Of a stretch of DNA of 64,000 bases, positions 1 to 64,000 are shown in pieces. The notes below the pieces were generated by a model. It worked only from the letters and a program-made list of their open reading frames with translations, did not search any database and was not told where the DNA came from. The position numbers and the translations under genes are program-made. Every line of letters starts with the position of its first letter. Position 1 is the stretch's first letter. Where the stretch lies: assembly GCF_004346195.1 (NCBI RefSeq), contig NZ_SMAK01000007.1, positions 186,001 to 250,000 of the forward strand, given 5' to 3'. The stretch is from Tepidamorphus gemmatus. GTDB taxonomy: Bacteria > Pseudomonadota > Alphaproteobacteria > Rhizobiales > Tepidamorphaceae.

Positions 1-90
1 GAATGGCGCGCGGCAAGGCCCGCACAGGTCGAGGTCGCGCGCGGCGATCTCGTGGCGACGGTGCGCGCCATCCTGTCGCGGCACGGGTAG
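1..90 (+). CDS. C-terminal fragment of an unidentified protein
   Basis: An open frame entering from the left edge reads 29 residues and ends at TAG (88-90); the last residues read roughly VRAILSRHG. Codon use has the G/C third-position bias of the neighbouring genes, which supports coding. The fragment is too short to assign a family. It could be the tail of any enzyme or regulator. Confidence 0.4.
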   Translation, partial: EWRAARPAQVEVARGDLVATVRAILSRHG

Positions 91-225
91 AGCGATCCTG
101 ACCGGATGGGGTGTGCGGCGCGCCCGCCGGTGGCTTGCGACAGCCGCATCGGGGCACCTCGATGCCGGGAGTGACGACCGTCCACCCGATCAGGTCGCGT
201 GCCCGAGATCAGGAGCGAGAGAAGA

Positions 226-302
<77 letters not shown>

Positions 303-397
303 TTCGCCTGAAATCGCGCGGACCATAGCGGATCGGCGCGGGGCGGGCAATCGGGCAGAAGCGATGAGGGACACGGCACGCGGCGCCTCGGACGAGG

Positions 398-426
398 TTT
401 CAGGCTCGAATCCTGTCGCATCCGCC
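398..426 (+). other. tRNA 3'-end-like fragment
   Basis: The stretch resembles a tRNA T-arm followed by the 3' acceptor strand: CAGG-CTCGAAT-CCTG, then CGCATCC, G and CCT in place of CCA. Only T54 of the T-loop and the final A differ from a canonical tRNA end. No matching 5' half (GGATGCG) was found just upstream, so it is not a working tRNA. It lies between tRNA-Arg and an IS256 remnant, and such fragments can mark old integration sites. It may also be a chance match. Confidence 0.3.
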
Positions 427-501
427 TCGGGTGGCGAATGTCCCACCGAATGGTGTCGGTGGCGAGGATGGTCGCGGCGCTGTGCGGCATTGCCGGGTTA
501 A

Positions 502-917
502 TCAGCGCGCCACGGCGGGCAGGCTGGCGACGGGATCATCGCTGACGCTGGCGACGCATTCGAGCTTCATGGAGCGGGTGCGCTGGACGGCCCATGCGTC
601 ATTCCGTCGGAGCAGCCGAGCCGCGACGCGGCGGACGATGACATCATCATTCGCGGGCATCGTCGTTCGGCAGCGGCAGCTTCTGGCGTCTCCCGGGCCC
701 AGGCGGAGGCGAAGAAGGCCGAGACGAGGCAGCCGCCGCGGCATATCTTCAGGTAGGTGGCGGAGTAGGTGGCGGAGATCCAGATATCGGGCCAGTCGCC
801 CTCGATCGGCCGCTCGAGGACAGTCTTCACCTTGCCGTCGATCTCTTCGCACAGCAGAGACACCTGGGTCCTGGAGATGCCGCTCCCCGGAGCCACGCGC
901 GCTCGACGCCACGGCAT
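502..917 (-). pseudogene. IS256-family transposase remnant
   Basis: Two blocks typical of IS256 (mutator-type) transposases are present in different frames of the minus strand. Around 905-690 the frame reads SRTQVSLLCEEIDGKVK, then RPIEGDWPDIWISATY, matching the SKSQVSRLC..RPIEGDWPYLWLDATY region of the family. Around 640-502 another frame reads RNDAWAVQR and then SDDPVASLPAVAR, the usual C-terminus. Intact enzymes are about 400 residues; here the N-terminus and most of the middle, including much of the DDE core, are missing, and the blocks are joined by a deletion and frameshift. It is a dead fragment. No terminal inverted repeats were recognised. Confidence 0.8.
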
Positions 918-918
918 C

Positions 919-1902
919 TCACGGCACGAGCACGGCCGCGCCGGTCAAGGCCCCGTCGCGAAGCCGTGCCAGGGCCTCGTTCGCCCGTTCGAGGGGGACG
1001 ACCTCGATGCTGGTTTCGATGGGCATCTCGGCGGCGACGCGCAGGAAGCTCTCGCCGTCGGCGCGCGTCAGGTTGGCAACCGAGCGCACGACGCGCTCGC
1101 CCCACAGGATCGCGTAGGGAAAGGAAGGGATGTCGCTCATGTGAATGCCGGCGCAGACGACCGTGCCGCCCTTTCGCACCGACCGAAGCGCGGCGGGAAC
1201 CAGCGGCCCCGCCGGCGCGAAGATGATCGCCGCATCGAGCGGTTCGGGCGGGGTCTCGTCCGACCCCCCTGCCCATCCGGCACCGAGGCTGCGCGCGAAA
1301 TCCTGCGCCGCGGTGTCTCCCGGCCGCGTGAAGGCGAAGACCGTCTGGCCCTGATGGCGGGCGACCTGCGCCATGATGTGGGCGGCGGCGCCGAAGCCGT
1401 AGATGCCGATCGTCTCCGCTTCGCCGACCATGCGGTGGGCCCGGTGGCCGATCAGGCCGGCGCAGAGCAGCGGCGCAGCATGCAGGTCGTCAAAGGACGG
1501 CGGCAGCGCAAAGCAGTAGCGCGCCTGCGCGACAGTATACTCCGCATAGCCTCCGTCGATCTGCCAGCCGGTGAAGCGGGCGGTATCGCACAGGTTCTCC
1601 CGCCCGGACCGGCAGTAGCGGCAGGCGCCGCAGGTCGCGCCGAGCCAGGGGATGCCGACGCGATCGCCTTCCTTCAGGCCGGCGATGCCGGGGCCGGTCG
1701 CGGCGACATGGCCGACGATCTCGTGGCCAGGAACGATCGGAAACCGGGTATCGGGAAGTTCCCCGTCGACCAGGTGCAGGTCGGTGCGGCAAACGCCGCA
1801 GGCGGCGATCCGCACCAGGACCTGCCCCTCGCCCGGAGCGGGAACCGCCCGCTCGCGCAGGACGAGCGGGGCGCGCGCAGCCTCAAGCACCATCGCCCGC
1901 AT
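919..1902 (-). CDS. Zinc-dependent alcohol dehydrogenase (MDR family)
   Basis: A 327-residue medium-chain dehydrogenase that would oxidise an alcohol or reduce an aldehyde with NAD(P)H in the cytosol. Seen: a GroES-like N-terminal half with the catalytic-zinc motif CGVCRTDLH and GHEIVGHV, a structural-zinc cluster CGACRYCRSGRENLC, and a Rossmann half with a short GFGAAA dinucleotide loop. Length is normal. The ATG at 1902 is used; an internal Met three codons later is an alternative. It most resembles the AdhP/CAD-like zinc dehydrogenases. It stands alone on the minus strand, so the substrate cannot be inferred. Its stop lies immediately beside the transposase remnant. Confidence 0.9.
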   Translation of the reverse strand: MRAMVLEAARAPLVLRERAVPAPGEGQVLVRIAACGVCRTDLHLVDGELPDTRFPIVPGHEIVGHVAATGPGIAGLKEGDRVGIPWLGATCGACRYCRSGRENLCDTARFTGWQIDGGYAEYTVAQARYCFALPPSFDDLHAAPLLCAGLIGHRAHRMVGEAETIGIYGFGAAAHIMAQVARHQGQTVFAFTRPGDTAAQDFARSLGAGWAGGSDETPPEPLDAAIIFAPAGPLVPAALRSVRKGGTVVCAGIHMSDIPSFPYAILWGERVVRSVANLTRADGESFLRVAAEMPIETSIEVVPLERANEALARLRDGALTGAAVLVP

Positions 1903-2057
1903 GGCAGCCGCTCACCGCACCGCGCGCATGCGCACGCCGACATCGCTCCGATGACGGGGCTCTCCGATCGGGCGACCGACGAGCGGCCCCGGGCGGAACA
2001 GGGGAACGTCCGGGCGGATCATGGAGACCTCCATCGCGACGTGATTTGCGAGACATT

Positions 2058-2089
2058 CTACCCGTCTTTGGCGCTACCCGTCTTTGGCG
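2058..2089. repeat. 16-bp tandem duplication
   Basis: The 16-mer CTACCCGTCTTTGGCG occurs twice head to tail (2058-2073 and 2074-2089) in the spacer between the alpha/beta hydrolase gene and the alcohol dehydrogenase gene. The copies are identical, which suggests a recent slippage or duplication event. No gene reads through it. Confidence 0.9.
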
Positions 2090-2122
2090 GGCAGGCGCTG
2101 CCCCGGGTCAGGCGTCCTGCGA

Positions 2123-2782
2123 TCATCGGCCTGCCACCTGTACGGCAAACGCCGCGACGGCATCCGCGGCGGCATCGAGGTTGCCCTTCCAGGTGGCCGG
2201 CGAGCGTCCGCGCGGCTTGAAGTCATGGTCGCCATCCGCGAGATAGGTGACGGCGATCGTGGCCGGAAGCTGCCATCCGGCGATCTCGGCGGCGCTGCCG
2301 AAGGGATCGCGGTCGCCCTGGCAGATGAGAACCGGTAGCCGGGCCGCGCGCAGGGGATCAAGGCGCAGGTCGCTGGCGTTGCCGGGTGCATGGAACGGGT
2401 AGCCGAGACAGACGACGGCAACCGCCCGCTGCGCCACCTGCGAATCGGCCGCGGCCATCGCGGCGACCCGCCCCCCGAGCGACTTGCCACCGATCAGAAG
2501 CGGCAGCCCTCCGGCCTCGGCGGCAGCCGACGCGATCCTTCTGAGAAATTCCCCCACCAGTCGATCGGCACGCGGCGGTGGCGTTTTCGCGCCTCCGCGC
2601 CGACGTGCAGCCATGTAGGCGAATTCGAATCGGGCGACGGCGATGGCCCGCGCCGCGAGCCGTTCGGCCATCGCATCCATGAAGGGGCTGGTCATCGCCG
2701 CACCGGCGCCATGCGCCAACAGCAGCGCCGCACGCGGCGATGCCGGACGGGTCCACACCATTTCGTCGAAGGACTGCGACAT
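2123..2782 (-). CDS. Alpha/beta-fold hydrolase (KANL3/Tex30-like)
   Basis: A 219-residue small serine hydrolase. It shows an oxyanion-loop LAHGAGA near residue 22, the nucleophile elbow GGKSLGG, a PVLICQGDRDPF strand carrying the acidic residue, and a DGDHDF motif with the catalytic His. This pattern matches the dienelactone-hydrolase-like Tex30/KANL3 group, whose bacterial substrates are mostly unknown. The ATG at 2782 is preferred over upstream starts because GGGAG lies at ribosome-binding distance. It diverges from the desaturase-like gene with 92 bp between the starts. Confidence 0.85.
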   Translation of the reverse strand: MSQSFDEMVWTRPASPRAALLLAHGAGAAMTSPFMDAMAERLAARAIAVARFEFAYMAARRRGGAKTPPPRADRLVGEFLRRIASAAAEAGGLPLLIGGKSLGGRVAAMAAADSQVAQRAVAVVCLGYPFHAPGNASDLRLDPLRAARLPVLICQGDRDPFGSAAEIAGWQLPATIAVTYLADGDHDFKPRGRSPATWKGNLDAAADAVAAFAVQVAGR

Positions 2783-2874
2783 CGGCTCCCGTTCGTTCGC
2801 GGCGCAGCGACTTGTCGCGCGCAGCAGGCGCACGATATTGCCGGCAGTCAGAACCGGCAACGGCACCTTGCACC

Positions 2875-3723
2875 ATGGACGGCATTCACGCGAGCGGCGA
2901 GGCCATTCTCCGCCTGTCAGTGTTCACGGCGGTGTTCATGGTCATGGCACTCGCCGAATGGGTGGCGCCGCGCCGCCCGCTCGGTCATGGCCGCGGCCGG
3001 CGCTGGGTGACCAACATCGCCATCGTCGCGATCGACACGCTGGCGGTGCGGCTGATCTTTCCGTTGGCGGCGGTCGGCTTCGCGATCTGGGCGGAGACCC
3101 GGGAAATCGGCTTGTTCCAGATCCTGGGCACCCCCGGGATCGTCGCCGGCATCATCTCGTTCGCCGTCCTGGACCTGGCGATCTGGGCGCAGCATGTCGC
3201 TGTGCACAAGGTACCGGTGCTGTGGCGCGTGCACCGTGTGCACCACGCCGATGTCGATATCGACCTGACCACCGGCATCCGCTTCCATCCGATCGAGATC
3301 GTGCTGTCGATGCTGTGGAAGATGGTGGTGATCGCCGCGCTCGGCGCGCCGCCACTCGCCGTCTTCGTGTTCGAGGTGGTGCTCAACGGCATGGCGATGT
3401 TCAACCATGCCAATGTGCGCCTGCCGGCGCGTCTCGACCGGATGCTGCGGCTCGTCATCGTGACGCCGGACATGCACCGGGTGCATCACTCGACGGAGAT
3501 GCGCGAGACCGATTCCAACTACGGATTCAATCTGTCGATATGGGACCGGCTGTTCCGCACCTACGTGCCGCAGCCCGCGCTCGGCCACGAGGGGATGCGG
3601 ATCGGGCTCGAGGAGTATCAGTCGGAGGATCCGACCCGGCTCGGCTGGTCCCTTGCGCTGCCGATTGCGCCACTTGACCGAAGGCGCCGTTCGACCGGGT
3701 CCGGTGGTCAGCCCGCTCAATAG
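2875..3723 (+). CDS. Sterol desaturase / fatty acid hydroxylase family protein
   Basis: A 282-residue integral membrane di-iron enzyme of the fatty acid hydroxylase superfamily. The histidine boxes are present: AQHVAVHK, HRVHHADVD, NHANVRLP and HRVHHS, spaced as in the family, with about four hydrophobic segments before and between them. Members hydroxylate or desaturate lipids, sterols or carotenoids; the substrate cannot be told here. ATG 2875 begins the hydrophobic N-terminus. The 3' end overlaps the convergent solute-binding protein gene by 7 bp. Confidence 0.88.
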   Translation: MDGIHASGEAILRLSVFTAVFMVMALAEWVAPRRPLGHGRGRRWVTNIAIVAIDTLAVRLIFPLAAVGFAIWAETREIGLFQILGTPGIVAGIISFAVLDLAIWAQHVAVHKVPVLWRVHRVHHADVDIDLTTGIRFHPIEIVLSMLWKMVVIAALGAPPLAVFVFEVVLNGMAMFNHANVRLPARLDRMLRLVIVTPDMHRVHHSTEMRETDSNYGFNLSIWDRLFRTYVPQPALGHEGMRIGLEEYQSEDPTRLGWSLALPIAPLDRRRRSTGSGGQPAQ

Positions 3724-4583
3724 AAGCTGACCGGGAAGTAGCGCAGATAGATTTCGCGGTAGGTGCCGTTCCCTTGGATACGCGCCAGCGCGAAGTCGAA
3801 TGCGGCGATCAGGCGATCGTTGCCGGGCTTGACGGCGATCGCCAGTCCCTCTCCGAAATAGCGGGACTCGGTGAAAGGGCCTCCGGCGAAGCGGCAACAG
3901 GCCTGCGAGGCGGTTCCGTTGAGCCAGAGGCTGGTGTTCAGCCCGTCGGCAAACAGAAGCTCGACCGTCCCGCTCTTCAGCGCCTGCCGTGCCTCGCTCT
4001 CGGTGCGATAGGTGGCGATCGCCGATCCGGGGAAGAATGCCCGCAGGAAGGCCTCATGCGCCGTGCCCTCGGCCACGGCGATCCGGCGCCCGCCGAGCGT
4101 CTCGGGAATCGTGTCGGTGATCGGCGAGTTGCGCGCGACGGCGAAGCGTGCCGGACGGGTCAGGAACCGGGTGGAGAAATCGAAGCGGGCGCGCGATTCG
4201 CCATCAATAGAGAACGAGCCGACCACCGCATCGCCGATGTCGCCCGCAATCGCATCGGCCAGGATGTCCCAGCGCAACGGCTGCACGGTGCACGGCACGG
4301 CGAGCTCGATGCAGATCGCCCGCGCAAGCTCGACGCTGAATCCGGTCGGAAGGCCGTCGGCGCCGATGAAGGCGAACGGCGGATCCTCGGCCTCGACGAG
4401 GAAACGGATCGCCCGAACGTCATCGAGATTGGGCTTCTCCAACCGGTGCGCCGTATCCCAGAAACTCGGGACGGCGACCTCCTGCGCAGGCTGACCGGCT
4501 GCAGGCGCGGCACAGAAGGCTGCCATCAGCAAGCCCGCCGCCAGTCGGCCGGTCCTGGTGCATTCCCTGCCTCGATCAACCAT
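3717..4583 (-). CDS. Amino-acid-type ABC solute-binding protein (family 3), orphan
   Basis: A 288-residue periplasmic protein. The start at 4583 gives a signal peptide with a hydrophobic core LAAGLLMAAFCAAPAAG. The mature part follows the SBP_bac_3 (HisJ/FliY) pattern: DPPFAFIGADGLPTGFSVELARAICIE near the start, then RFDFSTRF, GGRRIAVAEGTAHEAFL and a final GNGTYREIYLRYF. These proteins bind amino acids or similar small molecules. No permease or ATPase gene is adjacent, so it may serve a remote transporter or a sensory role. A CC pair (SQACC) is unusual for the family. It diverges from the glycosyltransferase gene. Confidence 0.87.
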   Translation of the reverse strand: MVDRGRECTRTGRLAAGLLMAAFCAAPAAGQPAQEVAVPSFWDTAHRLEKPNLDDVRAIRFLVEAEDPPFAFIGADGLPTGFSVELARAICIELAVPCTVQPLRWDILADAIAGDIGDAVVGSFSIDGESRARFDFSTRFLTRPARFAVARNSPITDTIPETLGGRRIAVAEGTAHEAFLRAFFPGSAIATYRTESEARQALKSGTVELLFADGLNTSLWLNGTASQACCRFAGGPFTESRYFGEGLAIAVKPGNDRLIAAFDFALARIQGNGTYREIYLRYFPVSFY

Positions 4584-4678
4584 CGCGAGAATTTCCTGCC
4601 GGGCGCGGAGAAAAGCTGTATAGTCGGCCGGGTCAGTCTTGTCAGCAGTCTGGCCGGGGGGCGAGGGTGCGGACGTCA

Positions 4679-6631
4679 ATGGCCGCGCGGGCGTTCCCCG
4701 GGCGCAGCTATCCGAACGATATCGCCTTTCTTTCCGGTCGGCTCCGACCGGAGGTTCTCGACCGGGCAACGGCCGTGTCCGACCGGCTCGGCGTCTGCGC
4801 CCACGAGGTGCTGCTGGCACGCGGCTGCATCTCGCAGCAGGCCTATTATGCGGCGCTTGCCAAGGCGGTCGGCGCAGACTTCATGCCGCTGCTCCCGATT
4901 GCATGGCCGGTGCAGCCATTCGTCGGGCGATCACCGGCAGAAGCCGCCCGGCTCGGTCTGATGGTCGTCGCCGCGCCGGACCGGCTGGTGATCGCCACCG
5001 CGCCGCGCGGGCGCCAGGTGGGCACCTTGGTCGCGACGCTGCAGGACCGGCCGGGAGCGGCGGACCGGATCGTCGTCACGACGCCGCAGGCTCTCCTCGA
5101 TGCGGTGCTTGCCTGCGGGGCCAGCGAGCTGGTCGAGGCGGCCCGCCGCGGCAACGGTCGGCTGCCCGCCGACCGGTCCGCCGTCCGGCTGCCGGCGCTC
5201 GTCGGACCTGCCGTCATGCTGGCGGTGGTGCTGTTGCTACTCGTTGCCATGCTGGCACCCGCCATATTTCCCCCGCTTGCCGCGCTGGCAGCCGCACTCT
5301 TTCTCGGGGTCATCGGGATTCGCCTGACCGCGGTGGCGCTCGCTGGAGTGCCTGTGCCGTCGGCCCGTGAGCAGCCCCTTCCCGACGGAAAGCTGCCGGT
5401 CTACACGCTGCTCGTGCCGCTCTATCGCGAGGAAGAGGTCGTCGAGGGGCTGATCGCGGCACTGCTGGATCTCGACTATCCACCGGAACGTCTCGACATC
5501 AAGCTCCTGGTCGAGGCCGATGATCCCGGCACCCAGGCCCGGCTCAGGACCCTGCGTCTGCCCACCCATGTCGAAATCGTGACCCTGCCCGATCGGCGGC
5601 CGAAGACCAAGCCGAAGGCGCTGAATGTCGGGCTGGCGCTGGCGCGCGGCTCGCTGGTCGCCATCTTCGACGCGGAGGATCTGCCGGATCGCGATCAGCT
5701 GCGGCGGGCGGCGGCACGCTTCGCCGCCGCGCCGCCCGAGCTCGCCTGCCTGCAGGCCTCGCTCACCGTCTACAACTGGCACGAGTCCTGGCTGTCGCGC
5801 CAGTTCGGCATCGAGTACGCGGCGCTGTTCGATGTGCTGCTGCCCGCCCTGGTGCGGCTGCGCCTGCCGATGCCGCTCGGCGGGACATCCAACCATTTCC
5901 GCATCGCAGCATTGCGCGAGGCTGGCGCGTGGGATGCCTACAACGTCACCGAGGATGCCGATCTCGGCCTGCGACTGGCGCGCTGCGGCTACAGCTGCGG
6001 CGTCCTCGCATCCTCGACCCGGGAGGAGGCGCCGATCGACTTCGGCGTATGGCTGCGGCAGAGAACCCGCTGGATGAAGGGGTGGATGCAGACCTATCTG
6101 GTCAGCATGCGTCGGCCGGACCGGTTGTGGCGGGAGCTCGGCACGTGGCGGTTCCTCGCCATCCAGGCGATCTTCGGCGGGGTGGTCGCTTCCGCGCTCG
6201 TCCATCCGCTCGCCACCGCCCTGCTGCTGTGCCATGTAGCCGCCGGCAACGTGTTCGATGCCACCGACCTGGCCGGCAGCACGATCGGCGGACTGTGCGC
6301 GGCAGGCCTTGCGGCGGGCTATCTCAGCGGCTTCGCGCTCGGACTGGCCGGGCTAGCCAAACGACCGGCAATGGCCCGGCTCGCTGCCGACCTTGCGGCG
6401 CTGCCGGTCTACTGGCTGCTGATGTCGCTGGCGGCATACCGTGCGCTGTGGCAGCTGTGGCGAACGCCGCACCACTGGGAAAAGACCCGGCACGGCCTGA
6501 GCCGCTGCGCGGCGGGGCGGGTGCTCAGACCAGCGTCGCAAGCTCGTCCGAGATGCTCCGAACCGTCTCCCGGACCCTGGCGACGTAGAAGTCGGCCCGG
6601 GCCTCGTCATAGCGGTAGAGCGGAATGCTGA
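4679..6631 (+). CDS. Membrane glycosyltransferase, family 2, with GspE_N-like N-terminus
   Basis: About 650 residues. The N-terminal 140 residues (PNDIAFLSGRLRPEVL.., GCISQQAYYAALAKAVG) look like the MshEN/GspE N-terminal regulatory domain, which in other proteins can bind c-di-GMP or ATP. Two hydrophobic segments follow (about 180-225), then a GT2 catalytic domain with LVPLYREEEVV, LVEADD, IFDAEDLPD, NVTEDADLGLRL and QRTRWMKGWMQ, the set seen in processive beta-glycan synthases, and then C-terminal membrane helices. An alternative GTG start lies at 4667. The natural end is probably near HHWEKTRHGLSR; the remaining ~35 Arg/Pro-rich residues read through the antisense of iclR, suggesting a lost stop codon or frameshift. 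Confidence 0.85.
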   Translation: MAARAFPGRSYPNDIAFLSGRLRPEVLDRATAVSDRLGVCAHEVLLARGCISQQAYYAALAKAVGADFMPLLPIAWPVQPFVGRSPAEAARLGLMVVAAPDRLVIATAPRGRQVGTLVATLQDRPGAADRIVVTTPQALLDAVLACGASELVEAARRGNGRLPADRSAVRLPALVGPAVMLAVVLLLLVAMLAPAIFPPLAALAAALFLGVIGIRLTAVALAGVPVPSAREQPLPDGKLPVYTLLVPLYREEEVVEGLIAALLDLDYPPERLDIKLLVEADDPGTQARLRTLRLPTHVEIVTLPDRRPKTKPKALNVGLALARGSLVAIFDAEDLPDRDQLRRAAARFAAAPPELACLQASLTVYNWHESWLSRQFGIEYAALFDVLLPALVRLRLPMPLGGTSNHFRIAALREAGAWDAYNVTEDADLGLRLARCGYSCGVLASSTREEAPIDFGVWLRQRTRWMKGWMQTYLVSMRRPDRLWRELGTWRFLAIQAIFGGVVASALVHPLATALLLCHVAAGNVFDATDLAGSTIGGLCAAGLAAGYLSGFALGLAGLAKRPAMARLAADLAALPVYWLLMSLAAYRALWQLWRTPHHWEKTRHGLSRCAAGRVLRPASQARPRCSEPSPGPWRRRSRPGPRHSGRAEC

Positions 6632-7334
6632 GGCTCACCGCGCCGACGGCCTGCCCCAGACGGTCCAGGATCGCCCCACCGATGCAGCGGATGTCGGGCT
6701 CGTTCTCCTCGTCGTCGAAGGAATAGCCGCGCGCCCGGGTCCGCTCGATCTCGGCGAGCAACGCGCGCCTATCGGTGATGGTGTTGGGCGTGCGCGGCCG
6801 CAGATCGAGGGAGGCAACCAGTTCGCGGCAGAGCGCCTCGGGCAGCGCGGCCAGGTAGGCCTTGCCCACCGAGGTCGAGTGCATCTCCACGCGGGTTCCG
6901 ATCCGCGACATCATCCGCACCGCGCGCGGGCTCTCCAGCTTGTCGATGTAGACCATGCCGGTGCCGCTGGGCACGGCGAGGTGAACGGTCTCGCCGGTGG
7001 CGTCGCGCAGGGCCTCGATGTGATCGCGTGCCGCCGAGCGCAGATCCGAGCTCTCCCAGCTCTTCGAGGCCAAATGAATGAGCCTGTGACCAAGCTGAAA
7101 GGCACCGGTCTCGCGGTTCTGGGAGATCAGGTCCTCGGCGGTCAGCGCCATGACAATGCGATAGAGCGTGCCACGCGGATACGGCACGCGGCGCGCGAGC
7201 CGGGCCATGTCGAGCTTGCCGGGATCGTCGGCGATCGCCTGCAGGACGGTGATGAACTTGGAGAACGAGGCAGCACCCGGCACGGCCGCAGCGGAGCGGT
7301 CAGGCCGGTTGACGGGTTTGCGCGCGGCATCCAT
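6525..7334 (-). CDS. IclR-family transcriptional regulator
   Basis: A 269-residue repressor or activator. The N-terminal winged helix-turn-helix is visible (FSKFITVLQAIADDP..., PRGTLYRIVMALTAEDLI) and is followed by the IclR effector domain (GHRLIHLAS, GETVHLAVPSGTGMVYIDKLES, HSTSVGKAYLAALP, RGYSFDDEENEPDIRCIGGAI). The start at 7334 has AGGGAG at good spacing; an upstream in-frame ATG at 7409 would lie inside the operator. It diverges from the ABC-transporter/dehydrogenase operon starting at 7783, and a palindromic operator lies between them, so it very likely controls that operon and itself in response to the pathway substrate. Its 3' end overlaps the glycosyltransferase frame by 107 bp. Confidence 0.93.
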   Translation of the reverse strand: MDAARKPVNRPDRSAAAVPGAASFSKFITVLQAIADDPGKLDMARLARRVPYPRGTLYRIVMALTAEDLISQNRETGAFQLGHRLIHLASKSWESSDLRSAARDHIEALRDATGETVHLAVPSGTGMVYIDKLESPRAVRMMSRIGTRVEMHSTSVGKAYLAALPEALCRELVASLDLRPRTPNTITDRRALLAEIERTRARGYSFDDEENEPDIRCIGGAILDRLGQAVGAVSLSIPLYRYDEARADFYVARVRETVRSISDELATLV

Positions 7335-7362
7335 CGACGATCGCTCCCTGGCGCCGGCCCTC

Positions 7363-7392
7363 TTGACAACCGGTCGGCCCCATTCCGATAAT
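7363..7392 (+). promoter_or_regulatory. Sigma70-type promoter of the ABC/dehydrogenase operon
   Basis: A perfect -35 TTGACA (7363-7368) is followed after 18 bp by GATAAT (7387-7392), five of six bases of the -10 consensus. Transcription would start near 7399, inside the first operator palindrome, which fits repression by IclR. The leader to the first permease would be about 380 nt. Confidence 0.75.
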
Positions 7393-7393
7393 T

Positions 7394-7419
7394 TGGACAT
7401 ATTGTCCATAATATGGACA
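7394..7419. promoter_or_regulatory. Probable IclR operator (three half-sites)
   Basis: Two overlapping inverted repeats share a middle half-site: TGGACA-TAT-TGTCCA (7394-7408) and TGTCCAT-AAT-ATGGACA (7403-7419). The alternating TGGACA/TGTCCA pattern suits a dimeric or tetrameric regulator, and IclR-family proteins often bind such arrays. The operator covers the predicted + strand start site and lies 60 bp upstream of the iclR start, allowing control of both directions. Confidence 0.75.
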
Positions 7420-7732
7420 CCCGGTCAACTGGATGTTGAACGCAAGCCGCAGGCGGCGCGATGCCCTGCGGTCTCAATCGTCCTGACCGAGGTGCCACGG
7501 TGAGAGGAGACGTCATGGGCGCGCATCCGCCGCAGGTATCGTCCGCCGGCAGCCGCCTGCGCCGGATGCCGGATCGCGGCCCGGTCGCAGGCCCGGCGGA
7601 GACGCGGACCGCAGCCGGGTTGCGGGCGGCGTAGACCAGACATTCGGACCATCGACAGCAGCCCGCGGGCCTGCCGACACGTCGGGAACGGGCGCCTGCG
7701 GCGAGGATGGCGCCGTTCCGAGGGAGGAGAAA

Positions 7733-7786
7733 GTGGACAGAAGGTCGTGTCGTCCGGGCTCCGAGCAGGCGGGCCAGCGTCGATGA
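7733..7786 (+). other. Possible 17-residue leader peptide ORF
   Basis: A GTG at 7733 follows a strong GGGAGGAGA ribosome-binding site at ideal spacing and reads MDRRSCRPGSEQAGQRR before a TGA at 7784-7786, which overlaps the ATG of the first permease (7783) as ATGA. This geometry would couple translation of the permease to the leader. It may instead be coincidence, with the site serving the in-frame GTG at 7747 of the permease itself. Confidence 0.3.
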
Positions 7787-8589
7787 GCGGGGAGACGGTC
7801 GCGTTGCGGCCGGTCCGCTTCGGACGTCTCCGCGAAGCGGTCAGGTTCGTCGCGCCGCTGGTGTTTCTCGTCGTGCTCTGGCAGCTGATTGTCAGCCTGT
7901 TCGACGTCAATCCGCGGATCTTTCCCGACGTGCCGACGGTGCTGCGCGCGGGCTGGGGCACTATTGCCGACGGCTCGCTGCTCGCCCATGTCGGCGCCAG
8001 CATGCTGCGCGTCTCGGTCGGCACCGTGCTCGCCATCCTGACGGCGGTGCCACTTGGTATCGCGATGGGCGTGAGCAAGGCCGTCTCGGATTTCCTCACA
8101 CCGCCGCTACGGTTCTTCTCGGTGCTGGCCGGCATCGCCTGGATCCCGATCGCGACGCTGTGGTTCGGCTACGGGTTCGGTGCGATCACCTTCGTCATCT
8201 TCAACGCGGTGTTCTTCGTCGTCGCCTACAACACGCTGCTCGGCGTCTCGACGATCCCGATGCCGCTGCGCCACGCGGCCGCCTCGCTGGGTGCCAGTCC
8301 CTGGCAGATGCTGACGCAGGTGCTGCTGCCGGGCGCGCTTCCCAACATCGTCACCGGCATCCGTACCGGCATGGGCTTCGCCTGGCGCGGCCTGATCGCG
8401 GCCGAGATGATCGCGACAAATGTCGGCCTCGGCTACATGCTGTTCCTGGCCCGCGACTTCTACCGTACCGAGGTGATCGTCTTCGCGATGATCGTCATCG
8501 GGCTGATCTGGCTGGTGCTCGACCGGCTGCTGCTGGCGCCGCTTGAGCGCGCCACGATCGAACGCTGGGGACTGGTGCAGCGGTCATGA
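7783..8589 (+). CDS. ABC transporter permease (NitT/TauT/ThiXYZ type), first subunit
   Basis: A 268-residue inner-membrane permease of the binding-protein-dependent family, with about six helices and the EAA-type cytoplasmic loop HAAASLGASPWQMLTQVLLPGALPNIVTGIRTGMG that docks the ATPase. The family carries nitrate, sulfonates, taurine or pyrimidine precursors. The start is ATG 7783, coupled to a possible leader ORF; GTG 7747 is an in-frame alternative. It overlaps the second permease gene by ATGA and the two are clearly related, so the transporter is probably a heterodimer. Confidence 0.92.
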   Translation: MSGETVALRPVRFGRLREAVRFVAPLVFLVVLWQLIVSLFDVNPRIFPDVPTVLRAGWGTIADGSLLAHVGASMLRVSVGTVLAILTAVPLGIAMGVSKAVSDFLTPPLRFFSVLAGIAWIPIATLWFGYGFGAITFVIFNAVFFVVAYNTLLGVSTIPMPLRHAAASLGASPWQMLTQVLLPGALPNIVTGIRTGMGFAWRGLIAAEMIATNVGLGYMLFLARDFYRTEVIVFAMIVIGLIWLVLDRLLLAPLERATIERWGLVQRS

Positions 8590-9392
8590 GCGCGATCCAT
8601 GCGATCTGGGGCTGGTATGCCCGCCTGACGGCACGATGGCCGGCGCTCGCCGCCTTCATCCCGTTCGTGCCGATCATCGCGGTCTGGGCGGTTGTCGTAT
8701 GGCTCGAAATCTTTCCGCGGGTATTCCTGCCCGGCCCCGGCGACGTCGTGACAAAGGCGTGGGAGCTGACCTACAAGGGCATCCTCCCGGAGTATCTCGC
8801 CGACAGCATCGAGCGGCTGGCGGTCGGCGCCGCGGTCGGCATGGCGATCGCCATTCCGCTTGGCGTGTTCATCGGCCTCAACCGTCGGGCGCACGCGTTC
8901 AGCTGGCCGATCCTGCTGTTCTTCCAGGCCGTCGGCGACATCGCCTGGCTGCCGATCCTGCTCGTCTGGTTCGGCTTCGGGCTGACGACGATGACCTTCG
9001 TCATCGTCTACACCGTGCTGTTCCCGGTGGTGCTGAACACGATTCTCGGCATCCGCTCGGTGAAGCCGGAACTGCACCGCGCCGCCCAGAGTCTCGGCGC
9101 ATCGCCGCTTCGCATCCTGTTCGAGGTGACGCTGCCGGGTGCGCTTCCCAACATCATCACCGGCCTGCGCAACGGACTGGGCTACGGCTGGCGCGCGCTG
9201 ATCGCGGCCGAGATCATCGTCGGCACCAGCGGCATCGGCTTCCTGATGTTCGATGCACGTCGCGCCGGATCGGTCGAGGAGATCGTGGTCGGCATGATCG
9301 TGCTCGGCATCCTCTGGTACATCGTCGACAGCTGGTTCCTCGCTCCGATCGAACGGGCCACTGGTCAGCGCTGGGGACTGGTGACGAAATGA
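8586..9392 (+). CDS. ABC transporter permease (NitT/TauT/ThiXYZ type), second subunit
   Basis: A 268-residue paralogue of the preceding permease, with the matching EAA loop HRAAQSLGASPLRILFEVTLPGALPNIITGLRNGLG and a similar helix pattern. It begins inside the stop of the first permease (ATGA at 8586-8589) and ends inside the start of the ATPase gene (9389-9392). Most transporters of this class use one permease gene, so two different permeases in tandem are a less common arrangement. It is expected to pair with the first permease and the ATPase in the inner membrane. Confidence 0.92.
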   Translation: MSAIHAIWGWYARLTARWPALAAFIPFVPIIAVWAVVVWLEIFPRVFLPGPGDVVTKAWELTYKGILPEYLADSIERLAVGAAVGMAIAIPLGVFIGLNRRAHAFSWPILLFFQAVGDIAWLPILLVWFGFGLTTMTFVIVYTVLFPVVLNTILGIRSVKPELHRAAQSLGASPLRILFEVTLPGALPNIITGLRNGLGYGWRALIAAEIIVGTSGIGFLMFDARRAGSVEEIVVGMIVLGILWYIVDSWFLAPIERATGQRWGLVTK

Positions 9393-10147
9393 AGAGCCTG
9401 ACGCTCGAGAACCTCTCGAAAACCTACTTCGATCCCTATCGCGGCACGCAGGTGACGGCCGTCCGGGACGTCTCGCTCAATGTCGAGGAAGGCGACTTCG
9501 TCGCCGTGGTCGGACCGTCCGGCTGCGGCAAGTCGACCATCCTCAACATGATCGCCGGCTTCATTCCGATCACCTCGGGCCGGATCCTGGTCGGCGGGCG
9601 CGAGGTCAAGGGCCCCGGCGCCGATCGCGGCGTGGTGTTCCAGTCGTTTGCCCTGTTCCCCTGGAAGACGGTGGCCGAGAACGTCACCTTCGGCCCCAAG
9701 ATGCGCGGCGTCGGCAAGGCGGAGCGCCAGAGGATCGCCGAGGAGTATCTGGCGCTTGCCGGCCTGTCGCATGCCGCGGACCGCTACCCGAACGAACTGT
9801 CGGGAGGCATGCAGCAGCGGGTCGGTGTCGTGCGCGCGCTCGCCAACAATCCCGACGTGCTGCTGATGGACGAACCGTTCGCCAGTGTCGATGCGCAGAC
9901 CCGCATGACCCTTCAGGAGGAGCTGACGCGGATCTGGGAGCAGCGCCGGCCGACGATCGTGTTCATCACCCACGATGTGCCCGAGGCCGTGTTTCTCGCC
10001 AACACGGTGGTGGTCCTGTCGAAGGGGCAGGTTCTCGCCGAGGTGGACATCCCGCTGGAGCGGCCGCGCTCGTGGGACAGGCTCGTCGAGGACGAAGCCT
10101 TCAAGACGCTCTCCAACAAGGTGCTGCAACTGGTGCGTTCGGCATGA
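9389..10147 (+). CDS. ABC transporter ATP-binding protein (SsuB/TauB/NrtD type)
   Basis: A 252-residue ATPase with an intact catalytic set: Walker A GPSGCGKST, Q-loop VVFQSFALFPWKTV, signature LSGGMQQRVGVVRAL, Walker B VLLMDEPFASVD and H-loop ITHDVPEA. It would energise the two permeases encoded just upstream. It overlaps both neighbours by ATGA, so expression is translationally coupled along the operon. The length is normal. Confidence 0.95.
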   Translation: MKSLTLENLSKTYFDPYRGTQVTAVRDVSLNVEEGDFVAVVGPSGCGKSTILNMIAGFIPITSGRILVGGREVKGPGADRGVVFQSFALFPWKTVAENVTFGPKMRGVGKAERQRIAEEYLALAGLSHAADRYPNELSGGMQQRVGVVRALANNPDVLLMDEPFASVDAQTRMTLQEELTRIWEQRRPTIVFITHDVPEAVFLANTVVVLSKGQVLAEVDIPLERPRSWDRLVEDEAFKTLSNKVLQLVRSA

Positions 10148-10467
10148 GTCTCGTGCGCGATGCCATCCGTTCGTCCCGGGGAAAGGTCGCGATCGGCGTC
10201 GTCGTGGCCCTGGTCGGCTGGCAGGCCTGGCTGTCGGCCACCGCCTCCGCCAAGATCGCCGAAGGCATCGACCAGGACCGGCGCCGGGTCGACGTGCTGG
10301 TCACCCTGCGCTTTCCGCCTGAACGGTTTCACATCCAGAAGTTCCAGAAGCTCGGGCGCGTCTCGGGCACCAGCGGAAACTCCGTGCAGGTGCGCGGAGT
10401 CAACAAGGCGGATCTGACCGCACTCGCAAGGCCCTTCTGGGTCGAGCGGATCGAGCCGCTACAATGA
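10144..10467 (+). CDS. Small single-span membrane protein of unknown function in the ABC operon
   Basis: A 107-residue protein, not recognised. An N-terminal basic stretch (VRDAIRSSRGK) precedes one transmembrane segment (VAIGVVVALVGWQAWLSA, about residues 15-33), then an ~75-residue soluble domain beginning KIAEGIDQDRRRVDVLVTLRF and ending WVERIEPLQ, probably outside the membrane. Its ATG overlaps the ATPase stop (ATGA), and the binding-protein gene follows after 10 bp, so it is a genuine operon member. Position suggests an accessory role in transport, for example helping dock the binding protein, but nothing in the sequence shows this. Confidence 0.75.
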   Translation: MSLVRDAIRSSRGKVAIGVVVALVGWQAWLSATASAKIAEGIDQDRRRVDVLVTLRFPPERFHIQKFQKLGRVSGTSGNSVQVRGVNKADLTALARPFWVERIEPLQ

Positions 10468-10477
10468 GGAGGACGTC

Positions 10478-11542
10478 ATGATTGCACGACTGGCACTGGC
10501 CCTCGGACTGGCGCTCGCGGTACCACTCGCCGCCGTCGCCCAGGACGACGACCTGATCAAGCTCAACCCCGGGATGGTGTCGAGCATCGATCAGCTCGGA
10601 TTGCCGATTGCGCTCGAGCAGGGCTTCTTCGAGAAGCACGGACTCGATGTGACGATCGCCAACCCCTACGCGACCGGGGTCGACTCCCTGAATGCGCTGC
10701 AGGCGGGCGAGGTGGACGTGGTGCAGGTCGGTGTACCGATGATCGGCGCGGTCATCCGCGGCATGGATCTCGTCGCGCTCGGCAACTACAGCGGCAATGC
10801 CGCGCAGCTCGGCTCCGACACCACGATGGCGTTGGTGGCGCGGGAGGGGTCGGGAATTTCTGCGGATGATCTCTCGACGCTGAAGGGCAAGCGCATCGCC
10901 GCCTCGTTCGGCACGATCAATCACCTCTACGTGCTCGCGCTGATCGAGGCGGCCGGGCTCGGACTCGACGAGGTCACGCTGGTCAACACGCCGCCGCCGG
11001 ACATGACGGTGGCGCTGCTGTCGGGTGGCATCGACGCCTTCGTCGGCTGGGATCCCTGGCCGATCGTTGCCCAGCGCGACGTACCCGGCGCCTATGAGGT
11101 GGTGCGCGGCGGCAACCACATCTCCTATCTCGGCTTCAACGTCGCCCTGCGCAACTGGGCCGAGGAGAACCGAGAGACGCTGGAGAAGTTCCTGGCCGCC
11201 TTGTCCGAGGCCGACCAGTGGATGCGGCAGAACCCGAAGGATGCCGCGCAGGTGGCGACCCGGTGGATCCCGGGTCTCGATCCGGCCGTCGCGGAGAAGG
11301 CGATGGAGTACAACATCCAGCAGGCCGACCGGCGGCTCTCTGCCAACAATTATGCGGCGCTGCACGCAGCGGTCTCGACGCTCAACCGGCTCGGCTTCGT
11401 CGATCGGGTCTTCGACGTCAACGCACACATCGACCCGCGGCCGATCCTCGCCGTGATGCAGAACCATCCCGAGCTGTTCTCCGACCTGCCGCCGATCCCG
11501 GCGGAGGCGATGATCAGCGAGGGCTTCGTCTACAAGCCCTGA
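10478..11542 (+). CDS. ABC transporter substrate-binding protein (SsuA/THI5-like)
   Basis: A 354-residue periplasmic protein with a clear signal peptide (LALALGLALAVPLAAVAQ, cleavage after about residue 21). The mature part has the THI5/NMT1/SsuA pattern: PIALEQGFFEKHGLDVTI, DSLNALQAGEVDVVQVG, LKGKRIAASFGTINHLYVLALIEAAGL and GWDPWPIVAQRD. The family binds sulfonates, nitrate, thiamine precursors or aromatic acids; the ligand is not evident. The ATG at 10478 follows GAGGA. A strong hairpin follows the gene at 11560-11587, which may reduce expression of the enzymes downstream. Confidence 0.9.
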   Translation: MIARLALALGLALAVPLAAVAQDDDLIKLNPGMVSSIDQLGLPIALEQGFFEKHGLDVTIANPYATGVDSLNALQAGEVDVVQVGVPMIGAVIRGMDLVALGNYSGNAAQLGSDTTMALVAREGSGISADDLSTLKGKRIAASFGTINHLYVLALIEAAGLGLDEVTLVNTPPPDMTVALLSGGIDAFVGWDPWPIVAQRDVPGAYEVVRGGNHISYLGFNVALRNWAEENRETLEKFLAALSEADQWMRQNPKDAAQVATRWIPGLDPAVAEKAMEYNIQQADRRLSANNYAALHAAVSTLNRLGFVDRVFDVNAHIDPRPILAVMQNHPELFSDLPPIPAEAMISEGFVYKP

Positions 11543-11559
11543 CGGCGGACAGTCAGGCG

Positions 11560-11587
11560 CGGCCCGCCGTCGTCCGATGGCGGGCCG
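11560..11587 (+). terminator. Intra-operon hairpin, weak terminator or attenuator
   Basis: CGGCCCGCC (11560-11568) pairs perfectly with GGCGGGCCG (11579-11587) around a 10-nt loop, followed by TCTTCCCC, only a weak T-tract. It lies between the transporter genes and the catabolic enzyme genes, so it may partly terminate transcription or stabilise the upstream mRNA. Confidence 0.45.
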
Positions 11588-11627
11588 TCTTCCCCCTCAC
11601 GCGACACGCACCGGAAGAGACTTCACG

Positions 11628-12407
11628 ATGGATCTGGGAATCAGAGGCAGGACCGCGATCGTCTGCGGCGGCTCGAAGGGACTTGGCCGGGGATCGGCGG
11701 AGAAACTCGCCGAGGCCGGAGTCGCCATCGTCCTCAACGCCCGCTCGCACGGCCCCCTCGAGCAGGCCGCCGGCGAGATCGCCGAGCGCTATGGCGTTCA
11801 GGTGACGCCTGTCGCCGCCGACGTGACCACGCCCGAGGGGCGGGCGCGGCTCCTCGAGGCCGCCCCCGCGCCCGACATCCTCATCACTAACGCGGGCGGC
11901 CCGCCTCCGGGCATGTGGCACGACTGGGGCGAGGCGGAGTGGCAGGCCGCGATCCGCGCCAACATGCTGACGCCCATCCATCTGATCACCGCGGTGCTGC
12001 CGGGCATGATCGAACGCCGCTGGGGCCGCATCGTCAACATCACCTCCGGATCGGTGAAGGCGCCCATCCCGGAACTGGGCCTTTCGGGCGCGGCGCGCAG
12101 CGGACTGACCGGTTTCGTCGCCGGCACCTCCCGCCAGGTCGCCCGCTTCGGCGTCACCATCAACAATCTGCTGCCCGGCCAGCACGAGACCGCGCGCATC
12201 GAGTCGCTGATGGCCAATGTCGCCCGGACGCGTGGCATCAGCGTCGAGGAAGCGCGCGCCGAGGCCTACGCGAAGAATCCCACCGGCCGCTTCGGCACGA
12301 CGGAGGAATTCGGGGCGATGTGCGCATTCCTGTGCAGCGCCTATGCCGGCTACATCGTCGGCCAGAACATCCTGCTCGACGGTGGCGCCATCAACAGCAC
12401 CCTGTGA
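11628..12407 (+). CDS. SDR-family oxidoreductase lacking the usual Tyr/Lys active site
   Basis: A 259-residue Rossmann-fold protein of the short-chain dehydrogenase family (BKR-like). The cofactor motif GGSKGLGRG, the ITNAGGPP turn and the active-site Ser (about residue 140, VNITSGS) are present. Where classical members have YxxxK, this protein reads S153-GAA-R157. The same loss occurs in the BKR_SDR_like subgroup annotated as 3-oxoacyl-ACP reductase-like, whose chemistry is poorly known. The ATG at 11628 follows GGAAGAGA. It sits between the transporter and the sugar-kinase gene, so it probably acts in the pathway using the imported compound. Confidence 0.9.
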   Translation: MDLGIRGRTAIVCGGSKGLGRGSAEKLAEAGVAIVLNARSHGPLEQAAGEIAERYGVQVTPVAADVTTPEGRARLLEAAPAPDILITNAGGPPPGMWHDWGEAEWQAAIRANMLTPIHLITAVLPGMIERRWGRIVNITSGSVKAPIPELGLSGAARSGLTGFVAGTSRQVARFGVTINNLLPGQHETARIESLMANVARTRGISVEEARAEAYAKNPTGRFGTTEEFGAMCAFLCSAYAGYIVGQNILLDGGAINSTL

Positions 12408-12429
12408 GCCAGAGGGGCCGGACGGCGCC

Positions 12430-13377
12430 ATGCAACCCGATATCATCTGCCTCGGCGAGCCGATGCTCGAGTTCAACCAGCAGCCGGACGGCCGCTATCT
12501 GGCCGGTCACGGCGGCGATACGTCGAACACGGCGATCGCCGCGGCCCGCCAGGGCGCACGGGTCGGCTATCTCACCCATCTCGGCGCCGATGCCTTCGGC
12601 GACAGCTTCATGGCGCTGTGGGCGGCCGAAGGCGTCGATGCCTCGCACGTGGTCCGCCGGCGCGACGCCCATACCGGCATCTACTTCGTCACCCACGGCC
12701 CCGAGGGCCACGTCTTCAGCTATCTGCGCGCCGGATCGGCGGCGAGCCGGATGACGGCGGCCGACATCCCGGCAGATTACATCGCCGGCGCCAGGATCCT
12801 GCATGTGTCGGGCATCAGCCAGGCGATCAGCGACAGCGCAGCGGACGCGGTGTTCCGCGCCATCGAAATCGCCCGAGCCGCAGGCACGAAGGTCTCCTAC
12901 GACACCAATCTGCGGCTGAAGCTCTGGCCGCTGCCGCGGGCGCGGGCGATCATCCACGCGGCGATGCGCGACTGCGACATCGCCCTGCCCGGCCGGGACG
13001 ACGCCGAGCAGCTGACCGGCTACAGCGATCCGGACCGGATCGCCGACTTCTATCTCGAACTGGGTGCCGCGATCGTCGCGCTGACGCTCGGCGCGGACGG
13101 TACGCTGGTCGCGACACCGGCCGAACGGCGCCGGGTGCCGGCGCGACGCGTGCAGCCGGTCGATGCGACCGCGGCCGGAGATACCTTCGACGGAGCCTTC
13201 CTGGCCGAGCTCGTCGCCGGACGCGACCCCTTCGCCGCTGCGGAATACGCCAATGCGGCGGCGGCGCTGTCGACGCAGGGTTACGGCGCAGTGGCGCCGA
13301 TGCCGCGCCGCGAGGCCGTGCAGGCCTTCCTGGCCGGCGATGGCGGGGGTGGCGGGCGCTCGGGAGAGGCGGGATGA
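12430..13377 (+). CDS. PfkB-family sugar kinase, probably 2-dehydro-3-deoxygluconokinase
   Basis: A 315-residue ribokinase-fold enzyme. Early motifs GGDTSNTAIAAARQGARVGYLTHLG and SYDTNLRLKLWP, and the C-terminal catalytic motif DATAAGDTFDGAFLA with the Asp base (GDTF), mark the PfkB family. The NLRLKLWP segment and overall layout resemble KDG kinases (KdgK), which phosphorylate 2-keto-3-deoxygluconate. Unlike many KdgKs it is not next to an aldolase gene here, so the exact sugar acid is uncertain. Its stop overlaps the start of the next dehydrogenase (13374). Confidence 0.82.
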   Translation: MQPDIICLGEPMLEFNQQPDGRYLAGHGGDTSNTAIAAARQGARVGYLTHLGADAFGDSFMALWAAEGVDASHVVRRRDAHTGIYFVTHGPEGHVFSYLRAGSAASRMTAADIPADYIAGARILHVSGISQAISDSAADAVFRAIEIARAAGTKVSYDTNLRLKLWPLPRARAIIHAAMRDCDIALPGRDDAEQLTGYSDPDRIADFYLELGAAIVALTLGADGTLVATPAERRRVPARRVQPVDATAAGDTFDGAFLAELVAGRDPFAAAEYANAAAALSTQGYGAVAPMPRREAVQAFLAGDGGGGGRSGEAG

Positions 13378-14081
13378 GCGGCAAGCACGCACTGGTGACC
13401 GGGGGCACGCGCGGCATCGGCTTCGGCGTCGCGGAGGCGCTGATCGCGGCGGGCTGGACGGTGCTGGCGACCGGGGCGACGCGCGAGGAGGTCGCGGCCT
13501 GCGACGCTCCGTCCGGCATGGACGTCGCCGTGCTTGACGTCACCGACCAGACGGCCGTCGCCAATCTCGTCGCCGGGCTCGACCGCCTCGACGGGCTCGT
13601 CAACTGCGCCGGCATTCTGATGCGCGGGCAGGAATACGACCTCGTCAACTTCCAGCGCGTCATCGACGTCAATCTGACCGGCACCATGCGGATGTGTCTG
13701 GCCTGCAAGCCGCTGCTCGCGGCCAGCGGCGGCGCGATCGTCAACACCGCCTCGATGCTGAGCTTCTTCGGCGGGCCTCTGGTGCCGGCCTACTCGGCAT
13801 CGAAGGGAGGCGTGGCGCAGCTGACCAAGGCGCTTGCCGCGCACTGGGCCGGCGACGGCATTCGCGTGAACGCGGTCGCGCCGGGCTGGATCGAGACCGG
13901 CATGACCCAGGGGCTGCGTGAGGACGCTGCGCGCGAGGCGGCGATCATGGCGCGGACACCGATGCGCCGGTGGGGCCGGCCGCGCGAGGTCGGCGATCTG
14001 GTCGCCTATCTGCTGTCGGACTCGGCGAGCTTCATCACCGGCTCGATCATGCCGGTCGACGGCGGCTATGCTGCAATGTGA
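13374..14081 (+). CDS. SDR-family oxidoreductase (classical)
   Basis: A 235-residue classical short-chain dehydrogenase with TGGTRGIGFG for cofactor binding, NCAGI, Ser in VNTASML and an intact YSASK catalytic pair, followed by the PGWIETGMT stretch and DGGYAAM at the end. It is related to 2-keto-3-deoxy-L-fuconate or 3-oxoacyl-type dehydrogenases. It is translationally coupled to the kinase (ATGA at 13374) and followed 13 bp later by the cupin gene. With the kinase it suggests oxidation of a sugar or sugar acid. Confidence 0.92.
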   Translation: MSGKHALVTGGTRGIGFGVAEALIAAGWTVLATGATREEVAACDAPSGMDVAVLDVTDQTAVANLVAGLDRLDGLVNCAGILMRGQEYDLVNFQRVIDVNLTGTMRMCLACKPLLAASGGAIVNTASMLSFFGGPLVPAYSASKGGVAQLTKALAAHWAGDGIRVNAVAPGWIETGMTQGLREDAAREAAIMARTPMRRWGRPREVGDLVAYLLSDSASFITGSIMPVDGGYAAM

Positions 14082-14094
14082 GAGGAGCCGAGGG

Positions 14095-14622
14095 ATGCCG
14101 ATCGACAAGCCCGACCAGGATCCGATGATGCCCTATCAGCTGCCGTTCCCGGCCGACGCGCTGGCCGAGATCGTCGTGCCGAGGGCAATCCCGGACGACG
14201 AGCGTGTGTGGGTGCCGCAGGCCGACAATGTGTGGTTCCGGCCGCTGTGCCTCAACCGCTCGCAGGGCTACTGGATGAACCTGTTGCGGGTGCGCAGGTC
14301 GGGCGTGCTGTCGCGCCATCGTCACCCGCAGGCCGTGCACGGCCTGGTTTTGCGCGGCAGGTGGCGCTACCTCGAACACGACTGGGTCGCCGAGGCAGGT
14401 TCCTACGTGTTCGAGCCGCCGGGCGAGACCCATACCCTCTACGTGCCGGAGGACGTGGAGGAGATGATCACCATGTTCCAGGTCAACGGCATCATGTACT
14501 ACGTCGATCCGTGGGGCGCGGCGATGGGCTATGAGGACGTGTTTACCAAGATCGACATGTGCCGCAGGCACTACGAGGCCGTCGGCCTCGGCGCCGGCTA
14601 CACCGACCAGTTCATCCGCTAG
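14095..14622 (+). CDS. Cupin protein, 2,4'-dihydroxyacetophenone dioxygenase-like
   Basis: A 175-residue cupin of the DAD-like family. The metal-binding residues are visible in SRHRHPQAVHG and GETHTLY, with the RWRYLEHDWVAEAGSYVFEPPGETHT stretch typical of this group. The characterised relative cleaves 2,4'-dihydroxyacetophenone with iron and oxygen, but most members are uncharacterised and the substrate here is unknown. An ATG at 14095 follows GGAGCCGAGGG. It is the last recognisable gene of the operon. Confidence 0.85.
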   Translation: MPIDKPDQDPMMPYQLPFPADALAEIVVPRAIPDDERVWVPQADNVWFRPLCLNRSQGYWMNLLRVRRSGVLSRHRHPQAVHGLVLRGRWRYLEHDWVAEAGSYVFEPPGETHTLYVPEDVEEMITMFQVNGIMYYVDPWGAAMGYEDVFTKIDMCRRHYEAVGLGAGYTDQFIR

Positions 14623-14735
14623 ATGTGCACTTCGTGGAGGCCGTCCATTCGATCCTTGTCGGGAAGGCTGATGTCGCCAAACCGAAGCAATTCGCGGAGG
14701 ACCGAATCGACAATTTCCCGGACGCTCACATCTAG
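14622..14735 (+). pseudogene. Possible C-terminal gene remnant (about 37 codons)
   Basis: Immediately after the cupin stop, another frame reads DVHFVEAVHSILVGKADVAK, then PKQFAEDRIDNFPDAHI and a TAG. The composition looks like a real soluble protein tail, with hydrophobic helix spacing and DRIDNFP. It has no recognisable beginning and no ribosome-binding site; a GTG lies at 14625. I cannot name the family. It could be the end of a deleted gene that once followed the cupin, or a chance open frame. Confidence 0.3.
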
Positions 14736-15067
14736 AACAGGCGGCGCAGGTCCTCGACGTCGACCGGCTTGCGGATCACCGGAAGTTTCGGCAGGCCCTC
14801 GAGATGACGGTCGAGCTCGCCCTGCGGCTCGCCGCTGATAACCACCACCCGCGGCGGGTCGGCGATCGTCTCGAGGAACCGCACCAGTTCCCCGCCGCCC
14901 ATGCCCGGCAGGGCGAGGTCGACGATCACGGTGTCGCTGCCCGCGAGGCGGGCTTCGCGCAGAAACTCTTCCGCATCGGGATACGACCGGACCTCGTGGT
15001 CGAACTCGCGCAGCATCAGCACGAGCGCGTCCGCGACTGCCGCATCATCCTCAACGACGTGAAACAC
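14732..15067 (-). CDS. fixT: Single-domain response regulator, FixT-like
   Basis: A 111-residue lone receiver domain: acidic pocket VVEDD (5-8), phosphorylatable D50 in TVIVDLALPG, S78 in VVISGE and K100 in IRKPVD. There is no output domain. In Caulobacter a single-domain receiver, FixT, inhibits FixL and gives negative feedback in the FixLJ-FixK loop. Here the gene lies directly downstream of fixL-fixJ and has its own near-perfect FixK box at 15126-15139, which matches that role. Unlike Caulobacter FixT, known to carry a cysteine-ligated iron-sulfur cluster, this protein has no cysteine. Start is GTG 15067 with GGAG upstream. The symbol rests on context rather than close identity. Confidence 0.75.
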   Translation of the reverse strand: MFHVVEDDAAVADALVLMLREFDHEVRSYPDAEEFLREARLAGSDTVIVDLALPGMGGGELVRFLETIADPPRVVVISGEPQGELDRHLEGLPKLPVIRKPVDVEDLRRLF

Positions 15068-15125
15068 CTCGCGGACTCCGTGCCCTAGAGGTGGGAAGAT
15101 ATCGGCCGGCGCAGGTCAGGTCGCC

Positions 15126-15139
15126 ATGATGCAGATCAA
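15126..15139 (-). promoter_or_regulatory. FNR/FixK box upstream of fixT
   Basis: On the minus strand the site reads TTGATCTGCATCAT, nine of ten conserved positions of TTGAT-N4-ATCAA. Its centre is about 65 bp upstream of the fixT GTG, so a class II promoter would start near 15091. It lies in the 88-bp gap between fixJ and fixT. Confidence 0.72.
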
Positions 15140-15155
15140 TCGGCAGGGACCTGCC

Positions 15156-15758
15156 TCAATCGCCCGACAGGACGATACGCACCAGGTCGGCGGTGTTGCG
15201 GGCGCCGAGTTTCTCCATGATGCGGGCCCGATGCACCTCGATGGTGCGCGGACTGATGCCGAGGCGGCGGCCGGCCTCCTTGTTCGTCGCACCGGAGGTG
15301 ATCTCGCGCAGGACGTCCATCTCACGGAAGGTCAGCCGTTCCGCGCCGGCAAAGCTGTGGCGCTGGGTACCGGTCCTTGGCCGATGGTCCTCCGCCGCGA
15401 TCGCCTCGGCCACGCGCTGCACCACGGTGTCGGCATCGAACGGCTTCTCGATGAAATCGAACGCGCCGTCCTTGATGGCCCTCACCGCCATCGGAATATC
15501 GCCCTGACCGCTGATCACGAAGATCGGCGCCCGGAAATCCGAAGCGCCCAGCTCGCGCAGGACGTCGAGCCCCGACTTGCCGGGCATGTGCACGTCCAGC
15601 AGCACGCAGTCCGGGACCGACTGCCGCACCGCGCCGAGGAAGTCGGCGGCATTGGAGAAGACGCACACCGAGTATCCCTCCAGCGTGAAGACCACGGAGA
15701 GCGCGTCGCGAACGGCCGGATCATCGTCGACGATGTGGATGGTCTTCTGCGGGGTCAT
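15156..15758 (-). CDS. fixJ: Response regulator FixJ
   Basis: A 200-residue two-domain regulator: receiver with DDD (11-13) and phospho-acceptor D55 in CVLLDVHMPGKSG, FISGQGDIPMAVRAIKDGAFDFIEKPF, and a C-terminal LuxR-type helix-turn-helix (LTFREMDVLREI, NKEAGRRLGISPRTIEVHRARIMEKLGA). This is the FixJ signature, and fixL lies 10 bp upstream. Phosphorylated FixJ normally activates fixK; a candidate target palindrome is seen before the fixK-like gene at 45991. The ATG at 15758 is preferred over an upstream extension. Confidence 0.95.
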   Translation of the reverse strand: MTPQKTIHIVDDDPAVRDALSVVFTLEGYSVCVFSNAADFLGAVRQSVPDCVLLDVHMPGKSGLDVLRELGASDFRAPIFVISGQGDIPMAVRAIKDGAFDFIEKPFDADTVVQRVAEAIAAEDHRPRTGTQRHSFAGAERLTFREMDVLREITSGATNKEAGRRLGISPRTIEVHRARIMEKLGARNTADLVRIVLSGD

Positions 15759-15768
15759 CGCTCCGGTC

Positions 15769-16935
15769 TCAATCCTCGTCCCGCGCCGCCGAAGCCGCGG
15801 CGGCGGGGTCCGCCTTCGGCAGATGCAGGGTGAAGCAGGCACCGCGTCCCCCGCCGCCGGGATCCACCGTCAGGTCGCCGCCATGGCTCTGAGCGATCGT
15901 CTTCGAAATCGCGAGCCCCAGTCCCATCCCCTGCTTGCCACTGCTGGCAAACGCCTTGAACAGGTCAGGCAGCACCTCGTGCCGGATACCGGGACCAGAA
16001 TCAAGAACCGAAACCGTATGCATCGCGCCGCGGGGCTCCAGCCGGACCGTCAGTTCCTTGACCTCGCTGTCCTTCATGGCGTCGATCGCGTTGCGGATCA
16101 GATTCACCATGATCTGCTGGATCTGGACCGGATCGACCTCGGCATAGAGCGCCTCTGAGGGGATCACCCGGTTGATGCGGATTTCGCGCGCACGGCTGCC
16201 GATGACCGTGAAGTCGATCGATTCGTCGATCAGGCGCCCGAGATCCACCACCTGGCGGATCGCCTCGCGCTTCTCGACGAAGCGGCGCATGCGATGGATG
16301 ATCTTGCCGGCCCGATCCGCCTCGACCAGCGCCTTGCCGAGGATGTCGGCGATCTCCGGCGGCAGTGCGTCCGCTCCGGTGCGCTTGGCGACCGCCCGGG
16401 CCACCGCCTGTAGGTAGTGCATCACGGCGGTCAACGGCTGGTTCAATTCGTGCGCCAGTGCCGCGCCCATCTCGTCCATGGCATTGATCCGCGCCATGCG
16501 CACCAGCTGCGCCTGCAGCGCGTCGGCGCGCTCCATGGCGGCGATCTCGAACCGAAGGTCGCGGAGGATGCCGATGAACTGGCGCCCGTCCGGCGTCTCG
16601 GCCTCCCCGACCGCCAGCTGGATCGGGATGATGGTGCCGTCCTTGTGCTGGGCGTGCACCTCGCGCCCGATGCCGATGATCTTCGGTACGCCGGTGGACA
16701 GGTAGTTGCGAATGTATGTGTCGTGCTCACGGGCATAGCCGGGCGGCATGATCATCTTGACGTTGTTGCCGATGACCTCCGCGGCGCTCCAGCCGAACAT
16801 CCGCTCGCAGGCCTTGTTGTACATCAGCACCCGGCCGCGCTCGTCGATCACGATGATGCCGAACACGGCGGTGTCGAGAACGCTGGCGAGGCGCGCCTCG
16901 GAAACGGTCGGCGGCAGGTCGGCGCGGTCCGGCAC
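15769..16935 (-). CDS. fixL: Oxygen-sensing histidine kinase FixL
   Basis: A 388-residue soluble sensor kinase with one PAS domain (about 14-130). The heme-ligand histidine is present at H71 in EHDTYI, and R91 in IGIGRE matches the distal arginine that senses bound oxygen in FixL proteins, so this is very likely a true heme-PAS. The kinase part has the H-box AHELNQP (H162), N-box NLIRNAIDA, and G-boxes DSGPGI and GMGLGLAISKTI. When oxygen is low it would phosphorylate FixJ. No membrane segments are seen, unlike Sinorhizobium FixL. It lies 18 bp downstream of the aminotransferase gene. Confidence 0.94.
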   Translation of the reverse strand: MPDRADLPPTVSEARLASVLDTAVFGIIVIDERGRVLMYNKACERMFGWSAAEVIGNNVKMIMPPGYAREHDTYIRNYLSTGVPKIIGIGREVHAQHKDGTIIPIQLAVGEAETPDGRQFIGILRDLRFEIAAMERADALQAQLVRMARINAMDEMGAALAHELNQPLTAVMHYLQAVARAVAKRTGADALPPEIADILGKALVEADRAGKIIHRMRRFVEKREAIRQVVDLGRLIDESIDFTVIGSRAREIRINRVIPSEALYAEVDPVQIQQIMVNLIRNAIDAMKDSEVKELTVRLEPRGAMHTVSVLDSGPGIRHEVLPDLFKAFASSGKQGMGLGLAISKTIAQSHGGDLTVDPGGGGRGACFTLHLPKADPAAAASAARDED

Positions 16936-16953
16936 GGCGTCGCGGCTCCGCCA

Positions 16954-18144
16954 TCAGCGCGTGCGGTCGAGCCACTCGGCAAGCCGCCGAGCGGCCTCGG
17001 CGACGGTTGCTTCGCTCGCCGCGAAGCAGGCTCGCATGAAGCCTGCGCCGGCGGCGCCGAAGGCGGTGCCAGGCGCGAGGCCGACATTCGCCTCGTCAAC
17101 CAGCCGGAGGCCCAGCCGGGCGACGTCTGGTTCCCCGTCGATCGCAAAGAACAGATAGAACGCTCCCGCCGGAGGCGCAAAGCGGACACGGCCGGTCGCG
17201 GCCAGCGCGTCGCACAGGATGGCCCGACCGCGGCGTGCCCGCTCCAACTGGTAGGCGACGAAGTCCTCGCCGTCCGCGAGCGCGGTGGCGGCGGCGCGCT
17301 GCATGAAGGCGGCGACGCCGGAGGTCGAGTACTGGACCAGATTCTCGATGACCTGTCCGAGCACCGGCGGCGCTTCGAACCAGCCGATGCGCCAGCCGGT
17401 CATCGCCCAGTTCTTGGAGAACGTGTTCACGTAGAGGATCGCATCCTCCGGCTCAGCAACGTCATGGAACGACGGCGCGCGATCACCCTCGAAGCAGAAG
17501 CGGCCATAGACCTCGTCGGCAATGATCCAGAGTCCCCGGTCGCGGGCGAAGGCGAGGATGGCCGACAGTTCCTCGGCGCTCGCGGTCCAGCCGGCCGGAT
17601 TGGAGGGGGAATTGAGGAAGATCGCCCGGGTGCCCGGCCCGCACGCATCGAACAGCCGGTCGAGATCGAGCCGCCAGCCATCCGCGGTGAAGCACATCGG
17701 CAGGTCCACCGTCCGGGCGCCGGCAATGCCGAGCGCGGCCGAGGAGTTGGGCCAGCCGGGCGAGGGCACCACCACCGCATCGCCCTCACCCGCCACCATC
17801 CGCACGGCGGTCTGGATCGCCTGCATGCCCGAACCGGTGACGAAGAAGCGGTCATGGTCGAACCGGCGTCCGTAGATGCGCGCGTGATAGTCGGCGAGCG
17901 CCTGCCTGAGCTCCGGGATGCCGCGCTGCCAGGTGTAGAAGGTCTCACCCGCCTGCAGCGACCGCACCGCCGCCGCGCAGATGAAATCCGGCGTCGGCAG
18001 ATCGCCCTCGCCAGCCCACAGCGGGATCAGCCCGGGCCGGCCGCGGCCGTAGTTCATCACCTCGACGATCCCGCTCTCCGGCGCGCCGCGCGCCTCGGGG
18101 CGGATCATGCCGATGAGCGGATGGAGGACCTGGGGAAGATTCAT
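16954..18144 (-). CDS. PLP-dependent aminotransferase (class I/II)
   Basis: A 396-residue fold-type I aminotransferase. Recognisable elements are FTVTGSGMQAIQT-like PLP pocket (FFVTGSGMQAIQTAV), NSPSNPAGW, the IIADEVYGRF strand, the Lys-bearing NTFSKNWAMTGWRIGW motif and the C-terminal MRACFAAS arginine region. It is related to aspartate or aromatic aminotransferases, but the amino donor cannot be told. The ATG at 18144 was chosen because the sequence upstream is not conserved-looking. It precedes fixL by 18 bp on the same strand, so it may share transcription with the fix genes. Confidence 0.9.
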   Translation of the reverse strand: MNLPQVLHPLIGMIRPEARGAPESGIVEVMNYGRGRPGLIPLWAGEGDLPTPDFICAAAVRSLQAGETFYTWQRGIPELRQALADYHARIYGRRFDHDRFFVTGSGMQAIQTAVRMVAGEGDAVVVPSPGWPNSSAALGIAGARTVDLPMCFTADGWRLDLDRLFDACGPGTRAIFLNSPSNPAGWTASAEELSAILAFARDRGLWIIADEVYGRFCFEGDRAPSFHDVAEPEDAILYVNTFSKNWAMTGWRIGWFEAPPVLGQVIENLVQYSTSGVAAFMQRAAATALADGEDFVAYQLERARRGRAILCDALAATGRVRFAPPAGAFYLFFAIDGEPDVARLGLRLVDEANVGLAPGTAFGAAGAGFMRACFAASEATVAEAARRLAEWLDRTR

Positions 18145-18221
18145 CGAGGGCGCCGTAGAGTAGCAGCCGCCGGGCGGAGGCAATCGCAGCGTCCCGCCGG
18201 CTGATCTGGACTATCACATAT

Positions 18222-18281
18222 CCATCGGGCCGCGAAAACCGGTCCGTGCACCGCCTGCACGTTGCATCGCGGCCCGGATGG
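18222..18281 (-). terminator. Large inverted repeat after mscL
   Basis: CCAT-CGGGCCGCG (18222-18234) pairs with CGCGGCCCG-G-ATGG (18268-18281) with one bulged G, enclosing a second hairpin CGTGCA-CCGCC-TGCACG. It begins 2 bp beyond the mscL stop. There is no T-run on either side, so it may work as an mRNA end-stabiliser rather than a simple intrinsic terminator. Confidence 0.5.
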
Positions 18282-18282
18282 C

Positions 18283-18717
18283 TTACGACTGCCGCTTCGC
18301 CAGCAGGTCGCGGATCTCCTCCAGCAGAACCTCCTGACGCGGCGGCGCGGCCGGTACCTCCTCCTTCTTCGCCTCGAACTGGGCCTTCATGCGGTTGATC
18401 ACCTTGATGACCAGGAACAGGGCCCAGGCGACGATCAGAAAACTGATCAGCGAGTTGATGAACAGACCCCAGTTGATCGTCACGGCGCCGGCGGCCTTGG
18501 CCGCCTCCGGGCTCGGATAGGGCCCGTCGCCCTTGAGGACGGTCATGATCGAGGAGAAGTCCACGCCGCCCAGTATCAGCCCGATCGGCGGCATCAGGAT
18601 ATCGTTCACCAGCGAATTGACGATCGTGCCGAAGGCGCCGCCGATGATGATGCCGACGGCCATGTCGACCACGTTGCCCTTGACGGCGAATTCGCGAAAT
18701 TCACTGAGAATGGACAT
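18283..18717 (-). CDS. mscL: Large-conductance mechanosensitive channel MscL
   Basis: A 144-residue inner-membrane channel that opens under membrane tension during osmotic downshock. The N-terminal amphipathic helix and pore helix ([24 protein letters not shown]), the [16 protein letters not shown] stretch and the second helix ([26 protein letters not shown]) match MscL in order and length. The C-terminal bundle contains [13 protein letters not shown], as usual. The gene is monocistronic in appearance, with a long inverted repeat just after the stop. Confidence 0.97.
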
Positions 18718-18843
18718 CGGGGCTTCCCCTTGCAGCCGCCCACCCGGCGGCGCGCCCGGGATCGCGGTGGGACGGATACGGCCATTGACGGTTGGCGCAC
18801 CCGCGAACGCTAGCCGATTTGCCGCTGTCTCCGCCAGCCGGCT

Positions 18844-20979
18844 TCAGGCGAACATCAGGTCGCGCACCATGTGGTCGATGGTACCGAGTGACGACAGGGC
18901 GCGCTTCAGTTCCTCGACGCGGGCGCGCGACAGCCGGCCCGGATCGACCCGGTTGCTCGGCGGCTCGCCGGCGTCGACGTCGGCGATCTGCTGGTCGAGC
19001 ATGAGTTGCAGCAGCAGTGCATGGGTTCCGATCAGACGTTCGAGATCCGGGGCCGAGCCGATGCCGAGCGCGGCGAGCCCCTGCAGTCGCGCCTTCGTCG
19101 AGCGTTCGAGCACATGGTGGCGGATCGACAGCAGCCGGGCGTTGGCAACGATGGTGAACAGGCCGCCCTTCTTCAGGTCGATCCGGCCGTTCTCGGTTCT
19201 GAGACCCCCGAAGAAGGTCAGCGGCGGGTGGAAGGTACCGGCGGCCTCCGCCAGCAGCTTGGCGAAGTCGGCTGACTGGCGGCCCTGATCATAGGCGTAG
19301 GTCCACAGATCGCGGGCCATGCGGGCATTTCCGTAGACCGGCCGCAGGTCGAAGAAGATGTCGACGTTGAGCAGATCCTGCGGCCGCGATCGCCGCACCC
19401 ACCCGGCGATGCGGCGTCGCCAGTCGCTGGCCGAGGCGCGCCACTCGGCATTGCGCGCCATCACTCCACCCTTGCAGTAGGGCACGCCGGAGGCGTGCAG
19501 GATGTCGGCAACATGGCCGCCGAACGTCGCGAACCAGTCATCCACCGCAGCCGCGTCGGCCGGAGCGGGGTCCGCGTAAACGATCGCATTGTCCTGGTCG
19601 GCCGCCAGCAGGCTTTCGCCGCGACCGCCGGAACCGAGCACCAGCAGCGCATAGTCGACGGGCGGTGCGCCGCGCCCTGCCTCCTCCATCCGGATCTCGG
19701 CGATCACTGCGGCGCGGCGAGTCAGCGCGCATAGTTCACGGCTGATCACGCCGGCGACATCGCGCCCGTCGACGCCTTCGGCGACCAGGCCGCGCGCCAC
19801 CACCGGCAGCCGTGCCCAGGCCGCCGCGAGCTCGTTCACGGTGCCGGCACTGTCGATCTCGTCGCCGAGCGCCACGGCGTCGTCGGCCCGCAGCCGCAGC
19901 AGATCGCGCTGGCTGAGCGCGCCGACGAGGCGGCCGGTCTCGTCGGAGACCGCCAGATGGCGGATGCGCAGCCGCGCCATCCGGCCGATCGCCCGGTAGA
20001 GGTAGGCATCGTCGAAGACCGACTCGAGGCGCGGCGTCGCGAAGTCGGCCACCGGCCGGTCGAGCGCGGCTGCGCCGTGGGCAGCCAGCGCCCTCAGGAT
20101 GTCGCGCTCGGTAAGGATGCCGTGCTCGGCGACGTCGGTGGCGTCGGGTTCGCCGACGAAGATCGAGCTCACCTTGCGCTCGACCAGCACCGCGAGTGCC
20201 TCGCGCAGCGGCATCGAACCGGGTACGCGGATCGGCGGCGAGCTCATCACGTCTCGGATGCGGTGGCGATAGGGATAGGCGTCGATCCGCGCCAGTGCCT
20301 GCTCGGAGATCGCCTCTCCCTCGCGCCGTACCGGCAGCTCCCAGCCGGCCCGGTACTGTGCGTCGAACACCTCCGTCAGCCCGGCGCAGGCCGCCTCCGC
20401 CTCGGCAAGCGTGCGGATGTTCCGCTCGCGCAGATGGGGGACGAGCCGGACGAAGATGTCGGCGGTGACCCGCGCGTCGCCCATGGCGGTGTGCCGGCCG
20501 CTGACCTCGACATCGAGCCAGGCTGCCAGCGTCTCGAGCGAGTGGGCCGCCAGCCGCGGTGCCGCGAGCTGGCCGAGGATGCGGGTGTCGAGGACGTGCG
20601 GCGGCGTCCAGACTAGGCCGGCGCGCTCGTGCTCGCGCTTCAGGACCGCAAGATCGAAGCCGATGTTGTGGCCGATCACCACCCGCTGCCCGATAAAGGC
20701 CTGCAGCTTGCCGGCGATCTCGGCGAAGCGCGGGGCCCCCGCCAGATCCGCCTGCCCGATACCGTGGATCGCCGTCGCGCCGGGGGGCACCGGCACGCCC
20801 GGATCGACGAGGGTCTCGAACCGTTCGGCCTCCTGCAGCAGTCCGCCGCGAAGCCCGATGGCGCCGATCTGGACGATGCGTGCCTCCTTCGGATCGAGGC
20901 CGGTCGTCTCGGTGTCGAGCACCACCGCATCCACCGCGAGGAGTGGCGTGGCACGTGCAAGCTGGCTTGCGCCCGTCAT
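18844..20979 (-). CDS. DnaQ-like exonuclease, CBS pair and DUF294 nucleotidyltransferase fusion
   Basis: A 711-residue multidomain protein. Residues about 15-180 form a DEDDh 3'-5' exonuclease with VVLDTETTGLDP, VVIGHNIGFDLAVL, HSLETLAAWL and HTAMGDARVTADIF. A CBS pair follows (about 240-370: HRIRDVMSSPPIRV, SSIFVGEP, ILTERDILRALAAHG, LAVSDETGRLVGALSQRDLL). The last part is a DUF294/GlnD-like nucleotidyltransferase (LVLGSGGRGESLLAADQDNAIVYAD) with its helical tail. CBS domains usually sense adenine nucleotides, so nuclease or transferase activity may respond to energy state. The biological role is unknown. The ATG at 20979 has GGGAGGA. Confidence 0.88.
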   Translation of the reverse strand: MTGASQLARATPLLAVDAVVLDTETTGLDPKEARIVQIGAIGLRGGLLQEAERFETLVDPGVPVPPGATAIHGIGQADLAGAPRFAEIAGKLQAFIGQRVVIGHNIGFDLAVLKREHERAGLVWTPPHVLDTRILGQLAAPRLAAHSLETLAAWLDVEVSGRHTAMGDARVTADIFVRLVPHLRERNIRTLAEAEAACAGLTEVFDAQYRAGWELPVRREGEAISEQALARIDAYPYRHRIRDVMSSPPIRVPGSMPLREALAVLVERKVSSIFVGEPDATDVAEHGILTERDILRALAAHGAAALDRPVADFATPRLESVFDDAYLYRAIGRMARLRIRHLAVSDETGRLVGALSQRDLLRLRADDAVALGDEIDSAGTVNELAAAWARLPVVARGLVAEGVDGRDVAGVISRELCALTRRAAVIAEIRMEEAGRGAPPVDYALLVLGSGGRGESLLAADQDNAIVYADPAPADAAAVDDWFATFGGHVADILHASGVPYCKGGVMARNAEWRASASDWRRRIAGWVRRSRPQDLLNVDIFFDLRPVYGNARMARDLWTYAYDQGRQSADFAKLLAEAAGTFHPPLTFFGGLRTENGRIDLKKGGLFTIVANARLLSIRHHVLERSTKARLQGLAALGIGSAPDLERLIGTHALLLQLMLDQQIADVDAGEPPSNRVDPGRLSRARVEELKRALSSLGTIDHMVRDLMFA

Positions 20980-21207
20980 CGCACAGTCCTCCCGCTCGCA
21001 ACAGCCCGCGTCCATGACACGATGCAGCGCTTCGACGCGCCGGCCGTTGATCCACCGCAACCTCGACGGGCCGCGGACCCGCGAGGGCCGATCCGCTTCG
21101 CCCCGGCGGCCAGCCGCCTGCGCGCCGGCTCGCCAGCCTTGCGGCAGCGGCAGGGCCGAGCCGGCGGTGCGGTGACCGGGGCCGAAACGTCGGTCAGCAC
21201 TCGTCGG

Positions 21208-21852
21208 TCAGTCGGCACCGACGGCTGGCAGGCGGATCGGCCTCGGCGGCGCAAGCACGTCCTCGACCAGTGGATCGAGCCGGGCCCGGGCGACGAATTC
21301 CTCGTACATGCGGCACAGATTGGCGCGCAGGTGGTTGCGCACCACGACGAAATCCTCGCCGCGCAGCGTGTGGTGGATCGGCATCAGGTCGAACATCGCC
21401 CGCGCCGTGGTAAGCGGGATGTCCTTCACCTTCTTCGGCGGCGCAAGCTGGATCTCGGCGAGGCGCCTGCGGAACACTTCCTCGTGTTCGACCCAGAACG
21501 TCGAGGGCTCGTCGGGCGGCACCGGATAGCGGTGGATGACGTTGATGCCGATCTCGATCATCCGGTCGAGCAGCTGCGCCTCGCGCCCCGCCGCCAGCGG
21601 CCTCAGCACACCCTCGACCATTTCGACGACGTTGGCGAGCGCGATCGGATAGCCGTTCCAGCGGGCAATATCGACGGCATCCCTGAAGCTCTTCTCCTTG
21701 AACAGCTTCTCCCAGAACACGCCGGCGCGGGCGCGCGAGTACTCGAACACGCATTTCTGCACGAGGAAGGCAGCGTTGGCGTCCAGATAGTCCTCGAGCC
21801 CACCGACATCGGTGATCGGCGGGGGACGGCGGAAGAGATTCAGGATCCCCAA
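21208..21852 (-). CDS. Conserved hypothetical protein
   Basis: A 214-residue soluble, mainly helical protein, not recognised. It begins GILNLFRRPPPI, includes LVQKCVFEYSRARAG and an Arg-rich FRRRLAEIQ helix, and ends with a Pro-rich tail. The only credible start is TTG at 21852, preceded by GGGAGG at correct spacing. It diverges from the CrbS-like kinase gene, with a 16-bp tandem repeat between them. Context suggests a link to the acetate sensor or to the exonuclease fusion downstream, but this is only positional. Confidence 0.7.
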   Translation of the reverse strand: MGILNLFRRPPPITDVGGLEDYLDANAAFLVQKCVFEYSRARAGVFWEKLFKEKSFRDAVDIARWNGYPIALANVVEMVEGVLRPLAAGREAQLLDRMIEIGINVIHRYPVPPDEPSTFWVEHEEVFRRRLAEIQLAPPKKVKDIPLTTARAMFDLMPIHHTLRGEDFVVVRNHLRANLCRMYEEFVARARLDPLVEDVLAPPRPIRLPAVGAD

Positions 21853-21952
21853 TTCGACCTCCCTGTCCTCACCGGTTTTGCGTGTAGAATGTCGCAAGCG
21901 CGGGCGCCGCGCCAGTGGCCGCGCCGAAGCCGTCAGACCAAGCCGCTGCCTT

Positions 21953-22012
21953 GCCAGGTCACGGGCGGGCCAGGTCACGGGCGGGCCAGGTCGCGGGCGG
22001 GCCAGGTCGCGG
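21953..22012. repeat. Tandem repeat, 3.75 copies of a 16-bp unit
   Basis: The unit GCCAGGTCACGGGCGG repeats at 21953, 21969 and 21985, with a truncated copy at 22001. The last two copies have G in place of A at the ninth position. It lies 28 bp upstream of the CrbS-like GTG start. A period of 16 is not a multiple of three, so it is not a coding repeat; it could vary in copy number and alter promoter spacing. Confidence 0.92.
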
Positions 22013-22039
22013 CGCCGAGGCGCCCCGCGGGAGGGGAAC

Positions 22040-25000
22040 GTGCAGGGCTGGCTGGTTGTCGCCACCGGCGTACTCTACATCGCCTTCCTGTTCGCCGTGG
22101 CAAGCTACGGCGACCGGCTTGCCATGGGCGGGAGATGGCGTGCGGCCCGGCCGCTGATCTACGCCATGTCGCTCAGCGTCTACTGCACCTCCTGGACGTT
22201 CTTCGGCTCGGTCGGACTCTCGGCGCGGACCGGCTACGACTTCCTGCCGGTCTATATCGGCGCCGGCCTGATGATCGGGCTGGGCTTCCCGATCGTGCTC
22301 AGGATCGTACGGCTGGCGAAGGACCAGAACATCACCTCGATCGCCGATTTCATCGCCTCGCGCTACGGCAAGAGCCAGCAGGTCGGCGCCGTGGTGACGC
22401 TGATCGCGGTGATCGGCACGCTTCCCTACATCGCACTGCAGCTGAAGGCGATCTCGACCTCGGTTGCGACAATGGTCGGCTATCTGCAGTACGACGGCAC
22501 CTTCACCAACGCGCCGATCCTGACGGATTCGGCGCTGTTCGTGGCGCTCGCGCTTGCCGCCTTTGCCATCCTGTTCGGCACCCGCCATATCGACGCCACC
22601 GAGCACCAGGACGGCATGATGCTCGCGATCGCCACCGAATCCATCGTCAAGCTCTGTGCCTTCCTCGTCGTCGGCGTCTTCGTCACCTTCGTGATGTTCG
22701 ACGGTCCCTCCGAACTGCTCGCCAGGGCCGCGGCGGCGGGCGACGTCATGCCGCGGTTCAGCCAGGAAATGCATGGCGGCACCTGGGTGACGATCACCGG
22801 GCTCAGCCTGATGGCGATCATCCTGCTGCCGCGGCAGTTCCACGTCACGGTCGTCGAGAACCACAGCGAAAGCGAGATCCGCCGCGCGGCATGGCTGTTT
22901 CCGCTCTATCTCGTCCTCATCAACCTGTTCGTGGTGCCGATCGCCATCGCGGGCCTGGTGACGTTCGGCGACGATCTCGTCGATGCAGACATGTTCGTGC
23001 TGGCCTTGCCGATGGCGGCAGGTTCGAACTGGGTGACGCTGCTCGCCTTCATCGGCGGCCTGTCGGCGGCAACGGCCATGGTTATCGTCGAGGCGGTGGC
23101 GCTGTCGATCATGGTCTGTAACGACATCGTCGTCCCGGCGATGCTGCGCCACGGCAGCGCCGAGATGCAGCGGCCCGATGTCGGGCGCCGGCTGCTGCTG
23201 GTGCGGCGGGTCGCCATCGTGGTGATCCTGCTGCTGGCCTACGCCTACTACCGGACCGCCGGCAACACGGCGGCACTCGCCTCGATCGGACTGCTGTCCT
23301 TCGCCGCGATCGCCCAGCTGGCGCCGGCCTTCTTCGGCGGCATGATCTGGCGGCGCGCGACCGCGCGCGGCGCGATCGCCGGCATTCTCGCCGGTTTCGG
23401 GGTCTGGATCTACACGCTGCTGCTGCCGGCCTTCGCCAAGTCCCGCATCGTGCCCGAGAGTCTGATCGAGCATGGTCCCTGGGGGATCGGATTCCTGCGC
23501 CCGGAACATCTCTTCCATCTCGAATTCGCGCCGCTTGCGCATGGCGTCTTCTGGAGCCTGTCGGTCAACATCGCGGCCTTCATCCTAGTCTCGCTGATGC
23601 GCCGGCCGGAACCGATCGAGCGCCTGCAGGCCAATGTCTTCGTGCAGACGGACCTGACGCCGATCACGCCGGCGCGACGGCTCTGGAAGAGTTCCGTTTC
23701 GCTCGGCGAGCTGATGGACACGGTGTCGCGCTATCTCGGAGAGGACCGCACACAGCGCTCCTTCGCCAATTTCGCGGCCGAACGCGGCCTGACGCTCGAT
23801 CCGCGCGGCGAGATTGACATGCACAGTCTGCGCTACGCCGAGCATCTGCTCGCCAGCGCGATCGGCGCACCGTCATCGCGCCTGGTGCTGGCACTGCTGC
23901 TCAGGCGGCGGGATGTCAGCTCCAAGCAGGCGCTGAAGCTGCTCGACGACGCCTCCGAGGCGATCGTCTACAATCGCGACCTGCTGCAGACGGCGCTCGA
24001 CCATGTGGGGCAGGGCATCGTCGTGCTCGACGCCGACCTGCGGCTGACCACCTGGAACCGGCGCTTCCGCGAGCTGCTCGACCTGCCGCCCGAATTCGGT
24101 CGGGTCGGTGTGCCGCTGACGGAGCTGCTTGCCTTGCTCGCCAACCGCGGCGATTTCGGTCCGGGCAATGCGGGTCAGCTCGTCGAGGAGCGGCTGCGGC
24201 GGATGGTGCTGCGCCTGGAGACCTATCACGAACGGCTGCTTCCGTCCGGTACCGTGCTCGAAGTGCGCAGCACGGTGATGCCGAATGGCGGCCTGGTGAT
24301 GACCTTCACGGACATCACCGAACGCGTGCGAACCGCAGAGGCGCTGGAGCGCGCCAACGAGACGCTCGAGCGGCGAGTGCGGGAGCGCACCGACGAACTG
24401 GAGCGGCTGAACCGCGAACTCGAAAGGGCGAGTGCCACGGCCGAGGAGGCCAATATCGGCAAGACCCGATTCCTGGCGGCGGCAAGCCACGACATCCTGC
24501 AGCCGCTGAACGCCGCCAGACTCTACGCGGCGAGCCTCAGGGAGCGGCGGCTGAAGCCGGAAGATCGCAAGATCGCGGAGAACATCGACGCCTCGCTCGA
24601 CGCGGTCGAGGACATCCTGTCGGCGATCCTAGACATCTCGCGTCTCGACACCGGAGCGCTGAAGCCGGAACTGTCAAGCTTCGGCATCTGCGAGCTGCTC
24701 GACCAGCTCGAGGTCGAGTTCGCGCCGATCGCCAAGGATCACGGCCTCGAGCTGACCGTGATGCGCTGCTCGCTGACCGTGCGCACGGACCGGCGGCTCC
24801 TGCGGCGGCTCCTGCAGAACCTGTTGTCGAACGCACTGAAATACACCATCAGCGGCCGGGTGCTGGTCGGTTGCCGGCGGCGCCCGGGGCGCCTTCGGAT
24901 CGAGGTTCACGACACCGGCCCGGGCATTCCGCCCGCCAAGCAGAAGATCATCTTCCAGGAATTCCAGCGCCTCGAGGACGGCGCCCGGCGCGCGCGCGGG

Positions 25001-25555
25001 CTCGGGCTCGGCCTGTCCATCGTCGAGCGCATCGGCCGGGTCCTCGACCATCCGGTCGAGGTGATGTCGGTGCCGGGCCGCGGCTCGGTATTCTCGGTCG
25101 AGATCCCGGTCACCGCCGCCGTCTCGCCGCCGGTCAGAATGCCGCCGGCGCGGCGCTCCGGCGCGCGCGTCGAGGGCCTCGTCGTGCTGTGCATCGACAA
25201 CGAGCCGCAGATCCTCGACGGCATGGCGGCGCTGCTGAGTGGCTGGGGCTGCCGGGTGCTGACAGCGCCCTCGGTGAAGGCTGCCCGACGCACCCTGAAG
25301 CGCGAGAAGCTCCTGCCCGACGTGCTGCTGGTCGACTATCACCTCGACCACGGCAACGGGATCGAGGCAATCACCGACCTCAGATGGAAGCTCGGCAACC
25401 GGCTGCCGGCGATCCTGATCACCGCCGACCGCTCGCCACCGATCCGGGACGAAGCCCGTTCGAAGGACATCGCGGTGCTCTACAAGCCGCTGAAGGCGGC
25501 CGCGCTGCGCGCCGTGCTCGCCCAGATCCCGGTGCGCAGGGAAGCGGCTGAGTAG
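22040..25555 (+). CDS. CrbS-like hybrid sensor kinase with SLC5 transporter domain
   Basis: An 1171-residue membrane protein. Residues 1 to about 510 form a sodium/solute-symporter (SLC5) domain with about 13 helices (YCTSWTFFGSVG, GLPxVLRI-type loop, TEHQDGMMLAIATES, LPRQFHVTVVENH). A STAC-type linker follows (about 540-640), then a PAS (about 650-770), a coiled coil, the H-box AAASHDILQPLNAARL (His about 817), an HATPase (NLLSNALKYT, DTGPGIP, GLGLSIVERIG) and a C-terminal receiver (LLVDYHLDHGNG, Asp about 1097). In Vibrio and Pseudomonas, CrbS with CrbR controls acetate uptake and activation. The regulator and an ActP-like symporter lie next to it. Start is GTG 22040 after GGGAGGGG. Confidence 0.92.
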   Translation: MQGWLVVATGVLYIAFLFAVASYGDRLAMGGRWRAARPLIYAMSLSVYCTSWTFFGSVGLSARTGYDFLPVYIGAGLMIGLGFPIVLRIVRLAKDQNITSIADFIASRYGKSQQVGAVVTLIAVIGTLPYIALQLKAISTSVATMVGYLQYDGTFTNAPILTDSALFVALALAAFAILFGTRHIDATEHQDGMMLAIATESIVKLCAFLVVGVFVTFVMFDGPSELLARAAAAGDVMPRFSQEMHGGTWVTITGLSLMAIILLPRQFHVTVVENHSESEIRRAAWLFPLYLVLINLFVVPIAIAGLVTFGDDLVDADMFVLALPMAAGSNWVTLLAFIGGLSAATAMVIVEAVALSIMVCNDIVVPAMLRHGSAEMQRPDVGRRLLLVRRVAIVVILLLAYAYYRTAGNTAALASIGLLSFAAIAQLAPAFFGGMIWRRATARGAIAGILAGFGVWIYTLLLPAFAKSRIVPESLIEHGPWGIGFLRPEHLFHLEFAPLAHGVFWSLSVNIAAFILVSLMRRPEPIERLQANVFVQTDLTPITPARRLWKSSVSLGELMDTVSRYLGEDRTQRSFANFAAERGLTLDPRGEIDMHSLRYAEHLLASAIGAPSSRLVLALLLRRRDVSSKQALKLLDDASEAIVYNRDLLQTALDHVGQGIVVLDADLRLTTWNRRFRELLDLPPEFGRVGVPLTELLALLANRGDFGPGNAGQLVEERLRRMVLRLETYHERLLPSGTVLEVRSTVMPNGGLVMTFTDITERVRTAEALERANETLERRVRERTDELERLNRELERASATAEEANIGKTRFLAAASHDILQPLNAARLYAASLRERRLKPEDRKIAENIDASLDAVEDILSAILDISRLDTGALKPELSSFGICELLDQLEVEFAPIAKDHGLELTVMRCSLTVRTDRRLLRRLLQNLLSNALKYTISGRVLVGCRRRPGRLRIEVHDTGPGIPPAKQKIIFQEFQRLEDGARRARGLGLGLSIVERIGRVLDHPVEVMSVPGRGSVFSVEIPVTAAVSPPVRMPPARRSGARVEGLVVLCIDNEPQILDGMAALLSGWGCRVLTAPSVKAARRTLKREKLLPDVLLVDYHLDHGNGIEAITDLRWKLGNRLPAILITADRSPPIRDEARSKDIAVLYKPLKAAALRAVLAQIPVRREAAE

Positions 25556-25567
25556 TCCCGGGCGCGA

Positions 25568-26230
25568 TCATTCCGCCCCCGGCCATTGCCCCGCCTCGAT
25601 GCGGCTGGCGACAATCACCGCCTGGGTGCGGCTGTCGACGCCGAGCTTCTGCAGGATCGCCGAGACATGCGCCTTCACCGTCGCCTCGGAGACGCCGAGC
25701 TGGAAGGCGATCTGCTTGTTGAGCAGACCCTCGCTCAGCATCATCAGCACGCGCACCTGCTGCGGGGTGAGGGTAGCCAGCCTATCGGTCATGTCCGATC
25801 CGCCCCCTTCGCCCGCCTCCGGATCGAATTCCGGCGGGGTCCAAACGCCGCCACCAAGGACCTCGGCCACCGCGCGGCGGATCGAGTCCACGTCGATCGA
25901 CTTCGGAATGAACCCGGAGGCGCCGAATTCCAGGCAGCGACGGATGACCTCTCCCTCCTCATGTGCCGAGACAACCACCACGGGGACACTGGGATACTGC
26001 CCGCGCAGGAACAGCAGGCCGGAGAACCCGCGCACGCCCGGCATCGCCAGATCGAGCAGCACCAGGTCGATCTCGGCATCGCGCTCGAGCCTGGCGGTCA
26101 TCTCGTCCAGCGTTCCGGCCTCGACAATCTCGACCGAGGACAGGCTGCCGGACAGCGCCTGCTTCAGCGCGTCCCTGAACAGCGGATGGTCATCCGCGAT
26201 CAGGATGCGATATGTCCCGATCTGATCCAT
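25568..26230 (-). CDS. NarL/LuxR-type response regulator, CrbR-like
   Basis: A 220-residue regulator: receiver (ILIADDHPLFRDAL, acceptor Asp in LVLLDLAMPGVRG, VVVVSAHEE, GASGFIPKS) and a LuxR-type DNA-binding domain (LTPQQVRVLMMLSEGLLNKQIAFQLGVSEATVKAHVSAILQKLGV). It is convergent with the CrbS-like kinase (12-bp gap) and divergent from the transporter genes at 26568, the gene set seen for CrbSR systems. It probably activates the DUF4212/symporter operon and acetyl-CoA synthetase elsewhere. Start is ATG 26230. Confidence 0.9.
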   Translation of the reverse strand: MDQIGTYRILIADDHPLFRDALKQALSGSLSSVEIVEAGTLDEMTARLERDAEIDLVLLDLAMPGVRGFSGLLFLRGQYPSVPVVVVSAHEEGEVIRRCLEFGASGFIPKSIDVDSIRRAVAEVLGGGVWTPPEFDPEAGEGGGSDMTDRLATLTPQQVRVLMMLSEGLLNKQIAFQLGVSEATVKAHVSAILQKLGVDSRTQAVIVASRIEAGQWPGAE

Positions 26231-26567
26231 CCGGCACTCCCCGTTGTCTCCCTGCCCGCCGGCAAGTGTTTCGTGCCGGCGCCGATTTCGCAACCATTGC
26301 CGGACGAGGGTGTGATCGCGCGGATATACTGCGATGCAGCAAGTCTCATTGCGGCGCACACCAGAAGGTCCGGCGTAGCCGAAAGTCGAATGTAGACGAG
26401 AGTTACGGAATGGTAACCTGCCGGCAGCGTGGCGGAGTGGCAGGCTTGCGCCGCGTCTTGGCGCCGGGGGACGGCGACGACGTTCATCGGTGCGCGTTGC
26501 ACAGGGGGCCCCGCCGGTTGCGGCTATCGAATCCGGCGTCCGGCCCGTTACCGGGAGGACACTACCC
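26231..26567. other. Intergenic region, 337 bp, between crbR-like and transporter genes
   Basis: The region separates two divergent genes and holds the palindrome at 26402-26417. It is somewhat richer in A+T around 26330-26420 than the flanking genes, as expected for promoters. No protein gene or RNA family is recognised in it. Confidence 0.6.
26402..26417. promoter_or_regulatory. Palindrome, candidate response-regulator site
   Basis: GTTAC-GGAATG-GTAAC is a 5-6-5 inverted repeat midway between the CrbR-like gene and the DUF4212/symporter operon. NarL/LuxR-type regulators commonly bind short inverted repeats containing TAC..GTA. It is a candidate CrbR operator, not proven. Confidence 0.4.
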
Positions 26568-26828
26568 ATGGCTAACGGCAATGACGAAGCCTGGTGGGCG
26601 AAGACCAAGGGACTGATGATCACCAGCCTGGTGATCTGGTTCCTGGCGGGCTTCCTCGTCCATGCCTTCGTGAACCCACTCAACTCGATCGTGATCTTCG
26701 GCTTCCCGCTCGGCTACTACATGGCCGCCCAGGGATCGCTGATCGTGTTCGTTGTCCTGATCTTCTGGTTCGCCAGCAGGCAGGATTCGATCGACCGCGA
26801 ATTCGGCGTCGCCGAAGACGATTACTGA
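26568..26828 (+). CDS. DUF4212 small subunit of a sodium/solute symporter
   Basis: An 86-residue membrane protein with two helices (TSLVIWFLAGFLVHAFV and AQGSLIVFVVLIFWFASRQ) linked by NPLNSIVIFGFPLGYYMA, the DUF4212 pattern. These proteins are encoded just before ActP-like symporters and are thought to be their small subunit, although the function is unproven. The ATG at 26568 follows GGGAGGA; the symporter gene follows after 14 bp. Confidence 0.92.
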   Translation: MANGNDEAWWAKTKGLMITSLVIWFLAGFLVHAFVNPLNSIVIFGFPLGYYMAAQGSLIVFVVLIFWFASRQDSIDREFGVAEDDY

Positions 26829-26842
26829 GGGGAGAGCGGAAC

Positions 26843-28693
26843 ATGGCAACGCAATCCTCGGGCGGAATGGATTTCGTCAACAATCTGGGCAAGATCTACG
26901 GGATCTACACGGGTGGCTTCGCCGCCTTCGTCATCCTCCTCGCGATCCTCGAGCAGGTGGGTGTCCCCAATCAGGTGATCGGCTACCTGTTCGTGTTCTT
27001 CACGCTGCTCGTCTATGCCGGCATCGGCGTCCTGTCGCGCACGATGCAGGTCAGCGAGTACTATGTCGCCGGCCGGCGGGTGCCCGCCTTCTACAACGGC
27101 ATGGCGACCGCGGCCGACTGGATGTCCGGCGCCTCCTTCGTCGGCATGGCCGGCACGCTCTACATGCTGGGCTATGACGGCCTCGCCTTCGTGCTGGGCT
27201 GGACCGGCGGCTACGTGCTGGTCGCGGTGCTCGTCGCGCCCTATCTGCGCAAGTTCGGCGCCTACACGGTGCCCGATTTCCTGGCGGCGCGCTTCGGCGG
27301 CCACTTCGCCCGCTTCCTTGGCATCCTCGTGCTGTTCGCCTGCTCGTTCACCTACGTGACCGCGCAGATCTACGCGACCGGCATCATCGCCTCGCGATTC
27401 CTCGGCATGCCGTTCGAGATCGCGGTGTTCGTCGGTCTGCTCGGCATCCTGCTGTGCTCGATGCTCGGCGGCATGCGGGCGGTCACCTGGACGCAGGTTG
27501 CCCAGTACATCGTGCTGATCATCGCCTATCTGGTGCCGGTCGTGATCCTCTCGGCGCAGCGCTACGGCGTGCCGCTGCCGCAGCTCATGTACGGTCAGGC
27601 GCTGCAGGAAATCACCCAGCTCGAGCGCGAACTGCAGTCCCAGGGCCTGGCTCCGGCCGATCTCAAGCCCTATCTGCAGCCCTTCACCACCTACAATCCG
27701 CTCAACTACTTCGGGCTGATCCTGTGCCTGATGGTCGGCACGGCCTCGCTGCCGCACATCCTGATGCGCTACTTCACCACGCCGAGCGTGCGTGATGCGC
27801 GCAAGTCGGTCGGGTGGTCGCTGCTGTTCATCTTCCTGCTGTACTTCACGGCGCCGGCCTATGCGGCCTTCGCCAAGCTTGAAGTCTACCAGAACGTCAT
27901 CGGCACGGCGATTGCCGACCTGCCGGGCTGGGTGTTCCAGTACGGGCAGCTCGGCCTGGTGAAGATCTGCGGGGCCGATGCCGCGACCGTCGACGCGATC
28001 CGCGCGGCGTGCACGGCCAAGGGCACCGGCGACGGCGTTCTGGCGCTCGGCGAACTGTCGATCAATACCGACGTCATCGTCATCTCGACGCCGGAGATCG
28101 CCGGTCTGCCCTATGTGATCGCCGGCCTCGTGGCAGCGGGCGGCCTTGCCGCCGCGCTGTCGACGGCAGACGGACTGCTGCTCGCCATCGCCAATGCGCT
28201 CAGCCACGACATCTACTACAAGATGGTCGATCCGCATGCCTCGACGCAGCGCCGGCTGATCGTCGCCCGCGTCCTCCTCGTGCTGGTTGCGGTGGCCGCG
28301 GCATGGCTCGCCTCGACCAAGCCTGCCGACATCCTGTCGATGGTCGCCTGGGCGTTCTCGCTGGCCGCGGCGGGCAACTTCCCGGCGCTGGTTCTCGGTG
28401 TGTGGTGGAAGCGCTGCACGACGGCCGGCGCGATCGCGGGCATCATCGCCGGCTTCGGCATCACGCTCTACTACCTGGTGATGACCCGGTATGGCGGAAT
28501 GGCGGAATGGTTCGGCATCCGCAACATCTCGGCCGCCCTGTTCGGTCTGCCGGTCGGCTTCATCGTGATGATCGTGGTGAGCCACTTCACCCCGGCGCCA
28601 TCGAGGGAAGTGCAGGAACTGGTCGACGAACTGCGCAAGCCACGGGGCGGCACGCTGATGGAAGGCGGCGACCTGAAGCCCAAGGCCGCCTGA
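26843..28693 (+). CDS. Sodium/solute symporter, ActP-like (VC_2705 subfamily)
   Basis: A 616-residue SLC5-type symporter with about 13 membrane helices. Motifs include SEYYVAGRRVPAFYNGMATAADWMSGASF, GWTGGYVLVAVLVAPYLRKFG, TVPDFLAARFG, the sodium-site region GTASLPHILMRYFTTPSVRDARKSVGW and LVAAGGLAAALSTADGLLLAIANALSHD. It matches the subfamily of ActP-like carriers found with DUF4212 partners, which take up acetate or other short monocarboxylates. Together with the CrbSR-like pair it forms a sensing and uptake module for acetate. The C-terminal ~40 residues are cytoplasmic and charged. A terminator-like hairpin follows. Confidence 0.93.
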   Translation: MATQSSGGMDFVNNLGKIYGIYTGGFAAFVILLAILEQVGVPNQVIGYLFVFFTLLVYAGIGVLSRTMQVSEYYVAGRRVPAFYNGMATAADWMSGASFVGMAGTLYMLGYDGLAFVLGWTGGYVLVAVLVAPYLRKFGAYTVPDFLAARFGGHFARFLGILVLFACSFTYVTAQIYATGIIASRFLGMPFEIAVFVGLLGILLCSMLGGMRAVTWTQVAQYIVLIIAYLVPVVILSAQRYGVPLPQLMYGQALQEITQLERELQSQGLAPADLKPYLQPFTTYNPLNYFGLILCLMVGTASLPHILMRYFTTPSVRDARKSVGWSLLFIFLLYFTAPAYAAFAKLEVYQNVIGTAIADLPGWVFQYGQLGLVKICGADAATVDAIRAACTAKGTGDGVLALGELSINTDVIVISTPEIAGLPYVIAGLVAAGGLAAALSTADGLLLAIANALSHDIYYKMVDPHASTQRRLIVARVLLVLVAVAAAWLASTKPADILSMVAWAFSLAAAGNFPALVLGVWWKRCTTAGAIAGIIAGFGITLYYLVMTRYGGMAEWFGIRNISAALFGLPVGFIVMIVVSHFTPAPSREVQELVDELRKPRGGTLMEGGDLKPKAA

Positions 28694-28717
28694 TCCAGGC
28701 GATTGCGACAACCGCGG

Positions 28718-28744
28718 GGGCGGGGCTCATCGGCCCCGCCCTTT
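28718..28744 (+). terminator. Terminator-like hairpin after the symporter gene
   Basis: GGGCGGGGC (28718-28726) pairs perfectly with GCCCCGCCC (28733-28741) around TCATCG, followed by a short TTT. It lies 25 bp beyond the symporter stop and probably ends the operon, although the T-tract is short. Confidence 0.6.
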
Positions 28745-28909
28745 CCATGGGGGCCGCAGCCTCGCACGATCGCCATCCTCAGCATCGACCCGATCGCCGC
28801 CCCCGATCACCGAAGCCGATCGCCGGATCAGTGCCGGAGGATCGTCGGCACGCCGATCCCGCGCAAACCCGGTTTCCCAACAACAGGGTTTTGCTTACAG
28901 TCCCGCGCC

Positions 28910-29194
28910 ATGGAACCGCAATTGTCCTGGGTCGTGCAGATTCCGAACTACGTGCTGGCGGCGCTGATGTACACGCTGCTGGCGCGGTTCGTCCTGTCGT
29001 TCCTGTTCGCCCCCGACTCGCCGAACTACATCTTCCGCGCCTTCGTGCGGCTGACCGATCCGGTGCTCGCCGTGGTGCGGGTGATCACGCCGGCCGCGGT
29101 ACCCCCGCTGATCCTGCTGATCTTCGCGGCGATCTGGATGCTGTTCCTCAGGATCGTGCTGGTCGTGGCGGTCGTCGGGGCGGCGCAGGCCTGA
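28910..29194 (+). CDS. YggT-family membrane protein
   Basis: A 94-residue protein with two hydrophobic segments flanking the family motif: YVLAALMYTLLARFVLSFLF, then an RLTDPVLAVVRVITP loop and PPLILLIFAAIWMLFLRIVLV. YggT proteins are small integral membrane proteins of unclear role, linked in some bacteria to cation or osmotic homeostasis and to division. The start is ATG 28910, and the next membrane protein gene follows after 10 bp. Confidence 0.8.
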   Translation: MEPQLSWVVQIPNYVLAALMYTLLARFVLSFLFAPDSPNYIFRAFVRLTDPVLAVVRVITPAAVPPLILLIFAAIWMLFLRIVLVVAVVGAAQA

Positions 29195-29204
29195 GGCATT
29201 CGGG

Positions 29205-29531
29205 ATGAGCAACCAGGGCTATCTGATCGGCATCCTCGGCTTCGGGCTGCTGAGCGGCATGTTCTCGCCGATCCTGCTCAAGCAGATGACCGCGGTCGTG
29301 GTCATCCTCTCGCCGGGTCTGCTGATCTCCAGCCCGGCGGTGGTCGTGTTCCTCGCCTACCTGCTCGGCGCGACATTCACCATCATGCTCGCCGGCATTC
29401 CGGCTGCGCTCTACGAGCGGCTCACCGGCGCGAAGGACTCGACGCCCATGTCGCTCTGGATCTGGCTGGCGGGAACGGCCGTCCTGGCGCTGCCGGCGGT
29501 CACCACCTTCTTCGGCGTCGGCGGGTTCTGA
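29205..29531 (+). CDS. Hypothetical membrane protein
   Basis: A 108-residue protein with three or four hydrophobic segments (YLIGILGFGLLSGMF, TAVVVILSPGLLIS, VVVFLAYLLGATFTIMLAGIP, LWIWLAGTAVLALPAVTTFFG). The LTGAKDSTPMSLWIWL stretch separates the last two. Not recognised. It lies 10 bp after the YggT gene with a GAGG site before ATG 29205, so the two are probably co-transcribed. Confidence 0.75.
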   Translation: MSNQGYLIGILGFGLLSGMFSPILLKQMTAVVVILSPGLLISSPAVVVFLAYLLGATFTIMLAGIPAALYERLTGAKDSTPMSLWIWLAGTAVLALPAVTTFFGVGGF

Positions 29532-29632
29532 TCGCGCCGTCCCATCGGCAGCAATCTCCCCGGTCGCGACGTTGTGTAGCCGCCGCGCTTGTCATTCCCG
29601 CCGCCATCGTCCGATACTTCCCGGACACTATC

Positions 29633-30052
29633 GTGGCGCAGCGATCGATCCGCCCCGCGAGGATCGCCTTGGACCAGTTGCGACGTCTCGCCTTTCTCTC
29701 GATCGGCAGAGCCTGCGGCTTTGCCGGCTTTGCCATTCTCTGCGTGATGATCGGACTCAGCTACGATCCGCTGATGGCGACGCGAGTCGGCGGCATCTTC
29801 ACGACGATGATGACCATCCTGCTGCTCATCAGGGCGCGCCTCGCGCTGACCCAGAACATCCGCCGTACCGAGATGTGGCTGATGCTGGAAGACGGCGATC
29901 GGCCGGCGCGCGAATATGCGCAGTGGGTCGGTTCGACGGTGCTGCGGGATGCCTATCTGTGGTTCGCCCAGTATGCCGCCGGGGTCTCGATCGTGCTGTG
30001 GACCCTCGCCCTGATCCTGTCATTGGCGGGCGGGCCTGCCCCCGTCGGCTGA
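29633..30052 (+). CDS. Hypothetical membrane protein
   Basis: A 139-residue protein with about three hydrophobic segments: GFAGFAILCVMIGLSYDP, GIFTTMMTILLLI and AAGVSIVLWTLALILSLAGG, separated by a polar loop RRTEMWLMLEDGDRPAREYAQ. Not recognised. The start is GTG 29633; TTG 29669 is an alternative closer to the first helix. It is convergent with yjbQ, with 4 bp between the stops. Confidence 0.65.
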   Translation: MAQRSIRPARIALDQLRRLAFLSIGRACGFAGFAILCVMIGLSYDPLMATRVGGIFTTMMTILLLIRARLALTQNIRRTEMWLMLEDGDRPAREYAQWVGSTVLRDAYLWFAQYAAGVSIVLWTLALILSLAGGPAPVG

Positions 30053-30056
30053 TCAT

Positions 30057-30494
30057 CTAACCGCAGCGAGCCATTTCGCCGACGAAGTGAACCACGACCT
30101 CGCGTTCGCGAGGCCGGTCGCGATGTTCGACGAGATATACAGCCTGCCAGGTTCCGAGCAGCATGCGGCCTTGGCGGACCGGAATCGACAGCGAGGTTGC
30201 GGTCAGCATCGTGCGGACATGGGCTGGCATGTCGTCGGGACCCTCCGAGGCATGACGGTAGCTGGCGCTGCGTGGTGCAAGCCGGTCGAGGGCGGCGGCA
30301 AGATCGGCCAGCACCGCCGGATCGGCGTTCTCCTGGATCGTCAGGGAGGCGGAGGTATGGCGCACGAACAGCGTCAGCAGGCCATCGCCGGCGCCGAGCG
30401 CGGCGAGGCAGCGCGCCACGGCAGCGGTAAGGTCGGTGAATCCCGGGCCGGCGGTGCGCAGGATGAGTGTCTCGAAGTGCTGCCGTATCGTCAT
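30057..30494 (-). CDS. YjbQ/UPF0047 family protein
   Basis: A 145-residue protein of the YjbQ family, annotated in places as secondary thiamine-phosphate synthase. The conserved elements are visible: FVRHTSASLTIQENADP, a central SYRHASEGPDDMPAHVRTMLTATSLSIPV, and GTWQAVYLVEHRD near the end. The fold is a small trimeric beta-sandwich; the physiological function is still uncertain. Length is normal. It diverges from the esterase gene. Confidence 0.9.
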   Translation of the reverse strand: MTIRQHFETLILRTAGPGFTDLTAAVARCLAALGAGDGLLTLFVRHTSASLTIQENADPAVLADLAAALDRLAPRSASYRHASEGPDDMPAHVRTMLTATSLSIPVRQGRMLLGTWQAVYLVEHRDRPREREVVVHFVGEMARCG

Positions 30495-30583
30495 GGCTCC
30501 CTTTCCGGCCCGGCTCTGGACGCCGCCGCCGATGTCCTGTCAGATGTCCGGGCAATACCCCGCCCGACGTCCGGAATCACCCC

Positions 30584-31537
30584 ATGCCACCGATCGACTT
30601 CCCGCCGCCAGACGTTTTCTCCGAGGCCTCGATCTCGGCGGAAACCAGGGCGATCAACGAGGCAATCGTCCGCCGCCTCGCCGAGGCGCCCGACCCGTGG
30701 TCATTCACGCCGGCCGAGATGCGCGAGCGGCGGCGCAAGGGATTGTGGGTGTTCCCGATCGCGAGCCGTTCGCCCCGCGCGCAGACGATCGAGATCGAGG
30801 GGCCGCACGGCCCCGTCCCGCTCAGGATCATCGCGCCGGCACAGCCGCAGGGCGTCTATCTGCATATTCACGGTGGCGGCTGGGTCTATGGCGGCGCCGA
30901 CGAACAGGACCCGCGCCTCGAGCGCATCGCCGACCGGTGCGGGCTGGCGGTGGTCAGCGTCGACTACCGGCTGGCCCCCGAACATCCCTATCCGCAGGGC
31001 CCCGACGACTGCGAGGCGGCTGCGCTCTGGCTGACACGCGAATCACGGACGCGCTTCGGCACCGACAGGCTGATGATCGGCGGCGAATCGGCGGGCGCGC
31101 ATCTGTCCGTCGTCACCCTGCTGCGGCTGCGCGACAGGCATGGACTGCGGCCCTTCCGCGCCGCCAACCTGATCGCCGGCTGCTACGACCTGCGCCTGAC
31201 GCCGAGTGCGGCGCGCTGGGGCGCGCAGCGTCTGGTGATCAACACGCTCGATCTGAGGACCTATGTCGGCCTGTTCGCGGCCGGACATCGCCTCGATGAT
31301 CCCGACCTGTCGCCGCTGTTCGCCGATCTATCGGGACTTCCCCCGGCTCTGCTGACGGTTGGGACCCGCGATCCGCTGCTCGACGATACGCTGTTCATGG
31401 CCTCGCGCTGGGCTGCGGCCGGAAACGATATCGAGCTCGGCGTCTATCCCGGCGGTGCGCACGTGTTCATCGCCTTCCCGGGGGCATTGGCCGAAGCGTG
31501 CCTCGAACGCATCGACAGCTTCCTAAAGGACGTCTGA
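30584..31537 (+). CDS. Alpha/beta hydrolase, hormone-sensitive-lipase-like esterase
   Basis: A 317-residue esterase of family IV (HSL-like). The oxyanion motif HIHGGGWVYGG, nucleophile elbow GGESAGAHLS, the Asp in GTRDPLLDD and the His in GGAHVFIAFP are all present and in order. Such enzymes hydrolyse short acyl esters in the cytosol. Start is ATG 30584. It is followed 4 bp later by a hotdog thioesterase-like gene, suggesting linked action on acyl esters. Confidence 0.9.
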   Translation: MPPIDFPPPDVFSEASISAETRAINEAIVRRLAEAPDPWSFTPAEMRERRRKGLWVFPIASRSPRAQTIEIEGPHGPVPLRIIAPAQPQGVYLHIHGGGWVYGGADEQDPRLERIADRCGLAVVSVDYRLAPEHPYPQGPDDCEAAALWLTRESRTRFGTDRLMIGGESAGAHLSVVTLLRLRDRHGLRPFRAANLIAGCYDLRLTPSAARWGAQRLVINTLDLRTYVGLFAAGHRLDDPDLSPLFADLSGLPPALLTVGTRDPLLDDTLFMASRWAAAGNDIELGVYPGGAHVFIAFPGALAEACLERIDSFLKDV

Positions 31538-31541
31538 CCTG

Positions 31542-32396
31542 ATGGCCCCGGTCGAGAGCCTGCGCGGCTATGTCAACACATGGGACTGCGACGAGAACGA
31601 CCATCTCAACGTCCAGTTCTATTTCCGTTTCTTCGAGGATGCCTCGGCGCACTTCCAGTCGCTGTGCGGCGTACCGGCCGGCGCGCGCCGGCGACCGACC
31701 GTCCGGCATGTACGCTATCATCGCGAACTGCGTGCGAATGATTCGATCCGCATCGAGTCACTGTTCGCCACCGATGCGGGATCGGGCCGCCCCGGCGTCG
31801 TCCACATGATGTATGCGACCGGATGCGGGACGCTGGCGGCGACCTGCCTCGAGGATTGCGATGGGTTCGGCGAGGCGCTTCGCGCCGCACTGGTGCGGCA
31901 CGAGGCAGCGATGCCGGACAGCGCCCTGCCGCGCAGCCTGGCGCCCGGACCGGCGGTCCTCGACAAGGACACCGCCGCAGGGCAGGTGACGCTGCGCAGC
32001 CGGGTGCGGGCCGGCGACTGCGGGCCGGATGGCGTCATCGAGGACTGGCCGTTCGTCGGCCGCAATTCGGACGCGGCGGCTCATTTCTGGGATCTCGTCG
32101 GGATCGACAGGCGATGGCTCGACCGCCACGGCCGCGGCCGTGTCGCGGTCGAGATGAAGCTCACCCGCCTCGGCGATCTGCGCCATGGCGACCTGATGCA
32201 CGTCACGAGCCGGCCGCTTGCGGTCGCACGCTCGACGGTCAGCTTCGAGAACCGCTTCGTGGCCAGCGACACCGGCAAGGTGGCCGCCGTGATACAGCTC
32301 ACTGCGCTGACCATGAATCTCACGACGCGCAGGGCCGAACCCCTCCCGGACGAAACCCGGGCAATGATCGAGGCGCGGATCGCCGGGGCACGGTGA
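31542..32396 (+). CDS. Double-hotdog thioesterase-like protein
   Basis: A 284-residue protein with two hotdog halves. The first begins VNTWDCDENDHLNVQFYFRFFEDASAHF, the family's characteristic DENxHxN motif; the second carries VFVGRNSDAAAHFWDLVGIDRRWL-like helices and KLTRLGDLRHGDLMHV strands. It would hydrolyse an acyl-CoA or bind an acyl chain. It is 4 bp downstream of the esterase gene on the same strand. The substrate is unknown. Confidence 0.82.
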   Translation: MAPVESLRGYVNTWDCDENDHLNVQFYFRFFEDASAHFQSLCGVPAGARRRPTVRHVRYHRELRANDSIRIESLFATDAGSGRPGVVHMMYATGCGTLAATCLEDCDGFGEALRAALVRHEAAMPDSALPRSLAPGPAVLDKDTAAGQVTLRSRVRAGDCGPDGVIEDWPFVGRNSDAAAHFWDLVGIDRRWLDRHGRGRVAVEMKLTRLGDLRHGDLMHVTSRPLAVARSTVSFENRFVASDTGKVAAVIQLTALTMNLTTRRAEPLPDETRAMIEARIAGAR

Positions 32397-32412
32397 GACG
32401 GCCGCCGCAGCC

Positions 32413-33168
32413 TCAGATCTCGAACAGCGCTCCGACCGGCGGCCAGTCGACCGCCGGATGGGTAGCTGCGACGGACAGGAACGCCTCGAGGAAGTCCCGG
32501 CAGCCCTGGTCGTGGACCAGGTGATGGGTAAGCAGGCCGATCGGCGCCGGGTCACCGGCGAGCCGGCGGTCGATCTCCTCCTGAAGCACCTTCAGCATCT
32601 TCGCCTGTCCGGCGAAGACGCGTCCGCGCTTCCAGTCGACGATGTCCAGATGGGTGTTCAGACAATGCGGATCGCCCGCATGCATCCGGGCAAAGGTGGT
32701 GAGGCCAGGTAGCCCGGCCTCCGCGCGGCGCCTCGCCACCACGTCGCAAACACGGTTCCAGGGCGGCGTCAGCACCGGCAGGAACCGCCCGCCGAACAGC
32801 CCGGCAAGTCGGTGGCGACCGGCGACGAGCTCCGCCAGCACGATATCGGCCGGGCGGTCGGCGCCGAGTTCGGCCGCCTTCGCGCCGGCCGGCGCGTGAT
32901 TGCGGTGGGCAAAGCCGTGCTGCAGCACGACGACACGGCGGGGCTCGCCGGCGAGGCGGTCGGCGAGAGCGGCCCCCGCCGGTTCCGGGATCACCGCCAG
33001 CGCCAGGGGCACGCCGTGGCGGGCGGCAGCGGCGAGCAGATCGTCGAGCGCGGCGGACGGCGCCACGGCATCGTCATCGCGCCACCAGAACGCGATCCTG
33101 CTTCCGCGTCGCGCAACGCCGTCGAGAAGATCGCGCAGCGTCCGCGCGAGGTCGTCCGCCGAGCTCAT
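32413..33168 (-). CDS. Polysaccharide-deacetylase-like protein in the glycosyltransferase operon
   Basis: A 251-residue protein of the NodB-like (carbohydrate esterase 4) superfamily. It has the metal-site-like DDD in FWWRDDDAV, a later VVLQHGFAHRNHAP (His pair) and PPWNRV, resembling the polysaccharide deacetylase family often encoded with glycosyltransferases. The full set of CE4 catalytic residues is not certain, so it may bind rather than deacetylate glycans. Its start overlaps the upstream glycosyltransferase stop (ATGA at 33165-33168), making it the last gene of a five-gene minus-strand operon. Confidence 0.78.
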   Translation of the reverse strand: MSSADDLARTLRDLLDGVARRGSRIAFWWRDDDAVAPSAALDDLLAAAARHGVPLALAVIPEPAGAALADRLAGEPRRVVVLQHGFAHRNHAPAGAKAAELGADRPADIVLAELVAGRHRLAGLFGGRFLPVLTPPWNRVCDVVARRRAEAGLPGLTTFARMHAGDPHCLNTHLDIVDWKRGRVFAGQAKMLKVLQEEIDRRLAGDPAPIGLLTHHLVHDQGCRDFLEAFLSVAATHPAVDWPPVGALFEI

Positions 33169-34325
33169 TCGACGCCCGCACGGATGCGTTGCAGCGTCTC
33201 GACGAGCAGGCTCGCCGAGGCGGCGGCACCGTTGCGGTCGAGCGGCAGGAATGACTGCGGTAACGCCATCGCCCTGTCCACCGCCGCCGCCAGGGTCTGC
33301 GGCGTCAGGGCCGCTTCCGGCAGCACGGCGCACAGGCCGCGTGCGGCGAGTGCTTCGGCCCGCTGGGTCTGCTCCGTCTCGTCACCGCGCGCGAACGGCA
33401 CGAACAGCGCGCGGCAGCCGGCCGCCAGCACATCGACCGCCGTGTTGTATCCGCACTGGCTGATCGACAGGCGCGCGCGCTTCAGCAATCCGGGGAAATC
33501 CCGGCGCGCCCGCTCGACGACAATGCCCTCGCATGCCCGGTCGCGCAGGCCAAGCAGTACGAGGTCGTCGAGATCGGTGCCGACCAGCAGCCGCCAGCGT
33601 GCGGTATCGCAGGTAGTGCACATGTGCCGTGCGGCGATCGCCGTCTCCAGCAACCGCACGCCGACCGCGCCGCCGCCGCAGGAGACGATGACCTCGTCGG
33701 CGCCGTCGCCGGGCGGCGGGTCGGGCGTATCGGCGCCGGTGTCGATGTAGCCGGTGTAGCGGATCAGATCGGCGATCATGACGGCCGGCGGGAAGCTGTC
33801 CTCGAAGCGGATGAACGAGGGATCGCCGTGCACCAGAACCAGGTCGCAATGGTCCCTGGCACGTTCGGCCATGCGCGCCTCCTTCACCGGATCGCGCTTG
33901 CGCACCAGGATGTCGCGGACAGAGGCGGCCACCAGGGGGCGGGGCAACAGCAGGCGGCTGGCCTGCATCAGGGGTTCCATCTCGAAGCCGAAAGCGCCGC
34001 GTCCGAACGGCCAGGTCTCGGTCACCAGGATGTCCGGCGCGATCGTGTCGAACAGGCCGAGCAGACGCTCGCGGCGGCGTGCCCTCCAGGCCGCGTCGAT
34101 CGGCCGGCCGGCCTCGTCGACGATCCCGGAGAAGGTCTCGTCGGCGGCACGGGCGGCCGGCAGCTCGATCAGTTCGGCGCCGCCGAGATCGACGGTCGGT
34201 GGCATGCGGTTGCCCGACACGACGGTGGTCTCGACCCCCAGCGCGGCGAGCGCGCGGCCGAGCGCGGCGGCGCGCACGGCGTGGCCGGTGCCGAGCAGGT
34301 GCTGGACGTGGATCAGCGCCTTCAT
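33165..34325 (-). CDS. Glycosyltransferase, MurG/GT28-like fold
   Basis: A 386-residue GT-B enzyme. It begins KALIHVQHLLGTGHAVRAAALGRALAALG, the N-terminal donor/acceptor groove typical of UDP-sugar transferases, and contains VIVSCGGGAVG followed by a GT28-like C-terminal acceptor region SISQCGYNTAVDVLAAGCRALFVPFARGDETEQTQRAEAL. It would transfer a sugar from a nucleotide donor at the cytoplasmic face. The gene overlaps both neighbours by 4 bp. The sugar and acceptor are unknown. Confidence 0.87.
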   Translation of the reverse strand: MKALIHVQHLLGTGHAVRAAALGRALAALGVETTVVSGNRMPPTVDLGGAELIELPAARAADETFSGIVDEAGRPIDAAWRARRRERLLGLFDTIAPDILVTETWPFGRGAFGFEMEPLMQASRLLLPRPLVAASVRDILVRKRDPVKEARMAERARDHCDLVLVHGDPSFIRFEDSFPPAVMIADLIRYTGYIDTGADTPDPPPGDGADEVIVSCGGGAVGVRLLETAIAARHMCTTCDTARWRLLVGTDLDDLVLLGLRDRACEGIVVERARRDFPGLLKRARLSISQCGYNTAVDVLAAGCRALFVPFARGDETEQTQRAEALAARGLCAVLPEAALTPQTLAAAVDRAMALPQSFLPLDRNGAAASASLLVETLQRIRAGVE

Positions 34326-35440
34326 GGGACTGTCTCCGCCTTGCGGCCACGATGAACCGAGGCCGCCGCGTCGATCAATGCCGCGAGTGCCCGCCTGCCC
34401 GCCGCGAGGTCATGCCCGGATGCGACATGCGCCACGGCCGCCGCGCCATGGCGGCGGCGCAGGTCTGGATCGTCGAGATAGCGGGCGAGCGCGCCGGCGA
34501 AGGCGTCGGTATCCCCCTCGGGGACAAGCAACCCGGTGCGTCCGTCCAGCACGATGTCGGGGACGCCGCCCGACGCACCGGCGACGACCGGCAGACCCGC
34601 CGCCTGAGCTTCCAGGAGAGCGACGCCGAAGGCTTCGTTCACCGCCGGCCAGGCCAGCACGTCGCCCTCGCCATAGACCGATGCGATCGCGTCCGGTTCG
34701 ACGACGCCGCGCCAGTCCACCCGCGCCGCCGGGAACAGGCCGAGGATTTCCTCCCGGCACGGACCGTCGCCGGCGACGAGCAGACGCCAGGCGCGGCCGG
34801 CAAGCTTGCCGAGCGCAGCAGCGAGCAGCCGATAGGAGCGTTCCTTGTCGCCGGCCCGCATCATGGCGACCACCACTAGCACCGGGACCGCTGCCGTGCG
34901 TGGCCGGGCAGCAGCGGCCGCGAAGCGCGCGGCGTCGATGAACGGGGCGAGGCGATGCAGGCGTCCCGATGGCAGGAAGCCGGCGAGACCCTCGGCATCC
35001 TCGGCATGCAGGGCCGCAACCACGTCGGCAGCTGCGAGCGCCCGGTCGGCGGCGGCGAAGCCTGCCGCCCAGGGGCCTGCGGCCTGCTTGGCGGCCCGAC
35101 AGCCCTCGATCACCAGATAGGGGATGCCAAGCGCGCGGGCGATCACCGGTCCGATCAGATCGGGGGCCTTGTGGTAGAGATGATAGGTCAGCCAGAGATC
35201 CGGCGCCGGCCCGTTGCGCCAGCGCTCCATCAGCCTGCTGGTCTCGGCCGCAGCCGCTGCACGCACCTCCTCGAAGGCCTGCGGATCGGGGCGGGGGAGC
35301 CATGTTCTCAGCCGCGATGCGATCTCGACCGCGTGGCCCTCTGCGGTCAGTGCCTTGAGGATCAGCCGCGCCGTCTCGCGGTCGCCGGAAATCACCGGAT
35401 CGTCTGGCGGCTTCATCGGGGCGTGGAAGGCGATGCGCAT
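34322..35440 (-). CDS. Glycosyltransferase family 4
   Basis: A 372-residue GT-B retaining transferase. N-terminal RIAFHAPMKPPDDPVISGDRETARLIL is followed by PVLVVVAMMRAGDKERSYRLLAAAL, LLVAGDGP, and the GT4 nucleotide-sugar site NEAFGVALLEAQAAGLPVVAGASGGVPDIV with GLLVPEGD. It lies 9 bp after the preceding GT4 gene and overlaps the next by ATGA. It likely adds one sugar of the same glycan built by the other transferases of this operon. Confidence 0.9.
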   Translation of the reverse strand: MRIAFHAPMKPPDDPVISGDRETARLILKALTAEGHAVEIASRLRTWLPRPDPQAFEEVRAAAAAETSRLMERWRNGPAPDLWLTYHLYHKAPDLIGPVIARALGIPYLVIEGCRAAKQAAGPWAAGFAAADRALAAADVVAALHAEDAEGLAGFLPSGRLHRLAPFIDAARFAAAAARPRTAAVPVLVVVAMMRAGDKERSYRLLAAALGKLAGRAWRLLVAGDGPCREEILGLFPAARVDWRGVVEPDAIASVYGEGDVLAWPAVNEAFGVALLEAQAAGLPVVAGASGGVPDIVLDGRTGLLVPEGDTDAFAGALARYLDDPDLRRRHGAAAVAHVASGHDLAAGRRALAALIDAAASVHRGRKAETVP

Positions 35441-35449
35441 GCCAGGATC

Positions 35450-36685
35450 TCAGGCCGCCTTGCGACGGAGCGACTCCCGCAGCATCTGCGCGATGCGGTC
35501 GAGACCGGGCGCGGCGGCGAAGTGCTCGAGGGTCCGCGCACGGCCGGCGGCGGCGAGGCGCTGCCGGGCGGCCGGATTGCGCGCAAGGGCGATGATCGCA
35601 CTCGCGAGCGCAGTCGGGTCGCGCGGTGGCACCAGCAGGCCGGTGCGGCCGTCCTCGATCAGCTCCGGAATGGCGGAAACCGGCGTCGCGATCGCGGCAA
35701 CGCCGAGAATCTGCGCCTCCATCAGCACGTTCGGAAGGCCGTCGCGGTCGCCGGACTTCGCGATCCGGCTCGGCAGCACGAACAGGTCGGCGGCGCGAAA
35801 GGCCTCGATCACCGCGTCATGGGCGAGCGCACCACGGAAGCAGACGCGGTCAGCGATGCCGAGACGCTCGGCCTGGTCGCGCAGCCTGCCGATGAGCGCG
35901 CCACCGCCGATATGGGTGAGCCGCCAGTCGACCGCGTCCCCGACGCGTGCCAGGGCGCGCAGAAGGTCGTCGAAGCCCTTCTTCTCGACCGCCCGCCCGA
36001 CTGCGAGAAGTCGCACCGGCCGGCCGGGCGAGCCGTCATTGTCGCCGGGGATGGCCGGTGCCGGGAAACGGGTGAAGTCGAGCCCGTGGTATACGAGCCC
36101 GATGCTGTCGGGCCGGGCGGCGAGGCCGGCGAGATAGGCGCGGTTCGCCGCCGTACAGGTGACCCCCCAGCGTGCGTCGGCGAGCTTGCGTTCGAGTTCC
36201 CAGACCGGTGTCGTCCAGATGTCCTTGGCATGGGCCGAGAACGACCAGCCGAGGCCGGTCAGCGCGGCAGCGTAGCGGGCAACCGAGGCCGGCGTGTGCA
36301 GGTAGTGGACGTGCAGCCACCCCACATCGGCGGGCAGTTCGCGCGCTAGTACCTGCGCCTGCCCCCAGCGGCGCCAGCGGTTGACCGTTCGGTCGAGCTC
36401 GAGATCGGCGCGGAACGCGGCGGCGGCGGCGGCATGGCCCGGCAGGCTCTCGCTGTGGCGTCGGCCGGCGCGAACCCTGGCAGGCTCATCCTTCAGATAT
36501 TCTGGCAGGTACAGCACCTCGGCGCGTATGGCGCGATGCAGGTCATGGACGGCCGGATCCGTCGGCCTGCGCAGCGATACGATCAGGATGTCTAGTCCAC
36601 GAGCCTCCAGCCCCAGGATCTCCTGGGCAATGAAGGTCTCGGACAGCCGCGGATAGCCTTTGACGAGAATCGCCACGCGAGCCAT
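35450..36685 (-). CDS. Glycosyltransferase family 4 (colanic-acid/WcaL-like)
   Basis: A 411-residue transferase starting VAILVKGYPRLSETFIAQEILGLEARGLDI, a pattern seen in WcaL/AmsK-like GT4 enzymes for exopolysaccharides. HVHYLHTPASVARYAA, SAHAKDIW, LLAVGRAVEKKGFDDLLRAL, GGGALIGRL and the donor site DGLPNVLMEAQILGVAAIATPVSAIPELI with TGLLVPPRD follow in order. The gene sits 11 bp downstream of the GT28-like gene at 36697. Context suggests assembly of an exported polysaccharide or glycolipid. Confidence 0.9.
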   Translation of the reverse strand: MARVAILVKGYPRLSETFIAQEILGLEARGLDILIVSLRRPTDPAVHDLHRAIRAEVLYLPEYLKDEPARVRAGRRHSESLPGHAAAAAAFRADLELDRTVNRWRRWGQAQVLARELPADVGWLHVHYLHTPASVARYAAALTGLGWSFSAHAKDIWTTPVWELERKLADARWGVTCTAANRAYLAGLAARPDSIGLVYHGLDFTRFPAPAIPGDNDGSPGRPVRLLAVGRAVEKKGFDDLLRALARVGDAVDWRLTHIGGGALIGRLRDQAERLGIADRVCFRGALAHDAVIEAFRAADLFVLPSRIAKSGDRDGLPNVLMEAQILGVAAIATPVSAIPELIEDGRTGLLVPPRDPTALASAIIALARNPAARQRLAAAGRARTLEHFAAAPGLDRIAQMLRESLRRKAA

Positions 36686-36696
36686 CGGCGCGGCTC

Positions 36697-37914
36697 TCAG
36701 GACACACCGAGCTGGATCGACCGCCTGGCCCCGGCCGTGCGCCCGAGGATCGTCGTCACGCGGTCGTTGATCACCTCGAGCCCGTCGAGCAGGCGCGAAA
36801 TGCCGCGCGCCGAAGGCGGCGACTGCTGCGGCAGCCGCGCCAGCGCCTCGACCATCAGATCGACATCGGGATAATGGTCGATGGGCAGGATGCGGAGCAG
36901 GCCCGCCTCCGCGGCCTTGGTCGCACGGATCATCTGCTCCTGGCGGGGCACCACGCGCGGCACAAGCAGCGCCGGCTTGTCGAAGGACAGGATCTCGCAG
37001 AAGGTATTGTAGCCGCCCATGCCGACCACCGCCGTCGCTGCCTCGATCAGAGGCTCCATGTTGGCGGTGAACCGCTTGACCTCGAGGTCGCGCACCTGTT
37101 CGGCCCGTTCGACGAAATTCGCCTGTGCCAGCGGATCCATGAACGGCCCGAGCACGATCAGTGCGGGAAACAGCGGCCGGGTGCGGGCTTCGTAGGCGCG
37201 GATCACCCAGTCGACAAGTTCCACCCCGTCGCCGCCACCTCCGGGTGTGACCAGCAGGAACGGGTCCTCACCGAACGGCAGCGTATCTGGGGTGTGCGAG
37301 GTGCGCGGCCGCGGACTGCGCAGGTAACCGGTGAAGATGGTCTTGTCGTAGACGGACGGGTCGACGCCGACCCCTTCCAGGGGATCGAACACGCCCCTGA
37401 GCCCGAACACCCAGATATCGTCGTAGAGCTCGGCCAGCGCCGGATGGGCCCGCTTGCGCTCCCATTCCTCGCGCAGCACGTCCGGGTCGTCCATGACGTC
37501 GCGCAGGCCCAGCACCAGGTGGACGCCACGGCGCTTGAGCTGTTCGAGCGTGGCGCGCACCTCGCCGCGCAGTCCGAGCGGCTCCTTGTCGACGATGAAG
37601 ATGTCCGGTTCGAAGATCTCGGCGGTGTGCTCGATGATCGAGGCGCGGATGGCGAGCGTCTGCTCGATGTCGATCGGCAGACTGAGCGAGGTGTAGGCGC
37701 CGTTGCGGAGTTTGGTGACGCCCGGCACCCGCACGAAATCGACGCGCGAGCGAAACTCGAACGAACCGATGATCGGCGAGCCCGACAGGATGAGGACGGA
37801 CAGGCCGGGCGAGGTGTCGACCAGCGAATGCGCGATCGCCCGGCAACGGCGCAGATGGCCGAGGCCGAAGGAGTCGTGGCTGTAGATCAGGATCTTCGGC
37901 TTCGGGCTGATCAT
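36697..37914 (-). CDS. Glycosyltransferase, GT28-like, first gene of the operon
   Basis: A 405-residue GT-B protein beginning KPKILIYSHDSFGLGHLRRCRAIAHSLVD and containing LLVTPGGGGDGVELVDW and a C-terminal GMGGYNTFCEILSFDKPALLVPRVVPRQEQMIRA acceptor region, the same plan as the protein at 33165. Similar proteins are annotated as glycosyltransferase or as spore-coat/MurG-like. The ATG at 37914 is used; a TTG at 37929 is possible and neither has a clear ribosome-binding site. It is divergent from the methyltransferase gene at 38092 with 177 bp between. Confidence 0.85.
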   Translation of the reverse strand: MISPKPKILIYSHDSFGLGHLRRCRAIAHSLVDTSPGLSVLILSGSPIIGSFEFRSRVDFVRVPGVTKLRNGAYTSLSLPIDIEQTLAIRASIIEHTAEIFEPDIFIVDKEPLGLRGEVRATLEQLKRRGVHLVLGLRDVMDDPDVLREEWERKRAHPALAELYDDIWVFGLRGVFDPLEGVGVDPSVYDKTIFTGYLRSPRPRTSHTPDTLPFGEDPFLLVTPGGGGDGVELVDWVIRAYEARTRPLFPALIVLGPFMDPLAQANFVERAEQVRDLEVKRFTANMEPLIEAATAVVGMGGYNTFCEILSFDKPALLVPRVVPRQEQMIRATKAAEAGLLRILPIDHYPDVDLMVEALARLPQQSPPSARGISRLLDGLEVINDRVTTILGRTAGARRSIQLGVS

Positions 37915-38091
37915 GCGGATGACCGGCAACGGGGGGGACGGCGGGAGCTGACCGTCTTATCTGACTGGACGCGCCCGACCCTACGCTGCCAGAGGGCTTG
38001 CGGCAATCGACTTGCGCGGTCCGAGCGGCCGGCTTGTGGCGGCGGGCGCCTTTGCCTAAGAACGCACGGGACAACTCGGCTGGGGAACCGG

Positions 38092-38580
38092 ATGAGCCGC
38101 CTCGACAGCATGATCAACCGGCTGGTCGCCCAGCGCGACATCCTCAACCATGTCGCAGGTCTGATCGCGGCGGTCCCGGGCCCGGTGCTGGAGCTCGGCC
38201 TCGGCAACGGACGCACCTACAGCCACCTGCGGGAAATCCTGCCGGACCGGGAGATCTTCGTGTTCGAGCGCCGCATCACCGCCGCGCCGAGTTCGATTCC
38301 CGACGCCGATCACGTCATCCTCGGCGAAATTCGCGACACGCTTCCGTTTTGCCGCCCGCGGGTGGGCGGTGCAGCGGCGCTGATTCACGCCGACCTGTCG
38401 AACGGCGATCCGACTGACGACCTGGCGCGGCGGGCCTGGCTGTCGCCGATGGTGGCGGAGCTGACTGCCCCCGGCGGCATCGTGGCGTGCGGCCACGAGC
38501 TCGATCTGCCGAGCTTCACGCCCCTGGCGCTGCCCGCCGGCATCCGGCCGGGCCGCTACTTCCTCTACTGCCGACGATGA
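38092..38580 (+). CDS. Small class I SAM-dependent methyltransferase-like protein
   Basis: A 162-residue protein with the SAM-binding motif VLELGLGNGRTYSHLRE and an acidic loop FVFERR, resembling the short Methyltransf_17 family. The later GGAAALIHADLSNGDP and GGIVACGHELDLPS keep the fold in a reduced form. The acceptor is unknown. The gene opens the plus-strand group that includes the ABC-like protein 133 bp downstream, and it is divergent from the glycosyltransferase operon, so it may methylate a glycan or a component of that complex. Confidence 0.82.
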   Translation: MSRLDSMINRLVAQRDILNHVAGLIAAVPGPVLELGLGNGRTYSHLREILPDREIFVFERRITAAPSSIPDADHVILGEIRDTLPFCRPRVGGAAALIHADLSNGDPTDDLARRAWLSPMVAELTAPGGIVACGHELDLPSFTPLALPAGIRPGRYFLYCRR

Positions 38581-38713
38581 CGCCGACCGGTCGCCGCCGG
38601 TTGCCCCCCGCAAGACCGTTCACGGCGTCCGGCGAAGCGGATATGGTCAGCCGCTGGGGCCGGCGCGGCGCCGGACGAGACCGTCGGCAACCGGCGCGAC
38701 GCGGGGGTCATCA

Positions 38714-41326
38714 GTGGAGCCATCGCTCTTCCGGTTCATCTGGAAGTACAGCAAGCGCCAGCAGATCATCATCCTGCTGGTGACGGTGCTGTCGTTCCCG
38801 ATCCTCTACTACTCCCTCGAACTGCCGAAGCTGATCGTCAACCAGGCGCTGCAGGGGACCGACTGGCCGCAGCCATTGCCGTTCATCGGCCTCGAGTTGC
38901 AGCAGGTCCCCTACCTGCTGGTGCTGTGCTTCGCCTTCCTCGCGCTGGTGATCATCAACAACGGCATCAAGTTCTGGCTCAACACCGCCAAGAACCTGCT
39001 CGGCGAGCGGATGCTGCGGCGGCTGCGCTACGACCTGTATCTGCGCGTCCTGCGCTTCAGGCTGCCGCGCTTCCGGCAGGTCAGCCAGGGCGAGATCATC
39101 CCGATGATCACCTCGGAGGTCGAGCCGCTCGGCAACTATATCGGCGACGCGATCGCGCTGCCGGCGTTCCAGGGCGGCACGCTGTGCGTCTATCTGTACT
39201 TCATCTTCGCCCAGGACGTGCTGCTGGGTGCCGCGGCGATCGCGCTCTATCCCGTGCAGATGTGGATCATTCCCAAGCTGCAGGCGAAGGTCAACAAGCT
39301 CGCCCGCGAGCGCGTCATCAATGTCCGTCGCATGGCCGATCGGATCGGCGAGACGATTTCGGGAATCCGCGAGATTCATGCCAATGACGCGGCGATGTGG
39401 CATCTTGCCGATCTCTCGGAGCGGCTCTATACCAACTTCGACATCCGCTACCGCGGCTTCCAGCTGCGCTTCCTGATCAAGTTTCTGAACAACTTCATCA
39501 ACCAGCTGACACCGTTCTTCTTCTATTCGATCGGCGGCTACCTGGTCATCAAGGGCGAGCTCAGCTTCGGCGCGCTGGTGGCGGTGCTGGCCGCCTACAA
39601 GGATCTCGCAGGCCCCTGGAAGGAACTGCTCGACTTCTATCAGGCTCGCGCCGACGTCGAGATCAAGTACCAGACCGTGGTCGAGAACTTCGATGTTCCC
39701 GACGTCAAGCCGGTCGAGCTCGTTGTCGGCGACGCAACGCCCGGCGACAGGCTGTCGGGCGACATCGAGCTGAAGGGCGTGAGCTACGCAGCGGGCGGCC
39801 CGCCGCTGACCGACGTCGCCTTCTCCATACCGAAGGGCACGCTCGCCGCCGTTGTCGGCGACGACACGGATGGTCGCAGCGAACTCCTCGAGCTGATGGC
39901 GGGGCTCGCGGTGCCCGCCGCCGGCCATGTACGGATCGGCGGCCGCGATCTCGCCACGCTGCCCGAGGCAGTGCTCGGCCGCTCGATCGGCTATGTCGGG
40001 CCGAACCCCTATGTGTTCACCGAGACGATCCGCGGCAACCTCACCTACGGGCTGCGCCACCGCCCGATTCTGCCGGAGGGCTGGCCGACGACGCCACTGG
40101 ATGCGCGCAAGAAGATCGAGGCCGAGAACACCGGCAACACCCCGATGCCGATCGGGGTGGCGTGGGAGGATCTGGCCGAGGCAGGGCTCAGTTCGCCGGC
40201 CGAGATCGACGACCGCTGCCTGCAGCTGATGGCGATGGTCGGGCTCGCCGACGACATCTTTCGTCTCGGTCTCAGCGCCCGTATCGATCCCTCGGCGCCC
40301 GACGCTCCGGTCGCGGAGCTGATCGCCGCCCGCAAGCGCGCCACCGAGCGGATCGCCGCCGATCCGCAGGCTGCCGATCTCGTCGAGTTGTGGGACGCAG
40401 GCCGCCTCAACAACAGCGCCACGCTCGCCGAAAACGTGCTGTTCGCGCTTCCGTCCGATCCGTCGATCAGGATGGGCCAGTTGCCCCGCGACCCCCTGGT
40501 GGTGAAGTTCCTGGAGGAGTCGGGGCTGCTCGACGAATTCCTGGCAATGGGCATCGAGATAGCCCGAACCATGGTCGAGCTGTTTGCCCAACTCAGCGGC
40601 GAGGGCTCGCTGCTGGCCGAATACAGCTTCATCACCCCTGACGAGCTGCCGGCCTACGACCGGCTGCTCAAGCGCATCGACAAGCAGGGCCTGACCAGGA
40701 TCCCGAAGAGCGAACGCGCCGACCTCATCGGACTGGCCTTCGAGCTGGTACCGGCCCGGCACCGCCTCGACATCCTCGACGAGAGCCGCATCCGCCGCAT
40801 CATCGAGGCGCGGCCGCGATTCCGGAAGCTGATCGGCGACGAGGGCAATGGCAGGTTCGTTCCGTTCGATCCGGAACTGCTGATCGCACCATTGTCGGTC
40901 GAGGACAATGTCCTGTTCGGCAAGTCGCGCGTCGACCGGCGCGGCAGCCGCGAGCGCGTTGACCGGATCATCCGCGGCGTGATCGAGGAAATGGGCCTGC
41001 AGCATCGAATCCAGCGCGCCGGTCTCGATTTCAACGTCGGCGTCGCCGGCTCGCGCCTGTCGCCAGGCCAGCGCCAGCGCATCGCACTGGTCAGGGCGCT
41101 GATGAAGCGGCCGGCGATCGCGATTCTGGACGGCGTCGGCGCCCTGTCGCAGGATCCTGGCATGTTGTCGGCAGTCCGGGCCGAACTCGCCGACAGCACG
41201 CTGGTCGTGGGACAGGAAACGATCGAGGCGGCGCGGGAGTTCGACAGGGTGATCGTGCTTCGTTCGGGCCGGGTCGCCATGGTCGGCACCTTCGACGAGG
41301 TGTCCGCGGCCGGCCTCGGGACCTGA
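38714..41326 (+). CDS. ABC exporter-like protein with degenerate, expanded nucleotide-binding domain
   Basis: An 870-residue protein. Residues 1-310 form an ABC type I exporter membrane domain with five or six helices. The nucleotide-binding part starts near 350, but key residues are altered: the Walker A region is GDDTDGRSE (382-390, Lys replaced by R388), the Q-loop Gln is absent (YVGPNPYVF, 427-435), Walker B is AILDG (Glu replaced by G807) and the H-loop His is Q834. The signature survives as LSPGQRQR (782-789). About 275 extra residues (450-725) split the domain and contain repeats of the helical subdomain. ATP hydrolysis is therefore unlikely, and it may act as a membrane scaffold or receptor. 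The cyclic-nucleotide-binding gene follows after 28 bp. Confidence 0.88.
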   Translation: MEPSLFRFIWKYSKRQQIIILLVTVLSFPILYYSLELPKLIVNQALQGTDWPQPLPFIGLELQQVPYLLVLCFAFLALVIINNGIKFWLNTAKNLLGERMLRRLRYDLYLRVLRFRLPRFRQVSQGEIIPMITSEVEPLGNYIGDAIALPAFQGGTLCVYLYFIFAQDVLLGAAAIALYPVQMWIIPKLQAKVNKLARERVINVRRMADRIGETISGIREIHANDAAMWHLADLSERLYTNFDIRYRGFQLRFLIKFLNNFINQLTPFFFYSIGGYLVIKGELSFGALVAVLAAYKDLAGPWKELLDFYQARADVEIKYQTVVENFDVPDVKPVELVVGDATPGDRLSGDIELKGVSYAAGGPPLTDVAFSIPKGTLAAVVGDDTDGRSELLELMAGLAVPAAGHVRIGGRDLATLPEAVLGRSIGYVGPNPYVFTETIRGNLTYGLRHRPILPEGWPTTPLDARKKIEAENTGNTPMPIGVAWEDLAEAGLSSPAEIDDRCLQLMAMVGLADDIFRLGLSARIDPSAPDAPVAELIAARKRATERIAADPQAADLVELWDAGRLNNSATLAENVLFALPSDPSIRMGQLPRDPLVVKFLEESGLLDEFLAMGIEIARTMVELFAQLSGEGSLLAEYSFITPDELPAYDRLLKRIDKQGLTRIPKSERADLIGLAFELVPARHRLDILDESRIRRIIEARPRFRKLIGDEGNGRFVPFDPELLIAPLSVEDNVLFGKSRVDRRGSRERVDRIIRGVIEEMGLQHRIQRAGLDFNVGVAGSRLSPGQRQRIALVRALMKRPAIAILDGVGALSQDPGMLSAVRAELADSTLVVGQETIEAAREFDRVIVLRSGRVAMVGTFDEVSAAGLGT

Positions 41327-41354
41327 GGGCAAGCCGGAGAACGGGACGGACGAG

Positions 41355-41825
41355 ATGAGCATCAACTCGGAAGTCGAATCGCTGCGCAGCATCCCGATGT
41401 TCAAGGGCATCGAACCGGCGAAGCTGAGGCTCCTTGCCTTCATCAGCGAGCGGATCACGTTCCGGCCGGGCGAGGTGCTGTGCAAGCAGGGCGAGCCCGG
41501 CGACTCGGCCTACATCATCCTGTCCGGCATGGCGGACGTGCTGGTCGACACCGGCGGCGGCCATCTGCGCAAGGTCGCCGAGATCAGGCAGAACGACGTC
41601 GTCGGCGAGATCGCCATCCTGTGTGACACGCCGCGGACAGCGACCGTCACGGCCGCCAGCGACCTCGTCGCCCTGAACATTTCCAAGGACAACTTCTTCA
41701 AGCTGCTCAAGGAATTTCCGGAGGTGTCGCTGGAGGTGATGCGCGTTCTCGCGCGCCGGCTGGAACGCACGACACGCGACCTCGCCGATGTGCGCGGCAA
41801 GCTCGCCGACATCGGAGCGGCCTGA
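41355..41825 (+). CDS. Stand-alone cyclic-nucleotide-binding protein
   Basis: A 156-residue protein made almost entirely of one CNB (cAMP/cGMP-binding) domain. FRPGEVLCKQGEPGDSAYIILSG forms the first part of the beta-roll, and the phosphate-binding cassette GEIAILCDTPRTATV keeps the Glu (E85) and Arg (R94) that contact the cyclic nucleotide. C-terminal helices (LEVMRVLARRLERTT) follow, with no DNA-binding domain. It is therefore a small signal receiver, probably acting on the ABC-like protein encoded 28 bp upstream. Its stop overlaps the MBL hydrolase start (TGATG). Confidence 0.92.
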   Translation: MSINSEVESLRSIPMFKGIEPAKLRLLAFISERITFRPGEVLCKQGEPGDSAYIILSGMADVLVDTGGGHLRKVAEIRQNDVVGEIAILCDTPRTATVTAASDLVALNISKDNFFKLLKEFPEVSLEVMRVLARRLERTTRDLADVRGKLADIGAA

Positions 41826-42658
41826 TGAGCGGTATCGGACCGGCGATGACGCTGCGCATCTGGGGCGCCCGCGGCTCGACGCCATCGGCGGGACCGGATA
41901 CCGAGCGCTACGGCGGCGAGACGACATCGCTCGAGGTCGTCATCGGCGGCCGGTCCGTGCTCATCGACTGCGGGTCCGGCGCCCGGGCGCTGGCGCGCCG
42001 GCTGACCGAGCAGGGTGTGAACGAAATCGACATCCTGTTCAGCCACTTCCACCTCGATCACATCTGCGGTCTGCCGTTCTTCGCGCCCGCCTACAATCCC
42101 GCGACCACGCTGCGGCTGTGGTCCGGCCATCTGGCACCAGAGATGGATCCGCGCGCGGCAATCTGCCGCATCATGTCGCCACCGATCTTTCCGGTCGCAT
42201 TCGATTGCCTGGCCGCGTGCGAGTGCCTGCGGTTCGTACCGCCCGACCCGGTGAGACTTGCCGGCGACGTGATTGTCGAGACGCTCGCACTCAACCACCC
42301 CAACGGCGCGACCGGCTTCCGCTTCCGCGCCGGCGGCCGCACGCTCGTCACCGTCACCGATCACGAACACGGCGATCCTGCGGTCGATGCCGCAGTGGAG
42401 GCGTTCGTGCAGGGCGCCGACGTCATGCTCTATGATGGAATGTTCGAGGACGCCGAATATGGCAACTTCGTCGGATGGGGCCATTCGACCTGGCAGAAGG
42501 GGCTCGAGCTTGCCAACCGGGCCGAGGTGCGGATCCCGGTCATTGTCCATCATCATCCCGACCGCACGGACCTCGAACTGGACCGCATCGCCGAGCTCGC
42601 CCGGGTCATGCATCCGGGCGCCATCATCGGACGTCAGGGCCTCGAGCTGACGTTCTGA
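41825..42658 (+). CDS. Metallo-beta-lactamase-fold hydrolase (possible phosphodiesterase)
   Basis: A 277-residue MBL-fold enzyme. The N-terminal IWGARGSTPSAGP and IDCGSGAR strands and the metal motif HFHLDH (H74, H76, D78, H79) are followed by LNHPNGATGFRFR, TDHEHGD and IVHHHPDRTD, a layout shared with PhnP- and TaR3-like phosphodiesterases. The gene overlaps the CNB gene by one base and converges on the cyclase gene, overlapping it by 25 bp. The neighbourhood suggests it might hydrolyse the cyclic nucleotide, but the substrate is not shown by sequence. Confidence 0.85.
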   Translation: MSGIGPAMTLRIWGARGSTPSAGPDTERYGGETTSLEVVIGGRSVLIDCGSGARALARRLTEQGVNEIDILFSHFHLDHICGLPFFAPAYNPATTLRLWSGHLAPEMDPRAAICRIMSPPIFPVAFDCLAACECLRFVPPDPVRLAGDVIVETLALNHPNGATGFRFRAGGRTLVTVTDHEHGDPAVDAAVEAFVQGADVMLYDGMFEDAEYGNFVGWGHSTWQKGLELANRAEVRIPVIVHHHPDRTDLELDRIAELARVMHPGAIIGRQGLELTF

Positions 42659-43860
42659 AGCATCGGCCCGGCCATCAGCGGCACGGTCGCCGCCGGCCGG
42701 AACACCCGTTGCGGTCGCCGCACCCCGCGCAGCGTGTAGATGCCCATCTCCTCGAACACCGCCGGCGCGTATTCCACGAAGTCCTCGCTGGCCAGCACCG
42801 GAACGTCCAGATCGCGGGTCAGCCCGTTGATCCGGCTGCCGATGTTCACCGCCTCGCCGACCACGGTGAAGTCGAGCCGTTCGCGGCCGCCGACATTGCC
42901 GTAGAACACGGCGCCGACATGCAGCGAGATCCCGACCGACAGCCGCGATGCGCAGGCAGCGCAGTCCCGGTCGTGGATGTCCTGGAGGTTGAGGACGGCG
43001 GCCTGCGCGGCGTCCAGGGCATTGGCCGCGGCCTGCCGCGCCTCCTGTTCGTTGGCGTAGGGGAAGATCGCCAGCACCGCGTCGCCGATGAACTTCAGCA
43101 CTTCCCCGCCCCGCTCCTCGACGGCGTCGGTCATCGTCTCGAAGTAGAAGTCGAGAACGTCGACCAGCTCGCGCGGCGTGAATTCGCCGGACAGGTCGGT
43201 AAAGCCGCGCAGGTCGGAGAACCAGATCACCGCCTCGATCTGCTCACCGTCGCCGCGCCGGATGTCCCCGGCAAGCACCCGCGGCGCCGTCGACCGGCCG
43301 AGATAGGTGCCGAGCAATGTCAGCGCCGAGCGGCGCTGGCTGTGCACCTCGAAGACGATCGCGACCGGATGCAGGATCGATTCGAACAGCGCGATGTCGT
43401 CGGCCGAGAAGCCCCCCGCGCGGCGCGTCGCCATCGTCAGCGACTTGAAGCTGCCGTCGGAATAGCGCAGCGGAAAGGCGACATAGTCCGTCGCGCCATC
43501 GGCTCTCAGATCGGCCAGGATGCCGAACTCCCCCGGTTCGGGTGTCGGGCTCACCGCGACACGGACCGTCCGGCCCGACGTGTAGACGTGATACAGTGGA
43601 CTGTTGGTGAATATCCGGTCGTTCACCAGCGACTGCGGGAACTGCCGCCAGGACACGCCCTGCCCCTCGATCCACAGCGCCGTTTCGGCGCGGATCAGCG
43701 GATGCAGGATCGGGATGCCCGTGGTCAGCCTGTAGACCGGCACGCCGTCGGCGACGAGCCGCTCGCCGAGCCGGCCGATGAAGCTGCCAAGGTCGGGGCT
43801 GGAATGTCCTTCCTCGAGTATCCAGTCGCGCAGGTCGCGCACGCGGGTCCCCGTCGTCAT
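42634..43860 (-). CDS. Class III adenylate/guanylate cyclase
   Basis: A 408-residue soluble cyclase. The N-terminal half (to about 190) resembles a GAF-like sensory domain (YVAFPLRYSDGSFKSLTMATRR, LFESILHPVAIVFEVHSQRR). The catalytic domain starts near 205: metal Asp D216 in WFSDLRGFT, K256 and second metal Asp D260 in VLKFIGDAVLAIF, and N339 and R343 in DFTVVGEAVNIGSRI. All residues needed for catalysis are present, and the Lys favours ATP. It probably makes cAMP. The start at 43860 follows AAGGAC; it diverges from the ATP-grasp gene with 89 bp between. Confidence 0.9.
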   Translation of the reverse strand: MTTGTRVRDLRDWILEEGHSSPDLGSFIGRLGERLVADGVPVYRLTTGIPILHPLIRAETALWIEGQGVSWRQFPQSLVNDRIFTNSPLYHVYTSGRTVRVAVSPTPEPGEFGILADLRADGATDYVAFPLRYSDGSFKSLTMATRRAGGFSADDIALFESILHPVAIVFEVHSQRRSALTLLGTYLGRSTAPRVLAGDIRRGDGEQIEAVIWFSDLRGFTDLSGEFTPRELVDVLDFYFETMTDAVEERGGEVLKFIGDAVLAIFPYANEQEARQAAANALDAAQAAVLNLQDIHDRDCAACASRLSVGISLHVGAVFYGNVGGRERLDFTVVGEAVNIGSRINGLTRDLDVPVLASEDFVEYAPAVFEEMGIYTLRGVRRPQRVFRPAATVPLMAGPMLQNVSSRP

Positions 43861-43949
43861 CTCAATCGTCCTTCGCAACCGGATCGTTTGACCGGGATGG
43901 GCCGATCTCTTAGGCAACTGCCGACCGCAGACAATCGCCGACGTCCCCG

Positions 43950-44897
43950 ATGCCCAATCTGATTCTCGTCCATTGGCCCGAACGGCAGTCGCTCGACGAC
44001 TTCCGCGAGATCGCGCGGCTGATCCGGGCGCGTGCGCCGGAGATAGGTGTGATGATCGCCAAGGGCAAGGAACGCGAGCTCGGCATCGTGCTCAGGGCAG
44101 CCCTGCGTCCGACGATGGTCGTCTCGATGATGCCCCGCAAGCGCTTCCGGGTGCTGCATGGCCGCGTCTACGAGGGGCACGATCTGCCCAAGAGCGAGCA
44201 ATATCGCCGCTATCGCGCCGCCGGCATCCCGGTACCGGACTGGGAGGTGATCGTCCCCGATACCAGCCTCGACCCAAGCCATTGGGGCGACTATGTCATC
44301 GTCAAGCCGGACCTCGCCCGCAAGGCCGCGGGGATTGTCATCAAGCGGACCCGGCGGGTGCGCTACCAGCCGCCGGAGAGCTTCGAGGCGGATCATCCCG
44401 GTCGTCATTCGCCGATGCTCGCGCAGAAATTCGTCTACACCGGCCGTTGGGCGAATCATTTCCGCGTGACGACGCTGTTCGGACGGACCCTGTTCGCGGT
44501 GCACTGCGAGGCCGACCGCAGCTTCCGCCCGCTTGAATCGCGCGATGCCTTCAAGGGAGCCAACGGGGTCGGCGGCGCTCCGGTCGTCTCCAACAAGAAG
44601 AGTTCGCGCTATACGCTCGCCGACGATCCCGAGGTGATCGCCCTCGGCGAGCGTGCGCACGCGGCGTTTCCCGAGATCCCGCTTCTCGGGCACGACATCG
44701 TGCGCGATGCCGACACGGGGGAACTGTTCGTCCTGGAAAGCAACACCCGCGGCGATGTCTGGTTGCTGTCGTCGGGAACCGGCCGCAGCCTGCAGCGCAC
44801 CAACGGCTTCGACCTCTATGCGCAGTTCGGCGCGCTCGAGATCGCCGCCGAGGCGCTCATCGACAAGGTGCGGGCCGAATTCGGCACGTCTGCGTAG
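43950..44897 (+). CDS. ATP-grasp protein (RimK-like)
   Basis: A 315-residue ATP-grasp enzyme. The central part shows KPDLARKAAGIVIKRTRRVR as the nucleotide lid, LAQKFVYTGRWANHFRVTTLFGRTLFAVHCEADRSF, and the metal-site region GHDIVRDADTGELFVLESNTRGD. The family ligates an amine to a carboxylate using ATP, as in RimK or glutathione synthase. It is divergent from the cyclase gene. Unlike ribosomal RimK it is not near translation genes. The product could modify a protein or glycan linked with the cyclic-nucleotide locus, but that is only positional. Confidence 0.82.
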   Translation: MPNLILVHWPERQSLDDFREIARLIRARAPEIGVMIAKGKERELGIVLRAALRPTMVVSMMPRKRFRVLHGRVYEGHDLPKSEQYRRYRAAGIPVPDWEVIVPDTSLDPSHWGDYVIVKPDLARKAAGIVIKRTRRVRYQPPESFEADHPGRHSPMLAQKFVYTGRWANHFRVTTLFGRTLFAVHCEADRSFRPLESRDAFKGANGVGGAPVVSNKKSSRYTLADDPEVIALGERAHAAFPEIPLLGHDIVRDADTGELFVLESNTRGDVWLLSSGTGRSLQRTNGFDLYAQFGALEIAAEALIDKVRAEFGTSA

Positions 44898-44991
44898 TTT
44901 CCCCGATTCCGCTGGATGTCCGGAGGTCCTAGCCTGTGAACCATCCGCCCGCCGCGAATCGCCGTGGCGCGCGCTTGCAGGACGGCATGCC

Positions 44992-45315
44992 GTGAGACTT
45001 GCTGTTGCAGCCACACTGGCCATCGGACTGACCGCCGCAGCCGCACCGGTCGCTGCCGATCCGGTCGAGACAGGCCGGGCCATCGTCACCGCGAACTGTG
45101 CACCCTGCCATGCCGTGGGGCATGCCGGCGCCAGCCCCGATCCGGCGGCGCCGGCGTTCCGGATACTGGCGCGGCGCTGGCCGCTGAACCATCTCGAGGA
45201 GGCGCTGGCCGAGGGCATCGTCGTCGGCCATTCGACGGTGCAGATGCCGGAATTCGTGTTCGATCCGGAGGAGATCAGCGCGATCATCGCCTATCTGGAG
45301 ACGATCCAGGAGTGA
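44992..45315 (+). CDS. Small periplasmic cytochrome c
   Basis: A 107-residue protein with a signal peptide (LAVAATLAIGLTAAAAPVAA) and one heme c site CAPCH (about residues 37-41), followed by a helix ending in QMPEFVF (Met ligand) and an ISAIIAYLETIQE final helix. It is a class I cytochrome c. The start is GTG 44992. It overlaps or touches the mmcB gene downstream and lies 95 bp after the ATP-grasp gene. It could pass electrons to the cbb3 oxidase encoded nearby. Confidence 0.88.
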   Translation: MRLAVAATLAIGLTAAAAPVAADPVETGRAIVTANCAPCHAVGHAGASPDPAAPAFRILARRWPLNHLEEALAEGIVVGHSTVQMPEFVFDPEEISAIIAYLETIQE

Positions 45316-45326
45316 CTGCGCGCCGG

Positions 45327-45803
45327 ATGATCGACCCCTCTGTCCTGACCGATGGCCGGCAGTCGGAAACCGCGTTGATCGTGCAGCGCGGGACCGGGCG
45401 GCTGTTGCGGGCGCTTGGCCTTGCCATGCTCACCGAGATGCCGCTTGCCTCCGGCCGGCGCGCCGATATCGTCGCCCTGACCGACACGGGCGAGGTCTGG
45501 ATCGTCGAGATCAAATCGAGCGTTCAGGATCTCAGGGTTGACGGCAAGTGGCCAGACTACAGGCTGCATTGCGACCGGCTGTTCTTTGCCGCGCCGCCGC
45601 AACTCGATATCGGCCTCTTTCCCGCCGACACCGGCTTCATCCGTGCCGATGCCTACGGAGCGGAGATCCTGCGGGCAGCGCCGGAGCACCGACTGGCGCC
45701 GGCGACGCGCAAGGCGATGACGCTGCGCTTTGCACGACTGGCGGCCGTGCGGCTGCACGGGCTCGCCGATCCCGGACTGCGCCTCGGCGAGAATCCGCTC
45801 TGA
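45327..45803 (+). CDS. mmcB: MmcB-family DNA-repair-associated protein
   Basis: A 158-residue nuclease-fold protein. LTDGRQSETALIVQRGTGRLL, PLASGRRADIVALTDTGEVWIVEIKSSVQDLRVDGKWPDYRLHCDRLFFA and FPADTGFIRADAYGAEILR are the conserved stretches of MmcB, a protein of the alphaproteobacterial SOS response studied in Caulobacter. The DIVAL..VEIKS motif is a PD-(D/E)XK-type active site. The start is ATG 45327; GTG 45312, which overlaps the cytochrome stop, is possible. No LexA box was recognised upstream. Confidence 0.88.
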   Translation: MIDPSVLTDGRQSETALIVQRGTGRLLRALGLAMLTEMPLASGRRADIVALTDTGEVWIVEIKSSVQDLRVDGKWPDYRLHCDRLFFAAPPQLDIGLFPADTGFIRADAYGAEILRAAPEHRLAPATRKAMTLRFARLAAVRLHGLADPGLRLGENPL

Positions 45804-45887
45804 TTCGTCCCTGTTTCGCCGCAAGTCCCGACACGCGACCGGGTCCTGCGACTGCGGGAATCGGCCGCGGTCAGGACGGTCGCGGCG

Positions 45888-45907
45888 CCTACGTGTTCTT
45901 CCGTAGG
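45888..45907. promoter_or_regulatory. Inverted repeat, candidate FixJ site upstream of fixK
   Basis: CCTACG (45888-45893) and CGTAGG (45902-45907) form a perfect inverted repeat with an 8-bp spacer, about 84 bp before the fixK-like start. Reported FixJ targets contain TACGTA/GTAG-like elements, so this is a plausible FixJ operator, but the match is loose. Confidence 0.4.
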
Positions 45908-45990
45908 TAGCCACACGAATTACGCGTGCCGTCTGGAAAGGGTACCCCTTGCCTGCACGTCACGCGGTTGCAGCGAGCCGGGAGGTCGCG

Positions 45991-46680
45991 ATGAATACGG
46001 CAGTACAGAGGTCGCAGCTGAACGACTCGGTCGGCCTCGGCGACTGTCTGGCCCCCGAGTTCCGGGCGCTGGGCCTGGAGCCGGTGGTGCGGGGCTCCAC
46101 CGTCGCGCAGTATGCCCAGCACGCCACCATCTTCTTCGAGGGCGACCCGGCCGACACGATCTGCCAGGTCATCGACGGGGCCGTGATGCTCTACAAGCTG
46201 CTTCCCGATGGCCGCCGTCAGGTGGTCGAACTGCTCGGCCCCGGCGACATCTTCGGGTTCGCAAGGGGCGCCTGCCGCGATGCGTCGGCCGAGACCCTGA
46301 CCGCCGCCCGCATCCGCACTTACGACCGGCGGGGTGCGGAAAGATCATGCGGCTTCCAGCGGCTGCTTGCCCGTCAGATGCTGGCCCAGCTCGAGGCGAT
46401 GCACGAGCACGCCGTGCTGCTCGGCCGCAAGTCGGCGATGGAGCGCGTCGCGAGCTTCCTCCTCCAGCTTGCCAGCGCGCGGCGGGCGACGGACGAGCGT
46501 CCTGTCGTGCGCCTGCCGATGACTCGTCAGGAGATCGCCGACTATCTCGGCCTGACCATAGAGACGGTGTCCCGCTCGTTCTCCGAACTCAAGCGCCGCG
46601 GGCTGATCGCGCTCGAGAAGCAGGATCGGGTCCGCATCGTCGACGTCGAGGCCATGAACGATATCGCCGGAGCCGCCTGA
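45991..46680 (+). CDS. fixK: Crp/Fnr-family regulator, FixK-type
   Basis: A 229-residue regulator: N-terminal beta-roll (HATIFFEGDPADTICQVIDGAVMLYKLLPDGRRQVVELLGPGDIFGF), a dimerisation helix and a winged helix with recognition region TRQEIADYLGLTIETVSRSFSELKRRGLI. The E-TVSR pattern is the FNR/FixK type that binds TTGAT-N4-ATCAA, and such boxes precede ccoN, ccoG and fixT. The N-terminal cysteine cluster of oxygen-sensing Fnr is lacking, so FixLJ rather than direct oxygen sensing probably controls it. The ATG at 45991 has GGGAGG. A strong terminator follows. Confidence 0.88.
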   Translation: MNTAVQRSQLNDSVGLGDCLAPEFRALGLEPVVRGSTVAQYAQHATIFFEGDPADTICQVIDGAVMLYKLLPDGRRQVVELLGPGDIFGFARGACRDASAETLTAARIRTYDRRGAERSCGFQRLLARQMLAQLEAMHEHAVLLGRKSAMERVASFLLQLASARRATDERPVVRLPMTRQEIADYLGLTIETVSRSFSELKRRGLIALEKQDRVRIVDVEAMNDIAGAA

Positions 46681-46732
46681 CTCCCTTTCGTCCGGGCCGA
46701 CGCGCCCGGACGTGACGAGCCTCTTGCCGACT

Positions 46733-46764
46733 GCGCCGCATCCCCGGATGCGGCGCTTTTTTTT
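46733..46764 (+). terminator. Rho-independent terminator after fixK
   Basis: GCGCCGCATCC (46733-46743) pairs perfectly with GGATGCGGCGC (46746-46756), followed by eight T residues. It ends the fixK transcript. On the opposite strand the hairpin follows hemN after 17 bp and could act in both directions, although the minus side has no T-run. Confidence 0.93.
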
Positions 46765-46780
46765 GTACCGGCCGCTGCTG

Positions 46781-48130
46781 CTACACGGCGACCGAGTGAC
46801 GGGCGGCGCCCTGGTTCAGGTAGGCGTCGAAGGCCGAGGCGACCAGTCGGGCGAAGGCGCGCATCGGGGCAGGAATGTGAAGCCGCAGTCCCTCGATCGT
46901 GACGAGTCCGTCCCGCCGCAACGGATCGAGCGCCGCCAAGGACCCGGCCAGCCCGGCCGGGTCGAGGCCGTGCGCGCGGAAGATGGCATCGGCATCCACC
47001 GCGAATTCGCACATGATCCGTTCGATGATCTCGGCCCGGGCGAGGTCCTCCCGGCAAAGATGCTTGCCTCGGACAACCGGCAGGCGGCCGCCCTCGATGG
47101 CGCGTCGCCAGCCGCCGATATCGGGAGCATTCTGCACATAGGTGCGCGGCAGGCGTCCGATCGCGGAGGCGCCGAGCCCGATCAGGGCGTCGGCGGGGTC
47201 GGTGGTATAGCCCTGGAAGTTGCGGCGCAGGCTCCCGGTCGCTGCTGCGATCGCCAGCGGATCGTCGCGCCGGGCGAAGTGGTCGATGCCGATGCGGATA
47301 TAGCCGGCCGCCTCGAGCTGCTGCGCCGCGGCCTCGGCCTGCTCCATCCGCGCGATCGCGCCCGGCAGGGCGGCGGCGTCGATCAGCCGCTGGTGCGTCT
47401 TCATCCAGGGCACATGCGCATAGCCGAACAGTGCGATGCGGCCCGGCGACAGGCTCGCGGCGAGATCGGCCGTGCGCGCGACATCGGCCACCGTCTGGTG
47501 CGGCAGGCCGTACATGAGGTCGAGATTGATGGCGCCGATACCGACGCTGCGCAAGCGCGCGACGACATTGGCAACGGTTGCGAAGGGCTGGATGCGGCCG
47601 ATCGCGCGCTGCACGGTCTCGTTGAAGTCCTGAACGCCGAGACTTGCACGATTGACCCCGGCCGCCGCCAGGCTCGCCACCAGCTCCTCGCCGACGGTGC
47701 GCGGATCGAGCTCGATGGCGTGCTCTGCCTTCGGATCGACCGCAAGACGCTCGCGCAGGAGCCGTACCGTCGCAGCAAAGTCGGCGGCGGCGAGCAGGCT
47801 CGGCGTGCCGCCGCCCCAATGGATGTGCACGACCGGCAGACGTTCCGGCAGCCGGCTCGCTACCAGCGCGATCTCGCGGCGGAGCAGGGCTGCATAGGCG
47901 GCGACCGGTTCCGGTCGGCGTGCCGCCTTGGTGTGGCAGCCGCAGTAGTGGCAGATCTCGCGGCAGAACGGCACGTGGAGATAGACCGACAGTCGCGTGT
48001 CGCCAGGCAATGCCGCGAGCAGCGCCCCATAATCCGCGCTTGCGATTGCATCGCGGAAATGCGGCGCCGTCGGATAGGAGGTGTAGCGGGGAACGTTGCG
48101 GGTCGCGTGGGCGATGAGGCCGGGTTTCAT
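46781..48130 (-). CDS. hemN: Oxygen-independent coproporphyrinogen III oxidase
   Basis: A 449-residue radical-SAM enzyme that decarboxylates coproporphyrinogen III to protoporphyrinogen IX without oxygen. The N-terminal PRYTSYPTAPHF and cluster motif CREICHYCGC (CxxxCxxC) are present, with IHWGGGTPSLL, IELDPRTV, and GIDHFARRDDPLAI later, all in the HemN order. It supplies heme under low oxygen, matching the cbb3 oxidase genes. The ATG at 48130 has GAGGA. An FNR-type box lies 35 bp upstream, and it is convergent with fixK. Confidence 0.95.
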   Translation of the reverse strand: MKPGLIAHATRNVPRYTSYPTAPHFRDAIASADYGALLAALPGDTRLSVYLHVPFCREICHYCGCHTKAARRPEPVAAYAALLRREIALVASRLPERLPVVHIHWGGGTPSLLAAADFAATVRLLRERLAVDPKAEHAIELDPRTVGEELVASLAAAGVNRASLGVQDFNETVQRAIGRIQPFATVANVVARLRSVGIGAINLDLMYGLPHQTVADVARTADLAASLSPGRIALFGYAHVPWMKTHQRLIDAAALPGAIARMEQAEAAAQQLEAAGYIRIGIDHFARRDDPLAIAAATGSLRRNFQGYTTDPADALIGLGASAIGRLPRTYVQNAPDIGGWRRAIEGGRLPVVRGKHLCREDLARAEIIERIMCEFAVDADAIFRAHGLDPAGLAGSLAALDPLRRDGLVTIEGLRLHIPAPMRAFARLVASAFDAYLNQGAARHSVAV

Positions 48131-48164
48131 GCCGGCATCCTCGTCGAGCCATGCGCTGGCGTCC

Positions 48165-48178
48165 TTGCGGTTGATCAA
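48165..48178 (-). promoter_or_regulatory. FNR/FixK-type box upstream of hemN (imperfect)
   Basis: TTGCG-GTTG-ATCAA matches the TTGAT-N4-ATCAA consensus at eight of ten positions, with both TTG and CAA ends. It sits 35 bp before the hemN ATG on the minus strand. A class II promoter would then start very near the ATG, so the exact role is uncertain. Confidence 0.5.
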
Positions 48179-48246
48179 CCCCGGCGCTGGTCGCGCCGGC
48201 GCCGGACCTCTAAGCTCGAGCCGCATCGCGGAACACGGGAGCGGGA

Positions 48247-49356
48247 ATGGTTGGCCACGACGTCGGACCGGGAATCGTCTCGCCGGCTGCGCGGCTCGCC
48301 ACGACCCTGGCGCTGGCCATCGCCGGGAGCCTGGTGTTCTGGGGCGCCGGATTTCCGGTTCCCTGGATCTCCGGGGCAATGGTAGTGGTCGCGGCCGCCG
48401 CCCTCGCCGGCGTTCCCCTGCATCTGCCGCTCTGGCTGCGGGAACTCACCTTCTTCGTCCTCGGGCTCAGCATCGGCGCGGCGCTGACGCCTCAGACGGT
48501 CACGCAGATCGGCCGCTGGCCAGCGTCGCTGCTGCTGATGCTGCTGACACTGCCGGTCGTCTCGCTCGGTGCCGCGCTGGTGCTGATCCGCTGGCGCGGC
48601 TGGCAGCGCGACGACGCCATGCTGGCCAGCGTGCCAGGCGCGCTGTCGCTGATCCTTGCCCTGGCAGATGCGACCGATGCCGACGTTCCCAGGATCGCGC
48701 TTGTCCAGGCACTGCGCGTGGCGATCCTGGTCATCGTCGTCCCACCGCTCATCGTGCTGGCCTCCGACGTGCCGCCATCGGCGCAGACGGCGCCGTCCGC
48801 CCCTGGCGCGCTGCCGGACCTTCCGGACGTCGCCATCCTTGCCGGTGCCGGCCTGCTCGGAGTCGTCGCGATCCGCCTGATCAGGCTGCCAGCGCCCTGG
48901 CTGCTCGGCGCACTTGCCGCCAGCGCCGCGCTGCATGTGGCGGGACTTGTGCAGGCCCCCGTCCCGGACGAGGCCCTGCTGCCGGCCTTCGTCGTCCTCG
49001 GCGCTGCCGTCGGTGTGCGGTTCGCCGGGCTCGGCTGGGCCGCGCTGCGCAGCGGAATCGTCGACGGGCTGCTCGTGGTCGCGGCGGGCTTCGCGCTGTC
49101 GGCCGCGGCCGCGTTGCTGGCCGCGCGGCTGCTCGGCTTTTCCTTCGGCCTGACCATCCTCGCCTTCGCCCCAGGCGCCTTCGAGGTGATGACCGTGATG
49201 GCCTTCGCGCTCGGCCTCGATGCCGCCTATGTCGGCGCGCACCACACCGTGCGCTTCGCCGCGCTGGCATTGCTGTCGCCGCTGCTCTTCGGTCGCCGAC
49301 ACACCCCGCTGCGACGCCGCGGCGGCGGCGATGGCGGCGCTAGCCGAGAGCGCTGA
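48247..49356 (+). CDS. AbrB-family membrane protein
   Basis: A 369-residue integral membrane protein with about ten helices in two similar halves (WISGAMVVVAAAALAGVPL, FVLGLSIGAALTPQ in the first half; LLGALAASAALHVAGL, VVLGAAVGVRFAGLGW in the second), the internal duplication of AbrB/ammonia-monooxygenase-like proteins. FAPGAFEVMTVMAFALGLDAAYVGAHHTVRF is the family's C-terminal signature. It is a putative transporter or regulator; the substrate is unknown. It diverges from hemN, and its end overlaps the aldolase gene by 17 bp. Confidence 0.88.
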   Translation: MVGHDVGPGIVSPAARLATTLALAIAGSLVFWGAGFPVPWISGAMVVVAAAALAGVPLHLPLWLRELTFFVLGLSIGAALTPQTVTQIGRWPASLLLMLLTLPVVSLGAALVLIRWRGWQRDDAMLASVPGALSLILALADATDADVPRIALVQALRVAILVIVVPPLIVLASDVPPSAQTAPSAPGALPDLPDVAILAGAGLLGVVAIRLIRLPAPWLLGALAASAALHVAGLVQAPVPDEALLPAFVVLGAAVGVRFAGLGWAALRSGIVDGLLVVAAGFALSAAAALLAARLLGFSFGLTILAFAPGAFEVMTVMAFALGLDAAYVGAHHTVRFAALALLSPLLFGRRHTPLRRRGGGDGGASRER

Positions 49357-50110
49357 ACGACCTGGCCAGCGCGTCGGCGCCCCGGGCCAGCAGCCCGACG
49401 TCGGAACCGACCGCGATGAACACCGCCCCCCATTCGATGTAGCGCTGGGCGTCCGTCTCGCTGGCGGTGAGGATGCCGGGCGGCTTGCCGAGCCGCGTCA
49501 GCCTGCGCATGGCGTCCTCGATCGCCATCTGCACCTCGGGGTGATTGAGTTCGCCGACATGGCCGAGCGAGGCGGCAAGATCGGACGGGCCGATGAACAC
49601 GCCGTCGACGCCTGGCACCGCGGCGATCTCCTCGAGGCGCTCGAGCGCGCCCGCCGTCTCGACCTGGACGAGCACGCAGATCTCCCGATTGGCAATCTTC
49701 AGATAGTCCTTCACCCGGCCGTATCGCGCCGCCCGCGACGAGCCGGACGTCCCGCGGATTCCTTCGGGCGGATAGCGGGTGGCCGCAACGGCCTTCGCCG
49801 CCTCCTCCGCCGTCTCGACAAAGGGCACCAGGATCGTCTGGGCGCCAATGTCGAGGATGCGTTTGATGATGACCGGATCGTTCCATGCCGGCCTGACGAT
49901 CGGCGTCGCCGTCCCCGATTGCGCCGCCTGTAGCTGAGCAACCAGCCCCGGCACTTCGTTAGGGGAATGTTCGGTGTCGAACAGGATCCAGTCGAAGCCG
50001 GACTCCGCGATGATCTCCGCGCCGATATTGCTGCACAGGCTGCTCCACAGTCCGATCTGCCGAGTGCCGGCGGCGATCGCGTGCTTGAAGGCGTTTCGCT
50101 TGTTCTGCAT
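49340..50110 (-). CDS. HpcH/HpaI-family aldolase
   Basis: A 256-residue class II aldolase of the HpcH/HpaI group. [32 protein letters not shown], the metal-binding [14 protein letters not shown] (Glu) and [15 protein letters not shown] (Asp), and [19 protein letters not shown] at the C-terminus appear in order. These enzymes cleave 2-keto-3-deoxy acids or related aldols to pyruvate and an aldehyde. The ATG at 50110 is preceded by a long GC-rich leader. It is divergent from ccoN but is not obviously linked to respiration. Confidence 0.92.
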
Positions 50111-50262
50111 GGCTGCGCGGCTCCGTGCTGGGCGCCCCGTCCGATCCGACCGGCGGGTGCGGAACCCCAGTGGCAGGTTCGGCGTCAAGGCGCAAGCCGC
50201 CACATCTGCAGCGCAGACAGCGAGGAGACAGTCGGCACAATTATCTGAAGGGACAGCGCCGC

Positions 50263-50276
50263 TTGATGCAGGTCAA
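50263..50276 (+). promoter_or_regulatory. FNR/FixK box upstream of ccoN
   Basis: TTGAT-GCAG-GTCAA matches TTGAT-N4-ATCAA at nine of ten positions. The centre is about 94 bp before the ccoN ATG, so a class II promoter would start near 50311 and give a leader of about 50 nt. Confidence 0.85.
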
Positions 50277-50363
50277 TGCGCCGATCCGGCTCGCGGCGTT
50301 GGGTCGGACGGCGATCCGTCGCGGATCGTGGACCCGGCATCGGACCGAAAACGGACCAACGAC

Positions 50364-52022
50364 ATGGCACGCTCCCTTACGGCCAAGACCCTGACACTGG
50401 ATGAAGCCGGTGTCGCGGCATTGCTCCTCGTCTGCGTCGTCCTCGCGCTGCTGGTCGCGGCCAAGGCGGAAGATACGGTGATGGCTTTCCACGCTTGGCT
50501 CGGCCTCGCTGCCGCCGCCATCGGCGCCTTCAGCGTGTTCAACGGCTATGCCAAGCGGCTCGGCAACGTTCCGGAGGAGATCGACGGACGTCCCAACTAT
50601 CAGATGGGACCGGTCAAGCTGGCCACCGCCCTGGCAGTGGTCTGGGGTATTGCCGGCTTCCTCGTCGGCGTCATCATCGCGCTGCAGCTCGCCTATCCGG
50701 CGCTAAACCTCGACCTGCCGTGGATCAGCTTCGGGCGCCTGAGGCCGCTGCACACCTCGGCAGTGATCTTCGCGTTCGGCGGCAACGTCCTGCTCGCCTC
50801 TTCGATGTACGTCGTGCAGAGGACCTGTCGGACCCGCATGGCCGGCGGCCTTTGGCCGTGGTTCGTGGTCTGGGGTTACAACTTCTTCATCCTCATTGCC
50901 GGGACCGGCTATCTGCTCGGCGTCACCCAGTCCAAGGAATATGCCGAGCCCGAGTGGTATGCCGATCTCTGGCTCACCCTCGTCTGGGTCGTCTACCTCC
51001 TCGTCTTCCTCGGCACGCTGTGGAAGCGCAAGGAGCCGCACATCTACGTGGCGAACTGGTTCTACCTGGCGTTCATCGTCACCATCGCGATGCTGCACAT
51101 CGTCAACAACGCAACGCTGCCGGTCTCGCTGACGGGATCGAAGTCCTACATCGTCTGGTCCGGCGTCCAGGACGCGATGACGCAGTGGTGGTACGGCCAC
51201 AATGCGGTCGGATTCTTCCTGACCGCGGGCTTTCTGGCGATCATGTACTACTTCGTGCCGAAGCGGGCGGAGCGCCCTGTCTATTCCTACCGGCTGTCGA
51301 TCGTTCACTTCTGGTCGCTGATCTTCCTCTACATCTGGGCCGGCCCGCATCACCTGCACTACACCGCCGCGCCGCAATGGGCCCAGACGCTCGGCATGAC
51401 CTTCTCGATCATGCTGTGGATGCCGAGCTGGGGCGGCATGATCAACGGCCTGATGACGCTGTCGGGCGCCTGGGACAAGCTCAGAACCGATCCCGTGCTG
51501 CGCATGCTGGTCGTTTCGGTCGCCTTCTACGGCATGTCGACCTTCGAGGGCCCGCTGATGTCGATCCGCGCGGTCAACTCGCTCAGCCACTACACCGACT
51601 GGACGATCGGCCACGTCCATTCCGGCGCGCTCGGCTGGGTCGGTTTCGTCTCCTTCGGCGCGATCTACTGCCTCGTGCCCTGGCTGTGGAACCGCAAGGG
51701 CCTGTACTCGCTGAAGCTGGTCAACTGGCACTTCTGGATCGCGACCATCGGCATCGTGCTCTACATCACCGCGATGTGGGTGTCGGGCATCATGCAGGGC
51801 CTGATGTGGCGGGCCTACACGCCGCTCGGCTTCCTCGAGTACTCGTTCATCGAGACCGTCGAGGCGATGCACCCCTTCTACGTGATCCGCGCGCTCGGCG
51901 GCGTGCTGTTCCTCGTCGGCGCCCTGATCATGGCCTACAACCTCTGGATGACGGTTCGTCACGGCGAGCCGGCCGGCGAGCCGGCCCGCGTTCCCGGTGC
52001 CGCTCTCCAGCCCGCCGAGTGA
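50364..52022 (+). CDS. ccoN: cbb3-type cytochrome c oxidase subunit I
   Basis: A 552-residue heme-copper oxidase subunit of the high-affinity cbb3 terminal oxidase in the inner membrane. Seen are about twelve helices, [17 protein letters not shown] with a heme ligand His, [21 protein letters not shown] with the copper-site His, [17 protein letters not shown] with the His-His pair, and [14 protein letters not shown] for the last heme ligands. The start at 50364 gives a normal N-terminus; a longer upstream frame is not credible. It is followed by ccoO, Q and P in the usual order. An FNR/FixK box precedes the operon. Confidence 0.97.
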
Positions 52023-52029
52023 GGACGAC

Positions 52030-52764
52030 ATGTCGAACAAGCACGCGATCTTCGAGAAGAACTCGATCGTCCTGACGGTCGGCATCCTCATCGTCGTGGC
52101 GATCGGCGGCATCATCGAGCTCGTTCCCAACTTCTACCTGCGCTCGACCATCGAGAAGGTGGAGGGCATGCGGCCCTACACTCCGCTCGAGCTCGCCGGC
52201 CGCAACATCTATATCCGCGAGGGTTGCTACACCTGTCACAGCCAGATGATCCGGGTGCTGCGCGACGAGGTCGAGCGGTACGGTCACTACAGCCTCGCCG
52301 CCGAGTCGATGTACGATCACCCTTTCCAGTGGGGATCGAAGCGCAACGGTCCCGATCTCGCGCGCGTCGGCGGCAAGTATTCGGACGACTGGCACCGCGA
52401 TCATCTCGTCGACCCACGCGCCGTGGTGCCGGCCTCGGTCATGCCCGCCTATCCCTGGCTCGCGCGCAACGAGCTGAGAACGGATCTGATCCGCAAGGAC
52501 ATCGCCACCAACCGCGCGCTCGGCGTGCCCTACACCGAGGAGATGGTCGACCAGGCGCTGGCCGATCTGCGGGCCCAGGCCAACCCCGACAGCGACGGGG
52601 TGAACGGTCTGCTCGAGCGTTATCCCGGCGCCAATGTGCGCAGCTTCGACGGCGATCCGGCCCGGCTAACCGAAATGGACGCGGTCATCGCCTACCTGCA
52701 GATGCTCGGCACGCTGGTCGACTTCTCGCTCTACGACGACCAGGCCGACGTCAACCTGAGGTGA
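52030..52764 (+). CDS. ccoO: cbb3-type oxidase subunit II, membrane cytochrome c
   Basis: A 244-residue monoheme cytochrome c anchored by one N-terminal helix ([24 protein letters not shown]). The heme c site is CYTCH in [13 protein letters not shown], followed by [42 protein letters not shown], a block strongly conserved in CcoO, and [11 protein letters not shown]. It passes electrons from CcoP to CcoN. It starts 7 bp after ccoN, and ccoQ follows 4 bp after its stop. Confidence 0.97.
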
Positions 52765-52768
52765 CGCG

Positions 52769-52915
52769 ATGTACGAACGCCTAGCCGCCTTCGCCCAGAC
52801 CTGGGGCCTGCTCTACTTCGTCACCCTGTTCGCGATCGTCGTCGCCTACGCCCTGTGGCCCGCAAACCGCAAGCGTTTCGACGAGGCATCCAAGCTCCCG
52901 CTTCGCGAGGACTGA
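52769..52915 (+). CDS. ccoQ: cbb3-type oxidase small subunit
   Basis: A 48-residue protein with one membrane helix (WGLLYFVTLFAIVVAYALW) followed by a short polar tail NRKRFDEASKLPLRED, as in CcoQ/FixQ. It stabilises the assembled oxidase in organisms where it has been studied. It is placed between ccoO and ccoP, 4 bp from each. Start is ATG 52769, stop TGA 52913-52915. Confidence 0.95.
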   Translation: MYERLAAFAQTWGLLYFVTLFAIVVAYALWPANRKRFDEASKLPLRED

Positions 52916-52918
52916 TCC

Positions 52919-53788
52919 ATGGCCAAGAAAGAAATCGATCAGATTTCAGGCATCGAGACCACCGGGCACGAGTGGGACGGGCTGAAGGAACTGAACAATC
53001 CGCTGCCGCGCTGGTGGCTGTGGACCTTCTACGCCACCATCGCCTGGTCGGCGGTCTACTGGATCCTGATGCCGTCCTGGCCGCTGCTGACCGACTATAC
53101 CCGCGGCATCCGCGGCCATTCCCAGCGCGCCGTCGTCATCGAGCAGGTCGAGGCACTGAGGGCGCTGCGCGCTCAGCACGGCGCCGACCTCGCCGATGCC
53201 GCGTTGGAGGACATCCAGGCGACGCCGCGCATGCTCGAATTCGCAATGGCCAACGGCCGCGCCGCATTCGGCGACAACTGCGCGCCGTGCCATGGCGCGG
53301 GCGGCGCCGGCGCGATCGGCTATCCGAACCTCAACGACGACGACTGGATCTGGGGCGGTACGCTCGACGACATCCACCAGACGATCCTCTACGGAATCCG
53401 GTCCGGCCACGAGCAGGCCCGGTTCGGCGACATGCCGGCGTTCGGCCGCGATGGACTCCTCGATGCCCAGCAGGTGCGTGCCGTCGCCAACTATGTCCGC
53501 TCGCTGTCGGGGCTGGAGGTCGAGCCGACCGCCGATCTGGCGCTCGGCCGCACCATCTACGAGGACAACTGCGCTTCCTGCCACGGCGATTCCGGCGAGG
53601 GCATGCGCGAGGTCGGCGCGCCGAACCTCACCGATCCGATCTGGCTGTACGGATCGAGCCTCGAGGCCATCATCCATCGCATCGAGGTCGGCGGCGGCGG
53701 CGTGATGCCCGCCTGGGATCAGCGCCTCGATCCCGTGACGATCAAGTCGCTCGCGGTCTACGTGCACGCCCTGGGCGGCGGCGAATAG
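52919..53788 (+). CDS. ccoP: cbb3-type oxidase subunit III, diheme cytochrome c
   Basis: A 289-residue membrane-anchored diheme cytochrome c. The N-terminus has the CcoP stretch GIETTGHEWDGLKELNNPLPRWWLWTFYATI and one membrane helix. Two heme c sites are seen: CAPCH (about 120) and CASCH (about 219), with their Met-ligand regions (DMPAFG and GGGVMPAW). It receives electrons from periplasmic cytochromes and passes them to CcoO. It is the last gene of ccoNOQP; an FNR/FixK box and the ccoG gene follow. Confidence 0.97.
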   Translation: MAKKEIDQISGIETTGHEWDGLKELNNPLPRWWLWTFYATIAWSAVYWILMPSWPLLTDYTRGIRGHSQRAVVIEQVEALRALRAQHGADLADAALEDIQATPRMLEFAMANGRAAFGDNCAPCHGAGGAGAIGYPNLNDDDWIWGGTLDDIHQTILYGIRSGHEQARFGDMPAFGRDGLLDAQQVRAVANYVRSLSGLEVEPTADLALGRTIYEDNCASCHGDSGEGMREVGAPNLTDPIWLYGSSLEAIIHRIEVGGGGVMPAWDQRLDPVTIKSLAVYVHALGGGE

Positions 53789-53970
53789 GGTCTGCGCCGG
53801 GCGGCCCCGAAGCCAGTCTTCGGCTGCCGCGCGGGCCCGGGGCGAGGATGCGACGGGTGCGGTTCGCTCCGGCGAACCGCACCCGACAGCGTTTGCGCGG
53901 ACCACAGCCCGCCACGCGACGCCCCGTGGTGTAATGCCGCGTCCTGCCGACAGGCGACCCCGGGTAGGGT

Positions 53971-53984
53971 TTGATGACAATCAA
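53971..53984 (+). promoter_or_regulatory. FNR/FixK box upstream of ccoG (perfect consensus)
   Basis: TTGAT-GACA-ATCAA is a perfect match to the FNR/FixK consensus. Its centre is 76 bp before the ccoG ATG; a class II promoter would start near 54019 and leave a leader of about 35 nt. The assembly operon ccoGHIS therefore has its own low-oxygen promoter. Confidence 0.93.
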
Positions 53985-54053
53985 GGCGCGTGCCGCCATG
54001 CGATGCTAATCGCAACCGACGGTCTCTCTCGACCTGACAGGAGTTTTCGGGCA

Positions 54054-55508
54054 ATGCGCGCCGATACGGCGACAGGCGGCGGCGGTGGATCGCCAGGAAG
54101 CCTCTATGCACGTCGCAAGAAGGTCTATCCGCAGAAGGTCGAGGGTCGGTTCCGGACGATCAAGTGGACCGTCATGGCACTTACCCTCGGCGTCTACTAC
54201 CTGCTGCCCTTCGTGCGCTGGGAGCGGGGACCAAACGCGCCGGACCAGGCGGTCCTGATCGATTTCCCCGGACGCCGCTTCTACTTCTTCTTCATCGAGA
54301 TCTGGCCACAGGAGGTCTACTACATTACCGGCCTGCTGATCCTCGCGGCGATGGTGCTGTTCCTCATGAACGCGCTGGCCGGCAGGGTCTGGTGCGGCTA
54401 TCTGTGCCCGCAGACCGTCTGGACCGACCTGTTCTATGCGGTGGAGCGTCTGATCGAGGGCGACCGGCGCGAGCGCATGAAGGCCGACAAGGGCGGCTGG
54501 ACGCCGACGCTGGTGGCCGAGAAGATCGCCAAGCACACCCTCTGGCTGCTGATCGCCTGGTGGACCGGCGGCGCGTGGGTGCTCTACTTCGCCGACGCGC
54601 CGACCCTGGTGCGCGACCTCGCCACCTTCCGGGCCGCGCCGATGGCCTACATGTGGATCGGCATCTTGACCGGCACGACCTATCTGCTCGCCGGCTTCGC
54701 CCGCGAACAGGTCTGCACCTACATGTGCCCGTGGCCGCGCATCCAGGCCGCGCTCACCGACGAATGGGCACTCAACGTCACCTACCGCTACGACCGCGGC
54801 GAGCCACGCATGTCGGTGAAGCAGGCAGAGCGCGCCCGTGCCGCCAACGAGCCGGCCGGCGACTGCATCGACTGTTTCCAGTGCGTCGCGGTCTGCCCGA
54901 CCGGCATCGACATCCGGGACGGTCTGCAGCTCGAATGCATCCAGTGCGGGTTGTGCATCGACGCCTGCAACAGCGTCATGGATCGGATCGGCCGGCCGCG
55001 CGGCCTGATCGGCTATGACACCGACATCAACATCCATCGCCGGCAGGAGGGCAAACCCGAGGTCTGGCGGCTGGTGCGCCCCCGCACGGTCATCTACGCG
55101 GCGATCATCGCGATCGTCGGCGGGATCATGCTCTGGTCGCTGGCGACGCGCGCCCACATCGACCTCAGCGTGATCCATGACCGCAATCCGCTGTTCGTGC
55201 GTCTCAGCGACGGCGGCATCCGCAACGGTTACACGATCCGGATCAGCAACAAGCATCTCGCGCCCGCCACCTTCCGGCTCGGCCTCGAGGGGCTGCCGGG
55301 TGCGCAGCTCGAAGTGGTGGGCGTGGCGTCGGCAGCGGACGGGATCGCCGGGATCATCGTCGAGCCGGACGCCACCCGCGAGTTGCGCGTGACCGTCTCC
55401 ACCCCGCCCGGCGCCGCGCTGGCGGACGCCACCCCGATCATCTTCCATCTGACGGATGCCGCCACCGGCGAGACGGTCACCACGTCCGACTTCTTCAGGG
55501 CACCATGA
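54054..55508 (+). CDS. ccoG: cbb3 oxidase assembly protein, ferredoxin-type
   Basis: A 484-residue membrane protein with polyferredoxin motifs. Several helices, RVWCGYLCPQTVWTD and EQVCTYMCPWPRIQAAL with paired cysteines, and two 4Fe-4S sites, CIDCFQCVAVCPTG and CIQCGLCIDAC, are seen, followed by a C-terminal Ig-like periplasmic domain. CcoG is needed for copper reduction or delivery during cbb3 assembly. ATG 54054 with an AGGAG site is preferred over an upstream extension to 53934, which would run through the FNR box region. Confidence 0.94.
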   Translation: MRADTATGGGGGSPGSLYARRKKVYPQKVEGRFRTIKWTVMALTLGVYYLLPFVRWERGPNAPDQAVLIDFPGRRFYFFFIEIWPQEVYYITGLLILAAMVLFLMNALAGRVWCGYLCPQTVWTDLFYAVERLIEGDRRERMKADKGGWTPTLVAEKIAKHTLWLLIAWWTGGAWVLYFADAPTLVRDLATFRAAPMAYMWIGILTGTTYLLAGFAREQVCTYMCPWPRIQAALTDEWALNVTYRYDRGEPRMSVKQAERARAANEPAGDCIDCFQCVAVCPTGIDIRDGLQLECIQCGLCIDACNSVMDRIGRPRGLIGYDTDINIHRRQEGKPEVWRLVRPRTVIYAAIIAIVGGIMLWSLATRAHIDLSVIHDRNPLFVRLSDGGIRNGYTIRISNKHLAPATFRLGLEGLPGAQLEVVGVASAADGIAGIIVEPDATRELRVTVSTPPGAALADATPIIFHLTDAATGETVTTSDFFRAP

Positions 55509-55521
55509 CAGGACAGCGACG

Positions 55522-56025
55522 ATGAGCAGCAACAGATCCGCGACCGCCGGCTGGCAGGTGACCGGACGCACGGTGCTGATCGGCATTCTCGCCTTCTTCG
55601 GCGTCGTCATCGCGGTCAACGCCGCGCTCATCTATCTGGCGGTGAGCAGCCACACCGGTGTGGTGACCGGCTCGTCCTATCGCGCCGGCAATGGCTGGCA
55701 GGCCGAGATCGAGGCCGCCCAGGCCCAGCTCGCGCGCAACTGGCGGGTCGAGGCCGTCATCGACCGGACCGGAGACGAAGCCTCGGTCGAGGTGAACGTA
55801 CGCGACCGCAACGGCGCTCCCGTAACGGGGCTTGCCGTCGCCACCCTGCTGCGCAGCCCGATCCGCGAGGCCAACGACATCGAGATCACGCTGACCGAGA
55901 CCGAGACCGGGCGATACCTGGGCAAGGTCGCGGCGATCGCGCCCGGCAACTGGACGCTGCTGATCGACGCCGCCGAGGCCGGGGTGCGCGTCTTCCATTC
56001 CGAGTCCCGGCTGTTCGTGAGGTAG
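55522..56025 (+). CDS. ccoH: cbb3 oxidase maturation protein (FixH family)
   Basis: A 167-residue protein with one N-terminal helix (VLIGILAFFGVVIAVNAALIYLAV) followed by a periplasmic domain with GNGWQAEIEAAQAQLARNW and VNVRDRNGAPVTGLAVATLL, as in FixH/CcoH. It is a tight assembly partner of the oxidase. The ATG at 55522 follows GGACAGCGACG after the ccoG stop, and ccoI starts 4 bp after its own stop. Confidence 0.92.
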   Translation: MSSNRSATAGWQVTGRTVLIGILAFFGVVIAVNAALIYLAVSSHTGVVTGSSYRAGNGWQAEIEAAQAQLARNWRVEAVIDRTGDEASVEVNVRDRNGAPVTGLAVATLLRSPIREANDIEITLTETETGRYLGKVAAIAPGNWTLLIDAAEAGVRVFHSESRLFVR

Positions 56026-56029
56026 GGCA

Positions 56030-58222
56030 ATGAGCTATCACGACCGGGATCTTGCCGGATACGTCACCCATGTCGACAACAATACCCTGCACATGGAACT
56101 CGCGGTCGACGGTGTACGGTGTGCGGGTTGCATGGCCAGGATCGAGCGCGGCCTGTCGGCCGTCCCCGGCATCACGCGCGCCCGCCTCAACTTCACCAAC
56201 CGGCGCCTCGCCGTCGACTGGCTCGACGGTGTGCTCGAGCCAGGCGACGTCGTGGCGAAGGTCGCCGAGCTCGGCTATCGCGCCTACCCGTTCGATCCCG
56301 GAGCCGCCGCGGGCGCGGAGGCGCACGAATCGAGGCGGCTGCTGAAGGCGATGGCGGTCGCCGGCTTCGCGGCGATGAACATCATGTTGCTGTCCATCTC
56401 GGTGTGGTGGGGCAACATCACCGACATCACGCCGGAAACCCGCGACCTGTTCCACTGGATCTCCGCGCTGATTGCGATCCCCGCCGTCGCCTATGCCGGC
56501 CAGCCCTTCTTCGCGTCGGCCGCGCGGGCGCTGCGCCACCGAAGCGTCAACATGGACGTGCCGATCTCGCTGGGTGTGCTGCTGGCGGTCGGAATCTCGA
56601 TCGTCGAGACGTTCCAGGGTGGACGCCACGCCTATTTCGACGCGGCGGTGATGCTGCTGTTCTTCCTGCTCGTCGGCCGCGTCCTCGAAATCAACATGCG
56701 TCGGCGTACCCGCGCGCATGCGGAGAATCTCGCGGCGCTGAAGGGCGAGGCGGCGACGAAACTGATACCCGGCGGCGGCACCCGGCTGGTGCCGCTGTCG
56801 GCCATCGACCCCGGCGACCGGGTTCTCGTCGCACCGGGCGAGCGGCTCCCCGTCGACGGAATCGTCGTCGCGGGCGTCTCGGACATCGACCAGAGCCTGG
56901 TGACGGGCGAGACCGACCCCGCCCGCGTCGCCCCAGGCGCCCAGGTCTATGCAGGGAGCCTCAATGTCGGAGGCGCACTCACCGTGCAGGTCACCGCGGC
57001 GGCAGAGGGCACGCTGCTCGACGAGGTCAATCGGCTGCTGGCAGCCGCGCAGGATGCCCGCTCGAGGCGCCTTGCACTCGCCGACCGCGCGGCCCGCCTC
57101 TATGCCCCCGTCGTGCATACGGCCGCAGCGCTGACCTTCGCCGGCTGGATGGCGTTCGGCTCGGACTGGCACTGGGCGCTGATGACGGCCGTGGCGGTGC
57201 TGATCATCACCTGCCCCTGCGCGCTCGGCCTCGCGGTGCCGGCGGTGCAGGTCGTCGCCAGCGGACTGCTGTTCCGCGCCGGGGTACTGCTGTCGGCCGG
57301 CGAGGCGATCGAGCGCTTCGCGGAGGTCGATACCGTGGTATTCGACAAGACCGGAACCTTGACACTGCCGGAACCGGCGCTGGCCGATCCGGAGTCGGTG
57401 CCGGCGGACGTGCTCCGGGATGCGGCGCGGCTCGCCCTGTCGAGCCGTCACCCATTGGCCGCCGCGCTGCGGGCCCATGCCGAGGGCCTGTCGCCGATCG
57501 CCGGCGCCGAGGAGATCACCGGCAGCGGCGTCCGCGCGCTCGCCGACGGAATCGAACTGAGGCTGGGCAGCGCCGCATTCTGCGGCGTGCCGGACGACGC
57601 CGCCCGCCGCGCGGCGGCGGATGGGCGTTCGCGGGTCTGGTTCCGGCGCGGCAAAGAGGATGCGGTCGCAATCGCCGTGGCGCAGACGCTGCGCCCCGAT
57701 GCACGCCAGGTGGTGGACCGGCTGAAGCAGCTCGGCCTTGCGCCGATCATCCTGTCCGGCGACCGCGTCGAGGCGGTGGATGCCGTTGCCGACGCCCTCG
57801 GCATCGCCGACCGCCGTGCCGGATTGAAGCCGGCCGACAAGATCGGCGCGCTCGAGGCACTGAAGGCGTCGGGCCGCAAGGTGCTGATGGTCGGCGACGG
57901 GCTCAACGACGCGCCGGCACTCGCCGCCGCGCACGCCTCGATCTCGCCGGTGACGGCGGTGCACCTGTCGCAGGCGGCCGCCGACGCGGTATTTCTCGGC
58001 GAGAGGCTGGCGCCGGTCGCCGCGGCGGTCGAAGTCTCGCGCCGCGCCCGCCGCGCCATGGACCAGAACCTCTGGTTCTCCGCGCTTTACAACTTCCTCG
58101 CCATGCCGATCGCGGTGTTCGGCCTGGTGACGCCGCTGGTCGCTGCGCTGGCCATGTCGGGCTCCTCCGTCATCGTCACGCTGAACGCCCTGCGTGTGCG
58201 CATGGTGGAAAGATCCGACTGA
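56030..58222 (+). CDS. ccoI: Copper-transporting P-type ATPase for cbb3 assembly
   Basis: A 730-residue P1B-type ATPase. The N-terminal metal-binding domain has RCAGCMARIERGL. Later come the CPC membrane motif (ITCPCALGLAVPAVQV), the phosphorylation motif VFDKTGTLT, the HP motif SSRHPLAAAL, and the hinge GDGLNDAPALAAAHASI, with about eight helices. CcoI delivers copper to the binuclear site of CcoN. The stop overlaps the ccoS start as TGATG. Its placement after ccoH is the usual order. Confidence 0.96.
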   Translation: MSYHDRDLAGYVTHVDNNTLHMELAVDGVRCAGCMARIERGLSAVPGITRARLNFTNRRLAVDWLDGVLEPGDVVAKVAELGYRAYPFDPGAAAGAEAHESRRLLKAMAVAGFAAMNIMLLSISVWWGNITDITPETRDLFHWISALIAIPAVAYAGQPFFASAARALRHRSVNMDVPISLGVLLAVGISIVETFQGGRHAYFDAAVMLLFFLLVGRVLEINMRRRTRAHAENLAALKGEAATKLIPGGGTRLVPLSAIDPGDRVLVAPGERLPVDGIVVAGVSDIDQSLVTGETDPARVAPGAQVYAGSLNVGGALTVQVTAAAEGTLLDEVNRLLAAAQDARSRRLALADRAARLYAPVVHTAAALTFAGWMAFGSDWHWALMTAVAVLIITCPCALGLAVPAVQVVASGLLFRAGVLLSAGEAIERFAEVDTVVFDKTGTLTLPEPALADPESVPADVLRDAARLALSSRHPLAAALRAHAEGLSPIAGAEEITGSGVRALADGIELRLGSAAFCGVPDDAARRAAADGRSRVWFRRGKEDAVAIAVAQTLRPDARQVVDRLKQLGLAPIILSGDRVEAVDAVADALGIADRRAGLKPADKIGALEALKASGRKVLMVGDGLNDAPALAAAHASISPVTAVHLSQAAADAVFLGERLAPVAAAVEVSRRARRAMDQNLWFSALYNFLAMPIAVFGLVTPLVAALAMSGSSVIVTLNALRVRMVERSD

Positions 58223-58452
58223 TGGACGCGCTGATCTTCCTCGTTCCGGTGGCGCTCGGGCTTGGCCTGCTCGGTCTCGCCGGCTTCCTCTGGTCGATGA
58301 AGACGGGTCAGTACGAGGATCTCGACGGCGCGGCCTGGCGCGCGATCATGGACGACGACGAGGGCGCCGCTTCCCCTCACCGGGTTGGGAAGCCGATCCT
58401 ACTCGGCGGCTGCACTCAGCGCCGCTCCGGCGGCGAAGGGGATGCCCAGTGA
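58222..58452 (+). CDS. ccoS: cbb3 oxidase maturation protein
   Basis: A 76-residue protein with one helix ([24 protein letters not shown]) and the CcoS motif [26 protein letters not shown]. It is needed for cofactor insertion in other bacteria. The ATG lies within the ccoI stop (TGATG). The C-terminal ~18 residues overlap the convergent hemA gene by 54 bp, which is unusually long for real genes; the conserved part ends earlier. Confidence 0.95.
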
Positions 58453-59643
58453 GGTCCAGGTCTCGCTCAGCGCCTCGGCCAGCTCGTCTATGAGGTCCGG
58501 CGTGTGGAACGGCGTCGGCGTGATGCGAAGCCGTTCGGTACCGCGTGGCACGGTCGGGAAGTTGATCGGCTGGATATAGATCAAGTGCTTCTCGAGCAGC
58601 CGGTCGCTGGCCGCCTTGCACAGCTCGGGGTCGCCGACCAGCACCGGCACGATGTGGGTGTCGGACGGCATCACGGGGATGCCGCGCCGGGCGAGCGCGA
58701 GCTTGGTCAGGCCGGCGTGCCGCTGCTGGGCCTCGCGCTCGGCGGAAGAGTATTTCAGATGGCGGATCGCGGCCGTCGCCGCCGCTGCTACCGCCGGCGG
58801 CAACGCGGTGGTGAAGATGAAGCCCGGCGCATGCGAGCGTACCGCGTCGACGATGTCGGCGCTCGAGGCGATGTAACCGCCGAGGCAGCCGAACGCCTTG
58901 GCGAGCGTCCCCTCGATCACGTCAATACGCTGCATGTGCCCGTCGCGCTCGGCGATGCCGGCGCCGCGGGGCCCGTACATGCCCACCGCATGCACCTCGT
59001 CGATATAGGTCATGGCGCCGTAGCGCTCTGCGAGATCGCAAATCCGCCCGATCGGCGCGATGTCGCCATCCATGGAGTAGACGGATTCGAATACCACGAG
59101 CTTCGCCCGATCGCGGCCGCCCGCCCGCAGCAGGTCCTCGAGATGGTCGAGGTCGTTGTGCCGGAAGATCCGCTTCTCGGCACCGGACCGGCGAACGCCC
59201 TCGATCATCGACGCATGGTTGAGCTCGTCCGACAGGATCAGGCAGTCGGGCAGCAGCCGCGCCAACGTCGAGATCGACGCCTCGTTGGAAATGAAGCCGG
59301 AGGTGAAAGCCAGCGCCGCCGGCTTGCGGTGCAGGTCGGCGAGTTCCGCCTCGAGCTGCACCAGCGGATGGCTGGTGCCGGAAATGTTGCGGGTCCCGCC
59401 GGCGCCGACGCCCATCCGCGCGGCGGTCTCCGTGAACGCGGCGAGGACGTCGGGATGCTGCCCCATGCCCAGATAGTCGTTCGAGCACCAGATGGTAATC
59501 TCGCGCGGGCCCTGAGCGGCATGATGGACGGCGCGGGGAAATCGCCCGGCGATCCGCTCCAGCTCGGCAAAGACCCTGTAGCGCTTCTCGGCCGTGACCT
59601 TGTCCAGGGCGCCCCGGAAGGCGGCGGCATAGTCAAATGGCAT
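58399..59643 (-). CDS. hemA: 5-aminolevulinate synthase
   Basis: A 414-residue PLP enzyme that condenses glycine with succinyl-CoA, the first step of heme synthesis in alphaproteobacteria. It begins [67 protein letters not shown] and the Lys-bearing [14 protein letters not shown] motif follow in order, with a C-terminal [22 protein letters not shown]. The end is convergent with ccoS, overlapping by 54 bp. A weak FNR-type box lies about 140 bp upstream, so it may be raised with the cbb3 oxidase under low oxygen. Confidence 0.96.
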
Positions 59644-59782
59644 GGCAGATTTCCGCTGATTCTCGTCTCGGCTCGCATTGCCCGGTGTCCGCCGACGGTT
59701 GACACCGCCATGCGGCAGCCGCCCGGTGAGGGCGGGCACCGCAGGATCGCACGCAGCATGCGGCCACGTGCAGTCCTAGCAT

Positions 59783-59796
59783 ATGACAGGGATCAA
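59783..59796 (-). promoter_or_regulatory. Possible FNR/FixK box upstream of hemA
   Basis: On the minus strand the site reads TTGAT-CCCT-GTCAT, eight of ten consensus positions with an intact first half. It lies about 140-153 bp before the hemA ATG. Low-oxygen control of hemA by FnrL is known in Rhodobacter, which makes the match plausible, but it is weak. Confidence 0.4.
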
Positions 59797-59921
59797 GTAA
59801 GAACCATTCCAGGATGGCCTGCCAACCCTGCGGCAATTCGCACCGGCGGCAGCAGAGCTGCTGTCATCGGGCTGTCATCGATGTCACTGTCTAGTCGCCG
59901 ATCCAGAAGGAGCTGCCGCTG

Positions 59922-61043
59922 ATGTCCGACAGCTGTGATCTCGCCATTGTGGGAGCCGGCATCGTCGGCCTTGCCCATGCGCTCGCCGCTGCGCGGCGCG
60001 GCCTCAAGGTCGTCGTCATCGACCGCGACGCCCAGGCGAACGGGGCATCTGTGCGAAACTTCGGCTTCGTCACCGTCACCGGCCAGCAGGCTGGCGCCTG
60101 CTGGCGCCGCGCCCTGCGCTCGCGCGATGTCTGGGCGGAGATCGCACCGCGGGCCGGGATCGAGATCGCCCATCGCGGGCTTGCTGTCGCGGTCCGCCAC
60201 CCCGAATCGATCGCCGTGCTCGAGGCCTTCCGCGAAACCGAGATGGGCGCAGCCTGCGAACTGCTGACCGCGGGCGAGGCGCGCGCGCGGATGCCCGCGC
60301 TCGGTGCAGACATACGCGCGGTGCTGTGGAGCCCGCACGAGCTGAGGGTCGAATCGCGCGACGCGGTGCCCCGTCTTGCCCGCTGGTTGGCGGAGTCGCA
60401 CGGTATCCGGTTCGTGCGCAACACGGCGGTGCGCGGGATCACGCTGCCGGCGATCGAGACCTCGGCGGGTAGGATCCGTGCCGACGCCGCGGTCGTCTGC
60501 CCTGGCGACGATCTCGTCGGGCTCTATGCCGATCGGATCGCCGCCTACGGCCTCACCCGCTGCAAGCTGCACATGATGCGCCTGGCACCGGATCGGCCGT
60601 TCCGGCTCGGCGCGGCGGTGATGTCGGATCTCGGCCTGGTGCGCTATCTCGGCTATGCGGAACTTCCCGAGGCGGCGGCGCTGCGGCAGCGGTTGGAGCG
60701 CGAGGCCGCTGACGCGCTGGCCAACGGCGTCCACCTGATCGTGGTGCAGTCGGCCGACGGGTCGCTGGTGGTCGGGGACAGCCATCACTACGCCACGACA
60801 CCCGATCCATTCGCGCCGGAGGCCGTCGATCGCCTCATCCTCGACGAGATGGAGCGCATCCTGGCGTTCGGTTCCTTCCGGGTATCGGAGCGCTGGATCG
60901 GCACCTATGCCTCGGCGAGCGACCGGCTGATGCTGGTCGACAGGCCCGAGGCGCATGTCAGGATCGTGATCGTGACCAGCGGCACCGGCGCCTCGACCGC
61001 CTTCGGTATCGCCGAGGAGGTGATCGCGGACATGTTCGGCTAG
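59922..61043 (+). CDS. FAD-dependent oxidoreductase (TIGR03364-type, phosphonate-linked)
   Basis: A 373-residue DAO-family flavoenzyme. The N-terminal CDLAIVGAGIVGLAHALAAARRGLKVVVID binds FAD; RNFGFVTVTGQQAG and the C-terminal VTSGTGASTAFGIAEEV are the conserved parts. This clade is often encoded next to phosphonoacetaldehyde hydrolase, and some members are reported to oxidise N-methylated 2-aminoethylphosphonate to phosphonoacetaldehyde. That fits the phnX gene 69 bp downstream. No PhnW aminotransferase gene is in the window, so the oxidase may replace it. Confidence 0.85.
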   Translation: MSDSCDLAIVGAGIVGLAHALAAARRGLKVVVIDRDAQANGASVRNFGFVTVTGQQAGACWRRALRSRDVWAEIAPRAGIEIAHRGLAVAVRHPESIAVLEAFRETEMGAACELLTAGEARARMPALGADIRAVLWSPHELRVESRDAVPRLARWLAESHGIRFVRNTAVRGITLPAIETSAGRIRADAAVVCPGDDLVGLYADRIAAYGLTRCKLHMMRLAPDRPFRLGAAVMSDLGLVRYLGYAELPEAAALRQRLEREAADALANGVHLIVVQSADGSLVVGDSHHYATTPDPFAPEAVDRLILDEMERILAFGSFRVSERWIGTYASASDRLMLVDRPEAHVRIVIVTSGTGASTAFGIAEEVIADMFG

Positions 61044-61112
61044 CGCCATTCCTGGAGACTTGGAGTCCGGTTCTCCGTCAGGAGTTGCGACGAAACAGGG
61101 AGTTGAAGCGGA

Positions 61113-61925
61113 ATGATGGCGGACGGGTTGCTGAAGGCAGTGATCTTCGACTGGGCGGGGACCGTTGTCGACTTCGGGTCACGTGCGCCGATGGGCGCCT
61201 TCGTCGAGGTATTCCGCCGCTTCGGCGTCGAGATCTCGATCGACGAGGCCCGGGTGCCGATGGGACTGCCGAAATGGGATCACATCGCCGCGCTCGGACG
61301 CATCCCGCGGATCGCGGAGGCCTGGCAGGCGGCGCATGGCCGGCCGTTCGCAACACGCGACGTCGACGCCATCTACGAGGCATTCGTTCCGCTCAACGCG
61401 GAGATCGTCACCGATTTCTCCGATCTCGTCCCCGGGGTCGTCGAAACGGTCGCCGAGCTGCGGGCACGCGGCCTCAAGATCGGCTCCACCACCGGCTACA
61501 CCCGCGACATCATGGAGCGGCTCGCCCCGGTCGCAGCCGCGCAGGGTTTCGCCCCCGACAATCTGGTCTGCGCCGGGGATCTCGTCTCCGGCCGGCCCGG
61601 CGCGCTGATGATGTACCGCACCTTCCTCGATCTCGGCGTGTGGCCGGCCTGGGCCTGCGTCAAGGTCGACGACACCGAGCCCGGCATCCTCGAGGGCCTC
61701 GCCGCCGGCAGCTGGACCGTCGGGGTCGCCGCCAGCGGCAATGCCATGGGCCTGTCCCGCGAGGAGCTCGAAGCCCTCGACAACGACGCGTATCTCGACC
61801 GCTACGAGCGGGCGGAAGGCATGCTGAAGCGTGCCGGCGCCCACATCGTCATCGCAACGGTCAGGGATCTGATCGGAGCGATCGACGAGATCGAGGGTCG
61901 GCTGCGCCGCGGCGAGCGCCCCTGA
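61113..61925 (+). CDS. phnX: Phosphonoacetaldehyde hydrolase
   Basis: A 270-residue HAD-superfamily enzyme that cleaves the C-P bond of phosphonoacetaldehyde to acetaldehyde and phosphate. VIFDWAGTVVDFG holds the nucleophile Asp; the Schiff-base Lys is in MGLPKWDHIAAL; GSTTGYTRDIM and VKVDDTEPGILEG complete the set. Length is normal. Start is ATG 61113, with a second ATG at 61116. It acts downstream of the FAD oxidoreductase encoded before it in a phosphonate-use pathway that yields phosphorus and carbon. Confidence 0.95.
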   Translation: MMADGLLKAVIFDWAGTVVDFGSRAPMGAFVEVFRRFGVEISIDEARVPMGLPKWDHIAALGRIPRIAEAWQAAHGRPFATRDVDAIYEAFVPLNAEIVTDFSDLVPGVVETVAELRARGLKIGSTTGYTRDIMERLAPVAAAQGFAPDNLVCAGDLVSGRPGALMMYRTFLDLGVWPAWACVKVDDTEPGILEGLAAGSWTVGVAASGNAMGLSREELEALDNDAYLDRYERAEGMLKRAGAHIVIATVRDLIGAIDEIEGRLRRGERP

Positions 61926-62038
61926 TCCGGACAGGCAGGGCATCGGCAGACCCCGGCGGCGCCGTTGGCGGCCCCTCGCACGGCCAGCGCGAATTGCGTA
62001 CTCTCGCGCCGGGCGCTGCAGCAGAGCGGAGATGGGGC

Positions 62039-63670
62039 ATGTCGGGTCTGAACAGGCTTGCGATCGGAATCTGGTGTCTGCTGGCGGTGGTGGTGGCCGC
62101 AACGCCGGCGCCCGCGCAGGAACCGCCCAAGCAGGTTGCCCGCGAGATCGCCCAGATCGTCCGGGACGGCGAGGTGGTGTTCGGGCTCGACGTCGACGAC
62201 GAGCGGCTGTTCCAGGTCTACGCCATCTATCACTACCGCGACTTCACACCGATCTGGGTGCGCGACGACGGGCCCAAGACCAAGGGGCGCGCGCTGCTCG
62301 ACGCGCTGATGTCGGCTGATCTGGAGGGGCTGGTGCCGAGCGACTACCAGGTCGGCCGCATCTCCGAGCTGATGGAGCGCACCGACGTGCGCAGCCTGGC
62401 CGAGCTCGAATTGCAGCTCACGCGCGCCTTTCTCGATTACGGTCGCGATCTGAGCGCCGGTCGGGTCTCGCCCGCCGAGGTCGACCGCGACACCCATTTG
62501 ACGCCGGTTCCGGTCGATGCCGCCATACTGCTCGACGGGGCGGAGCGAGCCGACGATATCCTGCCTTACCTCGCCTCGCTTGCACCGCAGACACCGGAAT
62601 ATGACCGGCTGCGCGACAAGCTTGCCGAACTGCGCGAACGCGCCGAGCACGGCGGCTGGCCGACGGTGCCTGCCGGCGCGACGCTGAAGCCCGGCATGGA
62701 CGATGCGCGGGTTCCTGCCCTGCGGGCCTATCTCGCCGCGGTCGGCGACTACAAGGGCGATCCGGAGGATACCTCAACCCTGTTCGACGCGGAGCTCGTC
62801 GAGGCGGTGAAGGCCTTCCAGGCGCGCCACGGCATCGATGTCGACGGTGCGGTCGGGCCGGCGACGCTGGCGGCAATCAACACGCCGATCGAGGAGCGGA
62901 TCGAGACTCTGGCGCTCAATCTGGAGCGCCGCCGCTGGATGCCGGACGATCTCGGGGAACGGTACGTCTTCGTCAACCTCGCCGATCAGTTCCTCAAGGT
63001 GGTGGATGGCGGCAGGACGATCCACGACGCGCGGCTGGTGGTGGGCAAGCCCTATTCGCGCACGCCGGTGTTCTCGGACTCCATCAAGTACGTCGTCATC
63101 AATCCGGACTGGACGGTTCCCGCCTCGATCGCCCGCAACGAATACCTGCCCCGACTGCGGGACGCACCCGGCTCGCTCGCCGCGCAGGGCTTCGAGATTC
63201 TGGCCGGCGGTCAGCCGATCGATCCGCGTTCGGTCGACTGGTCGAAGGTGACCGCGTCGGATTTTCCCTACACGCTGCGCCAGCAGCCGGGACCGAACAA
63301 TGCGCTCGGCGCCATCAAGTTCATGTTCCCAAACCCGTTCAATGTCTATCTGCACGACACGCCTGCGACGTCGCTGTTCGAGCGCTCCCAGCGCACCTTC
63401 AGCCACGGCTGCATGCGGGTGGAGAACCCGCTCGACCTCGGCGCCATCGTGCTCGGCCCGCAGGGCTGGACGCGCGAGCGCATCGACCAGGTGGTCAAGT
63501 CGGGCAAGAAGACCGTAGTGACGCTCGAGCACCCCTTGCCGATCCACATCACCTATCTCACCGCCTGGGTGAACAAGGATGGCTCGGTGCATTTCCGCAA
63601 CGACGTCTACGGTCGCGACCAGCGCCTGCGCGAGGCGCTCGATCGCAGCCGGCTGGCGCCGGGCTTCTGA
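62039..63670 (+). CDS. L,D-transpeptidase, YcbB/LdtD type
   Basis: A 543-residue secreted or periplasmic enzyme that crosslinks peptidoglycan. A signal peptide (LAIGIWCLLAVVVAATPAPAQ) precedes a scaffold domain; a peptidoglycan-binding repeat is seen near 255-285 (FQARHGIDVDGAVGPATLAAIN), then the YkuD catalytic domain with FVNLADQFLKVVDGG, MFPNPFNVYLHDTP and the active-site SHGCMRVENP. The ATG at 62039 begins the signal peptide; the frame upstream is shadow coding. The gene is probably transcribed alone. Confidence 0.93.
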   Translation: MSGLNRLAIGIWCLLAVVVAATPAPAQEPPKQVAREIAQIVRDGEVVFGLDVDDERLFQVYAIYHYRDFTPIWVRDDGPKTKGRALLDALMSADLEGLVPSDYQVGRISELMERTDVRSLAELELQLTRAFLDYGRDLSAGRVSPAEVDRDTHLTPVPVDAAILLDGAERADDILPYLASLAPQTPEYDRLRDKLAELRERAEHGGWPTVPAGATLKPGMDDARVPALRAYLAAVGDYKGDPEDTSTLFDAELVEAVKAFQARHGIDVDGAVGPATLAAINTPIEERIETLALNLERRRWMPDDLGERYVFVNLADQFLKVVDGGRTIHDARLVVGKPYSRTPVFSDSIKYVVINPDWTVPASIARNEYLPRLRDAPGSLAAQGFEILAGGQPIDPRSVDWSKVTASDFPYTLRQQPGPNNALGAIKFMFPNPFNVYLHDTPATSLFERSQRTFSHGCMRVENPLDLGAIVLGPQGWTRERIDQVVKSGKKTVVTLEHPLPIHITYLTAWVNKDGSVHFRNDVYGRDQRLREALDRSRLAPGF

Positions 63671-63883
63671 CGCAGGCGGCCGGGAGTTCGGACCACCTGT
63701 CCAGGCTTCGCAACGTCCCGGCCGGGGAATCAGCCGCAAGGCCGGTATCGGGACGTCGATGGCCGGGCGCCGGGCCGCACCGGTTCCGGCCCGGACGGCG
63801 GAGATGGTCGGCGACCGGCTGCTGCAGCAATCTCCGCAGACGAGGCAACGCGCTCCTTCTCGGAAAGTGAGGCGACACAGATA

Positions 63884-64000
63884 TTAGAGCGGCCTGCGCA
63901 TCCATCTGGCGAGACCGCCGACGATGCCCTCACGGAACAGGAGGACGCAGACGACGAAGATGCATCCCTGCATGATCGTCACCCATGCACCGAAGGTGGC
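63884..64000 (-). CDS. LivM-like branched-chain amino acid ABC permease, C-terminal fragment
   Basis: Thirty-eight residues enter from the right edge on the minus strand and end with TAA (63884-63886). They form a final membrane helix followed by REGIVGGLARWMRRPL, matching the LivM C-terminus (a helix followed by FxRGLVGxL). The rest lies beyond the window. The assignment is from the tail only. Confidence 0.65.
   Translation of the reverse strand, partial: ATFGAWVTIMQGCIFVVCVLLFREGIVGGLARWMRRPL

Follow-up and report, generated by a model that had tools for sequence, protein, structure and literature searches.

Does the region at positions 38092-44897 of the analysed DNA encode a membrane system switched by a cyclic nucleotide, and what would such a system control? 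The question is raised by a preliminary description of the window (the whole stretch of 64,000 nucleotides that was analysed), which singled out an ABC exporter-like protein, a stand-alone CNB protein, an MBL-fold hydrolase and a class III cyclase as a candidate cyclic-nucleotide system. All gene positions given there agree with ours, and the features of the locus are as follows.

32413..33168, minus strand: conserved operon protein of uncertain start, possibly resembling polysaccharide deacetylases (by eye)
33165..34325, minus strand: GT33 glycosyltransferase (Glyco_tran_28_C; PF04101, E = 3e-10), conserved neighbour
34322..35440, minus strand: GT34 glycosyltransferase (group 1; PF13692, E = 1.4e-26), conserved neighbour
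35450..36685, minus strand: GT35 glycosyltransferase (group 1; PF13692, E = 5.7e-33), conserved neighbour
36697..37929, minus strand: GT36 glycosyltransferase (Glyco_tran_28_C; PF04101), first gene of the facing operon
38092..38580, plus strand: Methyltransf_17 SAM methyltransferase (PF12692, E = 1.5e-57)
38714..41326, plus strand: ABC-exporter-fold pseudo-ATPase, predicted, 870 aa, GTG start (PF00664 and split PF00005)
39857..39883, plus strand: degenerate Walker A, GDDTDGRSE, aa 382-390
39956..41113, plus strand: expanded NBD with three Q-loop/helical subdomains, aa 415-530, 545-640 and 700-800 (hhalign)
41355..41825, plus strand: stand-alone CNB protein, 156 aa, without a DNA-binding domain (PF00027, E = 2.7e-22)
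41604..41642, plus strand: phosphate-binding cassette of the CNB protein, GEIAILCDTPRTA (conservation in orthologues)
41825..42658, plus strand: MBL-fold hydrolase with an SHFHLDH motif, optional member (PF12706, E = 1.8e-18)
42634..43917, minus strand: class III nucleotide cyclase with a weak GAF-like N-terminal region (PF00211, E = 3.6e-13)
43950..44897, plus strand: ATP-grasp-like protein (by eye), lineage-local

The Methyltransf_17, ABC-like, CNB and MBL genes follow one another on the plus strand; the cyclase gene is convergent with the MBL gene, their ends overlapping by 25 bp, and the ATP-grasp-like gene diverges from the cyclase. The one-base overlap described earlier between the CNB and MBL genes is present, with the CNB stop codon and the MBL open reading frame sharing A41825. 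The Methyltransf_17 gene, whose start (38092) opened the region described before, had been left unnamed; many relatives have it at another place, immediately following the CNB gene. The facing operon (32413-37929, minus strand) comprises four glycosyltransferases and one conserved protein without a family match. Just past the locus, a Crp/Fnr-type regulator gene adjoins a HemN-like gene (45949-46680 and 46781-48379). Clusters of open reading frames resembling antisense or non-coding frames (e.g. 1, 6, 10 and 17) were left out of the neighbourhood survey.

The product of 38714-41326 matches PF00664 (E = 5.1e-18) and, in split form, PF00005, and its AlphaFold model (pLDDT 82.9) retrieves ABC exporters as the best Foldseek matches, including TmrAB, PCAT1 and Sav1866. 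The transmembrane domain and the fold are those of a type IV ABC exporter, whereas the intact Walker A, Walker B/catalytic glutamate, Q-loop and H-loop expected of such an exporter are missing. The alteration of catalytic residues claimed earlier extends to Walker A (GDDTDGRSE), Walker B (ILDG) and the H-loop, with R388 in place of the Walker A lysine, G807 in place of the catalytic glutamate, P430, and no H-loop histidine. The decay is family-wide: none of the 91 homologues keeps the full set of six canonical NBD residues, at most three remain in 82, 14 have none, and which residues are lost varies by lineage. By comparison, the Walker A is canonical in all three ordinary exporters from related genomes used as controls, as are the signature, Walker B and H-loop in two of them. 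This pattern suggests that the ATP motor of the window protein has decayed and that the protein would lack ATPase activity.

Part of the ATP site is nevertheless retained by many relatives (Walker A lysine in 45/91, catalytic glutamate in 47/91, H-loop histidine in 21/91), so that ATP binding or slow hydrolysis is possible in some of them; in the homologue from locus L066, five of the six checked residues are present. Such proteins would suit a real, albeit slow or asymmetric, ATP-driven exporter in which the altered residues permit turnover and the CNB protein only tunes the activity. We consider this quite unlikely, given the arginine, the glycine and the missing histidine of the window protein, the members without any of the six residues and the lack of a second intact ABC half as a conserved neighbour, the importer ATPase described below excepted.

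The NBD is also enlarged, by an insert of approximately 270 aa built from additional Q-loop/helical subdomain copies, the last of which precedes the signature motif. When sub-profiles of the family were compared using hhalign, copies 2 and 3 matched with a probability of 98% (E = 1.5e-12), copies 1 and 3 with E = 9e-7 and copies 1 and 2 with E = 4e-5. Given that the three segments are related, the insert is not foreign but arose by copying of the segment that follows the Q-loop.

The CNB protein (41355-41825) carries an intact GE-x8-RTA cassette, conforming to the G-E ... R-(T/S)-A pattern of PF00027 proteins, as had been recognized from the window, and the cassette is nearly invariant in 83 orthologues (G in 82, E in 81, R in 83, T or S in 78 and A in 83). 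The protein is a candidate cyclic-nucleotide sensor, with cAMP or cGMP as putative ligand. Its pairing with the ABC protein is conserved: an orthologue lies directly downstream of the ABC gene on the same strand at 73 of the 96 loci (a count that includes three loci whose sequence had been retrieved twice), and at five more the CNB domain is fused to the C terminus of the ABC protein. Further loci, recovered in plasmid and class searches, often encode the fused form, including those on plasmids of Azospirillum sp. B510 and Ruegeria sp. B32, and at least two changes between the fused and separate states are required on the tree of 116 members. The strongest indication from sequence that the two proteins function together is their fusion in more than one lineage. 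In the folded model of one fusion (L107), obtained with no inter-domain error map, the CNB domain follows a low-confidence linker and no docking is visible.

The cyclase was described earlier as having a full active site, and the alignment bears this out: the metal-binding D235 and D279, the base-selecting pair K275/D349 and the transition-state pair N358/R362 characteristic of class III adenylate cyclases are all present. The relatives of the window cyclase among PDB sequences are adenylate cyclases, and K275/D349 predict ATP as its substrate. Among the 17 order-level carriers, nine have a class III cyclase gene no more than about 4 kb downstream of the ABC gene, against 0.2 expected, an enrichment of approximately 45-fold (P about 6e-14) relative to a density of approximately 2.7 class III cyclase domains per Mb in the order-survey carriers. 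The arrangement of the locus is far beyond chance. The cyclases found beside the ABC loci differ in the N-terminal region, so that different proteins have been recruited to re-establish the association. The substrate-selecting residues also vary from locus to locus, so that one fixed messenger is doubtful and the messenger may differ between lineages. One Burkholderiales MAG (L100) has three class III cyclase and two CNB genes around a single ABC gene.

In most Rhodospirillales-type loci, no cyclase is found near the ABC gene, and at these loci the general cellular pool may provide the signal. Extended to the whole family, this would mean that the CNB-ABC pair reads the general cAMP or cGMP level, with the adjacent cyclase and MBL genes as neighbours of convenience. 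Many loci without a nearby cyclase or MBL gene are consistent with such a scenario, as is the content of this genome, with six class III cyclase and eight CNB matches in total, but the excess of cyclases close to the ABC gene in the order-level carriers makes it decidedly unlikely. Far less probable still is a Pycsar-like anti-phage system, in which a cyclase would act together with a membrane-bound CNB effector. The PADLOC PycC models do match the cyclase (best E = 2e-28) and the PycTIR model matches the CNB protein (E = 2e-19); however, the latter match spans the CNB domain only, with no TIR or other effector domain, and the CNB protein is partnered with a complete exporter fold that is inherited together with glycan genes. 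Furthermore, Pycsar cyclases are pyrimidine cyclases with residues unlike those of adenylate cyclases, whereas the window cyclase carries the adenylate cyclase set. Assignment to Pycsar is not supported, as the PycC-like cyclase is not accompanied by a CNB domain joined to a TIR or small transmembrane domain.

The two remaining genes of the region are less constant. The conserved co-occurrence expected from the preliminary description holds for the ABC, CNB, cyclase and glycosyltransferase genes, but just 17 of the 93 loci have an orthologue of the MBL hydrolase, and the ATP-grasp-like gene is local. The model for MBL-fold cyclic-nucleotide phosphodiesterases, NF041851, scores the window hydrolase at 43 bits against a cut-off of 400, and the protein has no sequence relative in the PDB at E = 0.001. 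Given its patchy distribution and low score, degradation of a cyclic nucleotide by this enzyme is a guess, and a phosphodiesterase role a possibility. The divergent gene is present at 43950-44897 as reported, but its product matches no family in Pfam or NCBIfam and no PDB sequence, and the ATP-grasp name comes from a likeness seen by eye. The gene is restricted to the two closest relatives (loci L021 and L022/L037) and is probably not part of the core module.

The ABC protein is encoded in about a third of the sampled Alphaproteobacteria (129 of 385 genomes), with homologues in Alpha-, Beta- and Gammaproteobacteria, including on large plasmids of Rhizobium, Sinorhizobium and Azospirillum. In Sinorhizobium meliloti 1021, the homologue is split over two frames (L117 11962-14713; pSymB, about 841.7-844.4 kb), whereas in most other listed S. 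meliloti strains it matches in one piece. A copy on a contig labelled as Anaerolineae (Chloroflexota; L043) is near-identical to that of an alphaproteobacterial genome (G188, L138) and is probably a binning error.

A link to the facing glycosyltransferase operon, initially offered as a possibility, turned out to be the strongest association of all. Across the 385 alphaproteobacterial genomes, the ABC protein is found in 129, GT36 in 126 and both in 123 (phi 0.95), and the SBP of an Opp-type importer follows the ABC protein almost as closely (phi 0.91); these values are inflated by phylogenetic relatedness, for which hemN, a neighbouring gene of similar prevalence, serves as the control (phi 0.34). 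In 34 of the 122 genomes with mapped places, the ABC and GT36 genes do not lie within 12 kb of each other, ten of these on the same contig, with contig breaks possibly hiding linkage in some of the other 24. Co-inheritance therefore reflects more than linkage. Within the operon, the product of 32413-33168 has no match in Pfam or NCBIfam and has a homologue at 40 of 93 loci. A histidine-phosphatase-family gene is found within the glycosyltransferase operon at 34 of 93 loci (L054, L135, L137, L138 and L140-L142 among them) and is absent between GT34 and GT33 of the window operon.

The importer was first noticed in rhizobial loci. In this genome, its genes for an ATPase, an SBP and two permeases fall outside the window (L146, G000:C7:174000-186100), in a region some 40-50 kb upstream of the ABC gene, with the importer itself at a distance of about 43 kb, and the importer operon adjoins genes for a dehydrogenase (best model TviB) and an NAD-dependent epimerase. 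In Rhizobium johnstonii 3841, where the locus is intact (RL_RS29995/RL_RS29990), a nucleotide sugar dehydrogenase is encoded beside the locus cyclase. The TviB-like nucleotide sugar dehydrogenase and the epimerase beside the importer point to a uronic-acid sugar. The R. leguminosarum gene pRL110056 has been reported to be needed for root colonization (PMC11103875). By gene count from repA, with old and new tags unmatched, it may correspond to the nucleotide sugar dehydrogenase at the locus edge, and we leave it out of the argument.

Taken together, these observations are consistent with an ABC-fold membrane protein that is gated by a cyclic nucleotide, is not driven by ATP and acts in a surface-glycan pathway, a reading to which we assign a probability of about 0.45. 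The facing glycosyltransferases would build a glycan at the inner membrane, probably one containing uronic acid, and the ABC-fold protein, probably a homodimer no longer driven by ATP, would act as the membrane gate or assembly platform for this glycan. On the cytosolic side, the CNB subunit would alter the state of the ABC protein upon binding of a cyclic nucleotide; in this genome, the adjacent class III cyclase would be the source of cAMP, with the MBL hydrolase possibly terminating the signal.

The main rival to gating is that the ABC-fold protein moves nothing and instead serves as a scaffold or allosteric regulator that, together with the CNB protein, would recruit the glycosyltransferases or the Opp-type importer or switch their activity. 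The sulfonylurea receptors, which regulate their channel and move nothing, provide a model for such a role, and catalytic decay throughout the family, an NBD enlarged by repeats as an interaction surface might be, and co-inherited partners that are glycosyltransferases and an importer would all fit it. Most of the invariant columns of the family, however, fall in the transmembrane half, as expected if a membrane path has been retained, and we regard the scaffold role as somewhat unlikely. The gating reading, in its most comprehensive form, would be a new kind of membrane gate that gave up ATP hydrolysis, repeated the helical subdomain of its NBD, came to be switched by a CNB protein and controls a surface glycan in approximately one third of the Alphaproteobacteria and in some Beta- and Gammaproteobacteria; in all these particulars at once it is tentative and rather doubtful.

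The gating reading suggests an undescribed way to switch a cell-surface glycan on and off. If it is correct, an ABC protein can give up its role as an ATP motor and become a gate switched by cyclic nucleotides, in a bacterial counterpart of CFTR and SUR, and the Alphaproteobacteria would have a direct, non-transcriptional output for cAMP or cGMP. Several unnamed glycosyltransferases would share a single pathway with an Opp-type importer and a pseudo-transporter, in organisms that include the rhizobia R. johnstonii, R. etli and S. meliloti as well as Azospirillum, with the module on large plasmids. Even without gating, the gene set, with an exporter whose ATPase is apparently dead throughout the family, is widespread and tightly co-inherited.

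Each part of the locus belongs to a known superfamily, and neither the module nor the combination was found described in open-access papers. In the S. meliloti MsbA2 operon (SMb21188-SMb21191, pSymB), an ABC exporter adjoins glycosyltransferases and export of an unknown polysaccharide has been proposed (PMC3687685). We rejected MsbA2 as a homologue, as it belongs to another locus: the ChvI-bound fragment lies at 938 kb (PMC3687685) and the homologue of the present family at 841.7-844.2 kb. With type IV ABC exporters (MsbA, Sav1866, TmrAB), the family shares PF00664 and one transmembrane half plus one NBD per chain, but differs in the family-wide decay of ATPase residues, the threefold Q-loop/helical subdomain and the CNB partner or fusion. 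SUR1/SUR2, CFTR and TAP likewise are ABC proteins with degenerate sites or a non-transport role that are controlled by a second signal. These proteins, however, are eukaryotic, and in them at least one site is still competent or binds ATP, whereas here both sites of the presumed homodimer are degenerate and the sensor would be a CNB domain. The TIGR03896 family ('bacteriocin-type transport-associated protein'), which we take to comprise CNB proteins encoded near an ABC exporter, is matched by the window CNB protein with E = 4.9e-11 and 42.5 bits, well short of the cut-off of 161, and with the NHLM exporter model the ABC protein reaches 134.5 against 853; unlike those systems, the locus here has no peptide-export context. 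Finally, in BcsA with c-di-GMP, a nucleotide second messenger also controls glycan production at the inner membrane, but the class of messenger, the receptor domain and the membrane protein all differ from those of the present locus.
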